Assembly (NCBI GenBank): GCA_022651385.1
Contig: JALCQR010000003.1
Coordinates: 120,967 to 184,966 of the forward strand
Source: Clostridia bacterium
Lineage (GTDB): Bacteria; Bacillota; Clostridia; Lachnospirales; Anaerotignaceae
DNA: 64,000 nucleotides
Reading direction: 5' to 3'
Shown here: positions 1 to 64,000 of the stretch, in pieces
How the letters are laid out: each line of letters opens with the position of its first letter
Position numbering within the stretch: position 1 is the stretch's first letter
The notes under the pieces: model-generated
Told to the model about the DNA's origin: nothing
What the model saw: only the letters and a program-made list of their open reading frames with translations
Databases searched by the model: none
Position numbers and translations under genes: made by a program

Positions 1-322
1 CTATATAGGCATTTACAAAATATGAAGGATCATTGCTGAACTTAAAGTTTTTGTTTGTGCCCTCAAAAGCAACAAGCATGGTTTTAAAAAACGGCTGTGC
101 TTTCTCTTTATAGCTTCTTATAAACCTGCCGCCCCAAAATCCGACATGGTCATAAAGCTCTCTGAAATATCCCTTATACTCTCCGTAGACAATGTCATAC
201 TCAAACTTTATATATTCCTTTTGAGCGTTGTCCTCTGATGATTTTATCTGTACTATGTAACCGCCTGCCGGCAGCCTGTTCTCGCTTGCAGGTTTTACGT
301 TGTCCCAATTTATGTTAATCAT
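1..322 (-). CDS. Phage ssDNA-binding-like early protein (partial, runs off the left edge)
   Basis: An open frame starts at an ATG at 322 behind a CAGGAGG ribosome binding site and stays open for 107 codons to the window edge. The protein begins MINWDNVKPASENRLPAGGY and continues with beta-rich stretches (GGYIVQIKSSEDN, EYIKFEYDIVYGEYKGY). This resembles the small DUF669-like or single-strand-binding proteins that sit beside AAA_24 recombination ATPases in phages of Firmicutes. It lies 16 bases downstream of the AAA_24 gene on the same strand, so the two are co-transcribed. The role in ssDNA binding is inferred from context and overall look, and the C-terminus is not visible. Confidence 0.6.
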   Translation of the reverse strand, partial: MININWDNVKPASENRLPAGGYIVQIKSSEDNAQKEYIKFEYDIVYGEYKGYFRELYDHVGFWGGRFIRSYKEKAQPFFKTMLVAFEGTNKNFKFSNDPSYFVNAYI

Positions 323-338
323 TTGCTTGTCCTCCTGT

Positions 339-980
339 TTAATACTCTTCAAGTGCTTTTACAACCTGAACTATGTCGTTATCAATCTCAAAACTTTCAA
401 AAGCTCCCATAGGACTTTTTGCGGTACTGTTGTTTGCCTGCGTTTCCAAAATGTATCTGTTGCCTGACTTTTTGCTTAAAAGCACCGTTGTAAACTTGCT
501 TTCAAGACAAATCTTGTTAAGCTTTTTCCCGTTTGTCTTGATACGTGTAAACATATATCCGCTGTCATCCATATCAGTCTGCGTGTGAGCTGTAAAAATG
601 ATTGTCAAATCATCTCTGCAGGCATTGGCATAAACTATTAAGCCATACACAGACTGCGCCAAGTCCTGCCATTTGTCATAACCTTTTTCTTTTATACGTC
701 TCATTTCATCATCAATCATTATTCCGTTTAAAGTATCAATTACAACATATTTAAACAATGTTTGTGTCTCGTTTATTCTTTTTAAAGCACTGCGAATCTT
801 TTCCGTGTTTGATGTGCGGACATAATTTTTGTTCGCTTTATTGTACTGACTGCGCCAACCTTTCCAGCTTAAACCTTTGCCGTCACAATCTATGTAAAAT
901 GTTTCAGACGGGTTCAGATTGCGCATTGCCGTTGTTTTTCCGCTGCCGCTCTCGCCCATAATACATATAACCTTTGCCAT
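339..980 (-). CDS. Phage AAA_24-family ATPase, Sak4-like recombination protein
   Basis: The 213-residue protein has a Walker A loop at residues 9-16 (GESGSGKT) and a Walker B strand near residue 80 (YVVIDT). The length and layout fit the AAA_24 family of phage ATP-binding proteins, which includes the Sak4 single-strand annealing/RecA-like proteins. Sak4 proteins work with a phage SSB, and the neighbouring downstream gene looks like one. The gene lies between a Gp157-family gene (985-1473) and that SSB-like gene in a leftward early operon. The ATPase fold is seen directly; the recombination role is inferred from family and neighbours. Confidence 0.75.
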   Translation of the reverse strand: MAKVICIMGESGSGKTTAMRNLNPSETFYIDCDGKGLSWKGWRSQYNKANKNYVRTSNTEKIRSALKRINETQTLFKYVVIDTLNGIMIDDEMRRIKEKGYDKWQDLAQSVYGLIVYANACRDDLTIIFTAHTQTDMDDSGYMFTRIKTNGKKLNKICLESKFTTVLLSKKSGNRYILETQANNSTAKSPMGAFESFEIDNDIVQVVKALEEY

Positions 981-984
981 GCTG

Positions 985-1473
985 TCACCTGATTCTTAAA
1001 CTCTTGCCTTGCACTAACTGCGCAAAGTCTAATTGTGTGCCTTCCTTTAAGGCATTTTTAATGCTTTCCGTGTCTGCCTTAGGCGGCTGCGGTATTAAAT
1101 ACCGTTCAGGTATTTTTTTACCATTTATAAGCTGTACGGCAGGAGGATTTTTTTGAATTGTAAAACTGAATAAATCCGTTTTTATCTTTGTTTTTTCCAT
1201 GGCTTCCATTGAATTAAATATGTTCCCTTTGAGCCATTTAACACGGTTTTCAAGAGTTTTTCTGCGGCTGCTCAGCCTTGTTTCTTCTTCCTTTAACCCA
1301 TTGATATCGGCAGATATGTTCTTGATTATCTTGCCGTACCCGTCAGCCTTTTCAGACAGTTCACACTCTATGCACTGTAAGGTATTTTCAAGAGTGTCAA
1401 GGTCAATGTCGTCATTTTCAAGGTATTCAAATACGTTATTAAAATCAGCTGTCAGTTCGTAAAGTTTAGCCAT
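985..1473 (-). CDS. Siphovirus Gp157 family protein
   Basis: The 162-residue protein has a long coiled-coil region (residues about 45-100) rich in Lys and Glu. It ends with the Gp157-type tail, in which an FSFTIQKNPPAV segment precedes IPERYL and IPQPPKADTESIKNALKEG. Gp157 of Streptococcus phage Sfi21-type viruses is an early protein linked to phage resistance when expressed from plasmids; its biochemical role is not settled. A GGAGGAAAAAA site precedes the ATG. It is 4 bases upstream of the AAA_24 gene, an arrangement common in siphovirus early regions. Confidence 0.85.
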   Translation of the reverse strand: MAKLYELTADFNNVFEYLENDDIDLDTLENTLQCIECELSEKADGYGKIIKNISADINGLKEEETRLSSRRKTLENRVKWLKGNIFNSMEAMEKTKIKTDLFSFTIQKNPPAVQLINGKKIPERYLIPQPPKADTESIKNALKEGTQLDFAQLVQGKSLRIR

Positions 1474-1521
1474 TTTATTTTTTCCTCCTTTGTGCTATAC
1501 TAAATTTGAATGTTTTACTGT

Positions 1522-1552
1522 GCCGCTTTTGGGATTGCCGTCCCTAAGCGGC
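1522..1552 (-). other. Strong two-step hairpin in the phage early operon
   Basis: Seven-base arms (GCCGCTT and AAGCGGC) enclose an inner GGGA/TCCC pair and a short loop. The hairpin lies directly after the stop of the 1559-1774 gene and before the Gp157 gene. A T-run follows only on the plus strand; on the minus strand, the direction of transcription, no U-tract follows. A plain terminator is therefore unlikely, and an RNA processing or stability element is possible. Confidence 0.5.
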
Positions 1553-1558
1553 TGTTTT

Positions 1559-1774
1559 TTATAAACAATATTTTGTAATATTATCTATACACCCTTGTGC
1601 AATGGCTTTTTTCGTACACTTAATCTCGCCACCGTCTTCATACTCTAAGCCATTTATGCAACCTATCAAAGCGCCAACAATAGCACTAACTACGTCTATA
1701 GCCTCCCCTTTGGTTCTTATATTTGCCTTTCCATTGTTGTTGCATTTTATAGATACCTTCACACGCTTTTTCAT
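1559..1774 (-). CDS. Small phage protein of unknown function
   Basis: A 71-residue frame starts at an ATG preceded by a GGAGGGG sequence and lies in line with the other leftward early genes. It has a basic N-terminus (MKKRVKVSIKCNNNGK), a small hydrophobic stretch (VVSAIVGALIGC) and several cysteines. Short Firmicutes phage proteins of this look exist, but none with a known role is recognised here. Its support is the ribosome binding site, the operon position and its codon use. Confidence 0.6.
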   Translation of the reverse strand: MKKRVKVSIKCNNNGKANIRTKGEAIDVVSAIVGALIGCINGLEYEDGGEIKCTKKAIAQGCIDNITKYCL

Positions 1775-1807
1775 TTTTTCACCCCTCCGGTAATTTGCCT
1801 TGGTATC

Positions 1808-2551
1808 TCATAAAGCAATAACAACAGAATTATTTTCAATTTCTGACTCAAACTTATCATCAAGATAAGCCTTTATGGTCTTGCGTGCTGTTAATTTCCA
1901 CATTCCGCCGTCTGCCTCAACAAAATTAATTCCGCGCTCGTTTATTCGTATTAAGAATTCACTTTCAGGCTGTTCAACTTCCTGAAATGTTCTGTATGGT
2001 TTCAGCTTTACAATAGGTTTAATTGCGTCATTACTCTGTAATGCAATGCCTTTTTTTGTTACAACACTTGTTGCCAACCCGTTATCGTTGTATGTTACCT
2101 GTGCCCCTGTTGTAATATCAGACAGCAATTTTAAGGCATATATTGTATCTGCCGTATCCTGAAAACGAGTTCTTAATGCAATCATGGCCTGTTCAAAGCT
2201 TAACTGCGTACTCGGTTCCCAACCCGGTACGTCTGTCGCTTTTGCAATATAATATGTAGGTCTTATACAATGCCCCGAGTGCTCAAAAGGCTGTGTAAAA
2301 CACTCTACTTTCTCATGTGTTGGTACTGTTATATAAAGAGGTGTAACGTCACTGTATTTTGGTATACCTTCCGTTTTTACCATTTTTATAAGAGCATCAA
2401 GACTGTTTAAATTCAGAACATCAGGAAATATAACATCAGGAAATATTTCGCTGTATTTTCCGTCGTTTGTTACTACAAATAAATGTCCGTCAATCTCTTT
2501 CAATGTTGGTGCTGCCATTGCTTCAATTTTTTCGATTGCTTCTTTAATCAT
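1808..2551 (-). CDS. Conserved phage protein (DUF2303/YfdQ-like)
   Basis: The chosen start is the ATG at 2551 because AAGGAGG lies 7 bases upstream; an earlier in-frame Met at 2584 would overlap the previous gene and lacks such a site. The 247-residue product carries the motif set of a widespread Firmicutes phage protein: a PSTQLSFEQAMIALR segment mid-protein, KPYRTFQEVEQPES near residue 185, and FVEADGGMWKL near the C-terminus. The family is related to YfdQ/DUF2303 and is found in phage recombination and replication regions. Its molecular function is not known. Confidence 0.75.
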   Translation of the reverse strand: MIKEAIEKIEAMAAPTLKEIDGHLFVVTNDGKYSEIFPDVIFPDVLNLNSLDALIKMVKTEGIPKYSDVTPLYITVPTHEKVECFTQPFEHSGHCIRPTYYIAKATDVPGWEPSTQLSFEQAMIALRTRFQDTADTIYALKLLSDITTGAQVTYNDNGLATSVVTKKGIALQSNDAIKPIVKLKPYRTFQEVEQPESEFLIRINERGINFVEADGGMWKLTARKTIKAYLDDKFESEIENNSVVIAL

Positions 2552-2577
2552 TTTTATTTCCTCCTTAGAATTTATAA

Positions 2578-2946
2578 TTAACAAGATTTAACTAACTTAA
2601 GTGTTACTGGCTGGTCTTGTTCCTCACCATACAAATTCATTTGACCGGGTATTTGCGGCACCATTTCAACTACTTGAACATCGCTGTTCGAGTCAGAACC
2701 TGCAATATACAAATTCGTGCGTACAGGATTAGTAGACGCAAGCGCGCTCTTTGCGGTAAACTTAACACTTACATTGCTGCGTGAATCATCCGGCGCAAGC
2801 TCCATTGTAATAGTCAATTTGCGCTTGTCTGTGGCCTTTGTGTTTGGATCCATGATGTTGTCAATAATCCTGCTCATTTCGTAATCGGCACGCTCTATAA
2901 AAGCACCGTGCGCCATTTCAAGAATGGATTTTTTTAGATCTTCCAT
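2578..2946 (-). CDS. Conserved phage protein (often labelled replication terminator protein)
   Basis: The 122-residue protein has the pattern of a small phage family: an N-terminal helix (GAFIERADYEMSRIIDNI), DPNTKATDKRKLTITMEL, then beta strands with a KSALASTNPV segment. Proteins with this pattern are often named replication terminator protein in annotations, without proof. It lies 26 bases upstream of the YfdQ-like gene, and the two are found together in other Firmicutes phages. A GGAGGAGAAAT site precedes the ATG. The family match is by pattern memory; the function is unknown. Confidence 0.65.
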   Translation of the reverse strand: MEDLKKSILEMAHGAFIERADYEMSRIIDNIMDPNTKATDKRKLTITMELAPDDSRSNVSVKFTAKSALASTNPVRTNLYIAGSDSNSDVQVVEMVPQIPGQMNLYGEEQDQPVTLKLVKSC

Positions 2947-2948
2947 TT

Positions 2949-3185
2949 TTATTTCTCCTCCTTAATAAAATTAATTATTTCTTTGTTCATGGCCTTTGTT
3001 AAAGACCCATAATCATAACCTTTGCTGTACCCTTCATCATAGCCTTTATAGTATTGGCGATATTTTTCATATTCGTTTTCTTGGCTCTGCTGTTTTATTT
3101 TGTCTCTTAATTTGTCGTTTTTGTAATCTGCATAAAGCCAGCCGAGAATTGCTGTGCCAAACAAGATTGTTAATACAGGTATCAT
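2949..3185 (-). CDS. Small membrane-anchored phage protein
   Basis: A 78-residue protein has one N-terminal transmembrane helix (residues 3-20, PVLTILFGTAILGWLYAD). A charged helical part follows, with a tyrosine/glycine-rich repeat (YYKGYDEGYSKGYDYG). It starts 2 bases after the stop of the upstream gene and ends 2 bases before the next start, so it is tightly packed in the early operon. A GAGGAGGGATAAGC ribosome binding site precedes the ATG. No function is recognised. Confidence 0.6.
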   Translation of the reverse strand: MIPVLTILFGTAILGWLYADYKNDKLRDKIKQQSQENEYEKYRQYYKGYDEGYSKGYDYGSLTKAMNKEIINFIKEEK

Positions 3186-3187
3186 GC

Positions 3188-3409
3188 TTATCCCTCCTCT
3201 GACAGATATGCTTCAATCTTTTTTGCAGTAGCCTTTCCAATACCTTTTATTTTGCCCTCCTTTACTGCGTAAATAACTCCGGCCGCACCGTCTGTAATGC
3301 CGACTTTATACGCCTTAGTGCATAAGCCCTGACAGAATTCACTCATTTGGCCATGGTCCATTTTTTTAACCTGCTTGTATCTGTCTCTATTCAAAACAAA
3401 CGCTTTCAT
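3188..3409 (-). CDS. Small phage protein with a helix-hairpin-helix-like C-terminus
   Basis: The ATG at 3409 is preferred because AGAGGTGG lies just upstream and because a longer reading to 3484 would overlap the neighbouring gene by 62 bases. The 73-residue product ends with KEGKIKGIGKATAKKIEAYL. This resembles a helix-hairpin-helix DNA-binding motif of the GIGxxxAxxI type. Such a motif suggests contact with DNA backbone in replication or recombination, but that is inference. It belongs to the leftward early operon. Confidence 0.6.
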   Translation of the reverse strand: MKAFVLNRDRYKQVKKMDHGQMSEFCQGLCTKAYKVGITDGAAGVIYAVKEGKIKGIGKATAKKIEAYLSEEG

Positions 3410-3422
3410 TTTCCCACCTCTC

Positions 3423-3662
3423 TTAATGAGGTCCTTTTTGTATGTTTCGTAAAGCTTGAGAAAAATTTGAAACCGCTTCATCAAGCTTTATAGGCTTAAT
3501 TTCTGGATAATCATAGTCAGGCAAATCATTGTCATAGTAACTAAGTGTTACACTTGCAGCTTTCGTAAGAGCTCTCAACTCTTCAGGAGTTGCATTTTCC
3601 TTGTTTGCGGTCCTGACAATTAAATCCGTCAAAGCATTTAAAATCTTTTCTTTGTTTTCCAT
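3423..3662 (-). CDS. Small phage protein of unknown function
   Basis: A 79-residue, mostly helical and acidic protein (MENKEKILNALTDLIVRTAN) with a clear AAGGAGGCACAAAA site before the ATG. The middle is rich in Asp, Tyr and Pro. It lies in the leftward early operon between a possible non-ATG gene (3583-3876) and the HhH-like gene. No family is recognised. Confidence 0.6.
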   Translation of the reverse strand: MENKEKILNALTDLIVRTANKENATPEELRALTKAASVTLSYYDNDLPDYDYPEIKPIKLDEAVSNFSQALRNIQKGPH

Positions 3663-3876
3663 TTTTGTGCCTCCTTGAATACTTTAGTCTTGTGAACCAG
3701 TACCATAACAAATCCTTAATTGTGCTGGTCCGTACTTTTGAAATAGGACATTCGGCAAACATAGGATACTTGCCTCCTAAATCCTTTAATAGCCGGATTT
3801 TTTTAATTCCAAAGAGCCCTGTTTCAATTTCAATAACATACTTGCCGGATGAAACGGAAAAGTCTATACAAGTCGT
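3583..3876 (-). CDS. Possible small phage gene with an ACG start codon
   Basis: A minus-strand frame of 97 codons opens at ACG (3876-3874), 8 bases after a GGAGG. No ATG, GTG or TTG is in frame between the upstream stop and this point. The predicted product, beginning with CIDFSVSSGKYVIEIETG after the start, reads like a real beta-rich protein (VIEIETGLFGIKKIRLLKDLGGK). The tail overlaps the next gene by 80 bases, which suggests a lost stop codon. An internal ATG at 3759, also behind AGGAGG, is an alternative start. It may be a decaying gene or one that uses a rare start. Confidence 0.4.
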   Translation of the reverse strand, partial: TTCIDFSVSSGKYVIEIETGLFGIKKIRLLKDLGGKYPMFAECPISKVRTSTIKDLLWYWFTRLKYSRRHKNGKQRKDFKCFDGFNCQDRKQGKCNS

Positions 3877-3919
3877 TTTTCTCGCCTCCTTCGTTTATGC
3901 AAGCAGAACACTGAAATAA

Positions 3920-4096
3920 TCAGTTTGTTACTGCATACTTTTTTATGAAGCTTTCAACAGAGCTTTCAGGTATGTACATCTTCTTTGTGCTGTAAACCAG
4001 ATATGTTAATTTTCCGGACTTGCAAAGATTCCGCACAGTCTGTGGAGATGTGGAAAGCAGTTCTGCAACTTCTTTTACGGTCAATAGCTGTGCCAT
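3920..4096 (-). CDS. Excisionase-like helix-turn-helix protein
   Basis: A 58-residue protein starts at the ATG at 4096, with an AAGGA-type site upstream. It reads MAQLLTVKEVAELLSTSPQT and continues with VRNLCKSGKLTYLVYSTKKM, then IPESSVESFI. This is the HTH_17/MerR-like winged helix of small excisionases and DNA-binding proteins: helix 1 TVKEVAELL, recognition helix SPQTVRNLC, wing GKL. It lies 17 bases downstream of the Cro-like gene. A directionality factor for the integrase at 5744-7021 is the likely role, inferred from family and location. Confidence 0.75.
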   Translation of the reverse strand: MAQLLTVKEVAELLSTSPQTVRNLCKSGKLTYLVYSTKKMYIPESSVESFIKKYAVTN

Positions 4097-4113
4097 ATTA
4101 GCATCATCCTTCC

Positions 4114-4323
4114 TTAGCTCGCTTTGTCCGGCTTAAAGAAATCTTCCGGAGGTGTTTTTAAAAATTTACAAATTAATAAAAATTCATCGGCTCTTAATTT
4201 CCTCTTGCCACTTATGGAATTATGTAAAACGTTCCGTGAGAGCCCCGTGTGTCTTGCAATAGTGGAAACTGTTATTCCTTGCTCTTTTATGTAATTAGCT
4301 ATTTCTTTTGTAACGTTAGGCAT
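4114..4323 (-). CDS. Cro-like HTH regulator
   Basis: The start at 4323 follows AAGGAAGG by 8 bases; upstream in-frame codons run through the promoter and operators and are not used. The 69-residue protein has one Xre-type helix-turn-helix (residues about 17-52): GITVSTIARHTGLSRNVLHN followed by SISGKRKLRADEFLLICKFL. It is transcribed leftwards from the promoter at 4367-4395, divergently from the CI-like repressor. By position it is the Cro-equivalent that opens the lytic early operon. Confidence 0.8.
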   Translation of the reverse strand: MPNVTKEIANYIKEQGITVSTIARHTGLSRNVLHNSISGKRKLRADEFLLICKFLKTPPEDFFKPDKAS

Positions 4324-4366
4324 TATATATCTTCCTTCCTTTGTCGCTATTTTAGCTACTAAATAA

Positions 4367-4395
4367 ATTATATTCTTTGTTTTAGCGAATGTCAA
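4367..4395 (-). promoter_or_regulatory. Leftward early phage promoter
   Basis: On the minus strand, TTGACA (4395-4390) and TATAAT (4372-4367) are separated by exactly 17 bases, a consensus sigma-A promoter. A TTCGCTAA operator-like half-site lies in the spacer. The promoter would drive the Cro-like gene and the whole leftward early operon. Confidence 0.85.
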
Positions 4396-4412
4396 TATCA
4401 TTTTGAAAAATA

Positions 4413-4433
4413 TTTTCGTCAAATTAGCGAAAA
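4413..4433. promoter_or_regulatory. Candidate repressor operator
   Basis: A dyad of TTTTCG and CGAAAA arms around an A/T-rich centre lies between the two divergent promoters. The TTAGCGAA half-site recurs at 4382-4389 within the leftward promoter spacer, and TCGCTA occurs at 4344-4349. Repeated half-sites in this position are typical of CI/Cro operators. Confidence 0.6.
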
Positions 4434-4438
4434 AAACA

Positions 4439-4467
4439 TTGACTTGCTTTGCAATGCAATTTATAAT
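4439..4467 (+). promoter_or_regulatory. Rightward promoter of the repressor gene
   Basis: TTGACT (4439-4444) and TATAAT (4462-4467) are 17 bases apart. The promoter faces the CI-like repressor gene at 4499, with the AAGGAG ribosome binding site about 10 bases before the ATG. It is back to back with the leftward early promoter, the usual lysogeny switch. Confidence 0.85.
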
Positions 4468-4498
4468 TAACTTATAGAAAAATTAAGGAGATACCAAA

Positions 4499-4948
4499 AT
4501 GACAAAAGGTGATATCGCAAAACTTTTAAAGGATAGCAGGATTAAAGCAGGTTTTGAAGCTAAAGAAGTAGCTGAAAAACTAATTGAATTAGGCGCTATC
4601 AAAAGCGTTAAATCATTTTATAATTGGGAGAGTGGAAGAACTCAGCCTGACGCAGACACATTTATGTACCTTTGCAACCTTTACAAGATAAAGAATGTCC
4701 TCGAAACATTCGGCTATAAAGGTTTTGATGACGTGCAAGAAGTATCCAACGCCTACGAAAAAGCGGACATAAAGACTAAAAATATAGTTCGTTACGCTCT
4801 TGGTTTGCCAACATTAGATGAAGAAGAACCAAAAGTTAAACTTGCAGCACGAGGCGGATATATAGAGCTGACTGAAGATGAAGCAAAAGACTTAGCTGAA
4901 AGCGCTAAAAAAGCTCCTGATGAATCAGGAAATAAAGATTTGTTCTAA
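4499..4948 (+). CDS. CI-like phage repressor (Xre family HTH)
   Basis: The 149-residue protein has an N-terminal helix-turn-helix (residues about 3-60) with the typical WESGRTQPDADTFMYLCNLY segment. A linker and a short acidic C-terminal part follow. No serine/lysine peptidase dyad is visible, so self-cleavage of the LexA/lambda CI type is not expected. The next gene is an ImmA/IrrE metallopeptidase, which in Bacillus ICEBs1 inactivates the partner repressor by cleavage. The same partnership is inferred here. It is transcribed from the promoter at 4439-4467. Confidence 0.8.
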   Translation: MTKGDIAKLLKDSRIKAGFEAKEVAEKLIELGAIKSVKSFYNWESGRTQPDADTFMYLCNLYKIKNVLETFGYKGFDDVQEVSNAYEKADIKTKNIVRYALGLPTLDEEEPKVKLAARGGYIELTEDEAKDLAESAKKAPDESGNKDLF

Positions 4949-5033
4949 TAATTTCCAGTAATATAATGCATATTTTTCGACAAAATTCTACAATTTTCTT
5001 GAATAATAAAGTTCAGGAGGCTTGTAGAATACT

Positions 5034-5621
5034 ATGTATAACGAATACAAGAAATCGAGAAATAAGGCGTGGGAGGTATTATTAGACTGTGGAATTAAAA
5101 GTTTACCTGTTGATTTAGGTTTAATTGCTCGGCGTTATAACTTAAAAATTGTAGCATATTCAAAAACCACCCTTTTTCAGGTGTTCAATACTGCTGTTAA
5201 GAATGGCGACGGTTTTATTGCTAAAGTAGATAATCAAAAAGAAATTTTTATAAATGATAAGATAAATAATCGAAATCGCCGGCGCTTCACTCTTGCACAC
5301 GAATTAGGGCATGGACTTTTAGAACATAATATCGGAAAAATCCATTACCGGAACAGTGAAATTGACAACCAAAGCAACATACAAGAATTTGAAGCAAACA
5401 TATTTGCGAGAGACATTCTAATGCCTACTACAGTATTAGCCGCGCTGAATGTACATACAGTGGAAGAAATAATGAATTTGTGTGATATATCTCGTTTGAG
5501 TGCAGAAATAAGGTTAAAACGGCTTGTAGAATTATATAAAAGAAATATGTTTAATATACACCCACTTGAAAAACAAGTGCGAAAACAATTTAGTGAATTT
5601 ATAAATACATACCAAAAATAA
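5034..5621 (+). CDS. ImmA/IrrE family metallopeptidase
   Basis: The 195-residue protein carries the zinc protease motif HELGH at residues 89-93, with a downstream Glu-containing segment (QEFEANIFARDILMP) that supplies the third ligand in this family (M78/DUF955). ImmA of ICEBs1 and related phage proteins cleave the neighbouring repressor when the host signals DNA damage or activation. The gene lies 85 bases after the CI-like repressor on the same strand. An AGGAGG site lies about 16 bases before the ATG, rather far; GTAGAATACT fills the gap. It probably controls prophage induction. Confidence 0.85.
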   Translation: MYNEYKKSRNKAWEVLLDCGIKSLPVDLGLIARRYNLKIVAYSKTTLFQVFNTAVKNGDGFIAKVDNQKEIFINDKINNRNRRRFTLAHELGHGLLEHNIGKIHYRNSEIDNQSNIQEFEANIFARDILMPTTVLAALNVHTVEEIMNLCDISRLSAEIRLKRLVELYKRNMFNIHPLEKQVRKQFSEFINTYQK

Positions 5622-5632
5622 ATAAAAAAAAT

Positions 5633-5652
5633 CCCTCTGTTCCAGCAGAGGG
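5633..5652 (+). terminator. Terminator after the immA-like gene
   Basis: CCCTCTG and CAGAGGG form a 7-base stem with a TTC-type loop, flanked by A-runs on both sides. It separates the repressor/immA unit from the integrase gene. Confidence 0.6.
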
Positions 5653-5743
5653 AAAAAGTGTAGATAGAAAGGCTTAATATAAAAGTTCGTTTATACTATA
5701 GCACTTTCTTCCACTAACGAAAAGCCAAAAGAGGTGCATTTTC

Positions 5744-7021
5744 ATGAAAACTGTAAGAGTAAAGAAACGTGGTAATTTGTATCAGTACGAGTTTGAGTTA
5801 GGCATGGTCAGCGGCAAACGTAAGACTTGTACAAAGTCCGGTTTTGCGACCGAGGAAGAAGCCTACAATGCAGGCATTAAAGCAATGTCAGAATATAACG
5901 CAACTGGTACAATATATAAGCCATCTGATATGGCGTTGATAGATTATCTTGACTGGTGGTATAAACGCCAAATAGAAACAGATAAGCGCCCAAATACACA
6001 AATTAAATATAAAACGGCTATTGATACTTTTATAAGGCCAAGTTCAATAGCAAACATTAAGCTTAAAAATCTTACGCCATTAACGATTGATAAATGGATA
6101 AATCAAGCTGCACAAGAAACATACATGAGTAACGGTATAAACAAAAATTACAGCCAATCTACAATCAATGGAGCCTTTAATTTAATGAAAGGTGCTCTAA
6201 AGTACGCCGTATACCCTTCAATGTATATAAAGGAAAATCCGGCTATTTATGTAAAGCCGCCAAAAGTAAGTAAGCCTACTGAAAAGCGGAACATCATAAG
6301 TGTACATGATTTCAATGTAATATGTGAAAAGTTTCCGCGATTAAAAGTAAGTCTTATGGTTGGCTTTTATACTGGTATGCGAATCGGCGAGATATGTGCT
6401 CTTACATGGCCGGATATAGACATGGATAACAGAATAATACATGTTTCAAAACAGCTAAATCTCTATAAAGGAAAATATATGTTTGCAGAACCAAAAACAC
6501 AAACATCAAATCGAGACATTTTCTTTGGAGAAACGCTATTCCAGTATTTTAAAACCTTAAAGAAACAACAAGCCGAAAGTCGATTAAAATATGGAGAATA
6601 TTATATCATGAATGTCATAAATGAAAATAATACAATAACGCCAGCTTATGCAAACTCAGTTGCAGGTAAAAAATGCGCTGATTTTGTGGTATGCCAACAA
6701 GGCGGCAAATTTTATCACTCAAAAGAGTTACAACACTATGACGGCCAAATTTCTGACATTCTTGGTTATAAATTTAGTTTTCATTGTTTGCGCCATACGC
6801 ATGCAACAATGTTACTCGAAGCAGGTGTCGATATGAAGCTTGTACAAGAAAGACTTGGACATTCTTCCATTGTTACTACAGCAGATACCTACTCTCACAC
6901 AACAAAATCTATGGCAAAAAATGTTGCCGGCAAACTTGACTCTTTTTTGCAGACAGATTGCGGACAAGTTAAGAACACAGATATTGAAAATGATTTTGCA
7001 GACAAAATGCAAACAAATTAA
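5744..7021 (+). CDS. int: Tyrosine site-specific integrase
   Basis: The 425-residue protein has an N-terminal Arm-DNA-binding domain (residues 1-55), a SAM-like core-binding domain (about 60-170) and a C-terminal catalytic domain. Active-site residues are visible: Arg213 (TGMRIGE), His347 and Arg350 (FHCLRHTH), His373 (LGHSS) and nucleophile Tyr383 (DTYSHT). It is the size of Tn916/phage-type integrases of Firmicutes. An AGAGG site precedes the ATG. The gene is the last of the prophage, and its 3' end points at the 6S RNA gene, the likely attachment site. Confidence 0.93.
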   Translation: MKTVRVKKRGNLYQYEFELGMVSGKRKTCTKSGFATEEEAYNAGIKAMSEYNATGTIYKPSDMALIDYLDWWYKRQIETDKRPNTQIKYKTAIDTFIRPSSIANIKLKNLTPLTIDKWINQAAQETYMSNGINKNYSQSTINGAFNLMKGALKYAVYPSMYIKENPAIYVKPPKVSKPTEKRNIISVHDFNVICEKFPRLKVSLMVGFYTGMRIGEICALTWPDIDMDNRIIHVSKQLNLYKGKYMFAEPKTQTSNRDIFFGETLFQYFKTLKKQQAESRLKYGEYYIMNVINENNTITPAYANSVAGKKCADFVVCQQGGKFYHSKELQHYDGQISDILGYKFSFHCLRHTHATMLLEAGVDMKLVQERLGHSSIVTTADTYSHTTKSMAKNVAGKLDSFLQTDCGQVKNTDIENDFADKMQTN

Positions 7022-7156
7022 TATATTTTTTTGTCATAAACCACGCAAAGCCTTGATTTTACTAACAATATATTCTTATTATGATATATAATATGGATAT
7101 GCCGTAATTAACAAAAAAATTATAAAAAACCCCGGGATGCCGTTCCTGTTTTTTGA

Positions 7157-7176
7157 CACCTAACCTAAGTTAGGTG
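7157..7176. repeat. Perfect 8-base inverted repeat at the 6S RNA 3' end
   Basis: CACCTAAC and GTTAGGTG flank a CTAA loop. An outer GACACC/GGTGTC pair overlaps the arms, so two alternative hairpins are possible. The dyad sits where the integrase element meets the 6S gene. It could be part of the 6S terminator or the integrase core site. Confidence 0.55.
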
Positions 7177-7315
7177 GGTGTCCGCAGGATACAATTTCTG
7201 CCTTCCTCCGCCCAAAGGGAATTAGTAAGAGGCCTGGCATAAATGCACCAATGTTGGACTCCCGTATTAATAATGTAGGTTCAAAATAAACAGGCTATCG
7301 TACACCCCAGGAAAT
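7165..7315 (-). ncRNA. ssrS: 6S RNA
   Basis: Read on the minus strand, the segment has the 6S layout. A closing stem pairs GGGTGT (7307-7302) with ACACCC (7181-7176). The 5' half has the block TTTGAACCTACATT, then AATACGGGAGTCC. The 3' half returns with TATCCTGCGG just before the closing stem; the E. coli molecule has a matching CCTGCGGC. A long hairpin with a large open bubble mimics a promoter and binds housekeeping RNA polymerase. The gene starts within about 10 bases after the lspA stop, so it may be co-transcribed and processed or have its own promoter inside lspA. The exact 3' end is uncertain. Confidence 0.8.
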
Positions 7316-7320
7316 TTTTC

Positions 7321-7773
7321 CTAGTTCTTTTTACATGACGTAAAAGTAAATAATACAGCAGACACAACTCCGACAAAAATAGCTATATCAGCTAAATTAA
7401 AAATAGGAGCATTTTTGATTTTTACAAATATAAAATCCGTAACACAGCCGTTTTTGATTCTGTCAAAAAGATTAGATGCCGCACCGCCTATAGCAACCGC
7501 ATAAAAAAGCTTAATCATCTTCATGCCTTTTATCGGTATTAAAATCAAATAGCTCAAAACAGTAAAAACAAAAACAATTGTGGTTAATATTTTAACAAAT
7601 TTTGGATTGTCACTGCAAATACTGAACGGAAAACCATAATTTTTTCTATGCCAAAAATACAGTTTATTTTTTATTATTTCTTTTTTTTCTTCTACATTCA
7701 GATTGCTGCAGACAATTTTTTTCGAATAAACATCTGCTAATATTATAATCAGAGGGGATAAAAAGTATACCAT
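7321..7773 (-). CDS. lspA: Lipoprotein signal peptidase (signal peptidase II)
   Basis: The 150-residue membrane protein has four hydrophobic segments. The two catalytic aspartates of the family are visible: Asp104 in NLFDR and Asp129 in FNLADI. The enzyme removes signal peptides from diacylglyceryl-modified prolipoproteins in the membrane. The usual GAAFG-like block is replaced by a divergent NYGFPFS, so this is a divergent member. It is followed directly by the 6S RNA gene and is divergent from the aldolase gene. Confidence 0.88.
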   Translation of the reverse strand: MVYFLSPLIIILADVYSKKIVCSNLNVEEKKEIIKNKLYFWHRKNYGFPFSICSDNPKFVKILTTIVFVFTVLSYLILIPIKGMKMIKLFYAVAIGGAASNLFDRIKNGCVTDFIFVKIKNAPIFNLADIAIFVGVVSAVLFTFTSCKKN

Positions 7774-7854
7774 TAAAACACCTCAACTCTTTTACAGGAC
7801 CCATTATAACATACATTTAACCAAATTAAAATATATTTATTAAAATTAATTTTC

Positions 7855-7883
7855 TTGTATAAAACATGTCAAAGTATTATAAT
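7855..7883 (+). promoter_or_regulatory. Promoter of the aldolase gene
   Basis: TTGTAT and TATAAT with a 17-base spacer lie about 50 bases before the ATG of the aldolase gene. The transcript start would fall near 7890. Confidence 0.65.
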
Positions 7884-7934
7884 AAAAGATAGGTATGTAA
7901 GTAACTTTATAGATACGAAAGGTGGTTTTTTCCA

Positions 7935-8882
7935 ATGGCTTTAGTAACAACAAAAAAAATGTTTGAAAAGGCTTTCAAGGGACATTACTCAATAGGAGCT
8001 TTTAATATTAATAACATGGAAATAATACAGGGAATTGTTGAAGGCTGCAAAAAGCACAACAGCGCAGTTATACTTCAGGTATCAAAGAGCGCATTAAAAT
8101 ATGCTCATCCCCTTTACATTAAGAATATGGTTGAAGCCGCAGTTGAAGAAACAGGTCTTGACATTGCACTTCATCTTGACCACGGTCCAAGTTTTGAAGT
8201 ATGCAAAGAGTGTATAGAATACGGTTTTACATCTGTAATGTTTGACGGTTCACACCTCGATTACGAAGAAAACATTGCAAAAACCAAAGAAATAGTTGAT
8301 TACGCACATGCAAAAGGAATAGTTGTTGAGGCAGAACTTGGAAAACTTGAAGGCGTTGAAGACGAAGTAAAAGTTGCGGCAGGAAACGCTTCATATACTG
8401 ACCCAGACCAAGCTGTTGATTTTGTAAAAAGAACCGGCGTTGATTCTCTTGCTGTAGCCATAGGAACAAGCCACGGAGCATATAAATTCAAAGGAGAGGC
8501 AAAGCTTGATTTTGAAAGGCTTCAGACAATAACAGATAAGCTTGAATCGGCAGGATACCATAATTACCCTATAGTATTGCACGGAGCATCTTCCGTTGAC
8601 CAAAAATCTGTTGCCACATGCAATGAGTTTGGAGGAAACATAAAAGGAGCAAAAGGCATACCTGTTGAAATGCTCAGAAAAGCATCATCAATGGCAGTCT
8701 GCAAAATAAATATGGATACGGATATCCGTCTTGCAGTTACGGCAGCTGTAAGAAAATCTCTTTCGGAAAAACCTGATGCCTTTGACCCAAGAGGATATCT
8801 TGGCGCAGCAAGAGAAGATATTGTTACGCTTGTTGAGAAAAAAATCACTGATGTTCTCGGAAGCGAAGATTCTATGAAATAA
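7935..8882 (+). CDS. fba: Class II fructose-bisphosphate aldolase
   Basis: The 315-residue protein is a zinc-dependent class II aldolase. Metal and substrate motifs are visible: the zinc-binding HLDHG near residue 82, EAELGKLEG near residue 134, SHGAYKFKG near residue 180 and HGASS near residue 217. It splits fructose 1,6-bisphosphate into glyceraldehyde 3-phosphate and dihydroxyacetone phosphate in glycolysis. Related tagatose-bisphosphate aldolases share the fold, so specificity is not proven. It has its own promoter and a terminator at 8908-8929. Confidence 0.9.
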   Translation: MALVTTKKMFEKAFKGHYSIGAFNINNMEIIQGIVEGCKKHNSAVILQVSKSALKYAHPLYIKNMVEAAVEETGLDIALHLDHGPSFEVCKECIEYGFTSVMFDGSHLDYEENIAKTKEIVDYAHAKGIVVEAELGKLEGVEDEVKVAAGNASYTDPDQAVDFVKRTGVDSLAVAIGTSHGAYKFKGEAKLDFERLQTITDKLESAGYHNYPIVLHGASSVDQKSVATCNEFGGNIKGAKGIPVEMLRKASSMAVCKINMDTDIRLAVTAAVRKSLSEKPDAFDPRGYLGAAREDIVTLVEKKITDVLGSEDSMK

Positions 8883-8907
8883 TTAAAAAAAAACAAATGA
8901 TAATCTC

Positions 8908-8929
8908 AGGCCGACATGTTTGCCGGCCT
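8908..8929 (+). terminator. Terminator after fba
   Basis: AGGCCG and CGGCCT form the stem, followed by TATTTTT. The hairpin overlaps the leader of the acetyltransferase gene, whose ribosome binding site follows at once, so read-through may feed that gene. Confidence 0.65.
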
Positions 8930-8946
8930 TATTTTTGGAGGAAAAA

Positions 8947-9432
8947 ATGGTTACAATAAGAAATGCAAATATATTTGACCTTGACGCAGTTACAGACATT
9001 GAGGCCGAATGTTTTCCTAAGGCAGAAGCAGCAACAAGAGAGTTATTTTTAAGCAGGCTTAAAACTTTTCCCGAATCTTTCTTTATTGCCGAGGAAAATG
9101 ATAAACCTATAGGTTTTATAAACGGATGCGTATCAAACAGTTTTATTATATACGATGAAATGTTTGAAGATACGTCATACCATAATCCATATGGTTCATT
9201 TCAGACAATATTCGGCCTTGACGTTATACCCGAAAAACGCCGTCAAGGAACAGCCGGTATGCTTATTGAGCACATGAAAGCCGATTCAAAAACCAAACAC
9301 AGGGCAGGCCTTACTCTTACATGCAAAGAACATTTAATACATTACTATGAAAAATTCGGCTTCAGAAATATAGGTGTTTCAGGTTCAAAACACGGCGGTG
9401 CCGTTTGGTACGATATGGTACTTAATCTTTAA
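8947..9432 (+). CDS. GNAT family N-acetyltransferase
   Basis: The ATG at 8947 follows TTGGAGG by 7 bases; an earlier in-frame start at 8920 lies inside the terminator hairpin and is rejected. The 161-residue protein shows the GNAT fold: IRNANIFDLDAVTDIE at the N-terminus and the acetyl-CoA loop LDVIPEKRRQGTAGMLIEHM, with a C-terminal HYYEKFGF strand. It uses acetyl-CoA to acetylate an amine; the substrate cannot be read from sequence. It lies between fba and the convergent ABC operon. Confidence 0.85.
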   Translation: MVTIRNANIFDLDAVTDIEAECFPKAEAATRELFLSRLKTFPESFFIAEENDKPIGFINGCVSNSFIIYDEMFEDTSYHNPYGSFQTIFGLDVIPEKRRQGTAGMLIEHMKADSKTKHRAGLTLTCKEHLIHYYEKFGFRNIGVSGSKHGGAVWYDMVLNL

Positions 9433-9454
9433 GCTATAAAAAATGCATAAATGA

Positions 9455-9476
9455 GGGTGCCTATTTAAAAGCACCC
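9455..9476. terminator. Hairpin between convergent genes
   Basis: GGGTGC and GCACCC arms with a 10-base A/T-rich loop sit in the 52-base gap between the acetyltransferase and the convergent 9485 gene. No long T-run follows in either direction, so it is a modest terminator candidate for both. Confidence 0.45.
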
Positions 9477-9484
9477 TAAACTTA

Positions 9485-9895
9485 TTATTCATATTTTTCA
9501 CTTATAAAATACAGCCCTTCAACTGCCTTTATAAAAAAGTCCGTATCTTTTATTGAGTACTTTTTGTCTTTCCACAACGCCGTTTTTTCACCTACAGAAA
9601 GTTTTGCGGTTTTTCCGTCTTTAATATGAAAGACCATAATTATAAAAGGCTCGTTGTCATTGACGGTTTTAAATTTATATCTTAACACCCCAGCTAAATT
9701 TCTGGCGGTTTTTATATCTTTTTCAGATGTAATTTTCTTTGTCTCTTCCCCAATATGCGTGTCTGTTATTTCTACATAATCTATATTTTTAATGTCCGGC
9801 ATACCAAAAAGCGGCATACCATGTAAAAAATAAAAAACCAATAAACCTGTCAATAAACTGGCAATAAAAGTAATAAAATTCCGTTTGTTAATCAT
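9485..9895 (-). CDS. Membrane-anchored protein coupled to an ABC ATPase
   Basis: The ATG at 9895 follows GGGGGACC and overlaps the end of the ATPase gene by 8 bases, so translation is probably coupled. The 136-residue protein has one N-terminal membrane helix (about residues 7-26, FITFIASLLTGLLVFYF) and an extracellular beta-rich part. No family is recognised. The overlap shows it belongs to the ABC transporter unit, perhaps as an accessory or ligand-contacting component. That role is inference. Confidence 0.7.
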   Translation of the reverse strand: MINKRNFITFIASLLTGLLVFYFLHGMPLFGMPDIKNIDYVEITDTHIGEETKKITSEKDIKTARNLAGVLRYKFKTVNDNEPFIIMVFHIKDGKTAKLSVGEKTALWKDKKYSIKDTDFFIKAVEGLYFISEKYE

Positions 9896-10475
9896 TTGGT
9901 CCCCCATTTTTTAAACTGTTTATATTAATTGTTTTGTCGGCGATTTTTGTATCACTGTAATCATGTGTTATAAGTAAACTTGTCTTACCCTTAATTTTTT
10001 CGCAAACTGAAGTGATAACCTTCTCTTTCATATCTTCGTCAATTCCTTTAAATGGCTCATCAAAAATATATATGTCGGCTTCATATGTCAAAGCACGTAT
10101 AATAGCTATTCTTCTTTTCATTCCGCCGCTTAATTGAGAAGCACGTTTGTTTCTGCTCTCATAAAGCCCGAATTTCTTTAAATAGTAATCACATTCAGTT
10201 TCATCACAGCCGTTAAGCAGTATATTTTCTTTGGCCGACATGGAATCTATCAGCCTGTCTTCCTGAAAAACAACTGAAAAAACAGGCTTTTTAACAAATA
10301 AAATTTCTCCTCTGTCAGCTTTTTCAAAACCAAGTATCATATTTATAAGAGTAGTTTTGCCGCACCCTGAACTTCCCGTTAAAGCAGTTGTTTTGCCGCT
10401 TTCAAAAATATAATTAAAATCCTCAAAAACCGGTTTCTCAAAACTTTTATATATATGCTTAAGTACTATTCCCAC
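9888..10475 (-). CDS. ABC transporter ATP-binding protein (SsuB/TauB-like)
   Basis: The GTG at 10475 follows AAGGCGGAG by 6 bases and is preferred over a GTG at 10508 that lacks such a site. The 195-residue ATPase has Walker A GSSGCGKTT, signature LSGGMKRR and Walker B IYIFDEP. It is a short version of the nitrate/sulfonate/taurine class. Its probable partner is the SsuC-like permease at 14647-15387, 4.2 kb upstream on the same strand. The membrane protein array lies between them. No substrate-binding protein is in the window, so the substrate is unknown. Confidence 0.88.
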   Translation of the reverse strand: MGIVLKHIYKSFEKPVFEDFNYIFESGKTTALTGSSGCGKTTLINMILGFEKADRGEILFVKKPVFSVVFQEDRLIDSMSAKENILLNGCDETECDYYLKKFGLYESRNKRASQLSGGMKRRIAIIRALTYEADIYIFDEPFKGIDEDMKEKVITSVCEKIKGKTSLLITHDYSDTKIADKTININSLKNGGPND

Positions 10476-10524
10476 TTTTATCTCCGCCTTATTTATATTT
10501 TTTACCACTAAATTTCAGGCCCTT

Positions 10525-10854
10525 TTATTGGCAACTTCCAAGCATTATACCGCAGTAACCTAAAACAGCCAAAATTCCAAATATTACACAAATAAGTACC
10601 AAACGGCCATGCTTTTCATTTGTATTTTTCTTTAAATCATAAATTAAAATAAAAACAGCAACCAACGCCAAAATAAACGTTGAAGGCATACAACATATTC
10701 TTATAATTCGATAAAGAATTCCAGTTTCTTTGACTGAACTCAAATTAAAAAAAATCAAAGGAAATATTATATATAGCATACAAATATAGCACATTGATAA
10801 AATAATAAACGCCCTCAAAATATCATGTTTTTTTATCGTAATCATTCCCACCAT
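10525..10854 (-). CDS. Array membrane protein, family I copy 6 (immunity candidate)
   Basis: This 109-residue protein with about three membrane segments is the last of six family I copies. Shared features are a CMPSTFILALVAVFILI helix, a cytosolic basic LKK-NEKH loop and a final VIFGILAVLGYCGIML helix. Its ATG overlaps the TAA of the upstream copy (TAATG), so translation is coupled. It is the intact counterpart of the frameshifted copy at 11575-11897. A poly-immunity role is inferred from the toxin-like gene at the head of the array. No family name is recognised. Confidence 0.65.
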   Translation of the reverse strand: MVGMITIKKHDILRAFIILSMCYICMLYIIFPLIFFNLSSVKETGILYRIIRICCMPSTFILALVAVFILIYDLKKNTNEKHGRLVLICVIFGILAVLGYCGIMLGSCQ

Positions 10855-11144
10855 TATACCCGCAAAATTATTTCAAGCATTATACCGCAGTAACCTAAAA
10901 CAGCCAAAATCCCCAATATTATATAAGTAAATATCAGCCACATATATTTTTCATTTATAGCTTTCTTCTTCATAGCTCGAACTAAAATAAAAATTGCCAC
11001 AAGCCCTAAAATTAATGTTGTCGGCATGCAATATATAACAAATACATAATAACACATAAAAAAATATACTAAATACAGCAAACTTATGTAACATATGGAT
11101 AGAATAATTGAAAGTTTAAAAATTTTAGGTTTATTTATATTCAT
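10854..11144 (-). CDS. Array membrane protein, family I copy 5
   Basis: The ATG at 11144 follows GAGGT by 7 bases. The 96-residue protein has the family I pattern (CMPTTLILGLVAIFILV, then the INEKYMWLIF loop/helix and a final GILAVLGYCGIMLEI). The C-terminal 60 residues are nearly identical to the copy at 11897-12196, and the DNA matches base for base over long runs, so the duplication is recent. It is part of the C-B-A block derived from the D...F-E block upstream. Confidence 0.65.
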   Translation of the reverse strand: MNINKPKIFKLSIILSICYISLLYLVYFFMCYYVFVIYCMPTTLILGLVAIFILVRAMKKKAINEKYMWLIFTYIILGILAVLGYCGIMLEIILRV

Positions 11145-11189
11145 AATATACCTCATTATATATTAAAAGCGTAAATCACTTTGCAATTT

Positions 11190-11624
11190 CTATCTTCGCC
11201 CATATACAAGTGCAAACCAAAAGAAAACCGTAATCAGTATACCGGATACTCCGAAAAAGCCAAACAGGATACAGTTATAATTTCGATAATACTTTGCTAT
11301 AAATTTTTCAAACAATAATGACTCTAATATTAAAAATACATCTACAACTGTGGCTGCTGTCAATAAAAAATACATAGAAACAAAAAAGCCACTTTCAGAG
11401 ATATAAGTCAACGGTTTTAATGGAAGCATCAAAATATTAAAAACAATATCCATAATATCATTTTCACACAAACTGAATAGCAATGATATAAAAAATACAG
11501 CCTTATATACCTCAAATACAATTAAAATAATGTTGAGCTTCTTTAAAAAGATTCCATTTATATCACCTGCCCGCTCAAACTCGAGGTGCCAAAAATATAG
11601 CCAGAAAGTATGCTGCAACAGCAA
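11190..11624 (-). CDS. Array membrane protein, family II copy 2 with a lost start codon
   Basis: The part homologous to the copy at 12973-13335 begins at 11561, with INGIFLKKLN instead of MNGSFLKKLN. Beside the shared AGGTGATATA, the TTG start triplet of the other copy is missing, a clean 3-base deletion. Reading must then begin at a rare ATA or at TTG codons (11624 or 11618) inside the preceding frameshifted gene. The family has two to three membrane helices and a strongly conserved FEKFIAKYYRNY-CILFGFFG segment. It may be poorly expressed or dying. Confidence 0.5.
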   Translation of the reverse strand: MLLQHTFWLYFWHLEFERAGDINGIFLKKLNIILIVFEVYKAVFFISLLFSLCENDIMDIVFNILMLPLKPLTYISESGFFVSMYFLLTAATVVDVFLILESLLFEKFIAKYYRNYNCILFGFFGVSGILITVFFWFALVYGRR

Positions 11625-11897
11625 AAATTCCTAATACTGCGCAAATAAACACTATCCACGCATGCTTTTCATTAATTATATCTTTCTTTAAAGCAAATAC
11701 TAAAATTAAAACAGCTACTAAACCCAAAATAAACGTTGAAGGCATAAAATATATACATATAATTTGATAAAGAATTCCCGTCACTTTGATTGAATTCAAA
11801 TTATAAAGGATTAAAGGAAATATTAAATATAACACATTGATAAAATAATAAGCAACTTGAAAATATCATGTTTTTTTATTGTAATCATCCCCACCAT
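11575..11897 (-). pseudogene. Array membrane protein, family I copy 4, frameshifted
   Basis: Alignment with the copy at 10525-10854 places the true start at the ATG at 11897, overlapping the TAA of the upstream copy. After 24 codons a 13-base deletion relative to the intact copy (after ...TGTTATATTT) creates a TAA. The rest stays readable in another frame from a GTG at 11835 and ends APRV. The deletion is between short TATAT-like repeats. The break is seen directly. The remaining 86-codon frame retains the FMPSTFILGLVAVLILV helix. Confidence 0.75.
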
Positions 11898-12196
11898 TAT
11901 ACCCGCAAAATTATTTCAAGCATTATACCGCAGTAACCTAAAACAGCCAAAATCCCCAATATTATATAAGTAAATATCACCCACATATATTTTTCATTTA
12001 TAGTATTTTTCTTCATAGCTCGAACTAAAATAAAAATTGCCGCAAGCCCTAAAATTAATGTTGTCGGCATACAATATTTAACAAATATATTATCTGAAAA
12101 TACAAAAATATATAGGTTCATAAAATTCAACAAGCTTATGTAACATATGGATAGAAAAATGTTTATTTTTAAAAGCTTTGATTTGCTAATATTCAT
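11897..12196 (-). CDS. Array membrane protein, family I copy 3
   Basis: The 99-residue protein starts at an ATG at 12196 just after AGGTGATG; two in-frame starts lie within 6 bases. It has three membrane helices with the family pattern YCMPTTLILGLAAIFILV, INEKYMWVIF and GILAVLGYCGIMLEI. It is almost identical to copy 5 (10854-11144) over the C-terminal two thirds, while the N-terminal loop differs (NLYIFVFSDNIFV). Divergence in the predicted external loop with constant helices fits immunity proteins under diversifying selection. This is inference. Confidence 0.65.
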   Translation of the reverse strand: MNISKSKLLKINIFLSICYISLLNFMNLYIFVFSDNIFVKYCMPTTLILGLAAIFILVRAMKKNTINEKYMWVIFTYIILGILAVLGYCGIMLEIILRV

Positions 12197-12218
12197 CATC
12201 ACCTAAAAAATTAATGAT

Positions 12219-12575
12219 TTAAGCTCCCAAAAATGTAACAGAAATGTTCACCCAAACAAACATTACAACTCCAATAATTCCAAATACCACACAAATAAAT
12301 ATAAACCATGCATATTTTTCATTTATTATATTTTTCTTTAAATCAAAAATTAGAATTAAAACGGAAACTAATTCTAAAGAAAACATTATAGGTATACCGA
12401 ATCTTCCAAAAATATCAAATATATCGCAAATCCCGTAAATTATATTCAATACAGGCTTAATATTTAAGAGTGCCAAAATTAATAATATATATGGCAAGAG
12501 TATACAAAAAGCAGACAATACAATTAATAATTTTAAAATTCTTTGCTTTTTTATAATCTCATCCCCTAAAATCAC
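12219..12575 (-). CDS. Array membrane protein, family I copy 2
   Basis: The 118-residue protein reads from a GTG at 12575; no perfect Shine-Dalgarno is present, though an AGGGGATGAG inside the first codons aligns with the binding sites of other copies, so the true start may lie slightly later at a non-ATG codon. The helices and the LKKNIINEKYAWFIF loop follow the family I pattern. It is the most divergent copy, with a C-terminus ending VTFLGA. Same strand and close spacing place it in the array. Confidence 0.6.
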   Translation of the reverse strand: MILGDEIIKKQRILKLLIVLSAFCILLPYILLILALLNIKPVLNIIYGICDIFDIFGRFGIPIMFSLELVSVLILIFDLKKNIINEKYAWFIFICVVFGIIGVVMFVWVNISVTFLGA

Positions 12576-12586
12576 TATGATACTAT

Positions 12587-12925
12587 CTAAATTAAACTAA
12601 ATATAATCATAAGCATGATACCGCAATAAATCACATTTGACAATATTCCCAAGAATGCATATACAAATATAGGCCATCTGTATTTTTCAGTTATTTCTTT
12701 TCTCTTTAAAACATGAACTAAAATATAAACAGCCACAAGTCCAAAAATTAATGTCGTTGGAATGCAATATATGTTAAAAATAGAATAAGAAATTTTATCT
12801 AATACATCGTCTATTTCCCCTCTGTACATTAACATAAAAAAATACGCAAAATATAGTAAGCTTATGTAAAATACAGACAGAAATATTGATATTCTAATAA
12901 TTTTAGGTCCTTTTACAATCATCAT
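12587..12925 (-). CDS. Array membrane protein, family I copy 1
   Basis: Starts at an ATG at 12925 (or the adjacent ATG at 12922) behind GGGAGA. The 112-residue protein has an N-terminal helix (FLSVFYISLLYFAYFFMLMY), an acidic external loop (RGEIDDVLDKIS), the YCIPTTLIFGLVAVYILV helix, a KRKEITEKYRWPIF segment and a final helix. The pattern is shared with five other copies downstream. No named family is recognised. Confidence 0.65.
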   Translation of the reverse strand: MMIVKGPKIIRISIFLSVFYISLLYFAYFFMLMYRGEIDDVLDKISYSIFNIYCIPTTLIFGLVAVYILVHVLKRKEITEKYRWPIFVYAFLGILSNVIYCGIMLMIIFSLI

Positions 12926-12972
12926 TTCTCCCAATTAAAATATATATTTTATATTAAACAGCTTCAGTTGGC

Positions 12973-13335
12973 TCATCTTTGCCCATATATAAGCATATAC
13001 CAAAAGAAAACTGTAATCAGTATGCCAGATACTCCGAAAAAACCAAACAGGATACAGTAATAATTTCGATAATACTTTGCTATAAATTTTTCAAACAATA
13101 ATGATTCTAATATTAAAAATATATCTATGCCAATAGCTAAAGTCCCTAAAATATACATAAAAGCTGATATACTGTTGTAATTAAGATATTTTAGCAATGT
13201 AAAAGGTAATAAAAGAACATATAGTGCTATATCTATGTCGCATGACACTAATATCAACGATATAAAAATTGCAATTTTATAGACCTCGATTACAATAAAA
13301 AATATATTTAGTTTCTTTAAAAATGAACCATTCAA
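12973..13335 (-). CDS. Array membrane protein, family II copy 1
   Basis: The start is a TTG at 13335 behind AGGTGAT. The 120-residue protein has three or four membrane helices and the conserved stretch ESLLFEKFIAKYYRNY followed by CILFGFFGVSGILITVFFW. It begins 3 bases before the stop of the toxin-like gene, so the two are translationally coupled; immunity genes often follow their toxin in this way. It is the best candidate for the cognate immunity protein. A second copy is at 11190-11624. Confidence 0.65.
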   Translation of the reverse strand: MNGSFLKKLNIFFIVIEVYKIAIFISLILVSCDIDIALYVLLLPFTLLKYLNYNSISAFMYILGTLAIGIDIFLILESLLFEKFIAKYYRNYYCILFGFFGVSGILITVFFWYMLIYGQR

Positions 13336-14549
13336 TATATCACCTGATTAAATAAATTTTCCTGTTTTTTCATTTCTTTTTTTAGGTCTTCTTTTGTGTT
13401 TTTATATAGATTGTATGTACTCATATCTTTTGCTGCTGCAGTTTTAAAAGGATTTCCTTTAAATGTAATTGATGGTGCATAATTATATGTTCCCATATCA
13501 ATAGAAGCATTTTTTTCGTTAAGCAACACATTGTAGTATGAATACACAGCTTCAAAATGTCCATCAAACGATACATATTTTCTGTTTGGTTTTCCCTCCT
13601 TTGCTGTATTCTGATGCATAGCATCAAGCGGCGGCATCATCCTCTGCCATTTATATTTATCTGGCAGACTATCATTTAACTTTTCAAAATCTTTCCATTC
13701 ATAATTGATATTTAGTTTATTTCTGAAATAGTGTTCTTCCTGATTTATAAAAATAATAGATGGCTTTTTCGGCATAAATTCTATTCCCTCATCATAAAAC
13801 TTTATTCCCGTTTTCTTATATCCTGTCTTTTTAAATTCCGAAAGCTTTGCTTCTATCATTGCTCTGTCAGATGTATTGTCTGAAAGATACCAGTTATATG
13901 TATTCTGCATAATATATGTATACGCCATTGGCGCCATTTTGTCATTCTCAAACAAATCCATTTCATTCTTAAACGAATCAAAAAATATTGCTTCTCTTTC
14001 CTTTTTTTCTTTTTGAACTATATTTTTATTTTCAACTGGATATATGTTTTTAAAACCGTCATATGTTACAAAGCACATTCCGTCATTTGACACTATTACA
14101 AAATTGTTTTTCTTGTTATTTATATTGATACTGTAATATGTTCTCCCCTTCTTTTCCGGCAGAATTCCGTTCGTATGGTACACTTCTCCGTTTTTAAGAA
14201 CATACTTTCTGTAACCTTCACTTCCCATTATATACTTGTTTTCGATTCCTGACAATCCATTTATTGTAGCCGTTCCGGCCTCTACAGCGGGCGCCGGAAC
14301 AAGCTTGCAGTGGCAGTTTTTATGAGCCGGCCAAATTCCGTTAAGCTCTCCGTATTTGTACAATCTTCCGTTTCTTTCACGGCATACTGCACATGTGTTC
14401 TTACCTTCTTCGCTTTTCCATTTTACAAATTCATAGCTTTTTACAAATTTGTGAACTGCCTTTCTTTTGTCAATACTCATTGGTTCTTTGTTTTTGGCTG
14501 CCTTAGCAAAAGCATCGCCAAAAAAATCGTATTTTTTATCTGTTTTCAA
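13332..14549 (-). CDS. MuF-type zinc motif protein with a polymorphic-toxin-like C-terminus
   Basis: A TTG at 14549 behind AGAGGTGAT is preferred to a GTG at 14579 without a site; this gives 405 residues. Residues about 53-81 hold the zinc-type motif of phage minor head (MuF/SPP1 gp7) proteins: TCAVC, then GxxY, then PAHKNCHC (Cys53, Cys56, His76, Cys79, Cys81). A long variable middle follows. Near residues 323-357 a segment, RKYVSFDGHFEAVYS then GTYNYA, resembles C-terminal domains of polymorphic toxins. MuF-toxin fusions are known from temperate phages. No head genes, signal peptide or LXG domain are near. A toxin is likely but its activity is not known. Confidence 0.6.
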   Translation of the reverse strand: MKTDKKYDFFGDAFAKAAKNKEPMSIDKRKAVHKFVKSYEFVKWKSEEGKNTCAVCRERNGRLYKYGELNGIWPAHKNCHCKLVPAPAVEAGTATINGLSGIENKYIMGSEGYRKYVLKNGEVYHTNGILPEKKGRTYYSININNKKNNFVIVSNDGMCFVTYDGFKNIYPVENKNIVQKEKKEREAIFFDSFKNEMDLFENDKMAPMAYTYIMQNTYNWYLSDNTSDRAMIEAKLSEFKKTGYKKTGIKFYDEGIEFMPKKPSIIFINQEEHYFRNKLNINYEWKDFEKLNDSLPDKYKWQRMMPPLDAMHQNTAKEGKPNRKYVSFDGHFEAVYSYYNVLLNEKNASIDMGTYNYAPSITFKGNPFKTAAAKDMSTYNLYKNTKEDLKKEMKKQENLFNQVIY

Positions 14550-14646
14550 AGATATCACCTCTATATTTTTTAAATACACAATAGCCTAACATAACCTGTA
14601 TTTGGTTACCTTTTGTATTTAAAAACAATCTTTAAAAACAGACTAA

Positions 14647-15387
14647 TTATCTCACGCCTTTTTGAACAGAATCAAAAAGCAGTTTTATGCCTTTTTCAGC
14701 AATAATTGAAAGTATTATAACAGTTAAAGTCCACGCAAAAAGCTGCGGTGTCTCAAGATATGCCTTAGACTCATAAAGTCTTCTGCCTATTGAAAATTTA
14801 GGCATACATATTACCTCTGCCGCAATACCTGATTTCCACGCAAATCCAAGGCCGGTTATACATGCCGTTTTGAAAAAAGGAGCACACTGAAAAGCATAAA
14901 TATATTTGATTTTTTTCCATTTGCTAAACCCAAACACTTCCGCCATCTGCAATAGCTTTACATCCGTGTTTTTCAGTCCCTCGTAAATGTTTTCCCATAC
15001 AATAGGCAAAACCATAAGAAACGAAATAAACACCGGCACATAGCCTGATTTTATCCACAGCAAGGCAAGTATTATAAAAGACACTACAGGCGTAGACCGT
15101 ATAACGGTAAGAAGCGGCTTTAAAAACTCATATCCAAATTTTGTAAAATATGAAATAAGGGCAAGAACCGTGCCCAATAAAACAGCAATTAAAAATCCGG
15201 AAAATATTCTTAGTAGGCTAAAAAACACATTTATCCAAAATATTTTTTCTCCGGACAAAAAAACAAAAGCCTTCAGTATTTCTCCAATAGACGGCAAAAG
15301 CAAAGATTTGCCTATTAAAATACTGATTAGCTCATATAAAACGAAATAAAACAAAACGGCTATATATTTTATTTTCTTATTTTTCAT
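14647..15387 (-). CDS. ABC transporter permease (SsuC/TauC-like)
   Basis: The 246-residue protein has about six membrane helices and the binding-protein-dependent transport permease fold, with the coupling-helix region around EVFGFSKWKKIKYIYAFQCA and the AEVICMP segment typical of the nitrate/sulfonate/taurine class. It should pair with the ATPase at 9888-10475. Normally such genes are adjacent; here a 4.1 kb cassette separates them. No substrate-binding protein is seen. The substrate is unknown. Confidence 0.88.
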   Translation of the reverse strand: MKNKKIKYIAVLFYFVLYELISILIGKSLLLPSIGEILKAFVFLSGEKIFWINVFFSLLRIFSGFLIAVLLGTVLALISYFTKFGYEFLKPLLTVIRSTPVVSFIILALLWIKSGYVPVFISFLMVLPIVWENIYEGLKNTDVKLLQMAEVFGFSKWKKIKYIYAFQCAPFFKTACITGLGFAWKSGIAAEVICMPKFSIGRRLYESKAYLETPQLFAWTLTVIILSIIAEKGIKLLFDSVQKGVR

Positions 15388-15495
15388 AATACACCGCCAA
15401 AATTTATATTTTGTAATATGTACTTAAAAACATTAGCTGTTCCTCTTAACCTACTTTAACTCGGCTTAGTCCAAATATAATTACGTATTCCATTT

Positions 15496-15524
15496 TTGAC
15501 AAACAGCAGCAATTAAAATATAAT
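15496..15524 (+). promoter_or_regulatory. Promoter of the YaiI-family gene
   Basis: TTGACA and TATAAT are separated by 17 bases, and the AAGGAG site follows a few bases later, giving a very short leader. It is divergent from the ABC permease gene. Confidence 0.85.
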
Positions 15525-15546
15525 TACTAAAAAGGAGTTGATTTTT

Positions 15547-15996
15547 ATGAATATATATGTTGACGCTGATGCTTGTCCTGTTAAGGAAATAATAGTTTCT
15601 GAAGCAAAAAAATACAATCTTTCTGTATTTATGGTTTGTGACACCAGCCATATTTTTAACGATGGCTACAGCACTACGGTTACAGTCGACAAGTGCAGTG
15701 ATTCAGCCGATTTTTATATAGTAAACCATGTTGAAGCCGGAGACATTTGTGTTACACAGGATTACGGTCTTGCCGCTATGCTCATGTCAAAAAATGCTTA
15801 CGCCGTACACCAAAACGGTTTTTTATATACGTCTGAAAATATTGACCGCATGCTTTTTGAGCGTCATATATCAAAACAAATGCGTCTAAACGGTCAAAGA
15901 GGAAGCAAGCACAAAAAGCGCACATGTGAAAACGACGAGCATTTCAAAAACTTTTTCTCAGATCTTTTAAAAAAACTTATGTCTAATCCCTCTTAA
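15547..15996 (+). CDS. YaiI/YqxD family protein (UPF0178, DUF188)
   Basis: The ATG at 15547 lies 9 bases after AAAGGAG; a TTG at 15538 directly abuts the site and is rejected. The 149-residue protein starts with the family signature YVDADACPVKEII and has the TQDYGLAAML block, features of a PIN-like nuclease fold with conserved acidic residues. The biochemical role is not established. The C-terminus is basic (RGSKHKKR). Its last 14 bases overlap the end of convergent topB. Confidence 0.88.
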   Translation: MNIYVDADACPVKEIIVSEAKKYNLSVFMVCDTSHIFNDGYSTTVTVDKCSDSADFYIVNHVEAGDICVTQDYGLAAMLMSKNAYAVHQNGFLYTSENIDRMLFERHISKQMRLNGQRGSKHKKRTCENDEHFKNFFSDLLKKLMSNPS

Positions 15997-18088
15997 AATT
16001 CATAATTTCCAAAGCAAAATTTCTGTCTTTGTTTAATATAATTGTCCCCGTTCCTCTTTCCCCGGTCTGCGGCATAACAAGTTTTACATTATCAATACGC
16101 CTGTCTTTTAAAAGTTTTTTCATCATCTTTTCATCTAATTTCTGCCCATAGCTGTCAAGGCAGTTTTTCCATACTGTATAATTACATCCGTTTTTCCAAT
16201 TCTGGCAGTAAAAAGCCTTTGTGTTTTCATATATATTTCCCTGTCCGCATAACGGACATTTTCCCAATCCGTTAGATTTACGGCTTTTTTTTGTATTTTC
16301 TCTTTCAAATACCACATCTTTTTTGGTTTTTGATGAATCTATAAGAAAAACAACAAATCGCTTTATGCTCTCCATAAATCTATCGCTTTCAAGTTTTCCT
16401 TTTGAAACAGAAGAAAGCCCTTTCTCCCATTTTCCGGTAGTCTCAGGCGATTTAAGCTCAATAGGCACAATATCAATAAGTTTTAAGCCCTTGTCCTCAG
16501 GTATAAGATTTTTGCCTTTTCTTTTTATATAACCCACATATATAAGACGCTCTATAATGGCTGCTCTGGTAGCCGGAGTGCCTATGCCGGAATCCTTAAG
16601 CTTTTCTTTGAGCTTTTCATCTTCAACAAATCTCCCGGCGTTTTCCATTGCAGAAAGCAGCGTTGCTTCCGTATATTCCTTTGGCGGTTCGGTTTTCTTG
16701 CTTAAAACATCTGCCGAATTAATTTTATACTTTTCACCTTTTACAAGAGACGTTAAGTCATTTGTTTCCTTTTTTTCTTTAACAGGCTCAAGCACTCTCC
16801 AACCCTTTTTTACCGTTCTGTTTGACTTTGATACAAGCTTTTCTCCCTCACATTCAAAAAGTGCCTGCGTGTTCTCATATTCAAAACTTGGAAAAAATAC
16901 AGCAATAAACCTTCTTACAACAAGGTCAAAAACTTTATTTTCATCTTCAGTAAGACTTGTATTTATTTTTCTGTCAGTAGGAATAATAGCATGGTGGTCG
17001 CTTACCTTGCTGTTATCAATAATTCTCTTAGTAAATTTAATTCCGTCCAGCGCCCTTGCGGCATATTTTCCGTATTTGTCATTGTCGGCTATCTTTTTCA
17101 TAGTTGATATTACCTTTGGCGGCATGTCATCACTCAGATAACGGCTGTCGGTTCTCGGATAAGTAAGCATCTTCCTTTTTTCATAAAGGCTTTGTGCAAT
17201 ATCAAGTGTCTTTTTTGCTGAAAAGCCATATTTGCTGTTGCATTGTCTCTGAAGCTCCGTAAGGTCGTAAAGCAGAGGCGGAACTGTCTTTTTTACTTCC
17301 TTTTTCAAATCTTTAAGCTCGGCATATTTTCCGTTTATTTTCTCGGCTATATTTTTAGCTTCATTTAATTTATCTATTCTCGTATCCGAAATGCTTTTAT
17401 TGTAACGTATTGCCTTAAAAGAATCAAAGTTTGCCCAAACCTCATAATAGTCGCTTGGCACAAAATTCTCAATTTCCCTGTGCCTATCTACAATCATACC
17501 AAGAGTTGGAGTTTGTACCCGTCCGACGCTTAAAAGAGCATTGTACCTGAGTGTATATGCCCTTGAAGCATTCATTCCCACAAGCCAGTCGGCTTCTGAA
17601 CGGCATTTTGCCGAATGATACAGAAGGTCATATGATGACGAGTCTTTTAAGTTATCAAAACCTTCTTTTATCGCCGTGTCGGTCATACTTGAAATCCACA
17701 GTCTTTTAAAGTGCTTTTTGCACCTCACATAACTATAAATATACCGAAATATCAGCTCACCTTCACGTCCGCTGTCTGTAGCACAAATAATATAATCGGT
17801 ATTTGGGCTGTTCATAAGCTCTTTTAAAACTTTAAGTTGAGGATATGTCTTTTTTATTGCTTTAAGTTTCATCTTTTCGGGTATAATAGGCAAATCCTCA
17901 ACACGCCATTTTTTTAAGTTTTTGTCATAGTCTTCAGGGTTGCCTAATGTAATCAAATGTCCCAGAGCCCAGCTTACTATATAGTTTTTATTCTCTATAA
18001 AGCCGTTTCCCTTTGCTTTGCAGCCAAGCACACGTCCAATATCCGACGCTACAGAAGGTTTTTCAGCTATAACAAGTATTTTTCCCAT
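15983..18088 (-). CDS. topB: DNA topoisomerase III
   Basis: The 701-residue type IA topoisomerase begins with the Toprim domain (KILVIAEKPSVASDIGRVLG; DSGREGELIFRY near residue 106) and carries the catalytic tyrosine in the MLTYPRTDSRYL motif near residue 310. A C-terminal zinc-finger-like domain (CPLC, later CQNW and CNYTVW) follows. It relaxes and decatenates DNA through single-strand passage. The gene is divergent from the topoisomerase IV pair at 18238-22453, an unusual local cluster of topoisomerases. Confidence 0.95.
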   Translation of the reverse strand: MGKILVIAEKPSVASDIGRVLGCKAKGNGFIENKNYIVSWALGHLITLGNPEDYDKNLKKWRVEDLPIIPEKMKLKAIKKTYPQLKVLKELMNSPNTDYIICATDSGREGELIFRYIYSYVRCKKHFKRLWISSMTDTAIKEGFDNLKDSSSYDLLYHSAKCRSEADWLVGMNASRAYTLRYNALLSVGRVQTPTLGMIVDRHREIENFVPSDYYEVWANFDSFKAIRYNKSISDTRIDKLNEAKNIAEKINGKYAELKDLKKEVKKTVPPLLYDLTELQRQCNSKYGFSAKKTLDIAQSLYEKRKMLTYPRTDSRYLSDDMPPKVISTMKKIADNDKYGKYAARALDGIKFTKRIIDNSKVSDHHAIIPTDRKINTSLTEDENKVFDLVVRRFIAVFFPSFEYENTQALFECEGEKLVSKSNRTVKKGWRVLEPVKEKKETNDLTSLVKGEKYKINSADVLSKKTEPPKEYTEATLLSAMENAGRFVEDEKLKEKLKDSGIGTPATRAAIIERLIYVGYIKRKGKNLIPEDKGLKLIDIVPIELKSPETTGKWEKGLSSVSKGKLESDRFMESIKRFVVFLIDSSKTKKDVVFERENTKKSRKSNGLGKCPLCGQGNIYENTKAFYCQNWKNGCNYTVWKNCLDSYGQKLDEKMMKKLLKDRRIDNVKLVMPQTGERGTGTIILNKDRNFALEIMNFKRD

Positions 18089-18170
18089 AATTTCCTCCGT
18101 TTTTTATATTGTATCATAAATAAATTTTAATTTCATTTGTTTAATAAATTTAATAAGACAAATGATAAAC

Positions 18171-18200
18171 TTGACAACTCTGTTCATTTTCGAGTATTGT
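18171..18200 (+). promoter_or_regulatory. Promoter of the topoisomerase IV-like operon
   Basis: TTGACA (18171-18176) and TATTGT (18195-18200), with an 18-base spacer, lie about 40 bases before the first gene. The -10 is imperfect. Confidence 0.55.
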
Positions 18201-18237
18201 ATTAACCATAGATTACTTTTATGAAGATGGTGTAAAA

Positions 18238-20214
18238 ATGACAAAAAAAGCGACAAAAAACTACAATAATGAAAGTATATCATCCCTTAAGGGTGCCGAC
18301 AGAGTGCGTCTTCGTCCCGGAGTAATATTCGGCTCAGACGGCATTGACGGCTGCGAACACTCTGTATTTGAGATACTCTCAAACTCAATAGACGAGGCAA
18401 GAGAAGGCTTCGGAAAAGTAATAGAAATAACCCTCTTTAAAGACGGTTCCGTACAGGTAAAAGACTATGGCCGCGGCATGCCGGTTGATTTTAACAAAAA
18501 TGAAAACCGATATAACTGGGAGCTTATTTTCTGCGAGCTGTACGCCGGTGGAAAATACAAAAACAATTCCGGTGAAAACTATGAATTCAGCCTTGGTTTA
18601 AACGGTCTCGGAACATGTGCAACCCAGTATTCATCGGAATATATGGACGCCGTTATACTGAGAGATGACACAAAATACACACTGCATTTTGAAAAAGGTG
18701 AAAACATAGGCGGGCTTAATAAAGAGCCGTTTCCGTCAAAAAAAACAGGCACAACCATTAAATGGAAACCTGACAGAAATGTATTTACAGATATAAATAT
18801 ACCGTCGGAATATTTCGATGATGTTCTTAAAAAACAGGCAATTGTAAATGCCGGTCTTAAATTTATATTCACAAATGAAAATACAGGCGAAACAAAGGAA
18901 TTTTTATATGAAAACGGTATAAAAGATTATCTTTCTGAGCTTGACGGAGGAAAAGGAATTACGGGAATAGTTTACTACGAAACCGAAACAAAAGGCCGTG
19001 ACCGTGAGGACAAGCCTGAATATAAACTGAAATTTGAAACTGCTTTTTGCTTTAATAATGAAGTAAACTCTCTTTTATATTTCCATAATTCCAGTTTTCT
19101 TGAATACGGCGGCTCACCTGACAAGGCTGTAAAAAACGCTTTTGTATATGCTATAGATAAATATATTAAGCAAAATAATCTTTATAAAAAAGGCGAAAAA
19201 AAGATTTCTTTTTCTGATGTGCAAGACAGCCTTATACTTATAATCAATTCTTTTTCAACAGTAACAAGCTATGAAAATCAAACTAAAAAATCAGTAACAA
19301 ATAAATTTATACAAGATGCAATGACTGAATATTTCAGGCAGTGGCTGGAGATATATTTTATTGAAAATAAAATTGAGGCGGATAAAATCGCAAATCAGGT
19401 GCTTGCAAATAAAAGAAGCCGTGAAACGGCGGAAAAAACAAGAGTAACTATGCGTAAAAAGCTTACAGGTACTATAGATATAAGCAACCGAGTTGAAAAA
19501 TTCGTAAATTGCCGGACAAAAGACGTAAGCAGGCGAGAGCTTTATATAGTTGAGGGCGATTCAGCTTTGGGAAGTTGTAAGCTTGGACGAGACGCAGAAT
19601 TTCAGGCCATAATGCCCGTAAGAGGAAAGATACTTAACTGTCTTAAATCCGACTACGGAAAGATTTTCAAAAACGATATTATAACTGACCTTTTAAAGGT
19701 CCTTGGTTGCGGTGTTGAGATAAAAAGCAAACATTCAGATATGTACTCTTTTGACTTAAGCCAGCTTAAATGGAGTAAAATTATAATCTGCACCGATGCC
19801 GATGTAGACGGATACCAAATTAGAACTCTTATTCTTACAATGCTTTACAGGCTTGTGCCGACACTTATAAAAGAAAAAAAGGTATTTATAGCCGAATCCC
19901 CGCTTTTTGAGATAAACACCGGCAAAAAGACTTATTTTGCCTATTCGGAAACTGAAAAGACTTCAATACTTTCAAAACTTGAAGGCAAAAAATATAATAT
20001 TCAGCGTTCAAAAGGCCTCGGTGAAAACCAGCCTGAAATGATGTGGGAAACAACAATGAATCCGGAATCACGCAGACTTATACAGGTGCTCCCTTCAGAC
20101 GAGGAAAAAACGAAACAGATTTTTGAGCTTCTTTTAGGCGAAAACCTTAAAGGCAGAAAAAAACATATTGAAAACGACGGTTATAAATATATAGATTTCA
20201 GTGACATAAGCTGA
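18238..20214 (+). CDS. parE: Type IIA topoisomerase subunit B (ParE-like)
   Basis: The 658-residue protein has a GHKL ATPase domain (NSIDEA near residue 46, YGRGMPV, LGLNGLGTCATQ), a transducer domain, and a Toprim domain with EGDSALGSC near residue 438 and the metal-binding TDADVDG near residue 521. It ends with the usual QPEMMWETTMNP block. It drives ATP-dependent double-strand passage with the next gene product. The sequence is more divergent than housekeeping GyrB, so topoisomerase IV is preferred, though an extra gyrase-like enzyme is possible. The partner starts 19 bases downstream. Confidence 0.88.
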   Translation: MTKKATKNYNNESISSLKGADRVRLRPGVIFGSDGIDGCEHSVFEILSNSIDEAREGFGKVIEITLFKDGSVQVKDYGRGMPVDFNKNENRYNWELIFCELYAGGKYKNNSGENYEFSLGLNGLGTCATQYSSEYMDAVILRDDTKYTLHFEKGENIGGLNKEPFPSKKTGTTIKWKPDRNVFTDINIPSEYFDDVLKKQAIVNAGLKFIFTNENTGETKEFLYENGIKDYLSELDGGKGITGIVYYETETKGRDREDKPEYKLKFETAFCFNNEVNSLLYFHNSSFLEYGGSPDKAVKNAFVYAIDKYIKQNNLYKKGEKKISFSDVQDSLILIINSFSTVTSYENQTKKSVTNKFIQDAMTEYFRQWLEIYFIENKIEADKIANQVLANKRSRETAEKTRVTMRKKLTGTIDISNRVEKFVNCRTKDVSRRELYIVEGDSALGSCKLGRDAEFQAIMPVRGKILNCLKSDYGKIFKNDIITDLLKVLGCGVEIKSKHSDMYSFDLSQLKWSKIIICTDADVDGYQIRTLILTMLYRLVPTLIKEKKVFIAESPLFEINTGKKTYFAYSETEKTSILSKLEGKKYNIQRSKGLGENQPEMMWETTMNPESRRLIQVLPSDEEKTKQIFELLLGENLKGRKKHIENDGYKYIDFSDIS

Positions 20215-20233
20215 TTTTCAGGAGAAATAGAAA

Positions 20234-22453
20234 ATGTCAAAGAAAAAAAATGATACAGAGACAATTAAGAATCCCAGCATATTCCAGCAGAATATAATAG
20301 ATACACTTGAATTAAATTACATGCCTTACGCCATGAGCGTAATTGTTTCGAGAGCAATACCCGAAATAGACGGCTTTAAACCCTCGCACAGAAAACTCTT
20401 ATACACGATGTATAAAATGGGGCTTCTTACAGGTGCAAGGACAAAATCATCTAATGTTGTAGGCCAGACAATGCACCTAAATCCCCATGGCGACGCAGCA
20501 ATATATGAAACAATGGTTCGTCTTACAGAAGGCAATCAGGCCCTTTTGCACCCTTTTGTTGATTCAAAAGGAAATTTCGGAAAACAGTATTCCCGTGATA
20601 TGGCATATGCTGCCCCAAGATATACAGAAGTAAAGCTTGCTCCTATCTGTAATGAGATATTTGCGGATATTGATAAAAACACAGTTGATTTTGTAGATAA
20701 CTATGACGCCACAACAAAAGAGCCGCTTCTGCTTCCAACCACATTTCCAAATATACTCGTAAATCCAAATCAAGGCATTGCCGTAGGAATGGCAAGCTGT
20801 ATATGCAGTTTTAATCTTTCCGAAATATGTGATACCGCTATAAATCTTATAAAAGACAAATCTTTTGATATAAAAAAGACGCTTCTTGCACCTGACTTTT
20901 CAACAGGCGGAAAACTTCTTTATGACGAAGGTGAAATAGATAAAATATATGAGACCGGAAAAGGCAGTATCAGAATGTATTCAAAATACAATTTTGATAA
21001 GAAAAACAACTGTATAGAAATAATCGAAATTCCTTATACAACAAATATTGAGTCAATAATAGATAAAATTATAAGCCTTGTAAAATCCGGAAAATTTAAA
21101 GAAATAACCGATATCAGAGATGAAACGGACCTCGGCGGATTAAAAATTGCAATAGATGTGAAAAAAAACACAAAAGTTGATGTGCTTATGCATAAACTTT
21201 TTGCTCAGACACCTTTAAGTGACACTTTCAGCTGCAATTTTAACATTCTTATTGACGGACACCCAAAAACAATGGGCATTAAGGAAATACTAAGCTGCTG
21301 GACAGATTTCAGAATTAAGTCAATTAAAGGGCAGCTTGCCTATGATATTGAAAAGAAAAGCGCAAAACTTCACCTTCTTGAGGGTCTTGAAAAAATACTT
21401 GCCGATATTGACAAGGCAATAGCAATTATAAGACATACAGAGCTTGAGTCAATGGTTATACCAAACCTTATGAAAGGTTTCAAAATAGACGAAAAGCAGG
21501 CTGAATATATAGCTGAAATTAAACTTAGGAACATAAATAAGGAATATATACTTAACCGTATAAAAGAGCTTGAAGACCTCAAAAATGGCTTAAAAGAACT
21601 TAACGTAACATTAAACAGCGAGCATAAAATTAAAAATATTATATGTTCACAATTAAAATCGGTTTCAAAAAAATACGGGCGTCCGAGAAAGACTGAAATA
21701 ATAACATCAGATGAAATCAAGGAAATACCAGAGGAAGATTTTATAGAAGATTACGGCATAAAGCTGTTTCTTACAAAACAAAATTACTTTAAAAAGGTAT
21801 CCCTTGTATCTTTAAGAACATCCGGCGACCATAAATTAAAAGATGACGACGAAATAGTAATTGAGGAAGAGTCTACAAACAGGACTGAAATAATTTTCTT
21901 TTCCGACAAGCAAAATGTGTATAAGTATAAAGCCGATGAAATAAATGATACAAAAGTCAGCTCTCTTGGGGAATATCTTCCAAACATTCTCGGTATGGAA
22001 GATGATGAGAACATTATATTTTTTACAACCACCACAAATTATAAAGGCATGATGTTTTTTATGTTTGAAAACGGAAAAGCCGTTAAGATACCTTTTGAAA
22101 GTTATAAAACAAAGACCAACAGAAAAAAGCTCGTAAAAGCATATTCCGAAAAGTCGAGACTTATTTTTATGACTTATATTAATGAGGATTCCGATTTTAT
22201 AATAACAAGAGATGATGACAATGCATGCCTTTTTAACACATCTCTTATATCACTAAGCAGTACACGAACCGCTTCCGGTGTTCAGGTATATACATTGAAA
22301 AAAAACAGTAAAATTTCAAATGTATATCCTGTTTCTGAATTTGAAAGCGATGATATAGAGTTTTACAGAATAAATAAAATTCCTTCAAGAGGGCATTTCT
22401 TAAAAGAAGACGACAAAAAGAAAAACAATCTGTCAGGCCAGATTTCCATTTAA
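20234..22453 (+). CDS. parC: Type IIA topoisomerase subunit A (ParC-like)
   Basis: The 739-residue protein has the breakage-reunion domain with the catalytic tyrosine in AAPRYTEVKLA near residue 126 and the GFKPSHRKLLY segment near residue 50. The C-terminal part is beta-rich, but the QRRGGKG GyrA-box is not seen; only a weak RTASGVQVYTL remains. That favours decatenase (topoisomerase IV) over supercoiling activity. An AGGAGAAATAG site precedes the ATG. It is co-transcribed with parE and ends at the terminator at 22459-22481. Confidence 0.88.
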   Translation: MSKKKNDTETIKNPSIFQQNIIDTLELNYMPYAMSVIVSRAIPEIDGFKPSHRKLLYTMYKMGLLTGARTKSSNVVGQTMHLNPHGDAAIYETMVRLTEGNQALLHPFVDSKGNFGKQYSRDMAYAAPRYTEVKLAPICNEIFADIDKNTVDFVDNYDATTKEPLLLPTTFPNILVNPNQGIAVGMASCICSFNLSEICDTAINLIKDKSFDIKKTLLAPDFSTGGKLLYDEGEIDKIYETGKGSIRMYSKYNFDKKNNCIEIIEIPYTTNIESIIDKIISLVKSGKFKEITDIRDETDLGGLKIAIDVKKNTKVDVLMHKLFAQTPLSDTFSCNFNILIDGHPKTMGIKEILSCWTDFRIKSIKGQLAYDIEKKSAKLHLLEGLEKILADIDKAIAIIRHTELESMVIPNLMKGFKIDEKQAEYIAEIKLRNINKEYILNRIKELEDLKNGLKELNVTLNSEHKIKNIICSQLKSVSKKYGRPRKTEIITSDEIKEIPEEDFIEDYGIKLFLTKQNYFKKVSLVSLRTSGDHKLKDDDEIVIEEESTNRTEIIFFSDKQNVYKYKADEINDTKVSSLGEYLPNILGMEDDENIIFFTTTTNYKGMMFFMFENGKAVKIPFESYKTKTNRKKLVKAYSEKSRLIFMTYINEDSDFIITRDDDNACLFNTSLISLSSTRTASGVQVYTLKKNSKISNVYPVSEFESDDIEFYRINKIPSRGHFLKEDDKKKNNLSGQISI

Positions 22454-22458
22454 TAAAA

Positions 22459-22481
22459 ACGGGTGCCGTGTTGGCATCCGT
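22459..22481 (+). terminator. Terminator after parC
   Basis: ACGGGTGCC and GGCATCCGT form a 9-base stem (one G-T wobble), followed by TTTACTTTTTTT. It runs into the end of the convergent panE gene. Confidence 0.85.
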
Positions 22482-23393
22482 TTACTTTTTTTCCATTCCT
22501 TTTATAAGCATATATAAAAGTTCGTTGTATGGCGTGGCAACCCCTGCCCTCTTGCCGTACTCGATAACTTTTCCGGCAAAATAATCCACTTCTGTTTTTC
22601 TGCCGGCTTCTATATCTTGAAGCATAGATGTTTTGCTTTCCATTTTTGTATTTCTCAAAACCTCATCATAGTCGGAGATGTCTTTTTCATCTATGTTTAT
22701 ATTGCAGCTTTCGGCAACTTTTATAACTTCTCTCATAACCATATGCAGTGCCTTATTCATTTCTGGAATACTGATAAACTGCGGATCAGTTATGCCGGCA
22801 ACTGCCGAAATTTGATTTGCGCCTACATTTATCATCCATTTTCTCCATAGGCTTCTCATCATGCCCTTTGGAACATTATTTCTTATACCGCTATTATCAA
22901 ATAAGTTCTTTACAGCTCTAACTTCTTCAGTTAAAACCGTATTATCGGCTTTTCCAAATTCAATTATTCCGTCATTTGAGTTAATTACATCTCTGTTATT
23001 TCTTACAGCGTCAATTTCCAGTGCTACTCCGTAGAGTACAGTATTATTAGGAAATGCCGACTTTATTTCGTCCCGTGCCGAAATACCGTTTAGCAAAGTA
23101 ATTAAAACTGTTTTATCATAAACCAAACCGGATATGTCTTTTATAGCCTGATTAAGCTGATAGTTTTTGACTGTAAATATAATTAAATCAGCTTTTATAT
23201 TTTTTTCTTTTGGTATAATCACATTGGGTATATATTTTCTTCCGTTTACTGAAAAACCGTTTCCGGCAATTTTCTCAGCTCTCTTTCCGTCTGCAATAAC
23301 GTAAAACTCACATCCGCTGTTTTCCAAAATAAGTTTTGAATATACACACCCTATGGCACCAAGACCGATAAGCATTGCTTTTTTAATCTCCAT
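22482..23393 (-). CDS. panE: 2-dehydropantoate 2-reductase (ketopantoate reductase family)
   Basis: The 303-residue protein begins with a Rossmann nucleotide-binding motif (LIGLGAIGCVYSKL) and has the KNYQLNQAI lysine block and the C-terminal domain with KTSMLQDIEAGRKTEVDYFAG, a PanE/ApbA hallmark. The enzyme reduces ketopantoate to pantoate with NADPH in pantothenate and CoA synthesis. Family members also act on other 2-keto acids, and no other pan genes are near, so the exact substrate is not certain. A GGAGG-rich leader precedes the ATG. Confidence 0.88.
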   Translation of the reverse strand: MEIKKAMLIGLGAIGCVYSKLILENSGCEFYVIADGKRAEKIAGNGFSVNGRKYIPNVIIPKEKNIKADLIIFTVKNYQLNQAIKDISGLVYDKTVLITLLNGISARDEIKSAFPNNTVLYGVALEIDAVRNNRDVINSNDGIIEFGKADNTVLTEEVRAVKNLFDNSGIRNNVPKGMMRSLWRKWMINVGANQISAVAGITDPQFISIPEMNKALHMVMREVIKVAESCNINIDEKDISDYDEVLRNTKMESKTSMLQDIEAGRKTEVDYFAGKVIEYGKRAGVATPYNELLYMLIKGMEKK

Positions 23394-23584
23394 ACAATTT
23401 TTCCTCCTTTTTTCCTCCTTTTTATGTACATAATAACGAATTTATGACAATTTTTCAACACGCTTTACAATTTTGAATAACAATGATACCATTATAGCAA
23501 AATACTATATGGCATATAATAAACAAAATTTCTATTATACATTAACAAAGCAAAACAAATTATTATAATAAGGGAGTGAAAATT

Positions 23585-23896
23585 ATGCAGTATTTAAACA
23601 TTGATCATATACCGGGAAAAGAAATAGAGGTATTAGGACTTGTGAAAGGCACCGTTGTTCAGAGCAAGAATATAGGCCGTGACTTTATGGCCGGCATGAA
23701 AACACTTGTAGGAGGAGAAATAAAAGGATATACGGAAATGCTAACCGAAGCAAGAGAAATTGCCATTGACCGTATGCGGACCGAGGCCGAAGCTCTCGGA
23801 GCAGATGCTATTATTAATATTCGTTTCAGTTCTTCATCACTTATGCAGGGTGCAGCAGAAATACTTGCTTACGGCACAGCTGTAAAAATTAAATAA
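23585..23896 (+). CDS. YbjQ/UPF0145 heavy-metal-binding-like protein
   Basis: The ATG at 23585 lies a short distance after AAGGGAG; the GTG at 23576 lies inside that site. The 103-residue protein has the family pattern: GLVKGTVVQSKNIGRDFMAG, a GGEIKGYTEML segment, AREIAIDRM and LGADAIINIRF. These small pentamer-forming proteins (DUF74) are widespread; the function is not proven. It is a single gene, divergent from panE. Confidence 0.88.
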   Translation: MQYLNIDHIPGKEIEVLGLVKGTVVQSKNIGRDFMAGMKTLVGGEIKGYTEMLTEAREIAIDRMRTEAEALGADAIINIRFSSSSLMQGAAEILAYGTAVKIK

Positions 23897-23931
23897 AAAT
23901 ATACGTTTCACATAGTAAATTTTACAAAAAA

Positions 23932-23970
23932 ACACCTCTGAATCAGCACTGCCAACTGAAACAGAGGTGT
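23932..23970 (-). terminator. Terminator of the ilvA-symporter-ridA operon
   Basis: ACACCTCTG and CAGAGGTGT form a 9-base stem. On the minus strand TTTTTTT follows, placing it as the terminator about 40 bases after ridA. Confidence 0.85.
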
Positions 23971-24012
23971 AATGAGGAGCAAATTTATGTCTTAAAATTT
24001 ATTTTTTAGTCT

Positions 24013-24387
24013 TTATTTAGTCTTGGCAATGATTTCAACTTCGCAAAGAAGTCCCTTAGGTATAGATTTTACAGCTACACATGAACGAGCTGGTTTGCTT
24101 ACAAAATATTTTCCGTAAACTTCATTAAATTTACCAAAATCATTAATATCTGCAAGGAAACATGTTGTTTTTACAACATCTTCAAATGTAAGTCCGTTTG
24201 CCTCAAGAATTGCCTTTATGCTCTGGCATACTCTTTCAGTCTGCTCCTCTATTGTTTTGCCTACTATTTCTCCTGTACCCGGCATAAGAGGAACCTGACC
24301 TGATGCAAATAAGAAACCATTGCATGCTATAGCCTGTGAATATGGTCCTATTGCTGCTGGAGCTTTGTCTGTTACTGTAACTTTCAT
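24013..24387 (-). CDS. ridA: RidA family enamine/imine deaminase
   Basis: The 124-residue protein has the Rid signature: PAAIGPYSQAI at the N-terminus, GQVPLMPGTGEI, and the conserved arginine in ARSCVAV near residue 105. RidA hydrolyses the reactive 2-aminoacrylate and 2-aminocrotonate released by serine/threonine dehydratases. It is third in the operon after a threonine ammonia-lyase gene and a symporter gene, so its substrate source is encoded beside it. A GGAAGTAATTAAG leader precedes the ATG. Confidence 0.93.
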   Translation of the reverse strand: MKVTVTDKAPAAIGPYSQAIACNGFLFASGQVPLMPGTGEIVGKTIEEQTERVCQSIKAILEANGLTFEDVVKTTCFLADINDFGKFNEVYGKYFVSKPARSCVAVKSIPKGLLCEVEIIAKTK

Positions 24388-24503
24388 CTTAATTACTTCC
24401 TTTCTTAATACATTCTCTTTGTTTTATGTAATTTTATTTGATTTTCCAAACCCCACCTTAATTTTAGTTCGGCAGAGTTTGGAAAAGTCGGGGGCTTTTG
24501 ATA

Positions 24504-25733
24504 TTATGAAACTTGTTCAGATGCTAAATTCTTGTTTCTTTTTTTACTTGTTATAGTATCCATAAGAACTGCTATGGCTCCATCACCTGTTACGTTGCAG
24601 GCTGTACCGAAGCTGTCCTGAGCTATGTAAAGTGCTATCATAAGCGATGACATTATATCGTTAAATCCAAGCATTGACTGAAGTATGCCAAGTGCTGCCA
24701 TAACTGCACCGCCCGGAACACCAGGTGCTGCAACCATCGTTATACCAAGCATCATAATAAATGGGAACATCTTTCCAAAATTAACGTCCCAGCCGTTAAG
24801 CATTAAAACTGCAATTGAACAGCTTGTAAGAGTGATTGTTGAACCTGAAAGGTGAATTGTTGCACAAAGCGGACATACAAACTCAGCAATCTGGTCGCTT
24901 ACATGATTGCTCTTTGCACAGTTGACTGTTACAGGAATTGTAGCTGCTGATGACTGTGTGCCGATTGCGGTAAAGTATGCCGGAATCATGTTTTTAATAA
25001 GTCCAAACGGATTTTTCTTTGAAAATGTTCCTGCAATGGTGTATTGAAAAAGTATAATAATACAATGAAGAAGAATTATTATACCAAATACTTTTATGAA
25101 CACAGACATAATTTCAACAACTGTACCTGCATATGTTAAGTTTGCAAATATACCATAAACATGTATTGGCAATAACGGAATGATTATTCCGCCGACAAGC
25201 TTTGTAATAATTTGCTGGAAACCGTCAAATACATCTTTTAACGGTTTATTTCTTGTAATTGATATACCTAAGCCAAGAATGAATGATATAAGAAGTGCAC
25301 TCATAACACCCATAATTGCAGGCATTTCAATCGTGAACAGTCCGGGGAGTGTTGTTTCCTCAGCATTCTGAGCATTATCCATAACTATTGATCCAACTTT
25401 AAGGAAATGTGGGAAAACGTTGATATCTGTAAAGTAAGCAAGTGAACCTGCTATTATTGTAGAAATATAAGCTATTGCAGCTGTAAGAGCAAGTGTTTTT
25501 CCTGCACCTTCTCCCAAATCAGCTATACCAGGAACGACAAAGCCGATGATTATAAGTGGAATTGAGAAATTAAGGAAGTTTCCGAATATTCCGTTAAATG
25601 TTGCACCAAGTTCAATAATTATAGGAGCATTCACTGATTTCGCAATATTTCCAATTATAATACCTAAAATAATAGCTATAATAAGTTTTGGGAGCAAGCC
25701 CAATTTAAATTTTTTCTTTTCTGTTGTTTCCAT
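24504..25733 (-). CDS. Dicarboxylate/amino acid:cation symporter (DAACS family)
   Basis: The 409-residue protein has eight or more membrane helices and the glutamate-transporter-type hairpin regions: FVCPLCATIHLSGSTITLTSC and the VPGGAVMAALGIL segment, followed by a CNVTGDGAIAVLMD block. The family uses sodium or proton gradients to import dicarboxylates or neutral amino acids (GltP, SstT). Placement between threonine ammonia-lyase and RidA suggests serine/threonine uptake as in SstT. The substrate is inferred from context. Confidence 0.88.
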   Translation of the reverse strand: METTEKKKFKLGLLPKLIIAIILGIIIGNIAKSVNAPIIIELGATFNGIFGNFLNFSIPLIIIGFVVPGIADLGEGAGKTLALTAAIAYISTIIAGSLAYFTDINVFPHFLKVGSIVMDNAQNAEETTLPGLFTIEMPAIMGVMSALLISFILGLGISITRNKPLKDVFDGFQQIITKLVGGIIIPLLPIHVYGIFANLTYAGTVVEIMSVFIKVFGIIILLHCIIILFQYTIAGTFSKKNPFGLIKNMIPAYFTAIGTQSSAATIPVTVNCAKSNHVSDQIAEFVCPLCATIHLSGSTITLTSCSIAVLMLNGWDVNFGKMFPFIMMLGITMVAAPGVPGGAVMAALGILQSMLGFNDIMSSLMIALYIAQDSFGTACNVTGDGAIAVLMDTITSKKRNKNLASEQVS

Positions 25734-25788
25734 ACTTTATGCTTCAAGGCTAAACCCGAAGCTACCCCTCCCTTTTTAGATGCTTGAT

Positions 25789-26982
25789 TTAACTATTGAG
25801 TAATTCGTAACCTTTTGATACGAGAGAATTTTCAATCTCTTCAACATGATGAATATCTCTTGTTTCAAGTACCATAGTAACTACGCATGAAGCAACATCT
25901 GATTTTTTGTCTTCTCTTTCGTGATTTACGCTAATAATATTAGCTCCTGTATCAGATATAACCTGAAGAAGATTGATAAGCTGTCCAGGTTTATCAAGCA
26001 CTTTTGTTGTAATCTCGCTGATTCTCCCCGATTTTGTAAGGCCTTTTGTAATTATTCTTGAAAGCATATTTACATCTATATTGCCTCCTGAAACAACACA
26101 AACTGTCTTTTTGTCCTTTGTATCTACTTTTCCAAACATTACAGCGGCAACAGGTGAAGCTCCTGCTCCTTCTGCAACTGTTTTCTGATTTTCCATAAGT
26201 GAAAGGATAGCCGAAGCAATTTCGTCATCTTTTACTGTAACAATATCATCAACATATTTTTCGCATATAGCAAATGTAATGTCGCCAGGTTTTTTAACTG
26301 CGATACCGTCGGCAATTGTAGCTACACTTGAAAGTTCTGTAGGTTCTCCGTTCTTTCTTGACACATACATTGATGCAGCGCCTGCAGCCTGAACACCAAT
26401 AACCTTGCATGAAGGTTTTATTGACTTAATTGCGTAAGCAACACCGCTTATAAGTCCGCCGCCGCCGATTGGTACAACTACCTGATCAACGTCTTCAAGC
26501 TGTTCAAGAATTTCAAGGCCGATTGTTCCCTGTCCTGCTATAACTTTTTCATCATTAAAAGGATGAGCAAATGTATACCCATGTTCCTCTGTAAGTTTTA
26601 CTGCCATAGCATATGCGTCATCATATACACCAGGTACAAGCACAACTTCAGCACCGTAGTTCTTTGTTGCCTCAACTTTTGAAATCGGAGCTCCTGCCGG
26701 CATACATACTATAGATTTTATACCGCCTCTTGTAGCTGAAAGAGCAACACCCTGTGCATGGTTTCCGGCTGAACAAGCGATAACACCTTTAGCTTTTTCT
26801 TCCGGAGTAAGAGTGCTGATTTTATAGCATGCTCCTCTGAGTTTGAATGAACCGGTAAGCTGAAGATTCTCGGCCTTAATATAAACATTTTCGCCAATCT
26901 TCGGCGCTTGGTAAAGTGGTGTCAAACGAGCGACATCCTTAAGAACACGTCTTGCATCATAAATCATTTCAAGTGATAGCAT
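25789..26982 (-). CDS. ilvA: Threonine ammonia-lyase (threonine dehydratase, ACT-domain type)
   Basis: The 397-residue protein is a PLP-dependent fold II enzyme. The PLP lysine lies in LTGSFKLRGA near residue 48 and the phosphate-binding loop in PIGGGGLISG near residue 172. A C-terminal ACT domain (residues about 325-397, VLDKPGQLINLLQVISDTGA) suggests allosteric control. It deaminates threonine to 2-oxobutyrate and probably serine to pyruvate. The operon with an uptake symporter and RidA points to catabolism rather than isoleucine synthesis. Confidence 0.92.
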   Translation of the reverse strand: MLSLEMIYDARRVLKDVARLTPLYQAPKIGENVYIKAENLQLTGSFKLRGACYKISTLTPEEKAKGVIACSAGNHAQGVALSATRGGIKSIVCMPAGAPISKVEATKNYGAEVVLVPGVYDDAYAMAVKLTEEHGYTFAHPFNDEKVIAGQGTIGLEILEQLEDVDQVVVPIGGGGLISGVAYAIKSIKPSCKVIGVQAAGAASMYVSRKNGEPTELSSVATIADGIAVKKPGDITFAICEKYVDDIVTVKDDEIASAILSLMENQKTVAEGAGASPVAAVMFGKVDTKDKKTVCVVSGGNIDVNMLSRIITKGLTKSGRISEITTKVLDKPGQLINLLQVISDTGANIISVNHEREDKKSDVASCVVTMVLETRDIHHVEEIENSLVSKGYELLNS

Positions 26983-27088
26983 TTCTAAATCCCTCCTGCG
27001 TTAAAATTAAAACACAAACACAACTTTTTTACAACTAAATGGATGTTTATTTCCCTTTTATATCCATTCAACTTTTATGTACAAATAA

Positions 27089-27117
27089 ATTATATCTTGT
27101 TAATTTTTTTTAGTCAA
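27089..27117 (-). promoter_or_regulatory. Promoter of the threonine/serine breakdown operon
   Basis: On the minus strand TTGACT and TATAAT are separated by 17 bases, about 100 bases before the ilvA ATG. The spacer is almost pure A/T. Confidence 0.8.
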
Positions 27118-27184
27118 TGCACTATTTAACTAAAAGTTTTTGTGGGACGTACTTAAATGGTGTTTATATACCAATTGTCCTTGT

Positions 27185-27257
27185 ATGAAATACAATGTTT
27201 CATATCACACGTTAAAATTTAAAAAATGCATATCTTAGATTCAAAATACATTGTATT
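27185..27257. promoter_or_regulatory. Inverted repeats upstream of the ilvA promoter
   Basis: Two dyads lie 68 to 170 bases upstream of the promoter: ATGAAA/TTTCAT arms around TACAATG (27185-27203), and AATACA/TGTATT around one base (27245-27257). Both contain a TACA-type core (ATACAATG and ATACATTG). They could be activator sites for the operon. No regulator gene adjoins. Confidence 0.35.
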
Positions 27258-27602
27258 TTTTGTAAAACATATACATTGTCAAACATAATTATATTAAATT
27301 TTCAATTAAATTTTCATTAAAATTATTTAAAATTGGTTGTTTAATACAAAATTATTATTAGTTTAAGCCTAAAAGCCTGCATTTTTTATGAATTATTAAG
27401 ATAAACAAAAAGTGTTTATTTCATTCGGTATAATAAGTATTTTCTGTTTATCCCGGTATTGTTTCCAGAAATTTATGGAATCATCCAAAATAAAATTTTA
27501 TACATATCCAATTTCAATATTTTTTGTGCATTTTTACCAAATTATTATCTTATGTATGCATTCATTTTTCGTGCAAAAACATAATTCCGCCGTACAAAGA
27601 AA
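27258..27602. other. AT-rich intergenic stretch without a supported gene
   Basis: This part of the 680-base gap between ilvA and glmM is very AT-rich. Short open frames here lack ribosome binding sites and protein-like composition. Nothing further is supported. Confidence 0.6.
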
Positions 27603-27635
27603 AAGAGGCAAATATAATAAATATATCTGCCTCTT
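27603..27635 (-). terminator. Terminator after glmM
   Basis: AAGAGGCA and TGCCTCTT arms surround an A/T loop; on the minus strand TTTTCTTTG follows. It is about 30 bases after the glmM stop. Confidence 0.75.
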
Positions 27636-27664
27636 AATATGCATTTATCATTAATAAACTTTAT

Positions 27665-29011
27665 TCAGTTTTCATAACCGCGTCTTTTTATTATATTTAT
27701 AACATAATCAACATACTTTTCGCATAGAGAATCGCTTTTTGCTTCCACCATTACTCTGATTAACGGTTCAGTTCCGCTCTCACGAACAAGTATCCTTCCG
27801 TTTTCTCCAAGCTTTTCTCCTACATCGCCAATTGCTTTTTTAACATCGGCATCTTCCTGAACAGCTTTTTTGTCTTTAACTTTTATGTTTTTAAGTATCT
27901 GAGGATAAATGTAAACAGGTTCGGCAAGTTTGCTTAAAGGAAGCTTTTTCTCAATAATAACTTCCATTAATTTTTCTGCAGTGAGTATGCCGTCTCCTGT
28001 TGTGGCATAATTGCTGAAAATAATATGTCCGCTTTGTTCTCCACCTATGCGGTGTCCGTTTTTCAACATGTTTTCATATACATATTTGTCGCCGACTTTA
28101 GTTTTTTCATAGTTAATACCGGCTGCATCAAAAGCTTTATAAAGGCCTAAATTGCTCATAACAGTAGTTACAACCGTATTGTTTTCAAGCTTTCCTATTT
28201 TCTTCATATATGTTCCGCATATGTATAAAATAAGGTCTCCGTTAATTACATTGCCCTTATCATCAACAGCAATACATCTGTCAGCGTCACCGTCAAAGGC
28301 AAAACCGACATCAAGACTGTTTTCTTTTACAAATTTCTGCAAAGCCTCAATATGAGTTGAGCCGCAGTTCATATTTATATTTGTGCCGTCCGGCTCGGCG
28401 TTTATAACGTAGGTTTTTGCTCCAAGAGCATCAAAAACATTTTTCGCTATCATCCATGAGCTTCCGTTGGCACAGTCGAGCCCCACCTTTATACCTTTAT
28501 AAGAACACACTGCAAGAGATATAAGATAGCCGATATACCTGTTTCTTCCGGCTGCATAATCAATTGTACGGCCTATTTTTTCTTTTAAAGCATAAGGAAG
28601 GCTTGTGTTATTGTCAATGTAATCCTCAATTTTGGCTATTGTTTCCTCATCCATTTTTTCGCCGTTGCTGTTTATAAGCTTAATTCCGTTGTCGTAATAA
28701 GGATTATGGCTTGCAGAAATCATTATGCCGCAGTTAAAGTCCCCGGTTCTCGCTACATATGAAACACTTGGTGTTGTGGTAACATGCAGAAGATAAGCAT
28801 CTGCTCCGGAAGATGTTATTCCGGCACAAAGCGCATATTCAAACATATAACTTGATCTTCTTGTATCTTTGCCTATTACAATTCTGCATTTATCTTTTGA
28901 ATTTCTGCCATAGTACCAGCCGAGGAATCTGCCAACTTTAAATGCATGTTCAACTGTAAGGCCCACATTGGCCTCACCTCTGAACCCGTCGGTTCCAAAA
29001 TATTTACCCAT
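27665..29011 (-). CDS. glmM: Phosphoglucosamine mutase
   Basis: The 448-residue protein has the family's N-terminal GTDGFRGEAN, the catalytic phosphoserine loop ISASHNPYYDNG near residue 100, the metal-binding DGDADR near residue 243, and the C-terminal sugar-phosphate loop RESGTEPLIRVM. It converts glucosamine 6-phosphate to glucosamine 1-phosphate for UDP-GlcNAc and cell wall synthesis. It is a single gene with its own terminator at 27603-27635. Confidence 0.95.
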   Translation of the reverse strand: MGKYFGTDGFRGEANVGLTVEHAFKVGRFLGWYYGRNSKDKCRIVIGKDTRRSSYMFEYALCAGITSSGADAYLLHVTTTPSVSYVARTGDFNCGIMISASHNPYYDNGIKLINSNGEKMDEETIAKIEDYIDNNTSLPYALKEKIGRTIDYAAGRNRYIGYLISLAVCSYKGIKVGLDCANGSSWMIAKNVFDALGAKTYVINAEPDGTNINMNCGSTHIEALQKFVKENSLDVGFAFDGDADRCIAVDDKGNVINGDLILYICGTYMKKIGKLENNTVVTTVMSNLGLYKAFDAAGINYEKTKVGDKYVYENMLKNGHRIGGEQSGHIIFSNYATTGDGILTAEKLMEVIIEKKLPLSKLAEPVYIYPQILKNIKVKDKKAVQEDADVKKAIGDVGEKLGENGRILVRESGTEPLIRVMVEAKSDSLCEKYVDYVINIIKRRGYEN

Positions 29012-29200
29012 TAAATTAATCTTCCTCTCACTTTAAAATTTATTTAATCAATCCTGTAAAGTTTAACACAATATGGGCTTTAATTCAATATAGCAGACAT
29101 CCAATACAGTTTTAATAAAAGCAAAAAATTATAAAACATGTCACGCAAATATTAAATATTATATATCTGCGCAAACTTAAGTCAATCTGCATTTATGCTT

Positions 29201-29806
29201 TTACGAAAAGGTATCATTGTTTTCTAAATAAGATTTCATTGGCTTTATATAGTTTTTTACATCATTTTTTTGTTGTTCCGTATAAATAAAACTAAATCCA
29301 ACAATTGAGCTATCATTAATTTTACTTGCACTGAAAACTAAATTTCCGTCTTTATTTTTATATGTATAGCTGCAATATTTTCCATCTGTATAATAGTCTA
29401 TAATTGATTTGCTATTAAGTTTAATTAGATAATTCATATAATCTTTGCCGTTTGAATATGGCTCTCCGTCTTCGTCGCAATTATTGCATCCATATATCAA
29501 AAGCTTAATCCCGTCTTTATCGGTAAAAGTTGCTCCGTCTCCGTCATCCGATTCTTGTTCTTTTGTAAAGCTATCAGGATAAATCATGTTAAAATCAAAC
29601 CTGCTGTTGCCATAGCTTAAAAAATTATTTGTATCTGATTTTCTGACATTTTTTTGTACAGTATTAGACAAATCACTTCCATCGGCATTATCATCCATTT
29701 CTGATGACTGCACAGCACTTTCCTGTTTGGAAACGTTAGGCTTATTAAGCTCACATGCACTTAATAAGAGACAGCCAAAAACAAGCCCAAATTTTATATA
29801 TCTCAT
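29201..29806 (-). CDS. Secreted lipoprotein of unknown function
   Basis: The 201-residue protein has a signal peptide ending in the lipobox LLSAC (Cys18), so it should be lipid-modified and sit on the outer face of the membrane. An acidic/serine-rich linker follows, then a compact domain with paired cysteines (YGCNNCDEDG) and a C-terminal helix. No family is recognised. It lies 54 bases downstream of the large secreted glycosidase on the same strand and may be co-transcribed. Confidence 0.8.
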   Translation of the reverse strand: MRYIKFGLVFGCLLLSACELNKPNVSKQESAVQSSEMDDNADGSDLSNTVQKNVRKSDTNNFLSYGNSRFDFNMIYPDSFTKEQESDDGDGATFTDKDGIKLLIYGCNNCDEDGEPYSNGKDYMNYLIKLNSKSIIDYYTDGKYCSYTYKNKDGNLVFSASKINDSSIVGFSFIYTEQQKNDVKNYIKPMKSYLENNDTFS

Positions 29807-29860
29807 TTTTAATTTTCCTCTAATAAAAATAAAGTCACATTAATCTAATTTTGCTGCCTA

Positions 29861-32689
29861 TTACTGCAGTGATGGTTTAGTTATATCGTATGTTACAGAG
29901 TCTGTTCCAAATTCCATTTTCAGCATTCTGAAATCGCTGTTTACTTTTCCGTCTGATGTAAAAAGTGAAGGAAGATTTATATATCTTACACCGTTTTGTA
30001 TGTTTTTCCAATATGATGTTCCCGAAGAGGAAACGACAAACACCTCACGTCCGGCATTTCTTATATCGTTAAGAGCACTCTTAAATAAGTTGCTTTCCAT
30101 ACTGTCGCTGAAATTTGAAGGTGTCGTATCCATAAAAAATACAACATAGTTATTTGATGATTCCAGCACATCATTTTTAAATTTCTGCCACTGGTCAGCT
30201 TTAGTTGCTTTAAAACCGCCGTTTACGGCAGTCATATTTATAAGAGTCACGTTATTCTCATAGTATACCGCATAATCATTTTTCCATTTTATGGTTTCAG
30301 AACTGTTTGTCTGAATATCACTTTTTCCGCCATATACCGAAACATCTGTGTCATTCTGAATAAGAGAGTTTACCTTGTTTCTTACACTGTCATAAAGACT
30401 GCTGTCGCTTACAGCGCCGCTTGATACCGTTCCTACCATATTCATGTAAAAATACCCGTCACGCTTACCGTTTATCGTGCCTTCAAAACCGTCATTTGAG
30501 GCTGTAGACTGCGGGATATTAATTGCATTGTTGTTATAAGTTTCTGCTCTTAAATCATCAAAATACATAATTTGTGTATTGGTATTGCTGTTTGTAATGG
30601 CCGCAACATATATGCATGTAAGCTTTATAGGGAAAGTAATGTCTTGCGGAAGTTCGGCTTCCATGTTCTTCCAGCCGTTCCAGCTTACATCTCTTGAAAA
30701 GTCTATAACGTTTTCCTTGCCATTAGCGTCTTTTATTTTAGCTCTAACCCATTGGCCTGAACCGTTTCCGTATATTCTGAGTTTAAGTTTATCAGCTTTG
30801 TCATTTATTGTAACCGGCGATACAAGCTCAAGATAAGCAGCCTGAGTAAAATTAGAATCAGCAAAGTTATAGCTTAATCCAAGTGAACTGCTTCCATCAG
30901 CGACATATTTTTTTGAAATACCGGCTATACCTGTTATAGTTTTCGGATATGACGAAAAATTCAGGTATTTCACATTTTCAAATGAATCTACTTTAGTCTC
31001 TTTTGTACCGACACATACTTTTACATAGCACACGCTGTTTCCGTAAGTACATTCTATAATTCCCACTCCGTCAGCGTCGGATGTAAATGTATTGCCGTTT
31101 ATGGTGCCGAAATCCGAATAGTATTCTGCAAGATTTGATACATCCACAGTGCTTCCGTCGGTAGCCGCACCTATTACTGAAAGTTTTGTGCTTTCGCCGG
31201 ATTTCAGATAAACCATGTTTTCCTTAGGGCTTATGGACTTGACAGTGGCACCCTTTATGTTGACTGTATCCTCAGCACCATTGTAAGTTGCAGTTATTTT
31301 TGCATTTGCGGCATCACCGCAAGTATATATAATATTGTTCCCGCTGTAGCTGAAAGTACCTGTAGAATCGTCTGATGTAATGTTCAAACCCGACTTAGGC
31401 ACCGAAAGCTTATGGAGATTATCGTCGTATCCGCTTAATGTAAGAACAATCTGACCGCCTTTAACTGCGCTTTTTGATGAAGCAGACATTTTAAGAGATG
31501 TAATGCTTCCAACAGTACTGTTGTCAAAAACACCGACAGCACTTACAATTTGTCTGGCCACGCCTTCTGCCGGAGAGTTTATTATTTTAATGTTTCCTGT
31601 TTCGGAATTCTTTGTAGCCATTGTAGATGAGCCGCCGCCGTCAAGATTCATGCCGTATGCGCAGCCCTCTTTTTGCAGTATGCTTACACATTCGTCAATA
31701 TTGGCACCGATACTTGCATTATTCCCCCCTGCTCTTTTACCGTCTATAACAATCAGTTTCAAAGTTTTTTTGTCAGCCGAAAGGCCAAGCAAAGTCCTCG
31801 GCTGTCTGCCTGTTGCCATTTCGCCGACATTAGAGCATTTTTTACCGTCCTGCATAAATATACCGCCGCCTGAAACAGCAGTTTCAATACTGTCAATGTC
31901 AAATGATGATGTTATCTTTGTTTCAGCGCTTTGACCCACTTTCAAATATCTTACATAATCTGCACCGTACTTATCGTTAAATACAATAAGATAACCATTA
32001 TCCGGAACATTTACAGTTTCACCCGGCTGCGAAATATATGTAATTTTTCCGTCTTCGACTTTTATTTTATAAAGATTTGAAAACCTGGCATCAAGCGCCG
32101 CCGTATTTTCAAAAGCGTTCTTGTCTATGTATACAGGATACACCATTTGCGTTATTTTGTTTATGCCAGAAAAATCAAATATCTTTGTATCGTTTGCGTA
32201 AAAAGTCATGTTTGTTTTAAAATATCCGAAAAGCGGATTGCTGTTTTTGTCTATAAAAAATGTACCGAACTGATTAGAGTCCAGATTTTTATCCGTGTCC
32301 AAAGAAATAATATCACCATGGGATATTTCAGGACCAAAAGATGCCGAATATTTTTTTGTCATCCCGAAAAAGCCGCTGTTTACACCTGCTACGGCTTTAT
32401 TTTCACTAAGTATTTTATCAAGGGTTTCTCTTAGCCCGACATTCGTTTTTGAGTCAACGGGAGCTATATTTATATTGGGGTTTGACATATCTGTCTCAAG
32501 CACATATATGTCCAGCCAACCTGCATCCGTAAGAGTATGCTTTACCGTATACGATATACCTTTTGAAAGCACTTCATTTGTAACCTGCTGATAAAGCGTG
32601 GTCGCAGCAAAAGCAGGAACAGCCAAAAATGCCGAAGCAGCTATAATTCCTGCCGCAAAAATATGTTTGATATTTATAAATCTTTTCAC
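29861..32689 (-). CDS. Secreted phosphodiester glycosidase (NAGPA domain) with Ig-like and carbohydrate-binding-like regions
   Basis: The 942-residue protein has a signal peptide (residues 1-28, ending PAFAA). Residues about 75-390 form a NAGPA/DUF2233 phosphodiester glycosidase domain, with GRQPRTLLGLS, LKLIVIDGKRAG and the MNLDGGGSSTM motif. Beta-rich Ig-like segments follow (about 395-560), then a domain resembling a carbohydrate-binding module (about 565-730) with a WVRAKIKDANG strand and the WNGWKNMEAELP pattern. The last about 200 residues (VVFFMDTTPSNFSDSM) look metallophosphatase-like. NAGPA enzymes cleave sugar-phosphodiester bonds in glycans or teichoic acids. The substrate is unknown. 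Confidence 0.85.
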   Translation of the reverse strand: MKRFINIKHIFAAGIIAASAFLAVPAFAATTLYQQVTNEVLSKGISYTVKHTLTDAGWLDIYVLETDMSNPNINIAPVDSKTNVGLRETLDKILSENKAVAGVNSGFFGMTKKYSASFGPEISHGDIISLDTDKNLDSNQFGTFFIDKNSNPLFGYFKTNMTFYANDTKIFDFSGINKITQMVYPVYIDKNAFENTAALDARFSNLYKIKVEDGKITYISQPGETVNVPDNGYLIVFNDKYGADYVRYLKVGQSAETKITSSFDIDSIETAVSGGGIFMQDGKKCSNVGEMATGRQPRTLLGLSADKKTLKLIVIDGKRAGGNNASIGANIDECVSILQKEGCAYGMNLDGGGSSTMATKNSETGNIKIINSPAEGVARQIVSAVGVFDNSTVGSITSLKMSASSKSAVKGGQIVLTLSGYDDNLHKLSVPKSGLNITSDDSTGTFSYSGNNIIYTCGDAANAKITATYNGAEDTVNIKGATVKSISPKENMVYLKSGESTKLSVIGAATDGSTVDVSNLAEYYSDFGTINGNTFTSDADGVGIIECTYGNSVCYVKVCVGTKETKVDSFENVKYLNFSSYPKTITGIAGISKKYVADGSSSLGLSYNFADSNFTQAAYLELVSPVTINDKADKLKLRIYGNGSGQWVRAKIKDANGKENVIDFSRDVSWNGWKNMEAELPQDITFPIKLTCIYVAAITNSNTNTQIMYFDDLRAETYNNNAINIPQSTASNDGFEGTINGKRDGYFYMNMVGTVSSGAVSDSSLYDSVRNKVNSLIQNDTDVSVYGGKSDIQTNSSETIKWKNDYAVYYENNVTLINMTAVNGGFKATKADQWQKFKNDVLESSNNYVVFFMDTTPSNFSDSMESNLFKSALNDIRNAGREVFVVSSSGTSYWKNIQNGVRYINLPSLFTSDGKVNSDFRMLKMEFGTDSVTYDITKPSLQ

Positions 32690-33055
32690 TTTTTTGTCCT
32701 TCCTTATGTAGATTATATTTTTAAGTAATTTGCTAATTTATTTAGTAATGCCTCTTCAGCATACTTACAAAAATATACCACAAATTCCAATTAATTTGTG
32801 GATATTAATAAATTCGTAATATTCTTTTAAATTTTGTAATATTAGCGACTTATTTTTTACAAAATTCATACTTTGTTTTCAAAAAAAAATGACCTCCCGT
32901 TAAGGTGGCCACAGAGTATTGAGAAACCAAAAACTTAAATATAAGGTGCCCTTAGTTTCAAAAGCACCTTAAACCTCTTATATCTTTCTATAAATATTTT
33001 TCGGCAACAATTTTAAAAAAATAACAAGTATTTTTTAATTTTGTCCGCAGTCATA
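32690..33055. other. Intergenic stretch with one hairpin
   Basis: A gap of 366 bases between the glycosidase gene and the radical SAM gene, both leftward. It holds an A-run, a short GC-richer patch near 32892-32915 and the hairpin at 32943-32970. No gene or recognised riboswitch is seen. Confidence 0.6.
32943..32970 (-). terminator. Hairpin downstream of the radical SAM gene
   Basis: AAGGTGC and GCACCTT form a 7-base stem. The T-run after it on the minus strand is weak, so termination is only possible. Confidence 0.4.
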
Positions 33056-33994
33056 CTAAATAAATTTCTTGACTTCACGTCCTCCAAGATAGCTGCACAT
33101 GTCTCCCTGAAAATATCCGTTTTCTTTCATTTCTTTTTCTATATCATCACGAATTTTCCACCAGCTTGTACTCCAATTGGCAAATAAAGCATCTGACGGC
33201 GCCCGTGATACCAGCCGTTCTACATAAATATCCGGCGACAAATATCTCAGAAAACTTATTACTCTTTTTTTATATTCATCAATATTGCATATACTAAACT
33301 CATGATTTTTATATTGCTCCGCCATTTTTGTTCCTTCTGCTATATACAGCGAATGAAGCTTTATAAAATCAACTCCGAGAGCAGACAATATCTTAGCTGC
33401 CTCAATACAGTCGCTTTCGTCATCCCATGGAAGATTTAATATTAAATGCACACAGATACCGTATCTGTATTTTTTAATCATAAGCACCGCGTCAATAAAC
33501 TCAGCCAAAGTATGGCCTCTGTTAATTTTTTCAAGCGTATGCCAATTTGGGCTTTGAAGCCCCAGCTCAATGGTTATCTCTCTGCCGTATTTTTCAGAAA
33601 CATTTTTTAAAACATCAAGATATGGATAAGCAATACAGTCCGGCCTTGTGGAAACCGCTATCTCACAAACATTTTCCATCGCAGCCTCCGTTATATATTT
33701 CTTAAACTCAGGTAATGGGAGATATGTATTTGTAAAATTCTGAAAATATGCTATAAACTTTTCTGCCTTATATTTTTTTCCTATGTAGTCCATATTTTTT
33801 CTTATTTGCTCACTAACAGAAAAGATGCCGGGTAAATTATCATATCCGGCACCTTTTTCATCGCAATAAGTACATCCGCCCTTTTGGCAGATTCTGTTTG
33901 GACATGTTACAGGAATATTAACAGGCAGCTTATAGACTTTTGTTCCATATTTATTTTTAAGGAAAAAAGAATACCTGTTATATATATCTTTCAT
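33056..33994 (-). CDS. Radical SAM protein, TIGR01212/YtqA family
   Basis: The ATG at 33994 lies just after the stop of the upstream gene (TGATTATG). The 312-residue protein has the iron-sulfur cysteines in CPNRICQKGGCTYC, the YCDEKGAG loop, and family blocks AVSTRPDC and IELGLQSPNWHTL, with LNLPWDDE in the barrel. YtqA/TIGR01212 proteins resemble Elp3-like radical SAM enzymes; the reaction is not established. It is translationally coupled to a small P-loop protein. Confidence 0.88.
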   Translation of the reverse strand: MKDIYNRYSFFLKNKYGTKVYKLPVNIPVTCPNRICQKGGCTYCDEKGAGYDNLPGIFSVSEQIRKNMDYIGKKYKAEKFIAYFQNFTNTYLPLPEFKKYITEAAMENVCEIAVSTRPDCIAYPYLDVLKNVSEKYGREITIELGLQSPNWHTLEKINRGHTLAEFIDAVLMIKKYRYGICVHLILNLPWDDESDCIEAAKILSALGVDFIKLHSLYIAEGTKMAEQYKNHEFSICNIDEYKKRVISFLRYLSPDIYVERLVSRAPSDALFANWSTSWWKIRDDIEKEMKENGYFQGDMCSYLGGREVKKFI

Positions 33995-33996
33995 AA

Positions 33997-34407
33997 TCAA
34001 ATCACATATTTCTTTGCTGCTTCAGGAAGCGAGTCAACTTTAGCACTGATAATAAACGTAAAATCAACTTCATTTTCTTTTGATATCTGTTCAACTTCGG
34101 AGACAAATTCTGATATATCATCGTTTGAAAGGTTTTTAACAATATTGTGAAGGCCATCAATAAAGATATTTTCTATATCGCTGTCTTGAGAAAGAATGCC
34201 ACAGAGAAAACCAAAGAAAATCTTTTGGTCATCTATAGCTAAATTAGCTTTTACAAAACGGATATTATAATGCAAATCATACATATGAGTGTCATCATCG
34301 TCTACAAACACTACATGTCCCTTAGAGTTTTTGGCTGCTTCGTTTGCCATTGAAATAAGTCTCTTGGTCTTACCTTCGCCTTTTTCACCTGCTATAATCT
34401 GTATCAT
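33997..34407 (-). CDS. Small P-loop ATPase of unknown role
   Basis: The 136-residue protein has a Walker A loop at residues 7-14 (GEKGEGKT) and a Walker B-like strand (IENIFIDGLHNI) near residue 80. Clostridial proteins of this type are sometimes labelled PilT-like, but the size is far below PilT and no pilus genes are near. A GGGAGGAG site precedes the ATG. Its stop nearly overlaps the start of the radical SAM gene. Function is unknown; a nucleotide-binding helper is inferred. Confidence 0.75.
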   Translation of the reverse strand: MIQIIAGEKGEGKTKRLISMANEAAKNSKGHVVFVDDDDTHMYDLHYNIRFVKANLAIDDQKIFFGFLCGILSQDSDIENIFIDGLHNIVKNLSNDDISEFVSEVEQISKENEVDFTFIISAKVDSLPEAAKKYVI

Positions 34408-34633
34408 TATAATCTCCTCCCATCGGATATTATTTTATGATTCTATTATATTACAAAAAAGTTCATTATTCAACATATTTAGCTTTTACCGCTATTAAAT
34501 GAACGTATTTTGAAATCCTCCCTTATGTATGAATATTCCACGTTCATTTAAAAAATCCTTCTTTCAAATTATAAGAATAAACTTAAAAAAATGATAAAAA
34601 AATATAGTTATCACTGTATAATTTTTGTTGTTA

Positions 34634-34662
34634 TTGACTCTTATTAAATTTAATCATATTAT
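34634..34662 (+). promoter_or_regulatory. Promoter of the CDF transporter gene
   Basis: TTGACT and TATTAT are 17 bases apart, about 30 bases before the start codon at 34694, with GGAGG in between. Confidence 0.6.
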
Positions 34663-34693
34663 ATTGTTAAGCGTTAAATTGGAGGCTGAAGCA

Positions 34694-35572
34694 ATGGAAG
34701 AAACAGAGCGGTATCAGACCGCAAACAAAGTAAGCAAACTAACGTTAACAGCAAATATTCTTCTTTCAATAATAAAAATATCGGCAGGTATATTTGCCAG
34801 AAGTTCAGCAATGACAGCTGACGGCATACACACTCTTTCCGATGTTCTAACTACATTTGCAGTAATAATAGGTATGAAATTTTCAACAAAGCCTGACGAC
34901 GCCGACCATCCATACGGACATGAGAAAATAGAATCAGGAGTATCGGTAATACTTGCCTTTTTCCTTATTCTCACAGCTCTTGGAATAGGTATAAGCGGTG
35001 TTAAAACTATTTACCACGGTACTTATGTAAAGCCCGGAATACTTGCCGCGGCAGCGGCTGTGCTTTCAATAGTCACAAAAGAATGGATGTATAGGTATAC
35101 TGTAAAAGCCGCCGACAAAATTAAATCCAATGCTTTAAAGGCAGACGCATGGCACCACAGAAGTGATGCTTTTTCATCAATAGGAACTCTTGTCGGAATA
35201 GTGGGAGCAATAATAGGTTTTGGCATTCTTGATCCGCTTGCTTCAATAGTAGTGTGCGTAATGATAGTTAAAGTAGGCATAGACATATATAAATCTGCAT
35301 GCAATCAGCTTTTTGACAAAGCTGCCGATAACATTACAGTAGATAATATTACAAAAACGATACTGTCGGTTGACGGTGTTAAAACCATAGACGATCTCAA
35401 AACAAGAATACATGGTTCAAGGATATTTGTTGATGTGGAAATTGCCGTAGACGCCGGTATTGATGTATACCACGGAGATTTGATAGCTGAAAATGTTCAT
35501 CATGAAATAGAACAAAAATTTAGTGATGTAAAACACTGTATGGTACACGTAAATCCATATTTTGAAGAATAA
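34694..35572 (+). CDS. Cation diffusion facilitator metal exporter
   Basis: The ATG at 34694 follows TTGGAGG; the longer frame from 34625 covers the promoter. The 292-residue protein has six membrane helices. Metal-site motifs are visible: SAMTADGIHTLSDV in helix 2, DHPYGHEKIE in the following loop, and WHHRSDAFSS in helix 5. A C-terminal cytosolic domain (DDLKTRIHGSRIFVDVEIAVD) completes the CDF fold. It exports divalent metals such as Zn, Mn or Fe by proton antiport; the metal is not known. Confidence 0.92.
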   Translation: MEETERYQTANKVSKLTLTANILLSIIKISAGIFARSSAMTADGIHTLSDVLTTFAVIIGMKFSTKPDDADHPYGHEKIESGVSVILAFFLILTALGIGISGVKTIYHGTYVKPGILAAAAAVLSIVTKEWMYRYTVKAADKIKSNALKADAWHHRSDAFSSIGTLVGIVGAIIGFGILDPLASIVVCVMIVKVGIDIYKSACNQLFDKAADNITVDNITKTILSVDGVKTIDDLKTRIHGSRIFVDVEIAVDAGIDVYHGDLIAENVHHEIEQKFSDVKHCMVHVNPYFEE

Positions 35573-35646
35573 CGCTGAAAAAATCAGTTTATATAAATAG
35601 AATTTTTATAAATGATTTTCATAAAAGAATTAGTTTGCAAACAAAA

Positions 35647-35690
35647 AATCCGATATTTTCAAAACATCAATTATCTGAAAATATTGGATT
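35647..35690 (+). terminator. Terminator after the CDF gene
   Basis: AATCCGATATTTTCA and TGAAAATATTGGATT form a long A/T-rich stem, followed by TTTTTTA. The same hairpin has an A-run on its other side, so it can act both ways. Confidence 0.8.
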
Positions 35691-35781
35691 TTTTTATACT
35701 TAAATTTTGTTAAACATGTATACTTTTTTAGAAAAAGCTATATATTGGGCTCTAAATTTACCTCGCCTAAGCTTTACATTT

Positions 35782-36834
35782 TTATTTTGTAATTTCAAAC
35801 TCAGGAAATCCTGCCGCATACGGTGCTATTTCATAAAGGGGCATATAAAATACTACTCCGTTTTTATCCAAATAAAATCCTATTTTGCTGTATTCTTCCT
35901 CAAGAGTTTTTGTGGAATCTTCGAAATAATAATTTTTCTCATCTGATATTTCTTTATCCCAGCCATTTAAAACTGCATTTTTTACAGCTTTCTCATCCTT
36001 TAAGCCGGTACATTCTGCGGCTGTTGCTTCATCTCCGTTATCCAATTTAAAGACAAGACTTGTTCTCGTGCTTGTAGGATGCGCTCCGCCCAAGTCATAG
36101 CAATATGTATTTAAAACCGAAAGATATATATCATTTGTATATGTTTTTATGGTGCTTGTAAGCACAGCAGGCCTGAAATTCAAACCGCTGTCTTTTTTCG
36201 ATTCTTCATAGTATTCCGACTGTGTTTTTGCATACTCATTTTTGAAATCAGCCGCTGTTTTTTCAGCTTCTGCTTTAAGTACTCTGTTTATTGTTTCTGC
36301 GCTTTTCGTATCCGAGTTAAGTTGTATATACTTTACTTCATAGCTTAATACTGCTGTGCCGTCATCTGCTTTTACGCTGTCGCTTATAGTATTTTCTTCT
36401 CCTTTGACTTCATCATCAGATTTAGTAATACTGCATTGTCCGCTTTTTTCATCCCATTTAACATCTAAGTCAAATCCATAATTAAATGCTGTTACAGGAA
36501 CATATGCTTTGTCATTTTTTATTACAGCGGCTTTTTTCATGTCAATTTCTCTTGTGCCTATTCTCATTTGAGTATCGCCTATATCAAAATCAGCATAGTC
36601 ATCTCCAAGAGATACTCCAATCATTTTGTTTTCTGCATCCCACTGTGTTTCTGCACCAAGTGCGTCGGCTACATCCCTGAGCGGAACCATAAGCGTTCCG
36701 TCTTCAACATATGACGCCTGTGATGCAATTGACTTTCCGTTTGCATTTAATGTAATATCCCCCGCAAATGAAACACCTGCCGTACCAATTGACATGCAGA
36801 CAATTATCGACAAAACAAGGACATACTTTTTCAT
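35782..36834 (-). CDS. Secreted protein with copper-amine-oxidase-like N domain and DUF3298/RsiV-like C domain
   Basis: The 350-residue protein has a signal peptide (cleaved near VSFAG). Residues about 28-135 match the copper amine oxidase N-terminal-like domain, with MVPLRDVADALGAETQWD and the KAYVPVTAFNYGF repeat. The C-terminal half has the DUF4163/DUF3298 look of RsiV and PdaC-type proteins, with a SVLNTYCYDLGGAHPTSTRT block. A cell-surface role, perhaps binding wall glycan or lysozyme-like ligands, is inferred. No sigma factor gene is adjacent, so an anti-sigma role is unlikely. Confidence 0.85.
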   Translation of the reverse strand: MKKYVLVLSIIVCMSIGTAGVSFAGDITLNANGKSIASQASYVEDGTLMVPLRDVADALGAETQWDAENKMIGVSLGDDYADFDIGDTQMRIGTREIDMKKAAVIKNDKAYVPVTAFNYGFDLDVKWDEKSGQCSITKSDDEVKGEENTISDSVKADDGTAVLSYEVKYIQLNSDTKSAETINRVLKAEAEKTAADFKNEYAKTQSEYYEESKKDSGLNFRPAVLTSTIKTYTNDIYLSVLNTYCYDLGGAHPTSTRTSLVFKLDNGDEATAAECTGLKDEKAVKNAVLNGWDKEISDEKNYYFEDSTKTLEEEYSKIGFYLDKNGVVFYMPLYEIAPYAAGFPEFEITK

Positions 36835-36936
36835 TAAATCAACTTCCTTTCATTATTTTTCATCATATTTATATACAATTTTCCTCATTTATTTTATTGA
36901 AGAAATTCACAAACCTTAATTTTCTCTATTTGTCAC

Positions 36937-37425
36937 TTAACAGTTTGCTTTTATTTTTTTAAACATTTTTAACAAACACCCTAAAAAAATAATTCCTATA
37001 AATGCACCTGCGCTGTCTATACATATATCGGTAAACTGCGGTGTTCGGCCGGAAACAAAAATCTGGTGAAATTCATCACTGGCGGCATAAAGCGTACATC
37101 CAATCCACGATAAAATAACTGCTGTATTATTTTGTTTATAATATTTCAAAGTAAAATATAAAAGTGCACCCAAAACAGCATATTCAGTAAAATGTGCTGT
37201 TTTCCTTATAGGATGTTCAATGCTTTTTACAATTTTTCTCTGTTCTTCTTTGGGCATGGTATCAAAATTTTTCACAGTCATTTCACATATTACATATCCA
37301 ACTCCCTGACTCATTTCGCTTGACTCGTCACCTTTAAAGGCCGACATTGAAAATATAAAAATAACCCACATAAGCACCAGTATTAGTCTCAAACTGAATT
37401 TTGTCAATATATCACCTCTTTTCAA
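36937..37425 (-). CDS. VanZ-like membrane protein
   Basis: The 162-residue protein has four predicted helices and the VanZ pattern: IEHPIRKTAHFTEYAVLG near residue 75, then LYAASDEFHQIFVSGRTPQFTDICIDSAGAFIG split over a loop and the last helix. VanZ gives low-level teicoplanin resistance in the VanA cluster, but most family members are of unknown role. No glycopeptide resistance genes are near. An AAAGAGGTGATA site lies before the ATG. Confidence 0.88.
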   Translation of the reverse strand: MKRGDILTKFSLRLILVLMWVIFIFSMSAFKGDESSEMSQGVGYVICEMTVKNFDTMPKEEQRKIVKSIEHPIRKTAHFTEYAVLGALLYFTLKYYKQNNTAVILSWIGCTLYAASDEFHQIFVSGRTPQFTDICIDSAGAFIGIIFLGCLLKMFKKIKANC

Positions 37426-37491
37426 ATTGTTAATTCATTGTATCACAAAAGTATTTATATATGTATACAAAACAGAAAAAAGAATAAAAAA

Positions 37492-37516
37492 CAGAGCATT
37501 GATATTCAATACTCTG
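37492..37516 (-). terminator. Terminator downstream of valS
   Basis: CAGAG/CTCTG outer and ATTGA/TCAAT inner arms form one hairpin; on the minus strand TTTTTT follows. It would stop transcripts coming from valS and the repeat region before the VanZ-like gene. Confidence 0.7.
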
Positions 37517-37570
37517 CCAGCGTATAGAAAAACCTGTATCAAAAATAAAATTTCACAAAAGAATAATTTA

Positions 37571-37601
37571 TGGGAGCTTTTTCACTTGTAAAAAGCTCCC
37601 A
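37571..37601. repeat. Perfect 12-base inverted repeat
   Basis: TGGGAGCTTTTT and AAAAAGCTCCCA flank a 7-base loop. No T-run follows on the minus strand. It may be part of a small mobile repeat or a second valS terminator. Confidence 0.55.
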
Positions 37602-37777
37602 TAGCCCTTTAAAAATACGCTTGTAAACAAATTAAGACCTTGAGACTCTGTCCCAAACCCTGCAAGCCTTTAAAAAGGCTTGAACTAAACTTTGATAGGT
37701 TTCGCCCAAGTAATTACTATTGTGCAGAATTACTTTTGACAATAACTTTTTCAACAGTCTGTTAAAAATTTAAAAAG

Positions 37778-40417
37778 TTATTTATTCATTTGTAAAAGAC
37801 GCTCTTCAATTTGAGCAAGTGTAGCCTTATATTTTTCGCCTTTTGCTTTTTCTTCTTCAACTATATTGGCAGGAGCTTTTGAAACAAACCCCTTGTTTGA
37901 AAGTTTCTTTTCAACTCTTTCAATTTCTTTAAGCATTTTTGCTTTTTCATCGTTAAGACGTTTTGTTTCTTTTTCAATATCCACAAGCTCCGCAAACGGC
38001 ATATAAATTACTGCGTTATGGATAACACATGAAACAGCATCATCACCTATTCCGGTTTTATCGCTCTGAACGTGAAGCTCACTTGCATGTGCAAGTGTCT
38101 TAAAGAAAACCTCGGAACGTTTAAATACACTTACAGCATAATCGTCTTGTGAGACAATAAATACTTTGGCTTTTTTAGCCGGAACGACATTCATTTCAGC
38201 CCTAACATTTCTTATGCTTCTTACAGCTTCTTTTACAAGCTCAATTTCCTTTTCCTCATCTTTAAAGTTCCATTCTTCTTTAAATTCAGGCCATTTTGAG
38301 AGCATTATAGTCTCTTCCTCACTCTGAAGATGAAGGAAAATTTCCTCAGTAATAAAAGGCATAAACGGATGAAGCAGTTTTAAAGCATTTATAAGCACTT
38401 CTTTAAGCGTCCATAATGCTGCAGTTCTTGTTTTATCGTCTTTATTGTAAAGACGAGGCTTAACCATTTCAACATACCAATCACAATACTCATTCCAAAC
38501 AAAGTCAACTATTTTGTCGGCAGCCATTCCCAGCTCATAATTTTCAAGATTTTCCTCTACTTCTTTAGCAAGAGTATTTACTTTTGAAACTATCCATTTA
38601 TCAGCCGGAGTAAGCATAATAAACTCTTTCTTTATTTCATCATCAAGGTTCATAAGTACAAATCTTGATGCGTTCCAAAGTTTATTAAGGAAATTACGGC
38701 AGTTTTCAAGTTTGTCATAAAAGAAACGCATATCGTTTCCAGGTGAAGTTCCTGTAATTAGCATAAGTCTCAAAGGATCTGCACCGTATTCCTTTATTAC
38801 CTCAAGAGGATCTATGCCGTTTCCGAGGGATTTTGAAAATTTTCTGCCCTGTTCATCTCTTATAAGACCATGGATATATACATCTCTAAACGGAATCTCT
38901 CCAACCTGCTCAATACCGGAAAATACCATTCTTATGACCCAGAAGAAAATAATATCATATCCAGTTACCATAGTATCAGTAGGATAAAAATATTTAAGCT
39001 CTTCCGTCTGTTTAGGCCATCCGAGAGTTGAGAAAGGCCAAAGTGCAGACGAAAACCATGTATCAAGAGTATCCTCGTCCTGTTTAAAATGCGTTCCTCC
39101 GCATTTAGGGCATTTTTCAGGCATAGCCTTAGCTACAACCGTTTCACCGCAGTCCTGACAATAGTATGCCGGTATCCTGTGGCCCCACCAAAGCTGACGT
39201 GAGATGCACCAGTCATGAATATTTTCAAGCCAATGAAGATATACTTTGCCGAATCTTTCAGGAATAAACTTAAGTCTTCCGTCTTTATAGCAATCAATGG
39301 CTGGCTTTGCCATCTCGTCCATTTTTACAAACCACTGTTTCTTGATAAGCGGTTCAACTATTGTTCCGCATCTTTCATGTACCCCTACGGCATGAGTTAT
39401 GTCCTCAACTTTAACTAAAAGCCCAAGATTTTTGAGTTCTTCAACTATCTGTTTTCTTGCCTCGTATCTATCAAGACCTGCATACTTTCCGCCGTTTTCA
39501 TTTATTGTGCCGTCATCATTCATTACATTAATCTTAGGCAGATTATGTCTTTCACCAACAGCAAAGTCATTAGGGTCATGTGCCGGAGTAATTTTAACAA
39601 CGCCTGTACCGAAATCACGGTCAACATAGCTGTCAGCAATTATAGGTATTTCCTTGTTTACTATAGGTAGAATTGCTTTTTTGCCAACAAGGTCTTTGTA
39701 TCTCTCATCATCCGGATGTACAGCAACAGCCGTATCGCCAAGCATTGTTTCAGGCCTTGTCGTTGCAAGAACAACAAATTTTCCCTCTTCACCGGCAATA
39801 GGATATTTTACATGCCAAAAATGACCGGCTTTATCCTCGTGATTTACCTCGGCGTCGGAAATAGTAGTCTTACATTTCGGGCACCAATTTATAATTTTTT
39901 CGCCTTTATAAATGTATCCTTTTTTATAAAGACGCATAAATGTTTCAAGTACGGCATCGGAACATCCTTCGTCCATTGTGAAACGAACTCTGTCCCAATC
40001 GCAGCTGCTTCCCATCTTTCTAAGCTGATTTAATATTATTTCTCCATACTGCTCTTTCCATGCCCAAGCTCTTTTAATAAAGCCCTCACGTCCTACATCT
40101 TCCTTTTTAAGGCCTTCCTTAGCCATTTGCGCAACAACTTTTACCTCAGTCGCAATACTTGCATGGTCAATGCCCGGTATCCACAAAGCATTGTACCCTG
40201 ACATTCTTTTCCACCTTATAAGTATATCCTGTATAGTGTTGTCAAGAGCATGTCCCATATGCAGCTGACCTGTAATATTTGGCGGCGGCATTACAATTGT
40301 ATATGGTTTTTTTGATTTATCAACCTCAGCGTGAAAATATTTTTTCTCGAGCCATCTGTTGTAGAGTCGTTCTTCAACAGAGGACGGATCATATACTTTT
40401 TCCAAATCTCTTTTCAT
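37778..40417 (-). CDS. valS: Valyl-tRNA synthetase
   Basis: The ATG at 40417 follows CAGGAGG; upstream in-frame codons to 40483 lie in the T-box terminator. The 879-residue class I synthetase has the HIGH-type motif PPPNITGQLHMGHAL near residue 45, the KMSKS-type motif KFSKSLGNG near residue 530, an editing domain (ATTRPETMLGDTAVAV), zinc-type cysteine pairs (CPKC, CQDC), and the C-terminal coiled-coil arm starting near residue 810. It charges tRNA-Val with valine. Expression is under T-box control. Confidence 0.97.
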   Translation of the reverse strand: MKRDLEKVYDPSSVEERLYNRWLEKKYFHAEVDKSKKPYTIVMPPPNITGQLHMGHALDNTIQDILIRWKRMSGYNALWIPGIDHASIATEVKVVAQMAKEGLKKEDVGREGFIKRAWAWKEQYGEIILNQLRKMGSSCDWDRVRFTMDEGCSDAVLETFMRLYKKGYIYKGEKIINWCPKCKTTISDAEVNHEDKAGHFWHVKYPIAGEEGKFVVLATTRPETMLGDTAVAVHPDDERYKDLVGKKAILPIVNKEIPIIADSYVDRDFGTGVVKITPAHDPNDFAVGERHNLPKINVMNDDGTINENGGKYAGLDRYEARKQIVEELKNLGLLVKVEDITHAVGVHERCGTIVEPLIKKQWFVKMDEMAKPAIDCYKDGRLKFIPERFGKVYLHWLENIHDWCISRQLWWGHRIPAYYCQDCGETVVAKAMPEKCPKCGGTHFKQDEDTLDTWFSSALWPFSTLGWPKQTEELKYFYPTDTMVTGYDIIFFWVIRMVFSGIEQVGEIPFRDVYIHGLIRDEQGRKFSKSLGNGIDPLEVIKEYGADPLRLMLITGTSPGNDMRFFYDKLENCRNFLNKLWNASRFVLMNLDDEIKKEFIMLTPADKWIVSKVNTLAKEVEENLENYELGMAADKIVDFVWNEYCDWYVEMVKPRLYNKDDKTRTAALWTLKEVLINALKLLHPFMPFITEEIFLHLQSEEETIMLSKWPEFKEEWNFKDEEKEIELVKEAVRSIRNVRAEMNVVPAKKAKVFIVSQDDYAVSVFKRSEVFFKTLAHASELHVQSDKTGIGDDAVSCVIHNAVIYMPFAELVDIEKETKRLNDEKAKMLKEIERVEKKLSNKGFVSKAPANIVEEEKAKGEKYKATLAQIEERLLQMNK

Positions 40418-40433
40418 CTTTCTACCTCCTGAA

Positions 40434-40680
40434 ATAAAAAAAGGCTTTCGTCCAAACAAAAGGACGAAAACCCGCGGTACCACCTTAATTTCCGTAAAAT
40501 ACGGACACTCACGGCTTTAACGCTGCCGGCGGATATGCCTAATGCAAAAAGCTTTCTCAGCATATCGGCTCGCGGACTACATTCGGCTTACTTATACTAA
40601 AGAACCTCACAGCCGAGGGTTCTTTTCTCTGAAAGCTTTATAAGCCTACTCTTTCCGGTCACTGCCATTGAAATTATATA
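40434..40680 (-). promoter_or_regulatory. T-box riboswitch of valS
   Basis: On the minus strand the leader has a long stem I (GACCGGAAAGAGTAGG near its 5' end), the T-box core AAGGTGGTACCGCGGG at 40486-40471, and a terminator of GTTTTCGTCC/GGACGAAAGCC followed by TTTTTTT at 40440-40434. Uncharged tRNA pairs with the core and prevents termination. Two GUA valine triplets lie on the 3' side of stem I (40597-40595 and 40591-40589); either could be the specifier. The leader is immediately before valS, which agrees with a valine codon. Confidence 0.93.
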
Positions 40681-40687
40681 ATGTATA

Positions 40688-40716
40688 ATGATATTAAATC
40701 AAAGACCTTTTGTCAA
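40688..40716 (-). promoter_or_regulatory. Promoter of the valS T-box leader
   Basis: On the minus strand TTGACA (40716-40711) and TATCAT (40693-40688) are 17 bases apart, placing the transcript start at the 5' end of the T-box. Confidence 0.75.
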
Positions 40717-40798
40717 GGGTTTTTATCTTTTTTTCTGTTAAAACTGAATGCCATTGGCAAATAAAACGTTTTTGCGCTATCGTTTGAATTTTACAAAA

Positions 40799-40831
40799 AA
40801 AGTGAGCCAAGATATAATATTCGCCCACTTT
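40799..40831 (-). terminator. Terminator after the 40872 gene
   Basis: AAAGTGGGC and GCTCACTTT arms (one mismatch) surround an A/T loop; on the minus strand TTTTTTT follows. Confidence 0.75.
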
Positions 40832-40871
40832 CTTATATGCCTTTGTTATTAAAATCAAGGATATTCAGACT

Positions 40872-41102
40872 TTAATCTTCTTTATCATTCGACTTTTTAT
40901 CTGCTTTGTGCCTGGTTATTTCCAAAGCTAATTTTAGAGATACGATACCTATGCATACACTAAAACCACAGACTAAATATTTTAGCTTAAATGCGGAATA
41001 ATCAGTATTAAATTCCACAATTATATAGTTTGCATAACTAATCAAAGATATAAAAATCATCCATCTTCTTAGATATGTCAGAAAATCCGGCTTCATATTC
41101 AT
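40872..41102 (-). CDS. Small two-helix membrane protein
   Basis: The 76-residue protein has two hydrophobic segments (WMIFISLISYANYIIV and YLVCGFSVCIGIVSLKLAL) and a charged C-terminus (HKADKKSNDKED). It lies after ftsW and a short gene remnant and ends at the terminator at 40799-40831. A GAGATGTGATAA sequence precedes the ATG, a moderate ribosome binding site. No family is recognised. Confidence 0.55.
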   Translation of the reverse strand: MNMKPDFLTYLRRWMIFISLISYANYIIVEFNTDYSAFKLKYLVCGFSVCIGIVSLKLALEITRHKADKKSNDKED

Positions 41103-41125
41103 GATTTATCACATCTCATTATCTC

Positions 41126-41296
41126 TTATTTCATAGTATTTTTGATGAACTGCTTTTCCTGCATATTCTGTATCCAACCATACATATTATGCTTCCAAGC
41201 CGCTCTTGTTAACCTTATGTTCTCACCTTCATAATGAGTATACACCCAATCTTTTACAGATGCAAATTTACTTGTAGGATTCATTTGTAAAAACAT
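41126..41296 (-). pseudogene. Possible gene remnant downstream of ftsW
   Basis: A 56-codon frame from an ATG at 41296 reads MFLQMNPTSKFASVKDWVYT, then HYEGENIRLTRAAWKHNMYG and WIQNMQEKQFIKNTMK. It looks protein-like and stays open upstream almost to the ftsW stop, but no ribosome binding site or complete start is present. It could be the C-terminal remnant of a gene lost from the division cluster end, or an unusual small gene. Confidence 0.35.
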
Positions 41297-41328
41297 CTCA
41301 AACACAGGCCGCAGTATACCTGAAGTTA

Positions 41329-42510
41329 TTATTGCTTTTTCTGATATTTAGATATATTTAAAAGTATGCCCATTGAACTCATTGTAAATACCAAGGCAGA
41401 GCCGCCATAGCTTATAAAAGGCAGAGCCATGCCGGTATTAGGCATAACATTTGTGGCAACCGAAATATTTATTGCTACCTCTACTCCAATAAGCACCGTT
41501 ATTCCTACCGCCACCAAACAGCCGTAAAGGTCATCTGCATTCATTGCAATACGTATTCCACGCCATACAAGCACTGCAAAAAGAAGTATTACAAGTATTG
41601 CGCCGAACAGCCCCAGTTCCTCGCATATTATAGCAAATATAATATCGTTATACGGCTCCGGTACATATGTTTTTTGTCTGCTTTGGCCAAGTCCTAAACC
41701 AAACATTCCTCCGGAGGCAACGGCATAAAGGGACTGAATTATCTGAAAGCCTTTTCCTGTAGCGTCGGCAAACGGATTTAGCCAATATTTTATACGGTCG
41801 GAACGGTAAGCAAACATAGGCATTTTTACAAGTGCAAATACCCCTCCGCATCCAGCTATAAACATCGCTACGAAATATGATACTTTTTTGCTTGATACAA
41901 ACATTATTGCGCATCCTATAGCAGCAATGACAATAGCCGTTGAAAGGTTTTCGATTGATACAAGAAGTGTTGGAATCCCCAATACAACACAGCATTTGAA
42001 AAACCCCTTCCACGTGTCCATTATACCTTTATGAATTGCTATGTAATGTGACAGAAACAAAATTATTGCAAATTTCGCCACTTCGGACGGCTGAAATCCA
42101 ATCGGTCCTATGCCTAGCCATCGCTTAGAACCGTTCATGTCTTGACCTACTACAAGTACGAGAGCAAGACTAATAATAGCAAAAATATATATCAGAAATG
42201 ATAAATGCCTCAGCTTTTTATAAGAAAAATCCATCATAAAAAGCATAGCCACAACTCCTACTCCGGCCCAAACCAGCTGACGCTTTACGAAATAATACAT
42301 GTCATTTCCAAACTTTGCTCTTGTAAGAGTGTAGTAATAGCTTGAGGAAAAAACCATTACAAGTCCGAACATAACAAGTATCAATACTACAAAAAACAAT
42401 GTAAAATCAATGGATTCGGCCTTTTTTCTCAATTTGATTTTTTTGCTTTTTGCACGAGCATTATGTTTTCTGTTAACACTTCCGGCAGTCAAAGGCAGGT
42501 CCTCCCTCAT
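41329..42510 (-). CDS. ftsW: FtsW/SpoVE-type peptidoglycan glycosyltransferase
   Basis: The 393-residue SEDS protein has about ten membrane helices and the family blocks GIGPIGFQPSEVAKFAII, NLSTAIVIAAIGCAIMF, and near the C-terminus NTGMALPFISYGGSALV. SEDS proteins polymerise lipid II into glycan strands with a class B PBP partner. It sits where B. subtilis has spoVE, directly after murD. It ends the cluster here: murG and the ftsQ-type gene do not follow. Confidence 0.94.
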   Translation of the reverse strand: MREDLPLTAGSVNRKHNARAKSKKIKLRKKAESIDFTLFFVVLILVMFGLVMVFSSSYYYTLTRAKFGNDMYYFVKRQLVWAGVGVVAMLFMMDFSYKKLRHLSFLIYIFAIISLALVLVVGQDMNGSKRWLGIGPIGFQPSEVAKFAIILFLSHYIAIHKGIMDTWKGFFKCCVVLGIPTLLVSIENLSTAIVIAAIGCAIMFVSSKKVSYFVAMFIAGCGGVFALVKMPMFAYRSDRIKYWLNPFADATGKGFQIIQSLYAVASGGMFGLGLGQSRQKTYVPEPYNDIIFAIICEELGLFGAILVILLFAVLVWRGIRIAMNADDLYGCLVAVGITVLIGVEVAINISVATNVMPNTGMALPFISYGGSALVFTMSSMGILLNISKYQKKQ

Positions 42511-42520
42511 TAAGATTAAA

Positions 42521-43870
42521 TTAAAAACTTCTTACCATTTTTTTAAATATATCTCCGCGCTGTTCATAGCTTTTAAACATATCCCAGCTTGCACATGCCG
42601 GCGAGAGCAGCACACAGTCGCCTTTTTCGGCAATTTTTCTGCATGTATTTACCGCTTCTTCAAACGTCTTTGCAAAACGGTAATTTTTAAATCCGTGTCT
42701 GTCGCAGCATTCGGCGATTTTCTTTGCCGTAACCCCTATAAGCACAAGCTCCTTTACTCTGCCGTCAAATTTCTCAACCCAGTCATCGTATTCGGATCCT
42801 TTGTCATAACCTCCGCCTATAAGCACACATGGTTTTACCATAGCCATTACACCTCTAATTGCGGCATCCACGTTTGTTCCCTTTGAATCGTTATAGTAGT
42901 CAACACCGTCAACCGTTTTTACAAATTCTATTCTGTGTTCAACACCGGCAAAGTTTTTAAGGACTTTTACCATGTCTTTTATCTCAACTCCGGCACAAAT
43001 TCCGACAGCGATTGCAGCCATAACGTTTTCATAATTGTGGGTTCCCAAAAGTTTAAGGTCGTCTATTGATATGACTTTTGTATCATATTTCCCCCATTTT
43101 ACGAAAATGTCTCGTCCCTGAAGCCAAATGCCTTTATCAAGTTTTTTAGCGCTTGAGAAAAAGAAAACCTGAGCTTTTGTTTTATCTGCCATTTTTCTTG
43201 TAGTTTCGTCTTCAAAATTTAAAATGCAGAAATCTTTTTCTGTCTGTCTTCTAAACACTCTTTCCTTCATATTTATGTAGTTTTCGAGTGTTTTATGTCT
43301 GTTAAGATGGTCAGGAGTTATATTTAAAACAGCACTTATATGAGGGTGAAAAGTATCGGCTGTCTCAAGCTGAAAACTGCTTATTTCAGCTACTACATAG
43401 TCGCTTTCAGTAAGTCCCATAACCTTTGACGAGTATGGAACACCGATATTTCCAACTACAGCCGCATTCGGGTATTTGCACTTTACTATTTCTCCGGCAA
43501 GGGTTGTGGTTGTGGTTTTGCCGTTTGTGCCTGTTATAGCCGCTACAGGACATTTTGTAAGAGTATAGGCAAATTCCACTTCACTTATTACCGGTATGTT
43601 TTTTTTATGAGCTTTTTCTACAAACGGAAGGTCACACGGAACTCCCGGGCTCATTATACACAAATCAAAGTTTTCTATTATATCGTCAGGGTTTTTGCCA
43701 AGATATAAGACAATGCCTTCTTTTTCAATATAATCAACATCTCCCAGCTCTTCACGTTTTTTCAAATCCTGAAGTGTAACTGAAGCTCCCAGTTTTTTAA
43801 GAAGCTGAGCCGCGGATATACCGCTTTTTGCCATTCCGCATACAATTACTTTTTTATCTTTGTACTCCAT
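42521..43870 (-). CDS. murD: UDP-N-acetylmuramoylalanine--D-glutamate ligase
   Basis: The ATG at 43870 follows GATAGGAAGG; the frame from 43912 would overlap mraY. The 449-residue Mur ligase has a Rossmann-like start (KVIVCGMAKSGISAAQLL), the ATP loop TGTNGKTTTT near residue 110, the NITPDHLNRH block and the YYNDSKGTN motif near residue 310. It adds D-glutamate to UDP-MurNAc-L-Ala in the cytosol. It lies between mraY and ftsW. Confidence 0.96.
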   Translation of the reverse strand: MEYKDKKVIVCGMAKSGISAAQLLKKLGASVTLQDLKKREELGDVDYIEKEGIVLYLGKNPDDIIENFDLCIMSPGVPCDLPFVEKAHKKNIPVISEVEFAYTLTKCPVAAITGTNGKTTTTTLAGEIVKCKYPNAAVVGNIGVPYSSKVMGLTESDYVVAEISSFQLETADTFHPHISAVLNITPDHLNRHKTLENYINMKERVFRRQTEKDFCILNFEDETTRKMADKTKAQVFFFSSAKKLDKGIWLQGRDIFVKWGKYDTKVISIDDLKLLGTHNYENVMAAIAVGICAGVEIKDMVKVLKNFAGVEHRIEFVKTVDGVDYYNDSKGTNVDAAIRGVMAMVKPCVLIGGGYDKGSEYDDWVEKFDGRVKELVLIGVTAKKIAECCDRHGFKNYRFAKTFEEAVNTCRKIAEKGDCVLLSPACASWDMFKSYEQRGDIFKKMVRSF

Positions 43871-43886
43871 GTTTATAACCTTCCTA

Positions 43887-44861
43887 TCACATAAATATAT
43901 ATTTGGCGCCAAGCAAACCTATAAGGCACATAATTGCAGTAATAATATAAAATACCGAAACAACCTTTGTCTCGCTCCAGCCGCAAAGCTCAAAATGATG
44001 GTGAATAGGTGCCATTTTAAAAATCCTTTTTCCATGTGTAATTTTAAAATAACCAACCTGCAAAAGAACCGAAAGCGATTCGCAAAGATATATAAATCCA
44101 ACAATAATAATAAAAACAGGCATTTTAAGAAGCAGAGCCGCCGAAGCCACAAATCCGCCTAAGGCAAGAGAGCCTGTATCACCCATAAAAACTCTCGCCG
44201 GATAAGCGTTAAATATCAAAAATGCAAAAAGACTGCCAATCACTGCTCCTGAAACTTCGCATATGCCGTTTTTGGCAACCCATGCCGCTATTAAAAAGAA
44301 TGCCGCAACTATCATTGTCACTCCGCCGGCAAGACCGTCAAGGCCGTCTGTAAGGTTTACACCGTTTACAGTTCCCAAAAGCACAATAAGCATAAACGGC
44401 CAGTATATAATGCCTAAATCAAGAGTATATCCGTTCATAAACGGAATATATACATCCGTTCCGATACCTGTTTTTTTAATATAATACGCAAAGCCTATAA
44501 AAACTATAAACTGAAGCACAAGTTTTTGATAAACCCTTAAACCAAGAGAACGCTTTTTAACCACTTTTATATAATCGTCTATAAATCCTATTATGCCAAA
44601 GCACATAGTTACAAGCACTACAACAATTCCGTCGCTGTTTCCTTTTAAAAAGAAAAGGCTTGAAATCAAAAACGCCGTAAGTATGGCAATGCCGCCCATA
44701 GTAGGAGTCCCGCTTTTTTTAAGATGACTCTGCGGTCCGTCGTCACGTTCCGTCTGACCGTATTTTAATCTGTGCAAAATAGGAATTAATATCGGGCAGG
44801 CAATTACTCCTATTATAAACGAAATCAATACCGCGTATATTGAATGTACAAGCAGTTCCAT
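43887..44861 (-). CDS. mraY: Phospho-N-acetylmuramoyl-pentapeptide-transferase
   Basis: The 324-residue protein has ten predicted helices and the family motifs KKSGTPTMGGIAIL, FIDDYIKVVKKRSLGL, NLTDGLDGLAGG and the cytosolic MAPIHHHFE near residue 290. It forms lipid I from UDP-MurNAc-pentapeptide and undecaprenyl phosphate at the membrane. The start abuts the murF stop, so the pair is coupled. Confidence 0.96.
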   Translation of the reverse strand: MELLVHSIYAVLISFIIGVIACPILIPILHRLKYGQTERDDGPQSHLKKSGTPTMGGIAILTAFLISSLFFLKGNSDGIVVVLVTMCFGIIGFIDDYIKVVKKRSLGLRVYQKLVLQFIVFIGFAYYIKKTGIGTDVYIPFMNGYTLDLGIIYWPFMLIVLLGTVNGVNLTDGLDGLAGGVTMIVAAFFLIAAWVAKNGICEVSGAVIGSLFAFLIFNAYPARVFMGDTGSLALGGFVASAALLLKMPVFIIIVGFIYLCESLSVLLQVGYFKITHGKRIFKMAPIHHHFELCGWSETKVVSVFYIITAIMCLIGLLGAKYIFM

Positions 44862-46220
44862 TTAGTTCACCTCTGCTATTCTTTCCGCTATTTTTTCAAA
44901 CTGCATGCTGTGTGAAGCTTTTACAAGTACAGTTGAGTCGGATATATTTAAAAGCTCAAAACCGTTTTTAAAAAAGCTTTCGGTGTCCTCAAAATAAACC
45001 GCATGTCCGTTTTTGCTCAAAACACCGTCATATATATTTTTTGAAATACTGCCAATGCATATTATTTCGTCTATGCCTTTTTCGGCAGCATACTCACCTA
45101 CTTCAAAGTGAAGTTTAGGCCCGAAATCGCCAAGCTCAAACATATCCCCAAGAACAGCCGTTTTTCTGCCTTCGGCTTTGCAAAGCACATCAATTGCAGC
45201 TTTCATTGAAACAGGATTTGCATTATACGCGTCGTTTATAACAGTTATATTATTTTTCGTTTTGCTTATTTCCATTCTCATTCCTGTTGGAACAAAACTC
45301 TCTATTCCGGCCTTAATCTCTTTAAAGTTTAAGCCAAACTCAAAACCGACTGCCGCAGCTGCAAGGGCGTTAAGCACCATATGGTCTCCCGGCACATTTA
45401 TATTTACATCAAATTTTTTGCCGTAAGCGCATATGGTGCATTTTACACCTTCAATGCCATTTGAATTTATATTTTCGGCATATATCCCGTCTTTGTTCTT
45501 TATTCCAAACCAAATTGTTTTGTGTTGTGTTTTGCCTTTTAAAGTATGGAGCATATCGTTGTCGCCGTTTAAAATAATGGTCCCGTTTTTTGAAAGTCCT
45601 TCAAAAATCTCACATTTTGCTTTCAGTATTCCTTCACGGCTTCCAAGATTTTCAATATGAGACACACCTACATTTGTAATTACCGCAACATCAGGACGAG
45701 CTATTCTTGTCAGATACGAAATCTCGCCGAAATTATTCATTCCCATTTCTATAACGGCGGCCTCCGTGTTATCTTCTATGTTAAATACCGTAAGCGGAAG
45801 GCCAATGTCATTATTGAAATTGCCCTGAGTCTTAATTGTTTTGTATTTTTGGCTGAGCACCGAAAAAATCATGTCTTTTGTTGTAGTTTTGCCTACGCTT
45901 CCAGTAATCCCGCACACCTTTATATCAAAAAGGCCTCTGTAGTATTTTGCAATATCACCAAGTGCTTTTTTTGTATCTTTTACGTAAATTACATTGCCTT
46001 TTACGTCTTTTTTATGTGAAAGGCAGCATACGGCACCTTTTTCAAAAGCTTGATTTATAAAGTCGTGGCCGTCAAATTTTGCACCTTTAAGAGGAATAAA
46101 CAAACAGCCTTTTTTTATTTTTCTTGTATCCGTAGTTATAGAATCTATTTTAATATCACGGTTTCCGGCAAAATTTCCGTTTACCGCTTCTGCAATTTCA
46201 CCTAAAGTCATGCTGTTCAT
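44862..46220 (-). CDS. murF: UDP-N-acetylmuramoyl-tripeptide--D-alanyl-D-alanine ligase
   Basis: The 452-residue Mur ligase has the N-terminal DSRxxKKGCLFIPLKGAKFDG-type block, the ATP loop GSVGKTTTKD near residue 108, NNFGEISYLTRIARP, and the NDAYNANP motif near residue 330. It adds D-Ala-D-Ala to the UDP-MurNAc-tripeptide. Its ATG overlaps the end of murE by 4 bases. It precedes mraY. Confidence 0.96.
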   Translation of the reverse strand: MNSMTLGEIAEAVNGNFAGNRDIKIDSITTDTRKIKKGCLFIPLKGAKFDGHDFINQAFEKGAVCCLSHKKDVKGNVIYVKDTKKALGDIAKYYRGLFDIKVCGITGSVGKTTTKDMIFSVLSQKYKTIKTQGNFNNDIGLPLTVFNIEDNTEAAVIEMGMNNFGEISYLTRIARPDVAVITNVGVSHIENLGSREGILKAKCEIFEGLSKNGTIILNGDNDMLHTLKGKTQHKTIWFGIKNKDGIYAENINSNGIEGVKCTICAYGKKFDVNINVPGDHMVLNALAAAAVGFEFGLNFKEIKAGIESFVPTGMRMEISKTKNNITVINDAYNANPVSMKAAIDVLCKAEGRKTAVLGDMFELGDFGPKLHFEVGEYAAEKGIDEIICIGSISKNIYDGVLSKNGHAVYFEDTESFFKNGFELLNISDSTVLVKASHSMQFEKIAERIAEVN

Positions 46221-47671
46221 TTTGTTTTCTCCTTAAAAGCGTCAAGTATAACTTCGGCATCATCAAAATGAATGGTTTTGTCTGCAAATATCTGATAATC
46301 CTCATGTCCTTTTCCGGCAACAGCAACAAAGTCACCCGGCTTTGCCATATTTATTGCTTTATAAATTGCTTCTCGTCTGTCGACTATTTTCTCATACGGA
46401 CAATCTGTTTTTTTCATTCCAACTTCAACATCGTCTACTATAGCCGCAGGCTCCTCGCTTCTTGGATTATCGCTTGTAATTATGCAGAAATCCGAAAGCC
46501 TTCCGCCTATTTCTCCCATTATAGGACGCTTCATTTTATCCCTGTCTCCGCCGCAGCCGAAAACAGTTATTATCCTGCCTTTTACAAATTCTTTTGCTGT
46601 TTTAAGCATATTTTCAAGACTGTCAGGCGTATGGGAGTAATCTACTATAGCCGTCACTCCGTCCTGTGTTTTTATAGGCTGAAATCTGCCCTTTACGCCT
46701 TTTACGTTTTCAAGGCCACTAACTATATCCTCAAAAGGCACATTCATCATTATGCCGGCTCCTATTGCAGCCAAAGCATTATATACACTGAATTTGCCCG
46801 GAACATGATATACTATATGGTGTTTTTCATTTTTGTAAACGGCGTCAAACTCAACTCCGCCTGATGTCATTTTAACATTTACTGCTCTAAGCTGTGCTTC
46901 TTCGTTGTCTATTCCCGTTGTAAGCACCTTGCCTTTTGACACGCTTATCATGTATTCCCCAGCAGCATCATCAATATTAATTACCGAATTTTTGCACATT
47001 CCGAAAAGAATACCCTTGGCCTTTTTGTAATTTTCCATTGTTTTGTGATAGTCAAGATGGTCCTCGGTTAAGTTTGTAAAAAGCCCCAAATCAAAGTCAC
47101 AGCCGTCAACCCTATGAAGGTCAAGAGAATGTGACGACACTTCCATTGTAACGTCTTTTACGCCTTCTTTATACATTTCATTAAAAAGCTCCTGTATTTC
47201 AAGGCTTTCCGGAGTTGTTCTTTCGGCATGGAGCATTTTATCGCCTATGCAGTTTCCTATAGTGCCAATAACACCTGTTTTGTGTCCAAGCTGTTCCAAT
47301 ATATTTTTAATAAGATAAGTAGTTGTGGTTTTGCCGTTTGTGCCTGTAACACCGATAAGATTCAGCTTTCTTGAAGGGTGGTCATAAAAATTGTCGGCCA
47401 TAACAGCAAGAGCATGACGGCAGTTTTCAACTTTTACACATGTAATACCTTCAGGTATAGATACGTCTTTTTCAACACATAAAGCCTTAGCTCCGTTTTT
47501 AACTGCGGAATCAATATATTTGTGCCCGTCTGTTTTAAAACCTGTTATACAGACAAAAAGCGAGCCTTCTTTAACATTTCTGGAATCATATTCCACATCT
47601 TCAATATTAAAATCCTCGCTGCCCTTTAAAAGCTCATACTTTTCACTTTCAAGCAAATCTCTAATCTTCAT
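46217..47671 (-). CDS. murE: UDP-N-acetylmuramoyl-tripeptide synthetase (meso-diaminopimelate type)
   Basis: The 484-residue Mur ligase has the ATP loop GTNGKTTTTYL near residue 110, the HSLDLHRVDGCDFD block and the C-terminal ITSDNPRSEEP near residue 395. The DNPR motif is the marker of enzymes that add meso-diaminopimelate rather than L-lysine. This gives the wall type of the organism. A GGAGGAAATTTTT site precedes the ATG, 20 bases after the spoVD-like gene. Confidence 0.95.
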   Translation of the reverse strand: MKIRDLLESEKYELLKGSEDFNIEDVEYDSRNVKEGSLFVCITGFKTDGHKYIDSAVKNGAKALCVEKDVSIPEGITCVKVENCRHALAVMADNFYDHPSRKLNLIGVTGTNGKTTTTYLIKNILEQLGHKTGVIGTIGNCIGDKMLHAERTTPESLEIQELFNEMYKEGVKDVTMEVSSHSLDLHRVDGCDFDLGLFTNLTEDHLDYHKTMENYKKAKGILFGMCKNSVINIDDAAGEYMISVSKGKVLTTGIDNEEAQLRAVNVKMTSGGVEFDAVYKNEKHHIVYHVPGKFSVYNALAAIGAGIMMNVPFEDIVSGLENVKGVKGRFQPIKTQDGVTAIVDYSHTPDSLENMLKTAKEFVKGRIITVFGCGGDRDKMKRPIMGEIGGRLSDFCIITSDNPRSEEPAAIVDDVEVGMKKTDCPYEKIVDRREAIYKAINMAKPGDFVAVAGKGHEDYQIFADKTIHFDDAEVILDAFKEKTK

Positions 47672-47691
47672 AAAAATTTCCTCCGTTTAGT

Positions 47692-49635
47692 TTATTCGCT
47701 GTAAAAAATAACTGTTGTGCCTTTGTTTACTTCCGTACCCTCGGGTGGAAATTGACTAACTATGTTTTCACCTGTGCCGTTAAGTACATATGTTATACCG
47801 TTTTCCTTTGCAAGCTTTTTTGCATCATTTATTTTAAGCCCTTCAAAAGACGGAACACTAATCTTTATAACCTCGTCAAGCTCCTGTTCTTTTTCGCTGT
47901 ATTTAGGCTCAATGCCAAGATATGGCAGTATATTTTCAAACAGTTCCTTCATTACAGGCCCTGCTACAGTACCTCCGTAGTATACACCCTGAGGTTCATC
48001 AATTATTACTATCGCCATTACCTGCGGATTATCGGCAGGAGCAAACCCCATATAAGATGCTATATATTTTCCGTTTCCACGAGGTAGTTTCTGGCTTGTT
48101 GCTGTTTTTCCTCCAATTCGGTAACCGGGTATATATGCTTTTCTGCCTGTTCCGTCGGAAACAACACTCTCGAGCACAAAACGCATTTTATCGGATGTTT
48201 CTTTCGAAATTACCTGTTCTCCCTTTTTAAACTCAAATGTGTGCAATACGTTCCCGTCGCTGTCACATGTATATTTAGCAATATGCGGTGTTACAAGATA
48301 CCCGCCGTTTACAATAGCCGAAGCGGCTCTTAAAAGCTGAAGCGGCGTTATCTGGAAGCCTTGGCCAAAACTCATTGTGGCAACCTCAACAGGCCCCATA
48401 TTTTCAAGTTTATGCATAATGCCCACAGCTTCACCCGGAAGGTCAATGCCTGTTTTTTTATCGAACCCGAATTTCAGCATATATTCATGGAATTTTTCAG
48501 CACCCAGCCTTAATCCAACAGTCATAAAAACCGGGTTACAGCTGTTTTGAACACCTTGCAAAAATGTTTCGGCTCCGTGCGTTCTCGGATATCTCCAGCA
48601 TTTTATCCTTCTTCCGCCTACCATTAAATAGCCGTTACATACAAATTTGCTGTCAAGGTCCACAACGCCTTCCTGAAGGCCCGCCGACGACGTTACTATT
48701 TTAAACGTACTGCCGGGTTCATATGTATCATTTATAGCAGTATTACGCCACATTTGATTAAGATATGTGTTTTTTTCTTTTTCAGAAAGAGTGTTCCAAA
48801 TTGCCGCAAGTGCGTCATTGTTTATTTTAAAAGGCTCATTTAAGTTAAAATCAGGATAGTTTACCATTGCGTATATCTCTCCGTTTTTAGGATTTAAAAC
48901 AATAATAATACCTCTTTTTGCCTGTTTTGCCTCAACAGCCTTTTTAATTGTCTGACGAGCGTACTGCTGTATTGTAACATCAAGAGTAGTTATAAGATTT
49001 TCGCCGTTTTCAGGTTCTTCCCTTACCTGCTCATCATTTAAAGCCACACCGGCAGAATCTGTTAGTGTAAGTATTTTACCCGGTTTTCCTGCTAAATATT
49101 TATCGTATTTTGCTTCAAGCCCCGTAACTCCCTGATTGTCTTTTCCTGAAAAGCCTATAACCTGTGCCGCAAGCTCATTAAACGGGTATGCTCTTTTTAC
49201 ATCCTCGTCTACCTCTACTCCGGGAACGTCATCGTCCCTTATCTTTTGTGCAGTCTGATTGTCTACTTTGTTTTTAATTCTTACAAGTGCTACTTTTTTC
49301 TGCACTTTTTTAAGAGTGTCAGCATAATCAAGGCCTAAAGTATCGCTTAAATACTTCGCTGTTTTTTCTTCATCTTTTATCTGAGCATGTATGACACTTA
49401 CGGCATTTGCAGATTCATTATCTGCAATTACCACATAATTTCTGTCAAGTATACGCCCTCTCAGAGGTGAAATAAGCCTGTCACGAGTCTGCTGTTCATA
49501 TGCAAGCGACTGAAGCCAGCCGCTTTTAAAAATCTCAATATATGCCAGCCTGACTATTATAACTCCGCAGAACAATAAAGTAAACAAAAGGAAAATAGAA
49601 AGCCTTTTCTTTATATACAGTCTTACCTTATCCAT
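47692..49635 (-). CDS. spoVD: Class B penicillin-binding protein, SpoVD-like, one PASTA domain
   Basis: The 647-residue protein has an N-terminal membrane helix (residues 12-32), a dimerisation domain (RGRILDRNYVVIADN) and a transpeptidase domain. Active-site motifs are STFK (PGSTFKIV), SCN (QNSCNPVF) and GGKTAT in place of the usual KTGT, an alanine substitution sometimes seen in clostridial SpoVD-like proteins. One C-terminal PASTA domain follows (VPSFEGLKINDAKKLAKENG). By position and domain count it equals B. subtilis SpoVD, needed for the spore cortex. Confidence 0.9.
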   Translation of the reverse strand: MDKVRLYIKKRLSIFLLFTLLFCGVIIVRLAYIEIFKSGWLQSLAYEQQTRDRLISPLRGRILDRNYVVIADNESANAVSVIHAQIKDEEKTAKYLSDTLGLDYADTLKKVQKKVALVRIKNKVDNQTAQKIRDDDVPGVEVDEDVKRAYPFNELAAQVIGFSGKDNQGVTGLEAKYDKYLAGKPGKILTLTDSAGVALNDEQVREEPENGENLITTLDVTIQQYARQTIKKAVEAKQAKRGIIIVLNPKNGEIYAMVNYPDFNLNEPFKINNDALAAIWNTLSEKEKNTYLNQMWRNTAINDTYEPGSTFKIVTSSAGLQEGVVDLDSKFVCNGYLMVGGRRIKCWRYPRTHGAETFLQGVQNSCNPVFMTVGLRLGAEKFHEYMLKFGFDKKTGIDLPGEAVGIMHKLENMGPVEVATMSFGQGFQITPLQLLRAASAIVNGGYLVTPHIAKYTCDSDGNVLHTFEFKKGEQVISKETSDKMRFVLESVVSDGTGRKAYIPGYRIGGKTATSQKLPRGNGKYIASYMGFAPADNPQVMAIVIIDEPQGVYYGGTVAGPVMKELFENILPYLGIEPKYSEKEQELDEVIKISVPSFEGLKINDAKKLAKENGITYVLNGTGENIVSQFPPEGTEVNKGTTVIFYSE

Positions 49636-49718
49636 ATTTTTACAGCTCCAACAAATATCATCTATTAATATTTATTGGAGCTGTAAGTTTTTTATGTTTA
49701 CTCTGTCTCAAATACAGT

Positions 49719-51950
49719 CTACTGAGTATTATCGGTTTTGCCGTTGTCATTTTCATCGGAAGCCTTGCCCATTGAAAGTGTCACTTCTCCGCCGTCGTTA
49801 AGTCTTACGCCGTATACAGGATTTGTTTTAAGCACAACACCGTCAGTCTTATTTCCCTCGGCTTTGCATGTAAGCCCTGATGCCTCAATTTTTGCCATGG
49901 CTTCATTATATGATAACCCAGAAACATCAGGAACAGCAATATCAGCTGTTTCTCCCTTGCTTTTTTCCACATAAATCAATACTTCAGTTCCGGTATCAAC
50001 TGCAGTGTTTGTGTCAGGAACCTGTTTTGTAATCTTATTTCCGTTTCCTATTACTTTATATTTAAGTCCAAGCTCATCAATGTCAGACAAAGCATCAAAA
50101 AGTGAACACCCTACATAATTAGGCACTGTTACCTGTGTTTTTTCCGGTGTTGCTGTTTTGGACGTCTCATAGCTTGGCTCAATATTTTCATATTTTATAA
50201 TCTTTTCCATAAGTTCTTTTGTTATAGGAGACACAGTTGTTACTCCGTCGGCATATTTTTCCGGTTTATGTATAAGTGTTATAGCTATATACTGAGGATC
50301 ATCTCCCGGTATAAAAGCTATGTATGATACTGTGTATTTTCCCTCGCTTCTCGGCGCCTGCTGTGCAGTACCTGTTTTGCCTCCGAATGTATAACCTTCT
50401 ATTTTTGCTTTTTTACCGGTGCCATATTCAACTGTAGCAATCATGTCTTTGCGCATAATATCCGAAGTTTCTTTAGAAAGCACTTTTCTTATTATTTCAG
50501 GCTTTGTTTCTTTTACTATATTTCCGTTTGGGTCAACAATCTGGGATACAATATACGGCCTCATAAGATTGCCCCCGTTTACCACGGACGCTACCGCATT
50601 AAGTACCTGAACGGTAGTTGTATTAAAAGACTGTCCAAAACTCATTGTAGCAAGCTGCACAGGACCTATATCTTTTTCTTTATACATAAGCGAATCAGCC
50701 GAAACCTCATCCGGAAGGTCAATGCCTGTAAGAGAGCCTACGCCGTAGTCCTTCTGATACTTATAAAAAAGAGAAGCACCCATTTTTGCGGCAATCTGCA
50801 TCATTCCGACATTGCATGACTGCGCAATTATGCCTTCAACCGTTAAATTGCCGTGTCCGCTTCTTAAATGGCAGTGTATTACGGAGCCGGCAACATTTAG
50901 GGAACCTCCGCAGTAAAATGTACTGCTGTTTTTTATAACGCCCTCTTCAATCGCTGCCGAAGCTACACAAGGCTTAAACACAGAGCCTGGTTCAAATGTA
51001 CTTGAAATGCAGAAATTTTTCCAAACACTATTTAAAATTTTAGATTTTCCGTTATTATCAAGACTTTTCCATTTATCATCGTTTACAGAGTCCGGCTTTT
51101 TATACGGATCATTGGGATCAAAAGACGGAGCTGATGCCATTGCCAATATTTCGCCTGTTTTGGGATTCATTATAACGCATGCCGCATTTTCGGGATTGTA
51201 CTCACTCATTCCCTCTTTTACGGCATCCTCGGCATATGTCTGCAAAGTGTAATCGACAGTTGTCACTATTTTGTCACCGTCTTGTGCCGGAACTTCCTGA
51301 TGTACGGCACCGCGTTCGCCGTCATATGTAATAAACGAACGTCCCGCCACACCGCTCATCTGTTCATCGTACTGTTTTTCAAGACCTGTTGCAAAATTTC
51401 CGCTTTTAAAACCTATAACAGACGAGGCAAGAGATCCCGCCGGATATTTTCTTTTTATGTCGTCTTCAAAAACTACACCTTTTACGCCTTCAGACTCAAT
51501 TTTTTCCTTTATTTTAGGATCTACCTGCTTTGCCAATATTTTATAGTTTGTGTCAAGAACCGGATTGCCCGGATTTTTTGGGTCTTCCGCAAGATATCCC
51601 ATTAAAGTATCATGGTCAAGACCAAGATTTTTGCACAATGCATTTACGGTTTTTTCCTTAACATCATCTTTAAATTGAAAAAGCACTCTCACGTCCATTA
51701 CAACCGTATATACTCTTGTACTTACAGCAAGAGGCTGATTATTTCTGTCAACTATCTGACCTCTGTTAGGTGATATTGTATAGTCATATCTGCTTACCTG
51801 CTGCTGCTTTGCCTCTGTCTCAAATTCCTCGCCGTGAACAATTTTCCAATACGCAACAGTGCCGCCTAAAAAACACAAAATTCCTATCATTACAATAAGT
51901 AGAAACCTTAGGTGGCCTTTTATTATCCTTCTTCTGCCTCTTTTTTTCAT
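49719..51950 (-). CDS. pbpB: Class B penicillin-binding protein, PbpB-like, two PASTA domains
   Basis: The ATG at 51950 is preferred over a TTG at 51959 that touches the AAAGGG site. The 743-residue protein has an N-terminal helix, the RGQIVDRNNQPLAVS block, and transpeptidase motifs STFE-type SxxK replaced by GSVFK (FEPGSVFKPCV), SCN (AQSCNVGM) and GGKTGTAQ. Two PASTA domains end it (VPNYVGCSLFDALSDIDELG and VPDVSGLSYNEAMAKIEASG). Position and domains equal PBP 2B of B. subtilis, the septal transpeptidase that works with FtsW. Confidence 0.92.
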   Translation of the reverse strand: MKKRGRRRIIKGHLRFLLIVMIGILCFLGGTVAYWKIVHGEEFETEAKQQQVSRYDYTISPNRGQIVDRNNQPLAVSTRVYTVVMDVRVLFQFKDDVKEKTVNALCKNLGLDHDTLMGYLAEDPKNPGNPVLDTNYKILAKQVDPKIKEKIESEGVKGVVFEDDIKRKYPAGSLASSVIGFKSGNFATGLEKQYDEQMSGVAGRSFITYDGERGAVHQEVPAQDGDKIVTTVDYTLQTYAEDAVKEGMSEYNPENAACVIMNPKTGEILAMASAPSFDPNDPYKKPDSVNDDKWKSLDNNGKSKILNSVWKNFCISSTFEPGSVFKPCVASAAIEEGVIKNSSTFYCGGSLNVAGSVIHCHLRSGHGNLTVEGIIAQSCNVGMMQIAAKMGASLFYKYQKDYGVGSLTGIDLPDEVSADSLMYKEKDIGPVQLATMSFGQSFNTTTVQVLNAVASVVNGGNLMRPYIVSQIVDPNGNIVKETKPEIIRKVLSKETSDIMRKDMIATVEYGTGKKAKIEGYTFGGKTGTAQQAPRSEGKYTVSYIAFIPGDDPQYIAITLIHKPEKYADGVTTVSPITKELMEKIIKYENIEPSYETSKTATPEKTQVTVPNYVGCSLFDALSDIDELGLKYKVIGNGNKITKQVPDTNTAVDTGTEVLIYVEKSKGETADIAVPDVSGLSYNEAMAKIEASGLTCKAEGNKTDGVVLKTNPVYGVRLNDGGEVTLSMGKASDENDNGKTDNTQ

Positions 51951-51964
51951 AATTATCAAACCCT

Positions 51965-52495
51965 TTATTTAAGGATATTCAGTACACTTTCCTTGAATAT
52001 ATGAGCAAATTTCTTTAAGTTAAAATCATCGTTTTGCATTTTTTTGTTATCGTTATACTGTACTGTATAACTTTGTTTCGGAACATCTATGTATACAATC
52101 TGATAGCTTTGAGGTTCCCTCATTCCAAGTTTCCCTTTTGCTTCTTTTTCGATATAAGCAAGGTCAGCGCTGTCACTAATTTGGCCCTGAAGCGTATCAT
52201 TTGCATTTTTCAAACTATTAAGACTGTCTGCCTCTTTTTCATTTATTACTCTTTGCTTTGCAACTGTGGCATAGCTGCTCATTGTGACAAGGCTGCCTGC
52301 AAAAACAACCACTACCGAAACAAAAAGCTTCATTCTATGTATCTTTGCAGCTCTTTTTAAAATTGCCTCGGCTCGTCGTTCTTCTCTTTCTTTTTCTATA
52401 AATTCCTGCCGGTCATCATAATTATAGTCATAAGCATTGCTCGTATAATTATAATAGTTACTTGAATTAATTCTTGTCCTACTTTGCTTATCCAT
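51965..52495 (-). CDS. ftsL: FtsL-like cell division protein
   Basis: The 176-residue protein has a long charged cytosolic N-terminus, one membrane helix near residues 57-78 (LFVSVVVVFAGSLVTMSSYATV) and a short external coiled coil (DSLNSLKNANDTLQGQISD). A KGKLGMREPQSYQIVYI block is typical of FtsL/DivIC. Position between rsmH and pbpB equals ftsL in other Firmicutes. It should join the FtsL-DivIC-FtsQ complex at the septum. Confidence 0.85.
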   Translation of the reverse strand: MDKQSRTRINSSNYYNYTSNAYDYNYDDRQEFIEKEREERRAEAILKRAAKIHRMKLFVSVVVVFAGSLVTMSSYATVAKQRVINEKEADSLNSLKNANDTLQGQISDSADLAYIEKEAKGKLGMREPQSYQIVYIDVPKQSYTVQYNDNKKMQNDDFNLKKFAHIFKESVLNILK

Positions 52496-52517
52496 ATTTA
52501 GACACCCCTATTTTGTA

Positions 52518-53450
52518 TCAAATACGTTCAAGTATCCTAAGCTTTGCGCTTCTTGATCTGTGGTTTTCCTCAATTTCTTCATCTGAAGGCAATATAGGTT
52601 TTCTTGTAATTACTTTGCCCAATGGTTTTTTGCCGCAAACACATACCGGAAATTCAGGAGGACACGTACACGGGTTTTCCTGTTTTCTGAATGTGTTTTT
52701 AACTATCCTGTCCTCAAGAGAGTGAAAAGTTATTATACAAAGTCTGCCTCTGGGGTTAAGAATTTCAGTCATATCATCTATTGTCCTTTCAAGTATGTCC
52801 AATTCATGATTAACTTCTATTCTTATTGCCTGAAAAGTTCTTTTTGCCGGGTGAGGCCCGTCTTTTCTGGCTCCTTTAGGCACTGCTTTTTTTATTATGT
52901 CTACCAGTTCAAAAGTAGATTCTATAGGTTTCTTTTTCCTTTCCTCAACAATAAACTGAGCAATTCTTTTTGCCCATCTTTCTTCCCCATAATTAAAAAT
53001 TACATCGTCAAGCTGTTTTTGTGTATATCCGTTAACAACATCATAAGCGGATAAATCAGCCGAAACATCCATTCTCATATCAAGAGGCGCGTCCTGCATA
53101 TAAGAAAAACCTCTTTTTGCTTCATCAAGCTGATATGATGAAACTCCTATATCCAAAAGAAAACCGTCGACTTTTTCAATACCGAGATTTTTCATTATTG
53201 CTTTTATATTTGAGAAATTGTCATGTACAAGTGTAATTTTATCTTTAAACTGCTCAAGTTTTTTGCCGGCTGCTTCAATAGCATTTATGTCTTGGTCAAT
53301 TCCTATAAGCTTTCCCGATGTAAGCTTTTCGGCTATCTTATATGAATGTCCGCCGCCGCCGAGAGTGCCGTCAACATATATTCCATTTTCTTTTATGTTA
53401 AGCCCGTTTATGCATTCGTTTAAAAGTACAGAAACATGATGAAATTCCAC
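52518..53450 (-). CDS. rsmH: 16S rRNA m4C1402 methyltransferase
   Basis: The 310-residue protein starts [16 protein letters not shown] and has the SAM site [12 protein letters not shown], the [22 protein letters not shown] block, and C-terminal [18 protein letters not shown] and a cysteine cluster ([13 protein letters not shown]) typical of MraW. It methylates N4 of C1402 in 16S rRNA. Second gene of the division cluster, 11 bases after mraZ. Confidence 0.96.
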
Positions 53451-53461
53451 AATAGCACCCC

Positions 53462-53890
53462 TTATATTCCAAGCTCCGATAACTTGTCCATAAATGATTC
53501 GTCAAGAGCCATATCACTGTTATATTTATCCCACGTACTTCTATCCCAAATTTCAGCTCTGTCTCCTACGCCTATAGATACTATCTGTTTTTTTAGACCA
53601 GCGTATTCACGAAGCTGAATCGGCAAAAGTATTCTGCCCTGACCGTCAATCTGGCATTCAGCAGCATTTGATGTAAAAAATCGAATAAAACGTCTTGCGT
53701 CGGAACTTGAAGCCGGAAGCTGTTTGATTTTTTCAAGAAAATCCATCCAAACATCCATAGGGTAAACGACAACACACTTATCAAAACCTCTTGTCGCAAT
53801 AAAAGTTTCCCCAAGAGATTCTCTAAGTTTGCTTGGCACTATAAGTCTGCCTTTTGCATCAATATTATGTTGATATTCTCCAATCAGCAC
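53462..53890 (-). CDS. mraZ: Division cluster regulator MraZ
   Basis: The 142-residue protein has the two SpoVT/AbrB-like repeats of Mra[21 protein letters not shown] at the N-terminus and [20 protein letters not shown] in the middle. MraZ oligomers bind direct repeats before their own operon and repress it. Four GTGG repeats at 10-base spacing are just upstream (53920-53953). It is the first gene of the cluster. Confidence 0.96.
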
Positions 53891-53919
53891 AGCCGCTCAC
53901 CACACTTATATTCAATCAG

Positions 53920-53953
53920 CCACTTCCATCCACTTCAAACCACTTTTATCCAC
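53920..53953 (-). promoter_or_regulatory. MraZ box: four GTGG repeats with a 10-base period
   Basis: On the minus strand GTGG occurs at 53953, 53943, 53933 and 53923, each exactly 10 bases apart, with an AA mostly before each. E. coli MraZ binds TGGG repeats and Mycoplasma MraZ binds AAAGTG repeats with the same 10-base period. The array starts directly after the -10 of the mraZ promoter, so bound MraZ would block transcription. Confidence 0.85.
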
Positions 53954-53982
53954 ATTGTAATACAAATGTAATAAATTTACAA
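53954..53982 (-). promoter_or_regulatory. Promoter of the mraZ division cluster
   Basis: On the minus strand TTGTAA (53982-53977) and TACAAT (53959-53954) are 17 bases apart. The -10 abuts the first GTGG repeat. The -35 is imperfect. Confidence 0.65.
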
Positions 53983-54251
53983 GTATACAAGCCCAATAAA
54001 GTTATAAAAATAAAATTTTAATTAAGTTGCAAATATCAATTTATATTAGGCATAACACGTTTTCTGACTATATATAGTATTTTTTGTCGAATAAAAAAGA
54101 CTGGCAGAAACATTATCTGTCAGTCTTGCAATTTTATACCTATATTAAATACAAAGTTACATAATAGTAAACGCAGTAAGTATTTTAGTTTTTTTATACA
54201 TGCTTTCATCATGATGAAGCAAAATCCTCTTGCCGCCCATATATTTTGCGC
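53983..54251. other. Intergenic region upstream of mraZ
   Basis: AT-rich, with the terminator at 54098-54126 that closes the HTH/membrane unit. A 27-codon frame near 54170-54240 lacks a ribosome binding site. No gene is supported. Confidence 0.6.
54098..54126 (-). terminator. Terminator of the HTH/membrane protein unit
   Basis: AGACTG-CAGA and TCTG-CAGTCT arms pair with one internal mismatch; on the minus strand TTTTTTATT follows. Confidence 0.8.
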
Positions 54252-54443
54252 TTATTCCCAAAAAAGCTCGTCAAGAGTTTTGCCAAGAACTTTGCAAATA
54301 GCTGTACACAATTTAATTGTGGGGTTATAATCGCCCTTTTCTATTGCATTTATAGTCTGGCGTGACACACCGGTTTTGTCGGCAAGTACCTGCTGGCTCA
54401 TATCCATTGCGGCTCTCGCTGCTTTCAGTTTTAAGTTTTTCAT
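54252..54443 (-). CDS. Small Xre-family HTH regulator
   Basis: The 63-residue protein is a single helix-turn-helix of the YozG type: LKAARAAMDMSQQVLADKTGVSRQTINAIEKGDYNPTIKL is split over helices 1-4, ending LGKTLDELFWE. Its ATG overlaps the stop of the upstream membrane protein gene (ATGA). Such pairs of a small regulator and a membrane protein are common in Firmicutes, where the regulator probably controls its own unit. The signal is unknown. Confidence 0.88.
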   Translation of the reverse strand: MKNLKLKAARAAMDMSQQVLADKTGVSRQTINAIEKGDYNPTIKLCTAICKVLGKTLDELFWE

Positions 54444-54946
54444 TTTTCATCACCGTCATTTTCATTTAACCGCCATACTATTCCGGCCGCAATTAATATA
54501 AACGTAACACCGATTATAAATGAGATACTTATACTTAAAAAGCACCCATTGCCTGAAAAACTTATTATATTCTTATTTATAACAGCTGTAATTATATTTA
54601 AAGCACCAAGTATGCTGATTATAACCACATATCTTTTGGCATTCATTTTGACACCGATATACGCATCTTTCGCCAAACATTTAAAAACAAACACAATAAG
54701 CGATACACACATTCCAACAACTGCCGTTACATATGGGTCCGCAATGCTCTTTCCTGAAAATACGAATACAAGGCCATTTAATATTACAAGCACCAAAAAT
54801 ACTAAATACGCCGCTTTGTACGCCTCCCCTCTTATTGCAATTTGTCTCTCATCGTAATCTCGTCTTTTGCTTGTTTTTCTTATTATAAAAAACAGAACAA
54901 AGAAAAATATTAAAAATATACCAAATGCGAGGCTGCCGTTATTCAT
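54440..54946 (-). CDS. Multi-pass membrane protein paired with an HTH regulator
   Basis: The ATG at 54946 follows AAAGGAGAG. The 168-residue protein has five hydrophobic segments and a short cytosolic loop with KRRDYDERQIAIRGEAYKAAY, a motif found in small membrane proteins of the DUF2178/DUF3796-like group. It is transcribed from the promoter at 54986-55014 and overlaps the HTH gene by 4 bases. A sensor or target role for the pair is inferred. Confidence 0.8.
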   Translation of the reverse strand: MNNGSLAFGIFLIFFFVLFFIIRKTSKRRDYDERQIAIRGEAYKAAYLVFLVLVILNGLVFVFSGKSIADPYVTAVVGMCVSLIVFVFKCLAKDAYIGVKMNAKRYVVIISILGALNIITAVINKNIISFSGNGCFLSISISFIIGVTFILIAAGIVWRLNENDGDEK

Positions 54947-54985
54947 GTAAAAATCTCTCCTTTTGTTTTTTTTCTTTGTATCTGT

Positions 54986-55014
54986 AATATAGCACATATC
55001 CAAGTTAATGTCAA
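54986..55014 (-). promoter_or_regulatory. Promoter of the membrane protein/HTH unit
   Basis: On the minus strand TTGACA (55014-55009) and TATATT (54991-54986) are separated by 17 bases, about 40 bases before the ATG at 54946. Confidence 0.8.
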
Positions 55015-55069
55015 TTATATTTTACATTTTATATTGTATTCTTGTCGAAATGTCTTGTATATAAAAATA

Positions 55070-55087
55070 GCCGGCCTATTGGCCGGC
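55070..55087 (-). terminator. Terminator after the 55093 gene
   Basis: GCCGGCC and GGCCGGC form a 7-base GC stem with a short loop; on the minus strand TATTTTTATA follows. Confidence 0.75.
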
Positions 55088-55092
55088 AAGAA

Positions 55093-56085
55093 TTATAAAT
55101 CAGCGCCTGTGTACACAAATGTATTTTTGACATCGGAAAGCATATCAGTGCTTACTATTGATGTACTCGAGTCGTCTCTTACTATTTTCACATAATCCTT
55201 ATATTTTGCAAATTTGCTGTCAAGAGCATACGGCATACGGCCCCAATAAAGTACTGCCGCAACATCTTTTCCGTTGGTTTTATCCACTTTCTCATCAAGT
55301 ATAAACCTGTTCCACTTGTCACTCCAGACATATTCTTCTTCCACAGTTCTCTTGCTTTGCAGTTTATACGTATCATTTTCCGGAATATCTTTCGCCTGTA
55401 TATCAGATGATACATACAACCTTTGGTCATGCTCCATAGTAATTTTCGGCACTTTGCCATTCTTAAGCTTTGCTTTTGTTTTTTGTACAATTTTATGCCA
55501 GCTGCTCTTATTGCTTTCATCGTCCCATTCCACATTCCAGTCTGATGCAACATTTATAGGATAATCCAGCACTTCTTCAAAACTTTTTAGATTATCGTCG
55601 TAAGCATACCCTTTCAAATATATATCTTCATCATAAGAACCTATTTTGTCGTTAACCCTTTCTTGAATAAAAACAACATCTCTATTCAAATTGTCAAGTT
55701 CTGTAAGCTCCATCTGCAATACATCGTTAAAAACACCTATTTCGTTAATATATGTATAAACATCTCCATCTTTTTTATAAGCCGCGATAAGCGAATAATT
55801 TTTTCCATAATTTGCACATATAACGGCGTCAACGGATGAGTCTCCGTTTATATCACCATATTTTACAGTAATGCTTTTTATATCATCATTTTTAACTTCG
55901 CCTGTTCTTTCTGTATCGTTAAGCATTACTTGGGATATGTTTTTCATTGTTATCGCATTTTCTGAATCGTCAAGGTCTTTCTGAGTAATCGCCTGCGTAT
56001 TTCCAAATATTTTTATTGCAATTGCTGCAACGGCAATTAAAAATATTACCGCAATTATGGCTTTTTTCTTTTTCACCGCTATCAC
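55093..56085 (-). CDS. Membrane-anchored extracellular protein of unknown function
   Basis: The 330-residue protein has a lysine-rich N-terminus and one membrane helix (residues 8-26, AIIAVIFLIAVAAIAIKIF). The outside part has a VKYGDINGDSSVDAVICANY segment, similar to calcium-binding FG-GAP/VCBS-like repeats, where a quantity is reported along a beta blade. No enzyme motif is seen. It lies alone between the HTH unit and the tsf terminator. Confidence 0.75.
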   Translation of the reverse strand: MIAVKKKKAIIAVIFLIAVAAIAIKIFGNTQAITQKDLDDSENAITMKNISQVMLNDTERTGEVKNDDIKSITVKYGDINGDSSVDAVICANYGKNYSLIAAYKKDGDVYTYINEIGVFNDVLQMELTELDNLNRDVVFIQERVNDKIGSYDEDIYLKGYAYDDNLKSFEEVLDYPINVASDWNVEWDDESNKSSWHKIVQKTKAKLKNGKVPKITMEHDQRLYVSSDIQAKDIPENDTYKLQSKRTVEEEYVWSDKWNRFILDEKVDKTNGKDVAAVLYWGRMPYALDSKFAKYKDYVKIVRDDSSTSIVSTDMLSDVKNTFVYTGADL

Positions 56086-56133
56086 CTCAGAAAATTATAT
56101 GACACAATGATGTGATTTAGGACATAAAAAAAA

Positions 56134-56151
56134 CTCCCCCTATTGGGGGAG
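56134..56151 (-). terminator. Terminator of the rpsB-tsf operon
   Basis: CTCCCCC and GGGGGAG form a 7-base stem with a TATT/AATA loop; on the minus strand TTTTTTTT follows. A strong intrinsic terminator 16 bases after the tsf stop. Confidence 0.92.
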
Positions 56152-56166
56152 CCTTTAAATTTTAAA

Positions 56167-57099
56167 TTACTTGCTCATTTCGGCAACTTCTTTAGCAAAG
56201 TCGTCTTCTTTCTTTTCAAGGCCTTCGCCTGTTTCAAAGCGAGCAATATCTTCTACCTTAATGTCGGTACCGATTGCTTTTGCAACTGAAGCAATATACT
56301 GTGCAACATTCATATCTCCGTCTTTAACATAAGCTTGGTCAAGAAGGCAGAATTCCTTAAGTTCTTTTTTAAGTCTGCCTGTTATCATCTTTTCAATGAT
56401 ATTAGTCGGTTTTGACGCATTTTTCGGATCTTCTTTAGCCTGTTTAATAAGGATTTCTTTTTCATGGTCAATAAATTCCTTAGGAACATTTTCATCTGCA
56501 ATAAATTTTGGATTGAGAGCCGCAATCTGCATGCAGATATTTTTGCCTAACTCATCAACTTCAGGAGCATCCTTGTCACATGCAAGCTTAATAATAACGC
56601 CTATTCTTCCGCCGCCGTGGATATATGATATGATTTTTCCTGCTTCATCAATTGTTAATTTCTTAAATCTTCTTATTTTAAGGTTTTCACCAATTACAGC
56701 TACCTTCTGGCTGAGAGCCTCTGCAACCGTTACAGACGGGTCAATGTTCCACTTTTCAGCAAGAAAAGCATCTATCTCGGCAGCATTTGAAGCAAGAGCC
56801 TGATTAGCTACCTGAGATACATACTCTCTGAATACCGGGTTTTTAGCAACAAAGTCTGTTTCCGAGTTAACTTCTACTATAACTCCGCTTTTTTTGTCGT
56901 CGGCTATTGCACTGCAAACAATACCTTCAGCAGCTATTCTTCCAGCTTTTTTGGCAGAAGCAGCAAGTCCTTTTTCTCTTAAAAACTCAACAGCTTTCTG
57001 CATATCTCCATCTGTTGCGTCAAGTGCTTTTTTACAATCAAGCATACCTACGCCAGTCATTTCTCTTAATTCTTTAACCATAGCAGCAGTAATTGCCAT
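56167..57099 (-). CDS. tsf: Translation elongation factor Ts
   Basis: The 310-residue protein starts with the UBA-like domain (VKELREMTGVGMLDCKKAL) and has the core blocks GIVCSAI, NSETDFVAKNPVFREYV and a C-terminal DVARFETGEG-type stretch (EDIARFETGEGLEKKEDDFA). EF-Ts exchanges GDP for GTP on EF-Tu. It is second in the operon after rpsB, with a hairpin between them. Confidence 0.97.
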   Translation of the reverse strand: MAITAAMVKELREMTGVGMLDCKKALDATDGDMQKAVEFLREKGLAASAKKAGRIAAEGIVCSAIADDKKSGVIVEVNSETDFVAKNPVFREYVSQVANQALASNAAEIDAFLAEKWNIDPSVTVAEALSQKVAVIGENLKIRRFKKLTIDEAGKIISYIHGGGRIGVIIKLACDKDAPEVDELGKNICMQIAALNPKFIADENVPKEFIDHEKEILIKQAKEDPKNASKPTNIIEKMITGRLKKELKEFCLLDQAYVKDGDMNVAQYIASVAKAIGTDIKVEDIARFETGEGLEKKEDDFAKEVAEMSK

Positions 57100-57140
57100 T
57101 TTAGTTTCCTCCTATATTTTAAAGTATTTTCAGTAAAAGA

Positions 57141-57167
57141 GCTTCAGCCAAGCACGCCGGCTGAAGC
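57141..57167 (-). terminator. Hairpin between rpsB and tsf
   Basis: GCTTCAGCC and GGCTGAAGC form a perfect 9-base stem; on the minus strand only TCTTTTAC follows. A partial terminator that lowers tsf transcription relative to rpsB, or an RNA processing site, is likely. Confidence 0.6.
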
Positions 57168-57182
57168 CCATCAAATTTCAAA

Positions 57183-57914
57183 TTATTCAGCCTCGGCAGG
57201 AGCAGGAGCTTCTTCAGCTACAGTATCCTGTTCACCCTGTTTTGACTCGATAACAGCATCTGCCATCTTGCCTGCAATAAGCTTTACGGCACGGATAGCA
57301 TCATCGTTACCAGGAATTACATAATCAACTTCTTCAGGGTCACAGTTAGTATCTACAATAGCCACAATTGGAATACCAAGTGTGTGAGCTTCCTGAATAG
57401 CAATTCTTTCCTTTCTTGGGTCCACAACAAACATTATGTCAGGAATTCTTGTCATTTCCTTAATGCCGCCGAGATTTTTCTCAAGTTTTTCCATTTCGTG
57501 GAGCAAAGACGCAACTTCTTTCTTTGGAAGCACTTCAAATGTTCCGTCTTCCTGCATCTGTTCAAGTTCTTTAAGTCTTGCAATTCTTGTTTTTATTGTT
57601 GTAAAGTTTGTAAGCATACCGCCGAGCCATCTCTGGTTTACGTAGAACATGCCGCATCTTTCTGCTTCTTCTTTTATAGAATCCTGAGCCTGTTTCTTTG
57701 TGCCTACAAAAAGCACTTCTCCGCCGTCTTTAACTACGTCGGATACTGCGTAATAAGCCTCGTCTATTTTCTTAACTGTTTTCTGAAGGTCGATAATATA
57801 TATACCGTTTCTTTCAGCGAAGATATACGGAGCCATTTTAGGGTTCCATCTTCTTGTCTGATGTCCGAAGTGAACACCTGCTTCTAATAATTGTTTCATT
57901 GAAATTACACTCAT
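57183..57914 (-). CDS. rpsB: 30S ribosomal protein S2
   Basis: The 243-residue protein starts [20 protein letters not shown] and has [25 protein letters not shown] and [24 protein letters not shown] split over the core. An acidic Glu/Ala/Pro-rich tail ends it. S2 is a late-binding small-subunit protein. The 190-base leader holds a GGGGAGGACTAACC patch near the start codon and could be regulatory, but no known leader motif was recognised. Confidence 0.97.
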
Positions 57915-58103
57915 TTTTATTCCTCCTGTTGGTTAGTCCTCCCCATTTTCGTACATTGGCATAACTTTTTGCACACAAAAAGCACCACAGCAATAAAGAA
58001 AATAGGTGTGTTTTTAGTAATGTAATATATTCTAACATATGTCAATCAAAAAAACAACCCCAATTATTCTAAATAAGCAGATAATCTGAGCCGTTTTTTT
58101 ATT

Positions 58104-60200
58104 TTATTCAGTTTTAGTATCGTCTTTAGTATCTTCTTTTTCGCACACATAGCCGCAGTTTGGGTTTGAGCATACTATTTTAGGGTTTTTGCCGCCCTTT
58201 TCAACCATATAGCTTCCGCATTTAGGGCATTTTTGCTCAACCGGCTTATTCCAGCTTACAAAAGAGCATTTGTCAGGATTGTTTTCACATCCGAAATACT
58301 TTCTGCCTTTTTTCGTCTTCTTTATAAGCACTTCTCCGCCGCATAACGGACATTTTACGCCGGCGCTTTCATAAAGCGGCTTTGCATTTGAGCATGCCGG
58401 AAAATTAGGGCAAGCCAAAAACTTTCCGTATCTGCCGTATTTTATTACCATATTGCTTCCGCATTTTTCGCATATTACGTCAGTAACTTCATCCTTTATT
58501 TCAACCTTGCTCAGCTTTTCTCTGGCGTTTTCCATATCATCTTTAAAGATAGGATAAAAGCCGCGTATTATTTCTTTCCACTCAAGCTGGCCTTCCTCAA
58601 TTGAGTCAAGGTCTGCCTCCATCGCCGCCGTAAAATCAGCGTTTACGATATTTTTAAAATACTTTTTCATTATGTCGTTTACTACTTCTCCAAGCTCTGT
58701 TGTGCAGAAAAGTTTCTTTTCCTTCACTACATAATTTCTTGTTATTATTGTCGAGATTGTAGGAGCATATGTGCTTGGACGTCCGACACCCAGTTCCTCA
58801 AGAGTCTTTATAAGAGACGCGTCCGAATATCTTGCCGGCGGCTGTGTAAAATGCTGCAGAGGATTTACTTCCTTTGCTTTCAGCTTATCTCCATTATTTA
58901 CAACAGGCAGGTTTACGCTTTCCTGCATATCATCAATTCTGTTATACGCTTCAAGAAATCCCTTAAAAAGCAATATTGAACCGCTTGCCTTTAATATGTG
59001 TTTGTCAGCTGAAAGTGTTATAGACTGCGTTTCATATTCTGCCGGAGACATCTGGCAGGCAATTGTTCTTTCCCAAATAAGTTTATAAAGCTTATACTGA
59101 TCTTTCGTAAGCGATTCCTTTACTGCGTCCGGCTCCATTTCTATATGTGCCGGTCTTATAGCCTCATGAGCGTCCTGCGCATTACTTTTAGTTTTATAAA
59201 CTATTCTTTCGCTGTTTAAAAACTCTTTGCCGAATTTTTCAACAATATGATTTTTTATGTCCTCATATGCCTCATCGGAAATTCTTACAGAATCTGTTCT
59301 TATATATGACACAAGACCTGTTGTGCCGACTCCCTTTATATCAACACCTTCATAAAGCTGCTGGGCAACCATCATTGTTTTTTGTGCCGTAAAATTAAGG
59401 TACTTGCTGGACTCCTGCTGCAAAGTTGATGTAGTAAAAGGCGGCAGAGGTTTTTTCATTCTCTTTCCTCTTTTTATTTCATCCACGTTCAAAACTGATG
59501 TTTTAATTTCTTCAGCAATTTTCTTTGCCTCATCACCGTTTTTCAGTTCATTCTTCTTGCCGCCGCTGCCATAGTATTTAGCTTTAAAATGCTCGTTTTT
59601 ACTGCATTCCACATCGGCTTCGATTGTCCAATATTCATCAGGTATAAAATTTCTTATTTCATCCTCACGGTCACATATCAGTTTCAAAGCTACCGACTGC
59701 ACACGTCCTGCGCTCAAACCTTTTTTAACTTTATTCCATAAAAGACTGCTTATGGAATAACCCACAACACGGTCAAGCACACGTCTTGCCTGCTGTGCGT
59801 TTACAAGATCCATATTTATGTCTCTTGCTTCTTTCAGCGATTTTTTAACAGCAGTTTTTGTAATTTCGTTAAAAGTAATCCTGCTGTAATCTTTGTCTTC
59901 TAAGCCTAAAGCCGCCACAAGGTGCCAGCTTATAGCCTCTCCTTCACGGTCGGGGTCAGTTGCGAGATACACTTTGTCAACTGTTTTAATTTCTTTTCTG
60001 AGCCTCGCAAGCAGCTCGCCCTTTCCTCTTATAGTTATATATTTAGGCTCAAAATCATTTTCAATATCGACACCCATCTGACTTTTAGGAAGGTCCCTAA
60101 CATGTCCCATGGATGCTTCAATTTTATATTTATTACCCAAAAATCGTTTTATGGTTTTTGCCTTTGCCGGCGATTCCACTATTACCAAATTTTTAGCCAT
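58104..60200 (-). CDS. topA: DNA topoisomerase I
   Basis: The 698-residue type IA enzyme has the Toprim start KNLVIVESPAKAKTIKRFLG, the metal site DPDREGEAISWH near residue 110, and the catalytic tyrosine in SYIRTDS near residue 295. Three C-terminal zinc fingers (CEKCGSN, CPLCGGE, CPKCGSY) end it. It relaxes negative supercoils. It lies about 120 bases downstream of dprA, the frequent dprA-topA arrangement. Confidence 0.97.
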   Translation of the reverse strand: MAKNLVIVESPAKAKTIKRFLGNKYKIEASMGHVRDLPKSQMGVDIENDFEPKYITIRGKGELLARLRKEIKTVDKVYLATDPDREGEAISWHLVAALGLEDKDYSRITFNEITKTAVKKSLKEARDINMDLVNAQQARRVLDRVVGYSISSLLWNKVKKGLSAGRVQSVALKLICDREDEIRNFIPDEYWTIEADVECSKNEHFKAKYYGSGGKKNELKNGDEAKKIAEEIKTSVLNVDEIKRGKRMKKPLPPFTTSTLQQESSKYLNFTAQKTMMVAQQLYEGVDIKGVGTTGLVSYIRTDSVRISDEAYEDIKNHIVEKFGKEFLNSERIVYKTKSNAQDAHEAIRPAHIEMEPDAVKESLTKDQYKLYKLIWERTIACQMSPAEYETQSITLSADKHILKASGSILLFKGFLEAYNRIDDMQESVNLPVVNNGDKLKAKEVNPLQHFTQPPARYSDASLIKTLEELGVGRPSTYAPTISTIITRNYVVKEKKLFCTTELGEVVNDIMKKYFKNIVNADFTAAMEADLDSIEEGQLEWKEIIRGFYPIFKDDMENAREKLSKVEIKDEVTDVICEKCGSNMVIKYGRYGKFLACPNFPACSNAKPLYESAGVKCPLCGGEVLIKKTKKGRKYFGCENNPDKCSFVSWNKPVEQKCPKCGSYMVEKGGKNPKIVCSNPNCGYVCEKEDTKDDTKTE

Positions 60201-60320
60201 TTAGCACCTCATATTACCAATTTCTTTTTTATAATAATAAAAATATACACTAATAATTAATTAAATCACAAAATTGCAAATCATTAAATACCGAACTTGT
60301 ACAAAAAATTAGTACAAATT

Positions 60321-61391
60321 TCAGTTCTTTTTTACAAATCTGTTACCCGCAAGCTTCTCAATCAAACCATTTATTTCAAGCATAGTCAAAATGTATTGTA
60401 CATCTTGTATAGACTTTTGACTTTTTTTTACTATTTCGTCAAATAATTTTGGTTCCAAAGAAAGAAGATTAAATATCTCCGCCTCATCATCCGAAATGTT
60501 TACTTTCTTTTTTTCATCTTTCTTCTTTTTTTCAATTCCAATTTCAAAAAATACATCATCTGCACTTGTCACAACGGGACATCCTTGTTTAATAAGCTCA
60601 TTTGTACCCACGCCGCTCATGCTTGTTATGTTTGACGGAATAGTCATTACTGTTCTGCCGTAGTCAAGAGCTCTGTCAACAGTTATAAGCGTCCCGCTTT
60701 TTTTACCGGCCTCAATTACTATAAGAGCTTCTGAAATACCTGCTATTATTCTGTTTCTCTGCGGGAAATAATACACCTCAGGTTCCGTATCGGGCGGATA
60801 CTCGCTTAAAACACATCCGGTTTCACTTATTTGTTTCATAAGCTCTCTGTTTTCAGAAGGATAACATCTGTTATGCCCGAATCCAAGAACGGCAATTGTT
60901 TTTCCGCCTACCGAAAGAGTTCCTCTGTGGCTTACGGAATCAATTCCTCTTGCCATACCGCTTACAATCCATACTCCCTCCCTTGCAATTTCCGATGAAA
61001 ATTTTTTTGCCATTCTTTTTCCGTACTCCGAGCATCGCCTTGCGCCTATCATGCTTATACAATGCTCATTTTTTTTGGGAAGCTGTCCTTTTACATATAT
61101 TCCAACAGGTGCATCGCATGTTTCACGCAAAAGGCCTGGATATCTGTCATCGAGCAACGAAATATATTCTATATTAAGTTTTTTAAGCTCATCACACCAC
61201 TTTTCAGCATTTTTCTTGGCAGATATAAGTTTATCCGCTACTTCATCTGTTATACCTTTAACAGTAAGATATGTTTCTCTTTTGGAGTTATACACCTCCT
61301 CAGGTGAGCCAAAACACTTCAGAATATTAAATATTTTTTTATTATACCCAAGAGCTCTGGAAAGCCACATCATATAATCATTTTTATCCAC
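60321..61391 (-). CDS. dprA: DNA-processing protein DprA
   Basis: The GTG at 61391 follows AAGAAGGG by 7 bases; upstream in-frame codons lack a site. The 356-residue protein has a SAM-like N-terminus, the Rossmann-like core with MIGARRCSEYGKRMAKKFS, WIVSGMARGIDSVSHRGTL and YYFPQRNRIIAGIS, and a short winged-helix C-terminus. DprA loads RecA on incoming ssDNA during transformation. Natural competence is not implied by this gene alone. It is followed by topA. Confidence 0.94.
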   Translation of the reverse strand: MDKNDYMMWLSRALGYNKKIFNILKCFGSPEEVYNSKRETYLTVKGITDEVADKLISAKKNAEKWCDELKKLNIEYISLLDDRYPGLLRETCDAPVGIYVKGQLPKKNEHCISMIGARRCSEYGKRMAKKFSSEIAREGVWIVSGMARGIDSVSHRGTLSVGGKTIAVLGFGHNRCYPSENRELMKQISETGCVLSEYPPDTEPEVYYFPQRNRIIAGISEALIVIEAGKKSGTLITVDRALDYGRTVMTIPSNITSMSGVGTNELIKQGCPVVTSADDVFFEIGIEKKKKDEKKKVNISDDEAEIFNLLSLEPKLFDEIVKKSQKSIQDVQYILTMLEINGLIEKLAGNRFVKKN

Positions 61392-61587
61392 AGCAGCACC
61401 CTTCTTTTGAAAACATATGAAAATTATAATATATTTTTTCTTGCATAAATTCAAGACATTTTTTTGCAACCATATATCATGATATCACAAAACTGAAAAA
61501 ATCCAATAAAAAAATCACTAAAGATGCAATAATCTTACAATACATGTGTTGCAATATTGTCATAATATTTTTTAATTATATTTATAT

Positions 61588-61896
61588 TTACAGCGTTTTT
61601 AATCCGTCTACAACTTTGCATATTACTTTTGACGATGTAATAAACATTACTTCTATCACAAAGTTTTTCCTTACTTTTTCATAAATTCTTCCGGCGCTCA
61701 TTGTTCCGGTTGCACAAGTTGATGGCGAGTTTGCAATATACCCAACCGTCCCAATTCCTTTCATAACAACTTTAATTGCCTCTGAATCATAAGGATTTTC
61801 AGTATCTTTTATGCATTTAATTCTTTTTCCAATACAAAACGGTCTCATGCCATAGTAATGGTTTACACCTGTAATTGTCACATACTTTTCTTTCAT
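61588..61896 (-). CDS. HIRAN-domain protein
   Basis: The 102-residue protein looks like a stand-alone HIRAN domain: TGVNHYYGMRPF at the start, KDTENPYDSEAIKVVM and IGTVGYIANSPST, with GRIYEKV late. HIRAN domains (from HIP116/Rad5 helicases) bind DNA 3' ends in eukaryotes; bacterial stand-alone ones are of unknown role. The AAAGAA-type leader is weak; the ATG at 61896 follows GGGGGGCAGATATA. A single gene between dprA and gap. Confidence 0.75.
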   Translation of the reverse strand: MKEKYVTITGVNHYYGMRPFCIGKRIKCIKDTENPYDSEAIKVVMKGIGTVGYIANSPSTCATGTMSAGRIYEKVRKNFVIEVMFITSSKVICKVVDGLKTL

Positions 61897-61990
61897 TATA
61901 TCTGCCCCCCACTATTTTAATTATCTGATTTTGCAGAATAATAGAGTAATTATAATTTAAATACTGTCTTTCTTTTAATTTAACATAAAA

Positions 61991-62033
61991 ATCGCTTCCC
62001 TGTTAAGAAAAATTTTCTAAACAGAGAAGCGAT
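61991..62033 (-). terminator. Terminator after gap
   Basis: ATCGCTTC and GAAGCGAT outer arms with inner CTGTT/AACAG pairing form a long hairpin; on the minus strand TTTTTATG follows. Confidence 0.85.
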
Positions 62034-62096
62034 CAAAATCAATGTAAAACTCAATTGATTAAAATATTATTTACAGTGTTTTAAAAACACTCGATA

Positions 62097-63116
62097 TTAG
62101 GCATTATCAACCTCATACATATGACTGATAAGCTCGAGGATTTTAGTTGAATATCCCCACTCATTGTCATACCATGCAATAAGCTTTACAAAAGTATCAT
62201 CAAGCATTATTCCGGCTTTTTCATCAAATATACATGTATGCGGCTCGCCTATCATATCAGATGAAACAACTTCATCTTGAGTGAAAGCAATTATACCCTT
62301 CATATAAGTTTCAGACGCTTCCCTGATAGCCTTGCAAATTTCCTCATAATTTGTAGATTTTTTAAGTCTGCAAGTAAGGTCCACAACCGATACATCATTT
62401 GAAGGCACTCTGAAAGACATGCCCGTTATTTTGCCCTTAAGCTCAGGGATTACCTCTGCGCAGGCTTTGGCAGCACCTGTAGTTGAAGGTATAATGTTTC
62501 CGAAAACAGAACGTCCTGTTCTTCTGTCACGTCCTGCTCTGGCATCAACTGCTTTCTGTTTTGCCGTAGCAGAATGAATTGTAGACATAAGAGCCTGTTC
62601 AATGCCGAACTTATCCTGAATAACTTTTGTAAGAGGAGCAAGGCAGTTTGTTGTGCAAGAAGCATTTGAAACAACTTTATATTCTTTTTTGTAATCCATA
62701 TGATTTACGCCCATAACAAATGTAGGTGTTACACTGTCTTTTGATGGAGCTGAAATTATTACTTTTTTGGCACCGCCCACAAAATGCGCCTGTGCCTTTT
62801 CTGCTGTTCTGTATACTCCTGTTGATTCTATTATGTATTCTGCGCCGCAGCTTTTCCAATCAATTTTGGTAGCGTCGCTTTCTGAAAATACTTTTATTTT
62901 CTTTCCGTTTGCAATTATAACCCCGTCTCCCGGCTCAATTTCTCCTGTATATCTGCCGAAAACAGAGTCATATTTAATCATGTAAACCATATCGTCCGTA
63001 TCTGCATTTCTGAGGTTGATACCGCAAAGTTCGAACTTATCAGGGTTATTCATTATTATCCTGAATACAACTCTGCCTATCCTTCCGAAACCATTGATAC
63101 CGATTTTTATTGACAT
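62097..63116 (-). CDS. gap: Glyceraldehyde-3-phosphate dehydrogenase
   Basis: The 339-residue protein has the NAD site IGINGFGRIGRVVFR, the catalytic cysteine in SNASCTTNCLAPL near residue 155, the HSATAKQKAVD block and the C-terminal WYDNEWGYS. It oxidises glyceraldehyde 3-phosphate to 1,3-bisphosphoglycerate with NAD. It is a single-gene unit with the promoter at 63169-63197 and terminator at 61991-62033; no cggR or pgk is next to it. Confidence 0.97.
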   Translation of the reverse strand: MSIKIGINGFGRIGRVVFRIIMNNPDKFELCGINLRNADTDDMVYMIKYDSVFGRYTGEIEPGDGVIIANGKKIKVFSESDATKIDWKSCGAEYIIESTGVYRTAEKAQAHFVGGAKKVIISAPSKDSVTPTFVMGVNHMDYKKEYKVVSNASCTTNCLAPLTKVIQDKFGIEQALMSTIHSATAKQKAVDARAGRDRRTGRSVFGNIIPSTTGAAKACAEVIPELKGKITGMSFRVPSNDVSVVDLTCRLKKSTNYEEICKAIREASETYMKGIIAFTQDEVVSSDMIGEPHTCIFDEKAGIMLDDTFVKLIAWYDNEWGYSTKILELISHMYEVDNA

Positions 63117-63160
63117 CTTGTATACTTCCCTTCTGCGTAATAATTTTACTGTATTTGTTT

Positions 63161-63185
63161 ACAATTTTAATATAACCAAAATTGT
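63161..63185. promoter_or_regulatory. Candidate operator over the gap promoter
   Basis: ACAATTTT (63161-63168) and AAAATTGT (63178-63185) form a perfect 8-base dyad with a 9-base centre that contains most of the -10 box. A repressor bound here would block the gap promoter. The regulator is not known; CggR or Rex-like control is possible. Confidence 0.5.
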
Positions 63186-63197
63186 AATATATGTCAA
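63169..63197 (-). promoter_or_regulatory. Promoter of gap
   Basis: On the minus strand TTGACA (63197-63192) and TATATT (63174-63169) are 17 bases apart, about 50 bases before the gap ATG. Confidence 0.85.
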
Positions 63198-63639
63198 TAA
63201 GTTTAACGTTTTTTAATGCTATTTATTTAAAATGACAGATTTAATATTTTATGTGTAAATTTAAGTATGTTAATTAATTTTCTTTTTTAATTTTATGTAC
63301 ATTTTTATTATAAATATTAAAAAAATACCATATTGATTTTGTATTATGTGCATAATAAATAAAACAATAGTATTAAATTACAGCAAAATACTGCTATATG
63401 CTTTTCGTATTTCACATTACTCTGCAACAAATTTAACACTAAAAAATTTTAAACAATATAATTTTAAATACAAAACAAAAATTTAGTACAAAAACAAATA
63501 GTAATTTTATTACTGTTAGTTTAGTTCAACAGTAATAGCAATACAATAAAAAACGTTGATAAATCACCGAATCTATAATTCTATAAAATAAAACGTATAT
63601 ACATGGCGTTTTTGTATACAACACTATAAGCATGTTGTA
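63198..63639. other. AT-rich intergenic stretch with one long hairpin
   Basis: Over 440 bases, mostly A and T, without a supported gene. It holds the 10-base inverted repeat TATTACTGTT/AACAGTAATA at 63508-63537 with a 10-base loop and no T-run. No known riboswitch or small RNA was recognised. Confidence 0.6.
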
Positions 63640-63846
63640 TTATTTCTTTTTTAACGGACGTTTGTTTCCGTTTTCGTCCATTATAAATGTATTATCAAGC
63701 TGAGATTTGAAATTTTTTCTGAATTCTGCAATAAATTCCTTTCTCAAAACATCTCTTTCTTTTATTTCCTCAGGCGTAAGTCCCTCAATTTTGGCTTTAT
63801 GGGCAAGAAAATTTATTCTTTTGTTTCTCTCTGTCATTTCTTCCAT
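63640..63846 (-). CDS. DUF896 family protein (YnzC-like)
   Basis: The ATG at 63846 follows TTGGAGG; upstream in-frame codons cross the neighbouring gene's leader. The 68-residue protein has the DUF896 pattern: a helical hairpin with RINFLAHKAKIEGLTPEEIKERDVLRKEFI (split over two helices), then a short basic tail NGNKRPLKKK. B. subtilis YnzC is of this family and belongs to the SOS regulon; the function is not known. It is divergent from the gene at 63928. Confidence 0.9.
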   Translation of the reverse strand: MEEMTERNKRINFLAHKAKIEGLTPEEIKERDVLRKEFIAEFRKNFKSQLDNTFIMDENGNKRPLKKK

Positions 63847-63927
63847 TATATCCTCCAAACTATTAATCAAATTTCGTAGACATTTCAATATATATATAGT
63901 AAAATCAAATAAAAGGGGGTGTTTCAT

Positions 63928-64000
63928 ATGCCTACAATAGGTATATTTTATTGTATAGTATTATTATTTTTAATTATAAGTGTGAGCAAAAAGAAAAATC
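63928..64000 (+). CDS. Start of a small membrane protein (partial, runs off the right edge)
   Basis: An ATG follows AAGGGGGTG by 7 bases and the frame stays open for 24 codons to the window edge. It begins MPTIGIFYCIVLLFLIISVS, a membrane helix, followed by a lysine-rich stretch. Too little is present to name it. Confidence 0.5.
   Translation, partial: MPTIGIFYCIVLLFLIISVSKKKN

Follow-up and report, generated by a model that had tools for sequence, protein, structure and literature searches.

When the integrase gene of a prophage ends close to the 3' end of a 6S RNA gene, is the RNA gene the attachment site of the phage, or its neighbour? This question is raised by a Clostridia bacterium whose draft genome (2.6 Mb, 19 contigs) contains, on contig C3, the stretch of 64,000 nucleotides analysed here, which we call the window (C3:120967-184966); positions without a prefix are those of the window. 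The far end of the prophage was sought in C3:20001-132000. Targeting of a tRNA or tmRNA gene is marked by a regenerated or displaced 3' end of that RNA gene. We conclude that this phage very probably used its own tyrosine integrase to enter the spacer that separates the 6S RNA gene from a protein-coding gene, here called gene X, and that 6S RNA was a neighbour and not the recognised target.

The prophage, its ends and the gene pair that it separates

The right-hand part of the prophage occupies positions 1-7099; phage families were found on either side of the window's left edge, and the ends of the element are bounded by a 16-bp repeat. Its tyrosine integrase (425 aa; 5744-7021, plus strand) carries Phage_integrase, SAM-like and arm-binding domains in Pfam (PF00589, E 5.2e-25; PF14659; PF14657) and matches phrog_1 (E 2.2e-76). 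The same strand encodes an M78 peptidase with an IrrE N-terminal-like domain (5034-5621; PF06114, E 1.2e-17; phrog_1914) and a repressor-like protein (4499-4948) with a weak phrog_3 match (E 9.7e-6) and no Pfam match. Genes for terminase, portal, major head, tail sheath, tape measure and endolysin lie, like that of the integrase, between both copies of the repeat, and to judge by the tail-sheath gene the element would be a temperate phage with a contractile tail. The left end has adjacent minus-strand genes for a HEPN_RiboL-PSP protein and for an AAA_21/AbiLi-like ATPase (C3:93381-95442; L005:13381-15442), a candidate defence pair carried as prophage cargo.

The initial annotation had placed the end of the integrase gene about 100 bases from the 3' end of a 6S RNA gene facing it, and this proved accurate: the two genes are convergent and 103 bp apart, so that the right end of the prophage does lie beside 6S RNA. 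A covariance search confirmed the identity of the RNA, which matches RF00013 over the whole model (1-187 of 187) with 78.2 bits, above the gathering score of 46.4; no other 6S match turned up in the 2.6-Mb draft genome. The gene extends over 7125-7316 on the minus strand; the extent first proposed, 7165-7315, thus lay within a real 6S RNA gene and stopped short of its 3' end. Upstream on the same strand lies lspA, encoding signal peptidase II (7321-7773; PF01252, E 5.5e-27), and beyond it, on the opposite strand, a class II fructose-bisphosphate aldolase gene of the host flank (7935-8882, plus strand; PF01116). Elsewhere in the window we noted a T-box leader (RF00230, 125.8 bits; 40457-40671, minus strand) and a run of several small membrane-protein-like ORFs, alike by eye and apparently a local paralogue family (10525-13335, minus strand).

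When positions 7000-7330 were compared with C3:20001-132000, the direct repeats of at least 12 bp comprised one of 16 bp and nine others of 12-14 bp. The 16-mer, ATATATAATATGGATA, occurs exactly at 7084-7099 and at C3:92953-92968. Its right copy sits in the spacer, 25 bp downstream of the 3' end of 6S RNA, and its left copy is intergenic, between a host gene (C3:90612-92936, minus strand) and an ORF on the prophage side (C3:93381-94103). Between 7022-7140 and C3:92900-93800 it was the sole exact direct repeat longer than 10 bp (the next best being 10 bp), and only 1 of 1000 dinucleotide-shuffled pairs of junctions reached a match of 16 bp or more. The sequence is AT-rich and of low complexity, and the bare 16-mer was found in at least 120 virus-contig stretches. 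We infer that it is the crossover core, which makes 7084-7099 the probable att core of the right end. With one copy of the core counted, the prophage covers about C3:92953-128049, i.e. 35.1 kb, its far (left) end lying about 35.1 kb leftward on the same contig as the window. A search within the family with the DNA of the left junction returned short matches in four other genomes, and the two that were examined resemble chance matches of AT-rich sequence.

The host gene outside the left repeat is gene X, which encodes a protein of 774 aa with SpoIID/LytB and SLH matches; beyond it lies a gene for a Mg-chelatase-type protein. In 24 of the 34 family relatives with a 6S match, gene X stands downstream of 6S RNA on the same strand, with a gap of 86-441 bp by coordinates, a count that omits weak, partial matches to gene X. 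Of the remaining ten relatives, two have gene X on a different contig, two have it far off, and six gave no strong match. Conversely, 6S RNA was present in 15 of the 19 gene-X loci scanned in the same family, each time directly upstream and on the same strand. The comparison is at the family level; the relatives searched included none from the same genus, so that no true empty site was seen. The prophage thus splits a widely shared pair of genes, and because this pair is separated here, the gene order supports the ends of the prophage independently of the repeat. A possible second split, in relative G026, where 6S RNA and gene X share contig and strand and are 20 kb apart, was rejected: judged from their starts, the intervening ORFs look like housekeeping genes, and none matched the integrase of this prophage (phmmer, E 10).

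Gene X itself was also followed beyond the family. Among at least 80 loci in named genomes, the best gene-X segments reached 25-37% identity, versus 43% for the best family relative; the named matches, among the at least 80 loci listed, are largely from Clostridia. Relatives of gene X were not found in viral contigs.

Where the crossover took place

We considered the possibility that the true crossover lies further inside the left end of the prophage, at about C3:93200-93380. C3:92969-93200 would then be spacer of the host, including a strong hairpin found at C3:93166-93199, and integration would have carried the terminator of 6S RNA and the promoter of gene X to the far end of the prophage. 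The length of the spacer speaks for such an arrangement. If the empty site is joined at the 16-mer, the spacer measures 57 bp; each of the 24 relatives has a longer one, counted as far as the point where its gene-X match begins. Furthermore, by a strict pattern applied without a chance control, a terminator hairpin was present in the spacer between 6S RNA and gene X in 12 of 15 relatives, and by the same pattern, again without a chance control, it was absent from the joined empty site and from the 6S side of the lysogen. A promoter-like TTTACA-17-TATATT also precedes gene X at that place.

To these observations may be added the alignment of the relatives' spacers with C3:92969-93230, which was better than that of shuffled sequences for one of nine (G012, P 0.025, uncorrected); yet the other eight comparisons gave P values of at least 0.17, and the 57-bp spacer that we favour did about as well (one of nine below 0.05; G008, P 0.015). 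With one of nine below P 0.05 in each case, the spacer alignments do not separate the two placements of the crossover. Against the placement further inside, C3:93200-93380 and 7022-7140 share no exact direct match as long as 9 bp, and the 16-mer would have to be present by chance, as in 1 of 1000 shuffles.

Two accounts of the short spacer face each other. In one, the lineage has shortened its spacer, and 6S RNA would end at its closing stem, seen in the fold, followed by a T-rich tract. In the other, which we regard as unlikely, the phage recombined further inside and the hairpin at C3:93166-93199 is of host origin. The T-rich tract (minus strand, 7113-7129) is located at and after the end of the closing stem and remains on the host side of the 16-bp core.

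Whether 6S RNA is the target, and the setting of the integrase

There remains the claim from which this analysis started, that 6S RNA is the attachment site, here in its strict form: as with tRNA and tmRNA genes, the phage would use the 3' end of the RNA gene and restore or duplicate it. The facing genes and the 103 bp between the integrase gene and the 3' end of 6S RNA favour this idea, but we regard it as very unlikely. The longest piece of 6S sequence at the far junction is 8 bp (10 bp across the wider C3:92400-93800), and the best repeat lies outside 6S RNA. No phage record matched 7022-7316 either (blastn, E 0.01). The initial annotation had proposed looking for a direct repeat of 7100-7180 at the far end; a repeat does exist, but its copy beside 6S RNA maps to 7084-7099, outside that interval. 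By the refuting condition set in that annotation, the claim does not hold in its strong form. The core ends at 7099 and 6S RNA at 7125, so that the repeat does not overlap the 3' end of the RNA gene; 6S RNA is full length, with its T-tract on its own side of the core, and with 10 bp at most in C3:92400-93800 and a single 6S match in the genome, no displaced fragment of the RNA gene was found at the far end. As no repeat of 6S RNA longer than 8 bp is present at the far junction, the 3' end of 6S RNA is not a target in the sense known for tRNA and tmRNA.

The palindrome at 7157-7176, which had been thought to mark the junction, could likewise be rejected in that role. It is a hairpin inside 6S RNA, all eight pairs of which form in 16 of 16 aligned 6S sequences of the family. 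Six of the pairs are invariant; of the remaining two, one shows changes on a single side and the other on both (in two sequences). The observed covariation score was reached in 4 of 500 shuffles and the count of doubly changed pairs in 128 of 500, and for this reason the support for the hairpin is mostly conservation.

The weakest explanation, that we are dealing with an assembly artefact or an old remnant and not with a prophage placed by its own integrase, could appeal to the draft state of the genome with its 19 contigs, but it is hardly credible: both junctions lie within a single 273-kb contig, the reading frame of the integrase is open, structural genes are present, and a virus contig encodes an identical integrase, though it perhaps comes from the same organism.

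This virus contig (L069; IMG/VR, 33,865 bp) starts at the position matching C3:94123, inside the ends of the prophage, and its match to the integrase stops 3 bases short of where the contig ends. The contig thus seems to have been trimmed at gene boundaries and says nothing about the att sites. Related integrases (E 1e-50) were found in 11 other genomes of 392, with 34-41% identity and, in 2 of the 11, an internal stop. These 11 loci, several of them truncated where a contig ends, contained no tRNA and gave no Rfam match; L069 likewise gave no Rfam match. Searches of the integrase against plasmid records and against phage records gave no match above 60% identity.

How unusual is the address? 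The initial annotation had stated that 6S RNA is rarely noted as a target. This is partly fair, but complete prophages beside ssrS are among the top three integration hotspots of Acinetobacter baumannii in the passage available from PMC11998280. The two cases are alike in that complete prophages lie next to the 6S gene; the host group differs, and since that passage describes no att core, overlap with 6S RNA is not comparable. The islands and prophages of tRNA and tmRNA genes covered by Islander (PMC4383910) share with the present element a tyrosine integrase, direct repeats and an end near the 3' end of a structured RNA, whereas here the repeat lies in the spacer and the 3' end of an RNA gene is not regenerated. 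In the TIGER database, tRNA, tmRNA and intergenic sites jointly account for 56.6% of islands, according to the passage from PMC12884075. Relative to the elements with intergenic attB in that passage, which have the same kind of intergenic core and break no gene, we see no difference in kind; only the neighbouring gene is unusual here.

Passages from PMC7641849, PMC2222628, PMC12884075, PMC5918138 and PMC3339403 (in the last of which SSRs are simple sequence repeats) contain no mention of integration beside 6S RNA; among the passages, that from PMC11998280 alone does. Other reports of a prophage beside 6S RNA were not found among the open-licence matches listed. A profile built from the integrase itself and seven homologues (E 1e-3) detected no 6S-adjacent integrase besides its own in 131 sources. 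These comprised 80 order-level 6S places, 29 6S loci and 19 gene-X loci, most of them flanked by 1.5 kb, as well as L001, L270 and L271. The 80 places (two of them in one genome) were taken from among the matches listed, 6S RNA being present in 348 of 392 genomes, with places from the own family excluded; 1 kb upstream to 5 kb downstream was requested for each, and 5 of the 80 are clearly shorter owing to contig ends. The profile covers tyrosine, not serine, integrases and is unbenchmarked for distant ones, so that this absence is only a rough guide. A clostridial 6S motif gave no match in viral contigs, a narrow test, since host DNA has often been removed from virus contigs.

Possible consequences for gene X

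If the phage used the 16-mer, as we favour, the empty site would have had the order 6S RNA, 25 bp, core, ribosome-binding site and start codon of gene X, and the tyrosine integrase of the temperate phage would have inserted it between these two genes of the same strand. Integration would leave 6S RNA and the T-tract that follows it intact, and would swap the DNA upstream of the ribosome-binding site of gene X for phage DNA. In the lysogen, a -35-like element in the phage arm completes a TTTACA-17-TATATT before gene X, which agrees with the sigma-70 consensus at 10 of 12 positions, whereas nothing in the joined empty site exceeds 8 of 12; its TATATT is half core and half host. Chance readily produces such sites in this AT-rich region (12 found, 5.3 expected), so that this putative phage-arm promoter is a lead only. 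In the relatives, the last 60 bases of the spacer before the gene-X match contain CATATATT in 5 of 15 cases and CATATTAT in 1 of 15, a motif that is perhaps a shared -10 element of gene X.

Taken as a whole, this is a fairly ordinary prophage with a slightly unusual address, integration next to ssrS being already known in A. baumannii from the passage cited (PMC11998280). It adds a case, outside Acinetobacter and with a candidate att core, of a prophage beside 6S RNA, and it illustrates that proximity to an RNA gene does not show that the gene is targeted. A bolder reading, to which we give little credence, is that the att core overlaps the promoter end of gene X, such that lysogeny would change what drives gene X and the prophage would act as a switch. 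Excision would then return gene X, a conserved SpoIID/SLH gene tied to 6S RNA in the relatives, to read-through from 6S RNA or to a weaker promoter. If such a change in the control of gene X held, the locus would be a small example of lysogeny rewiring a conserved neighbour of 6S RNA.
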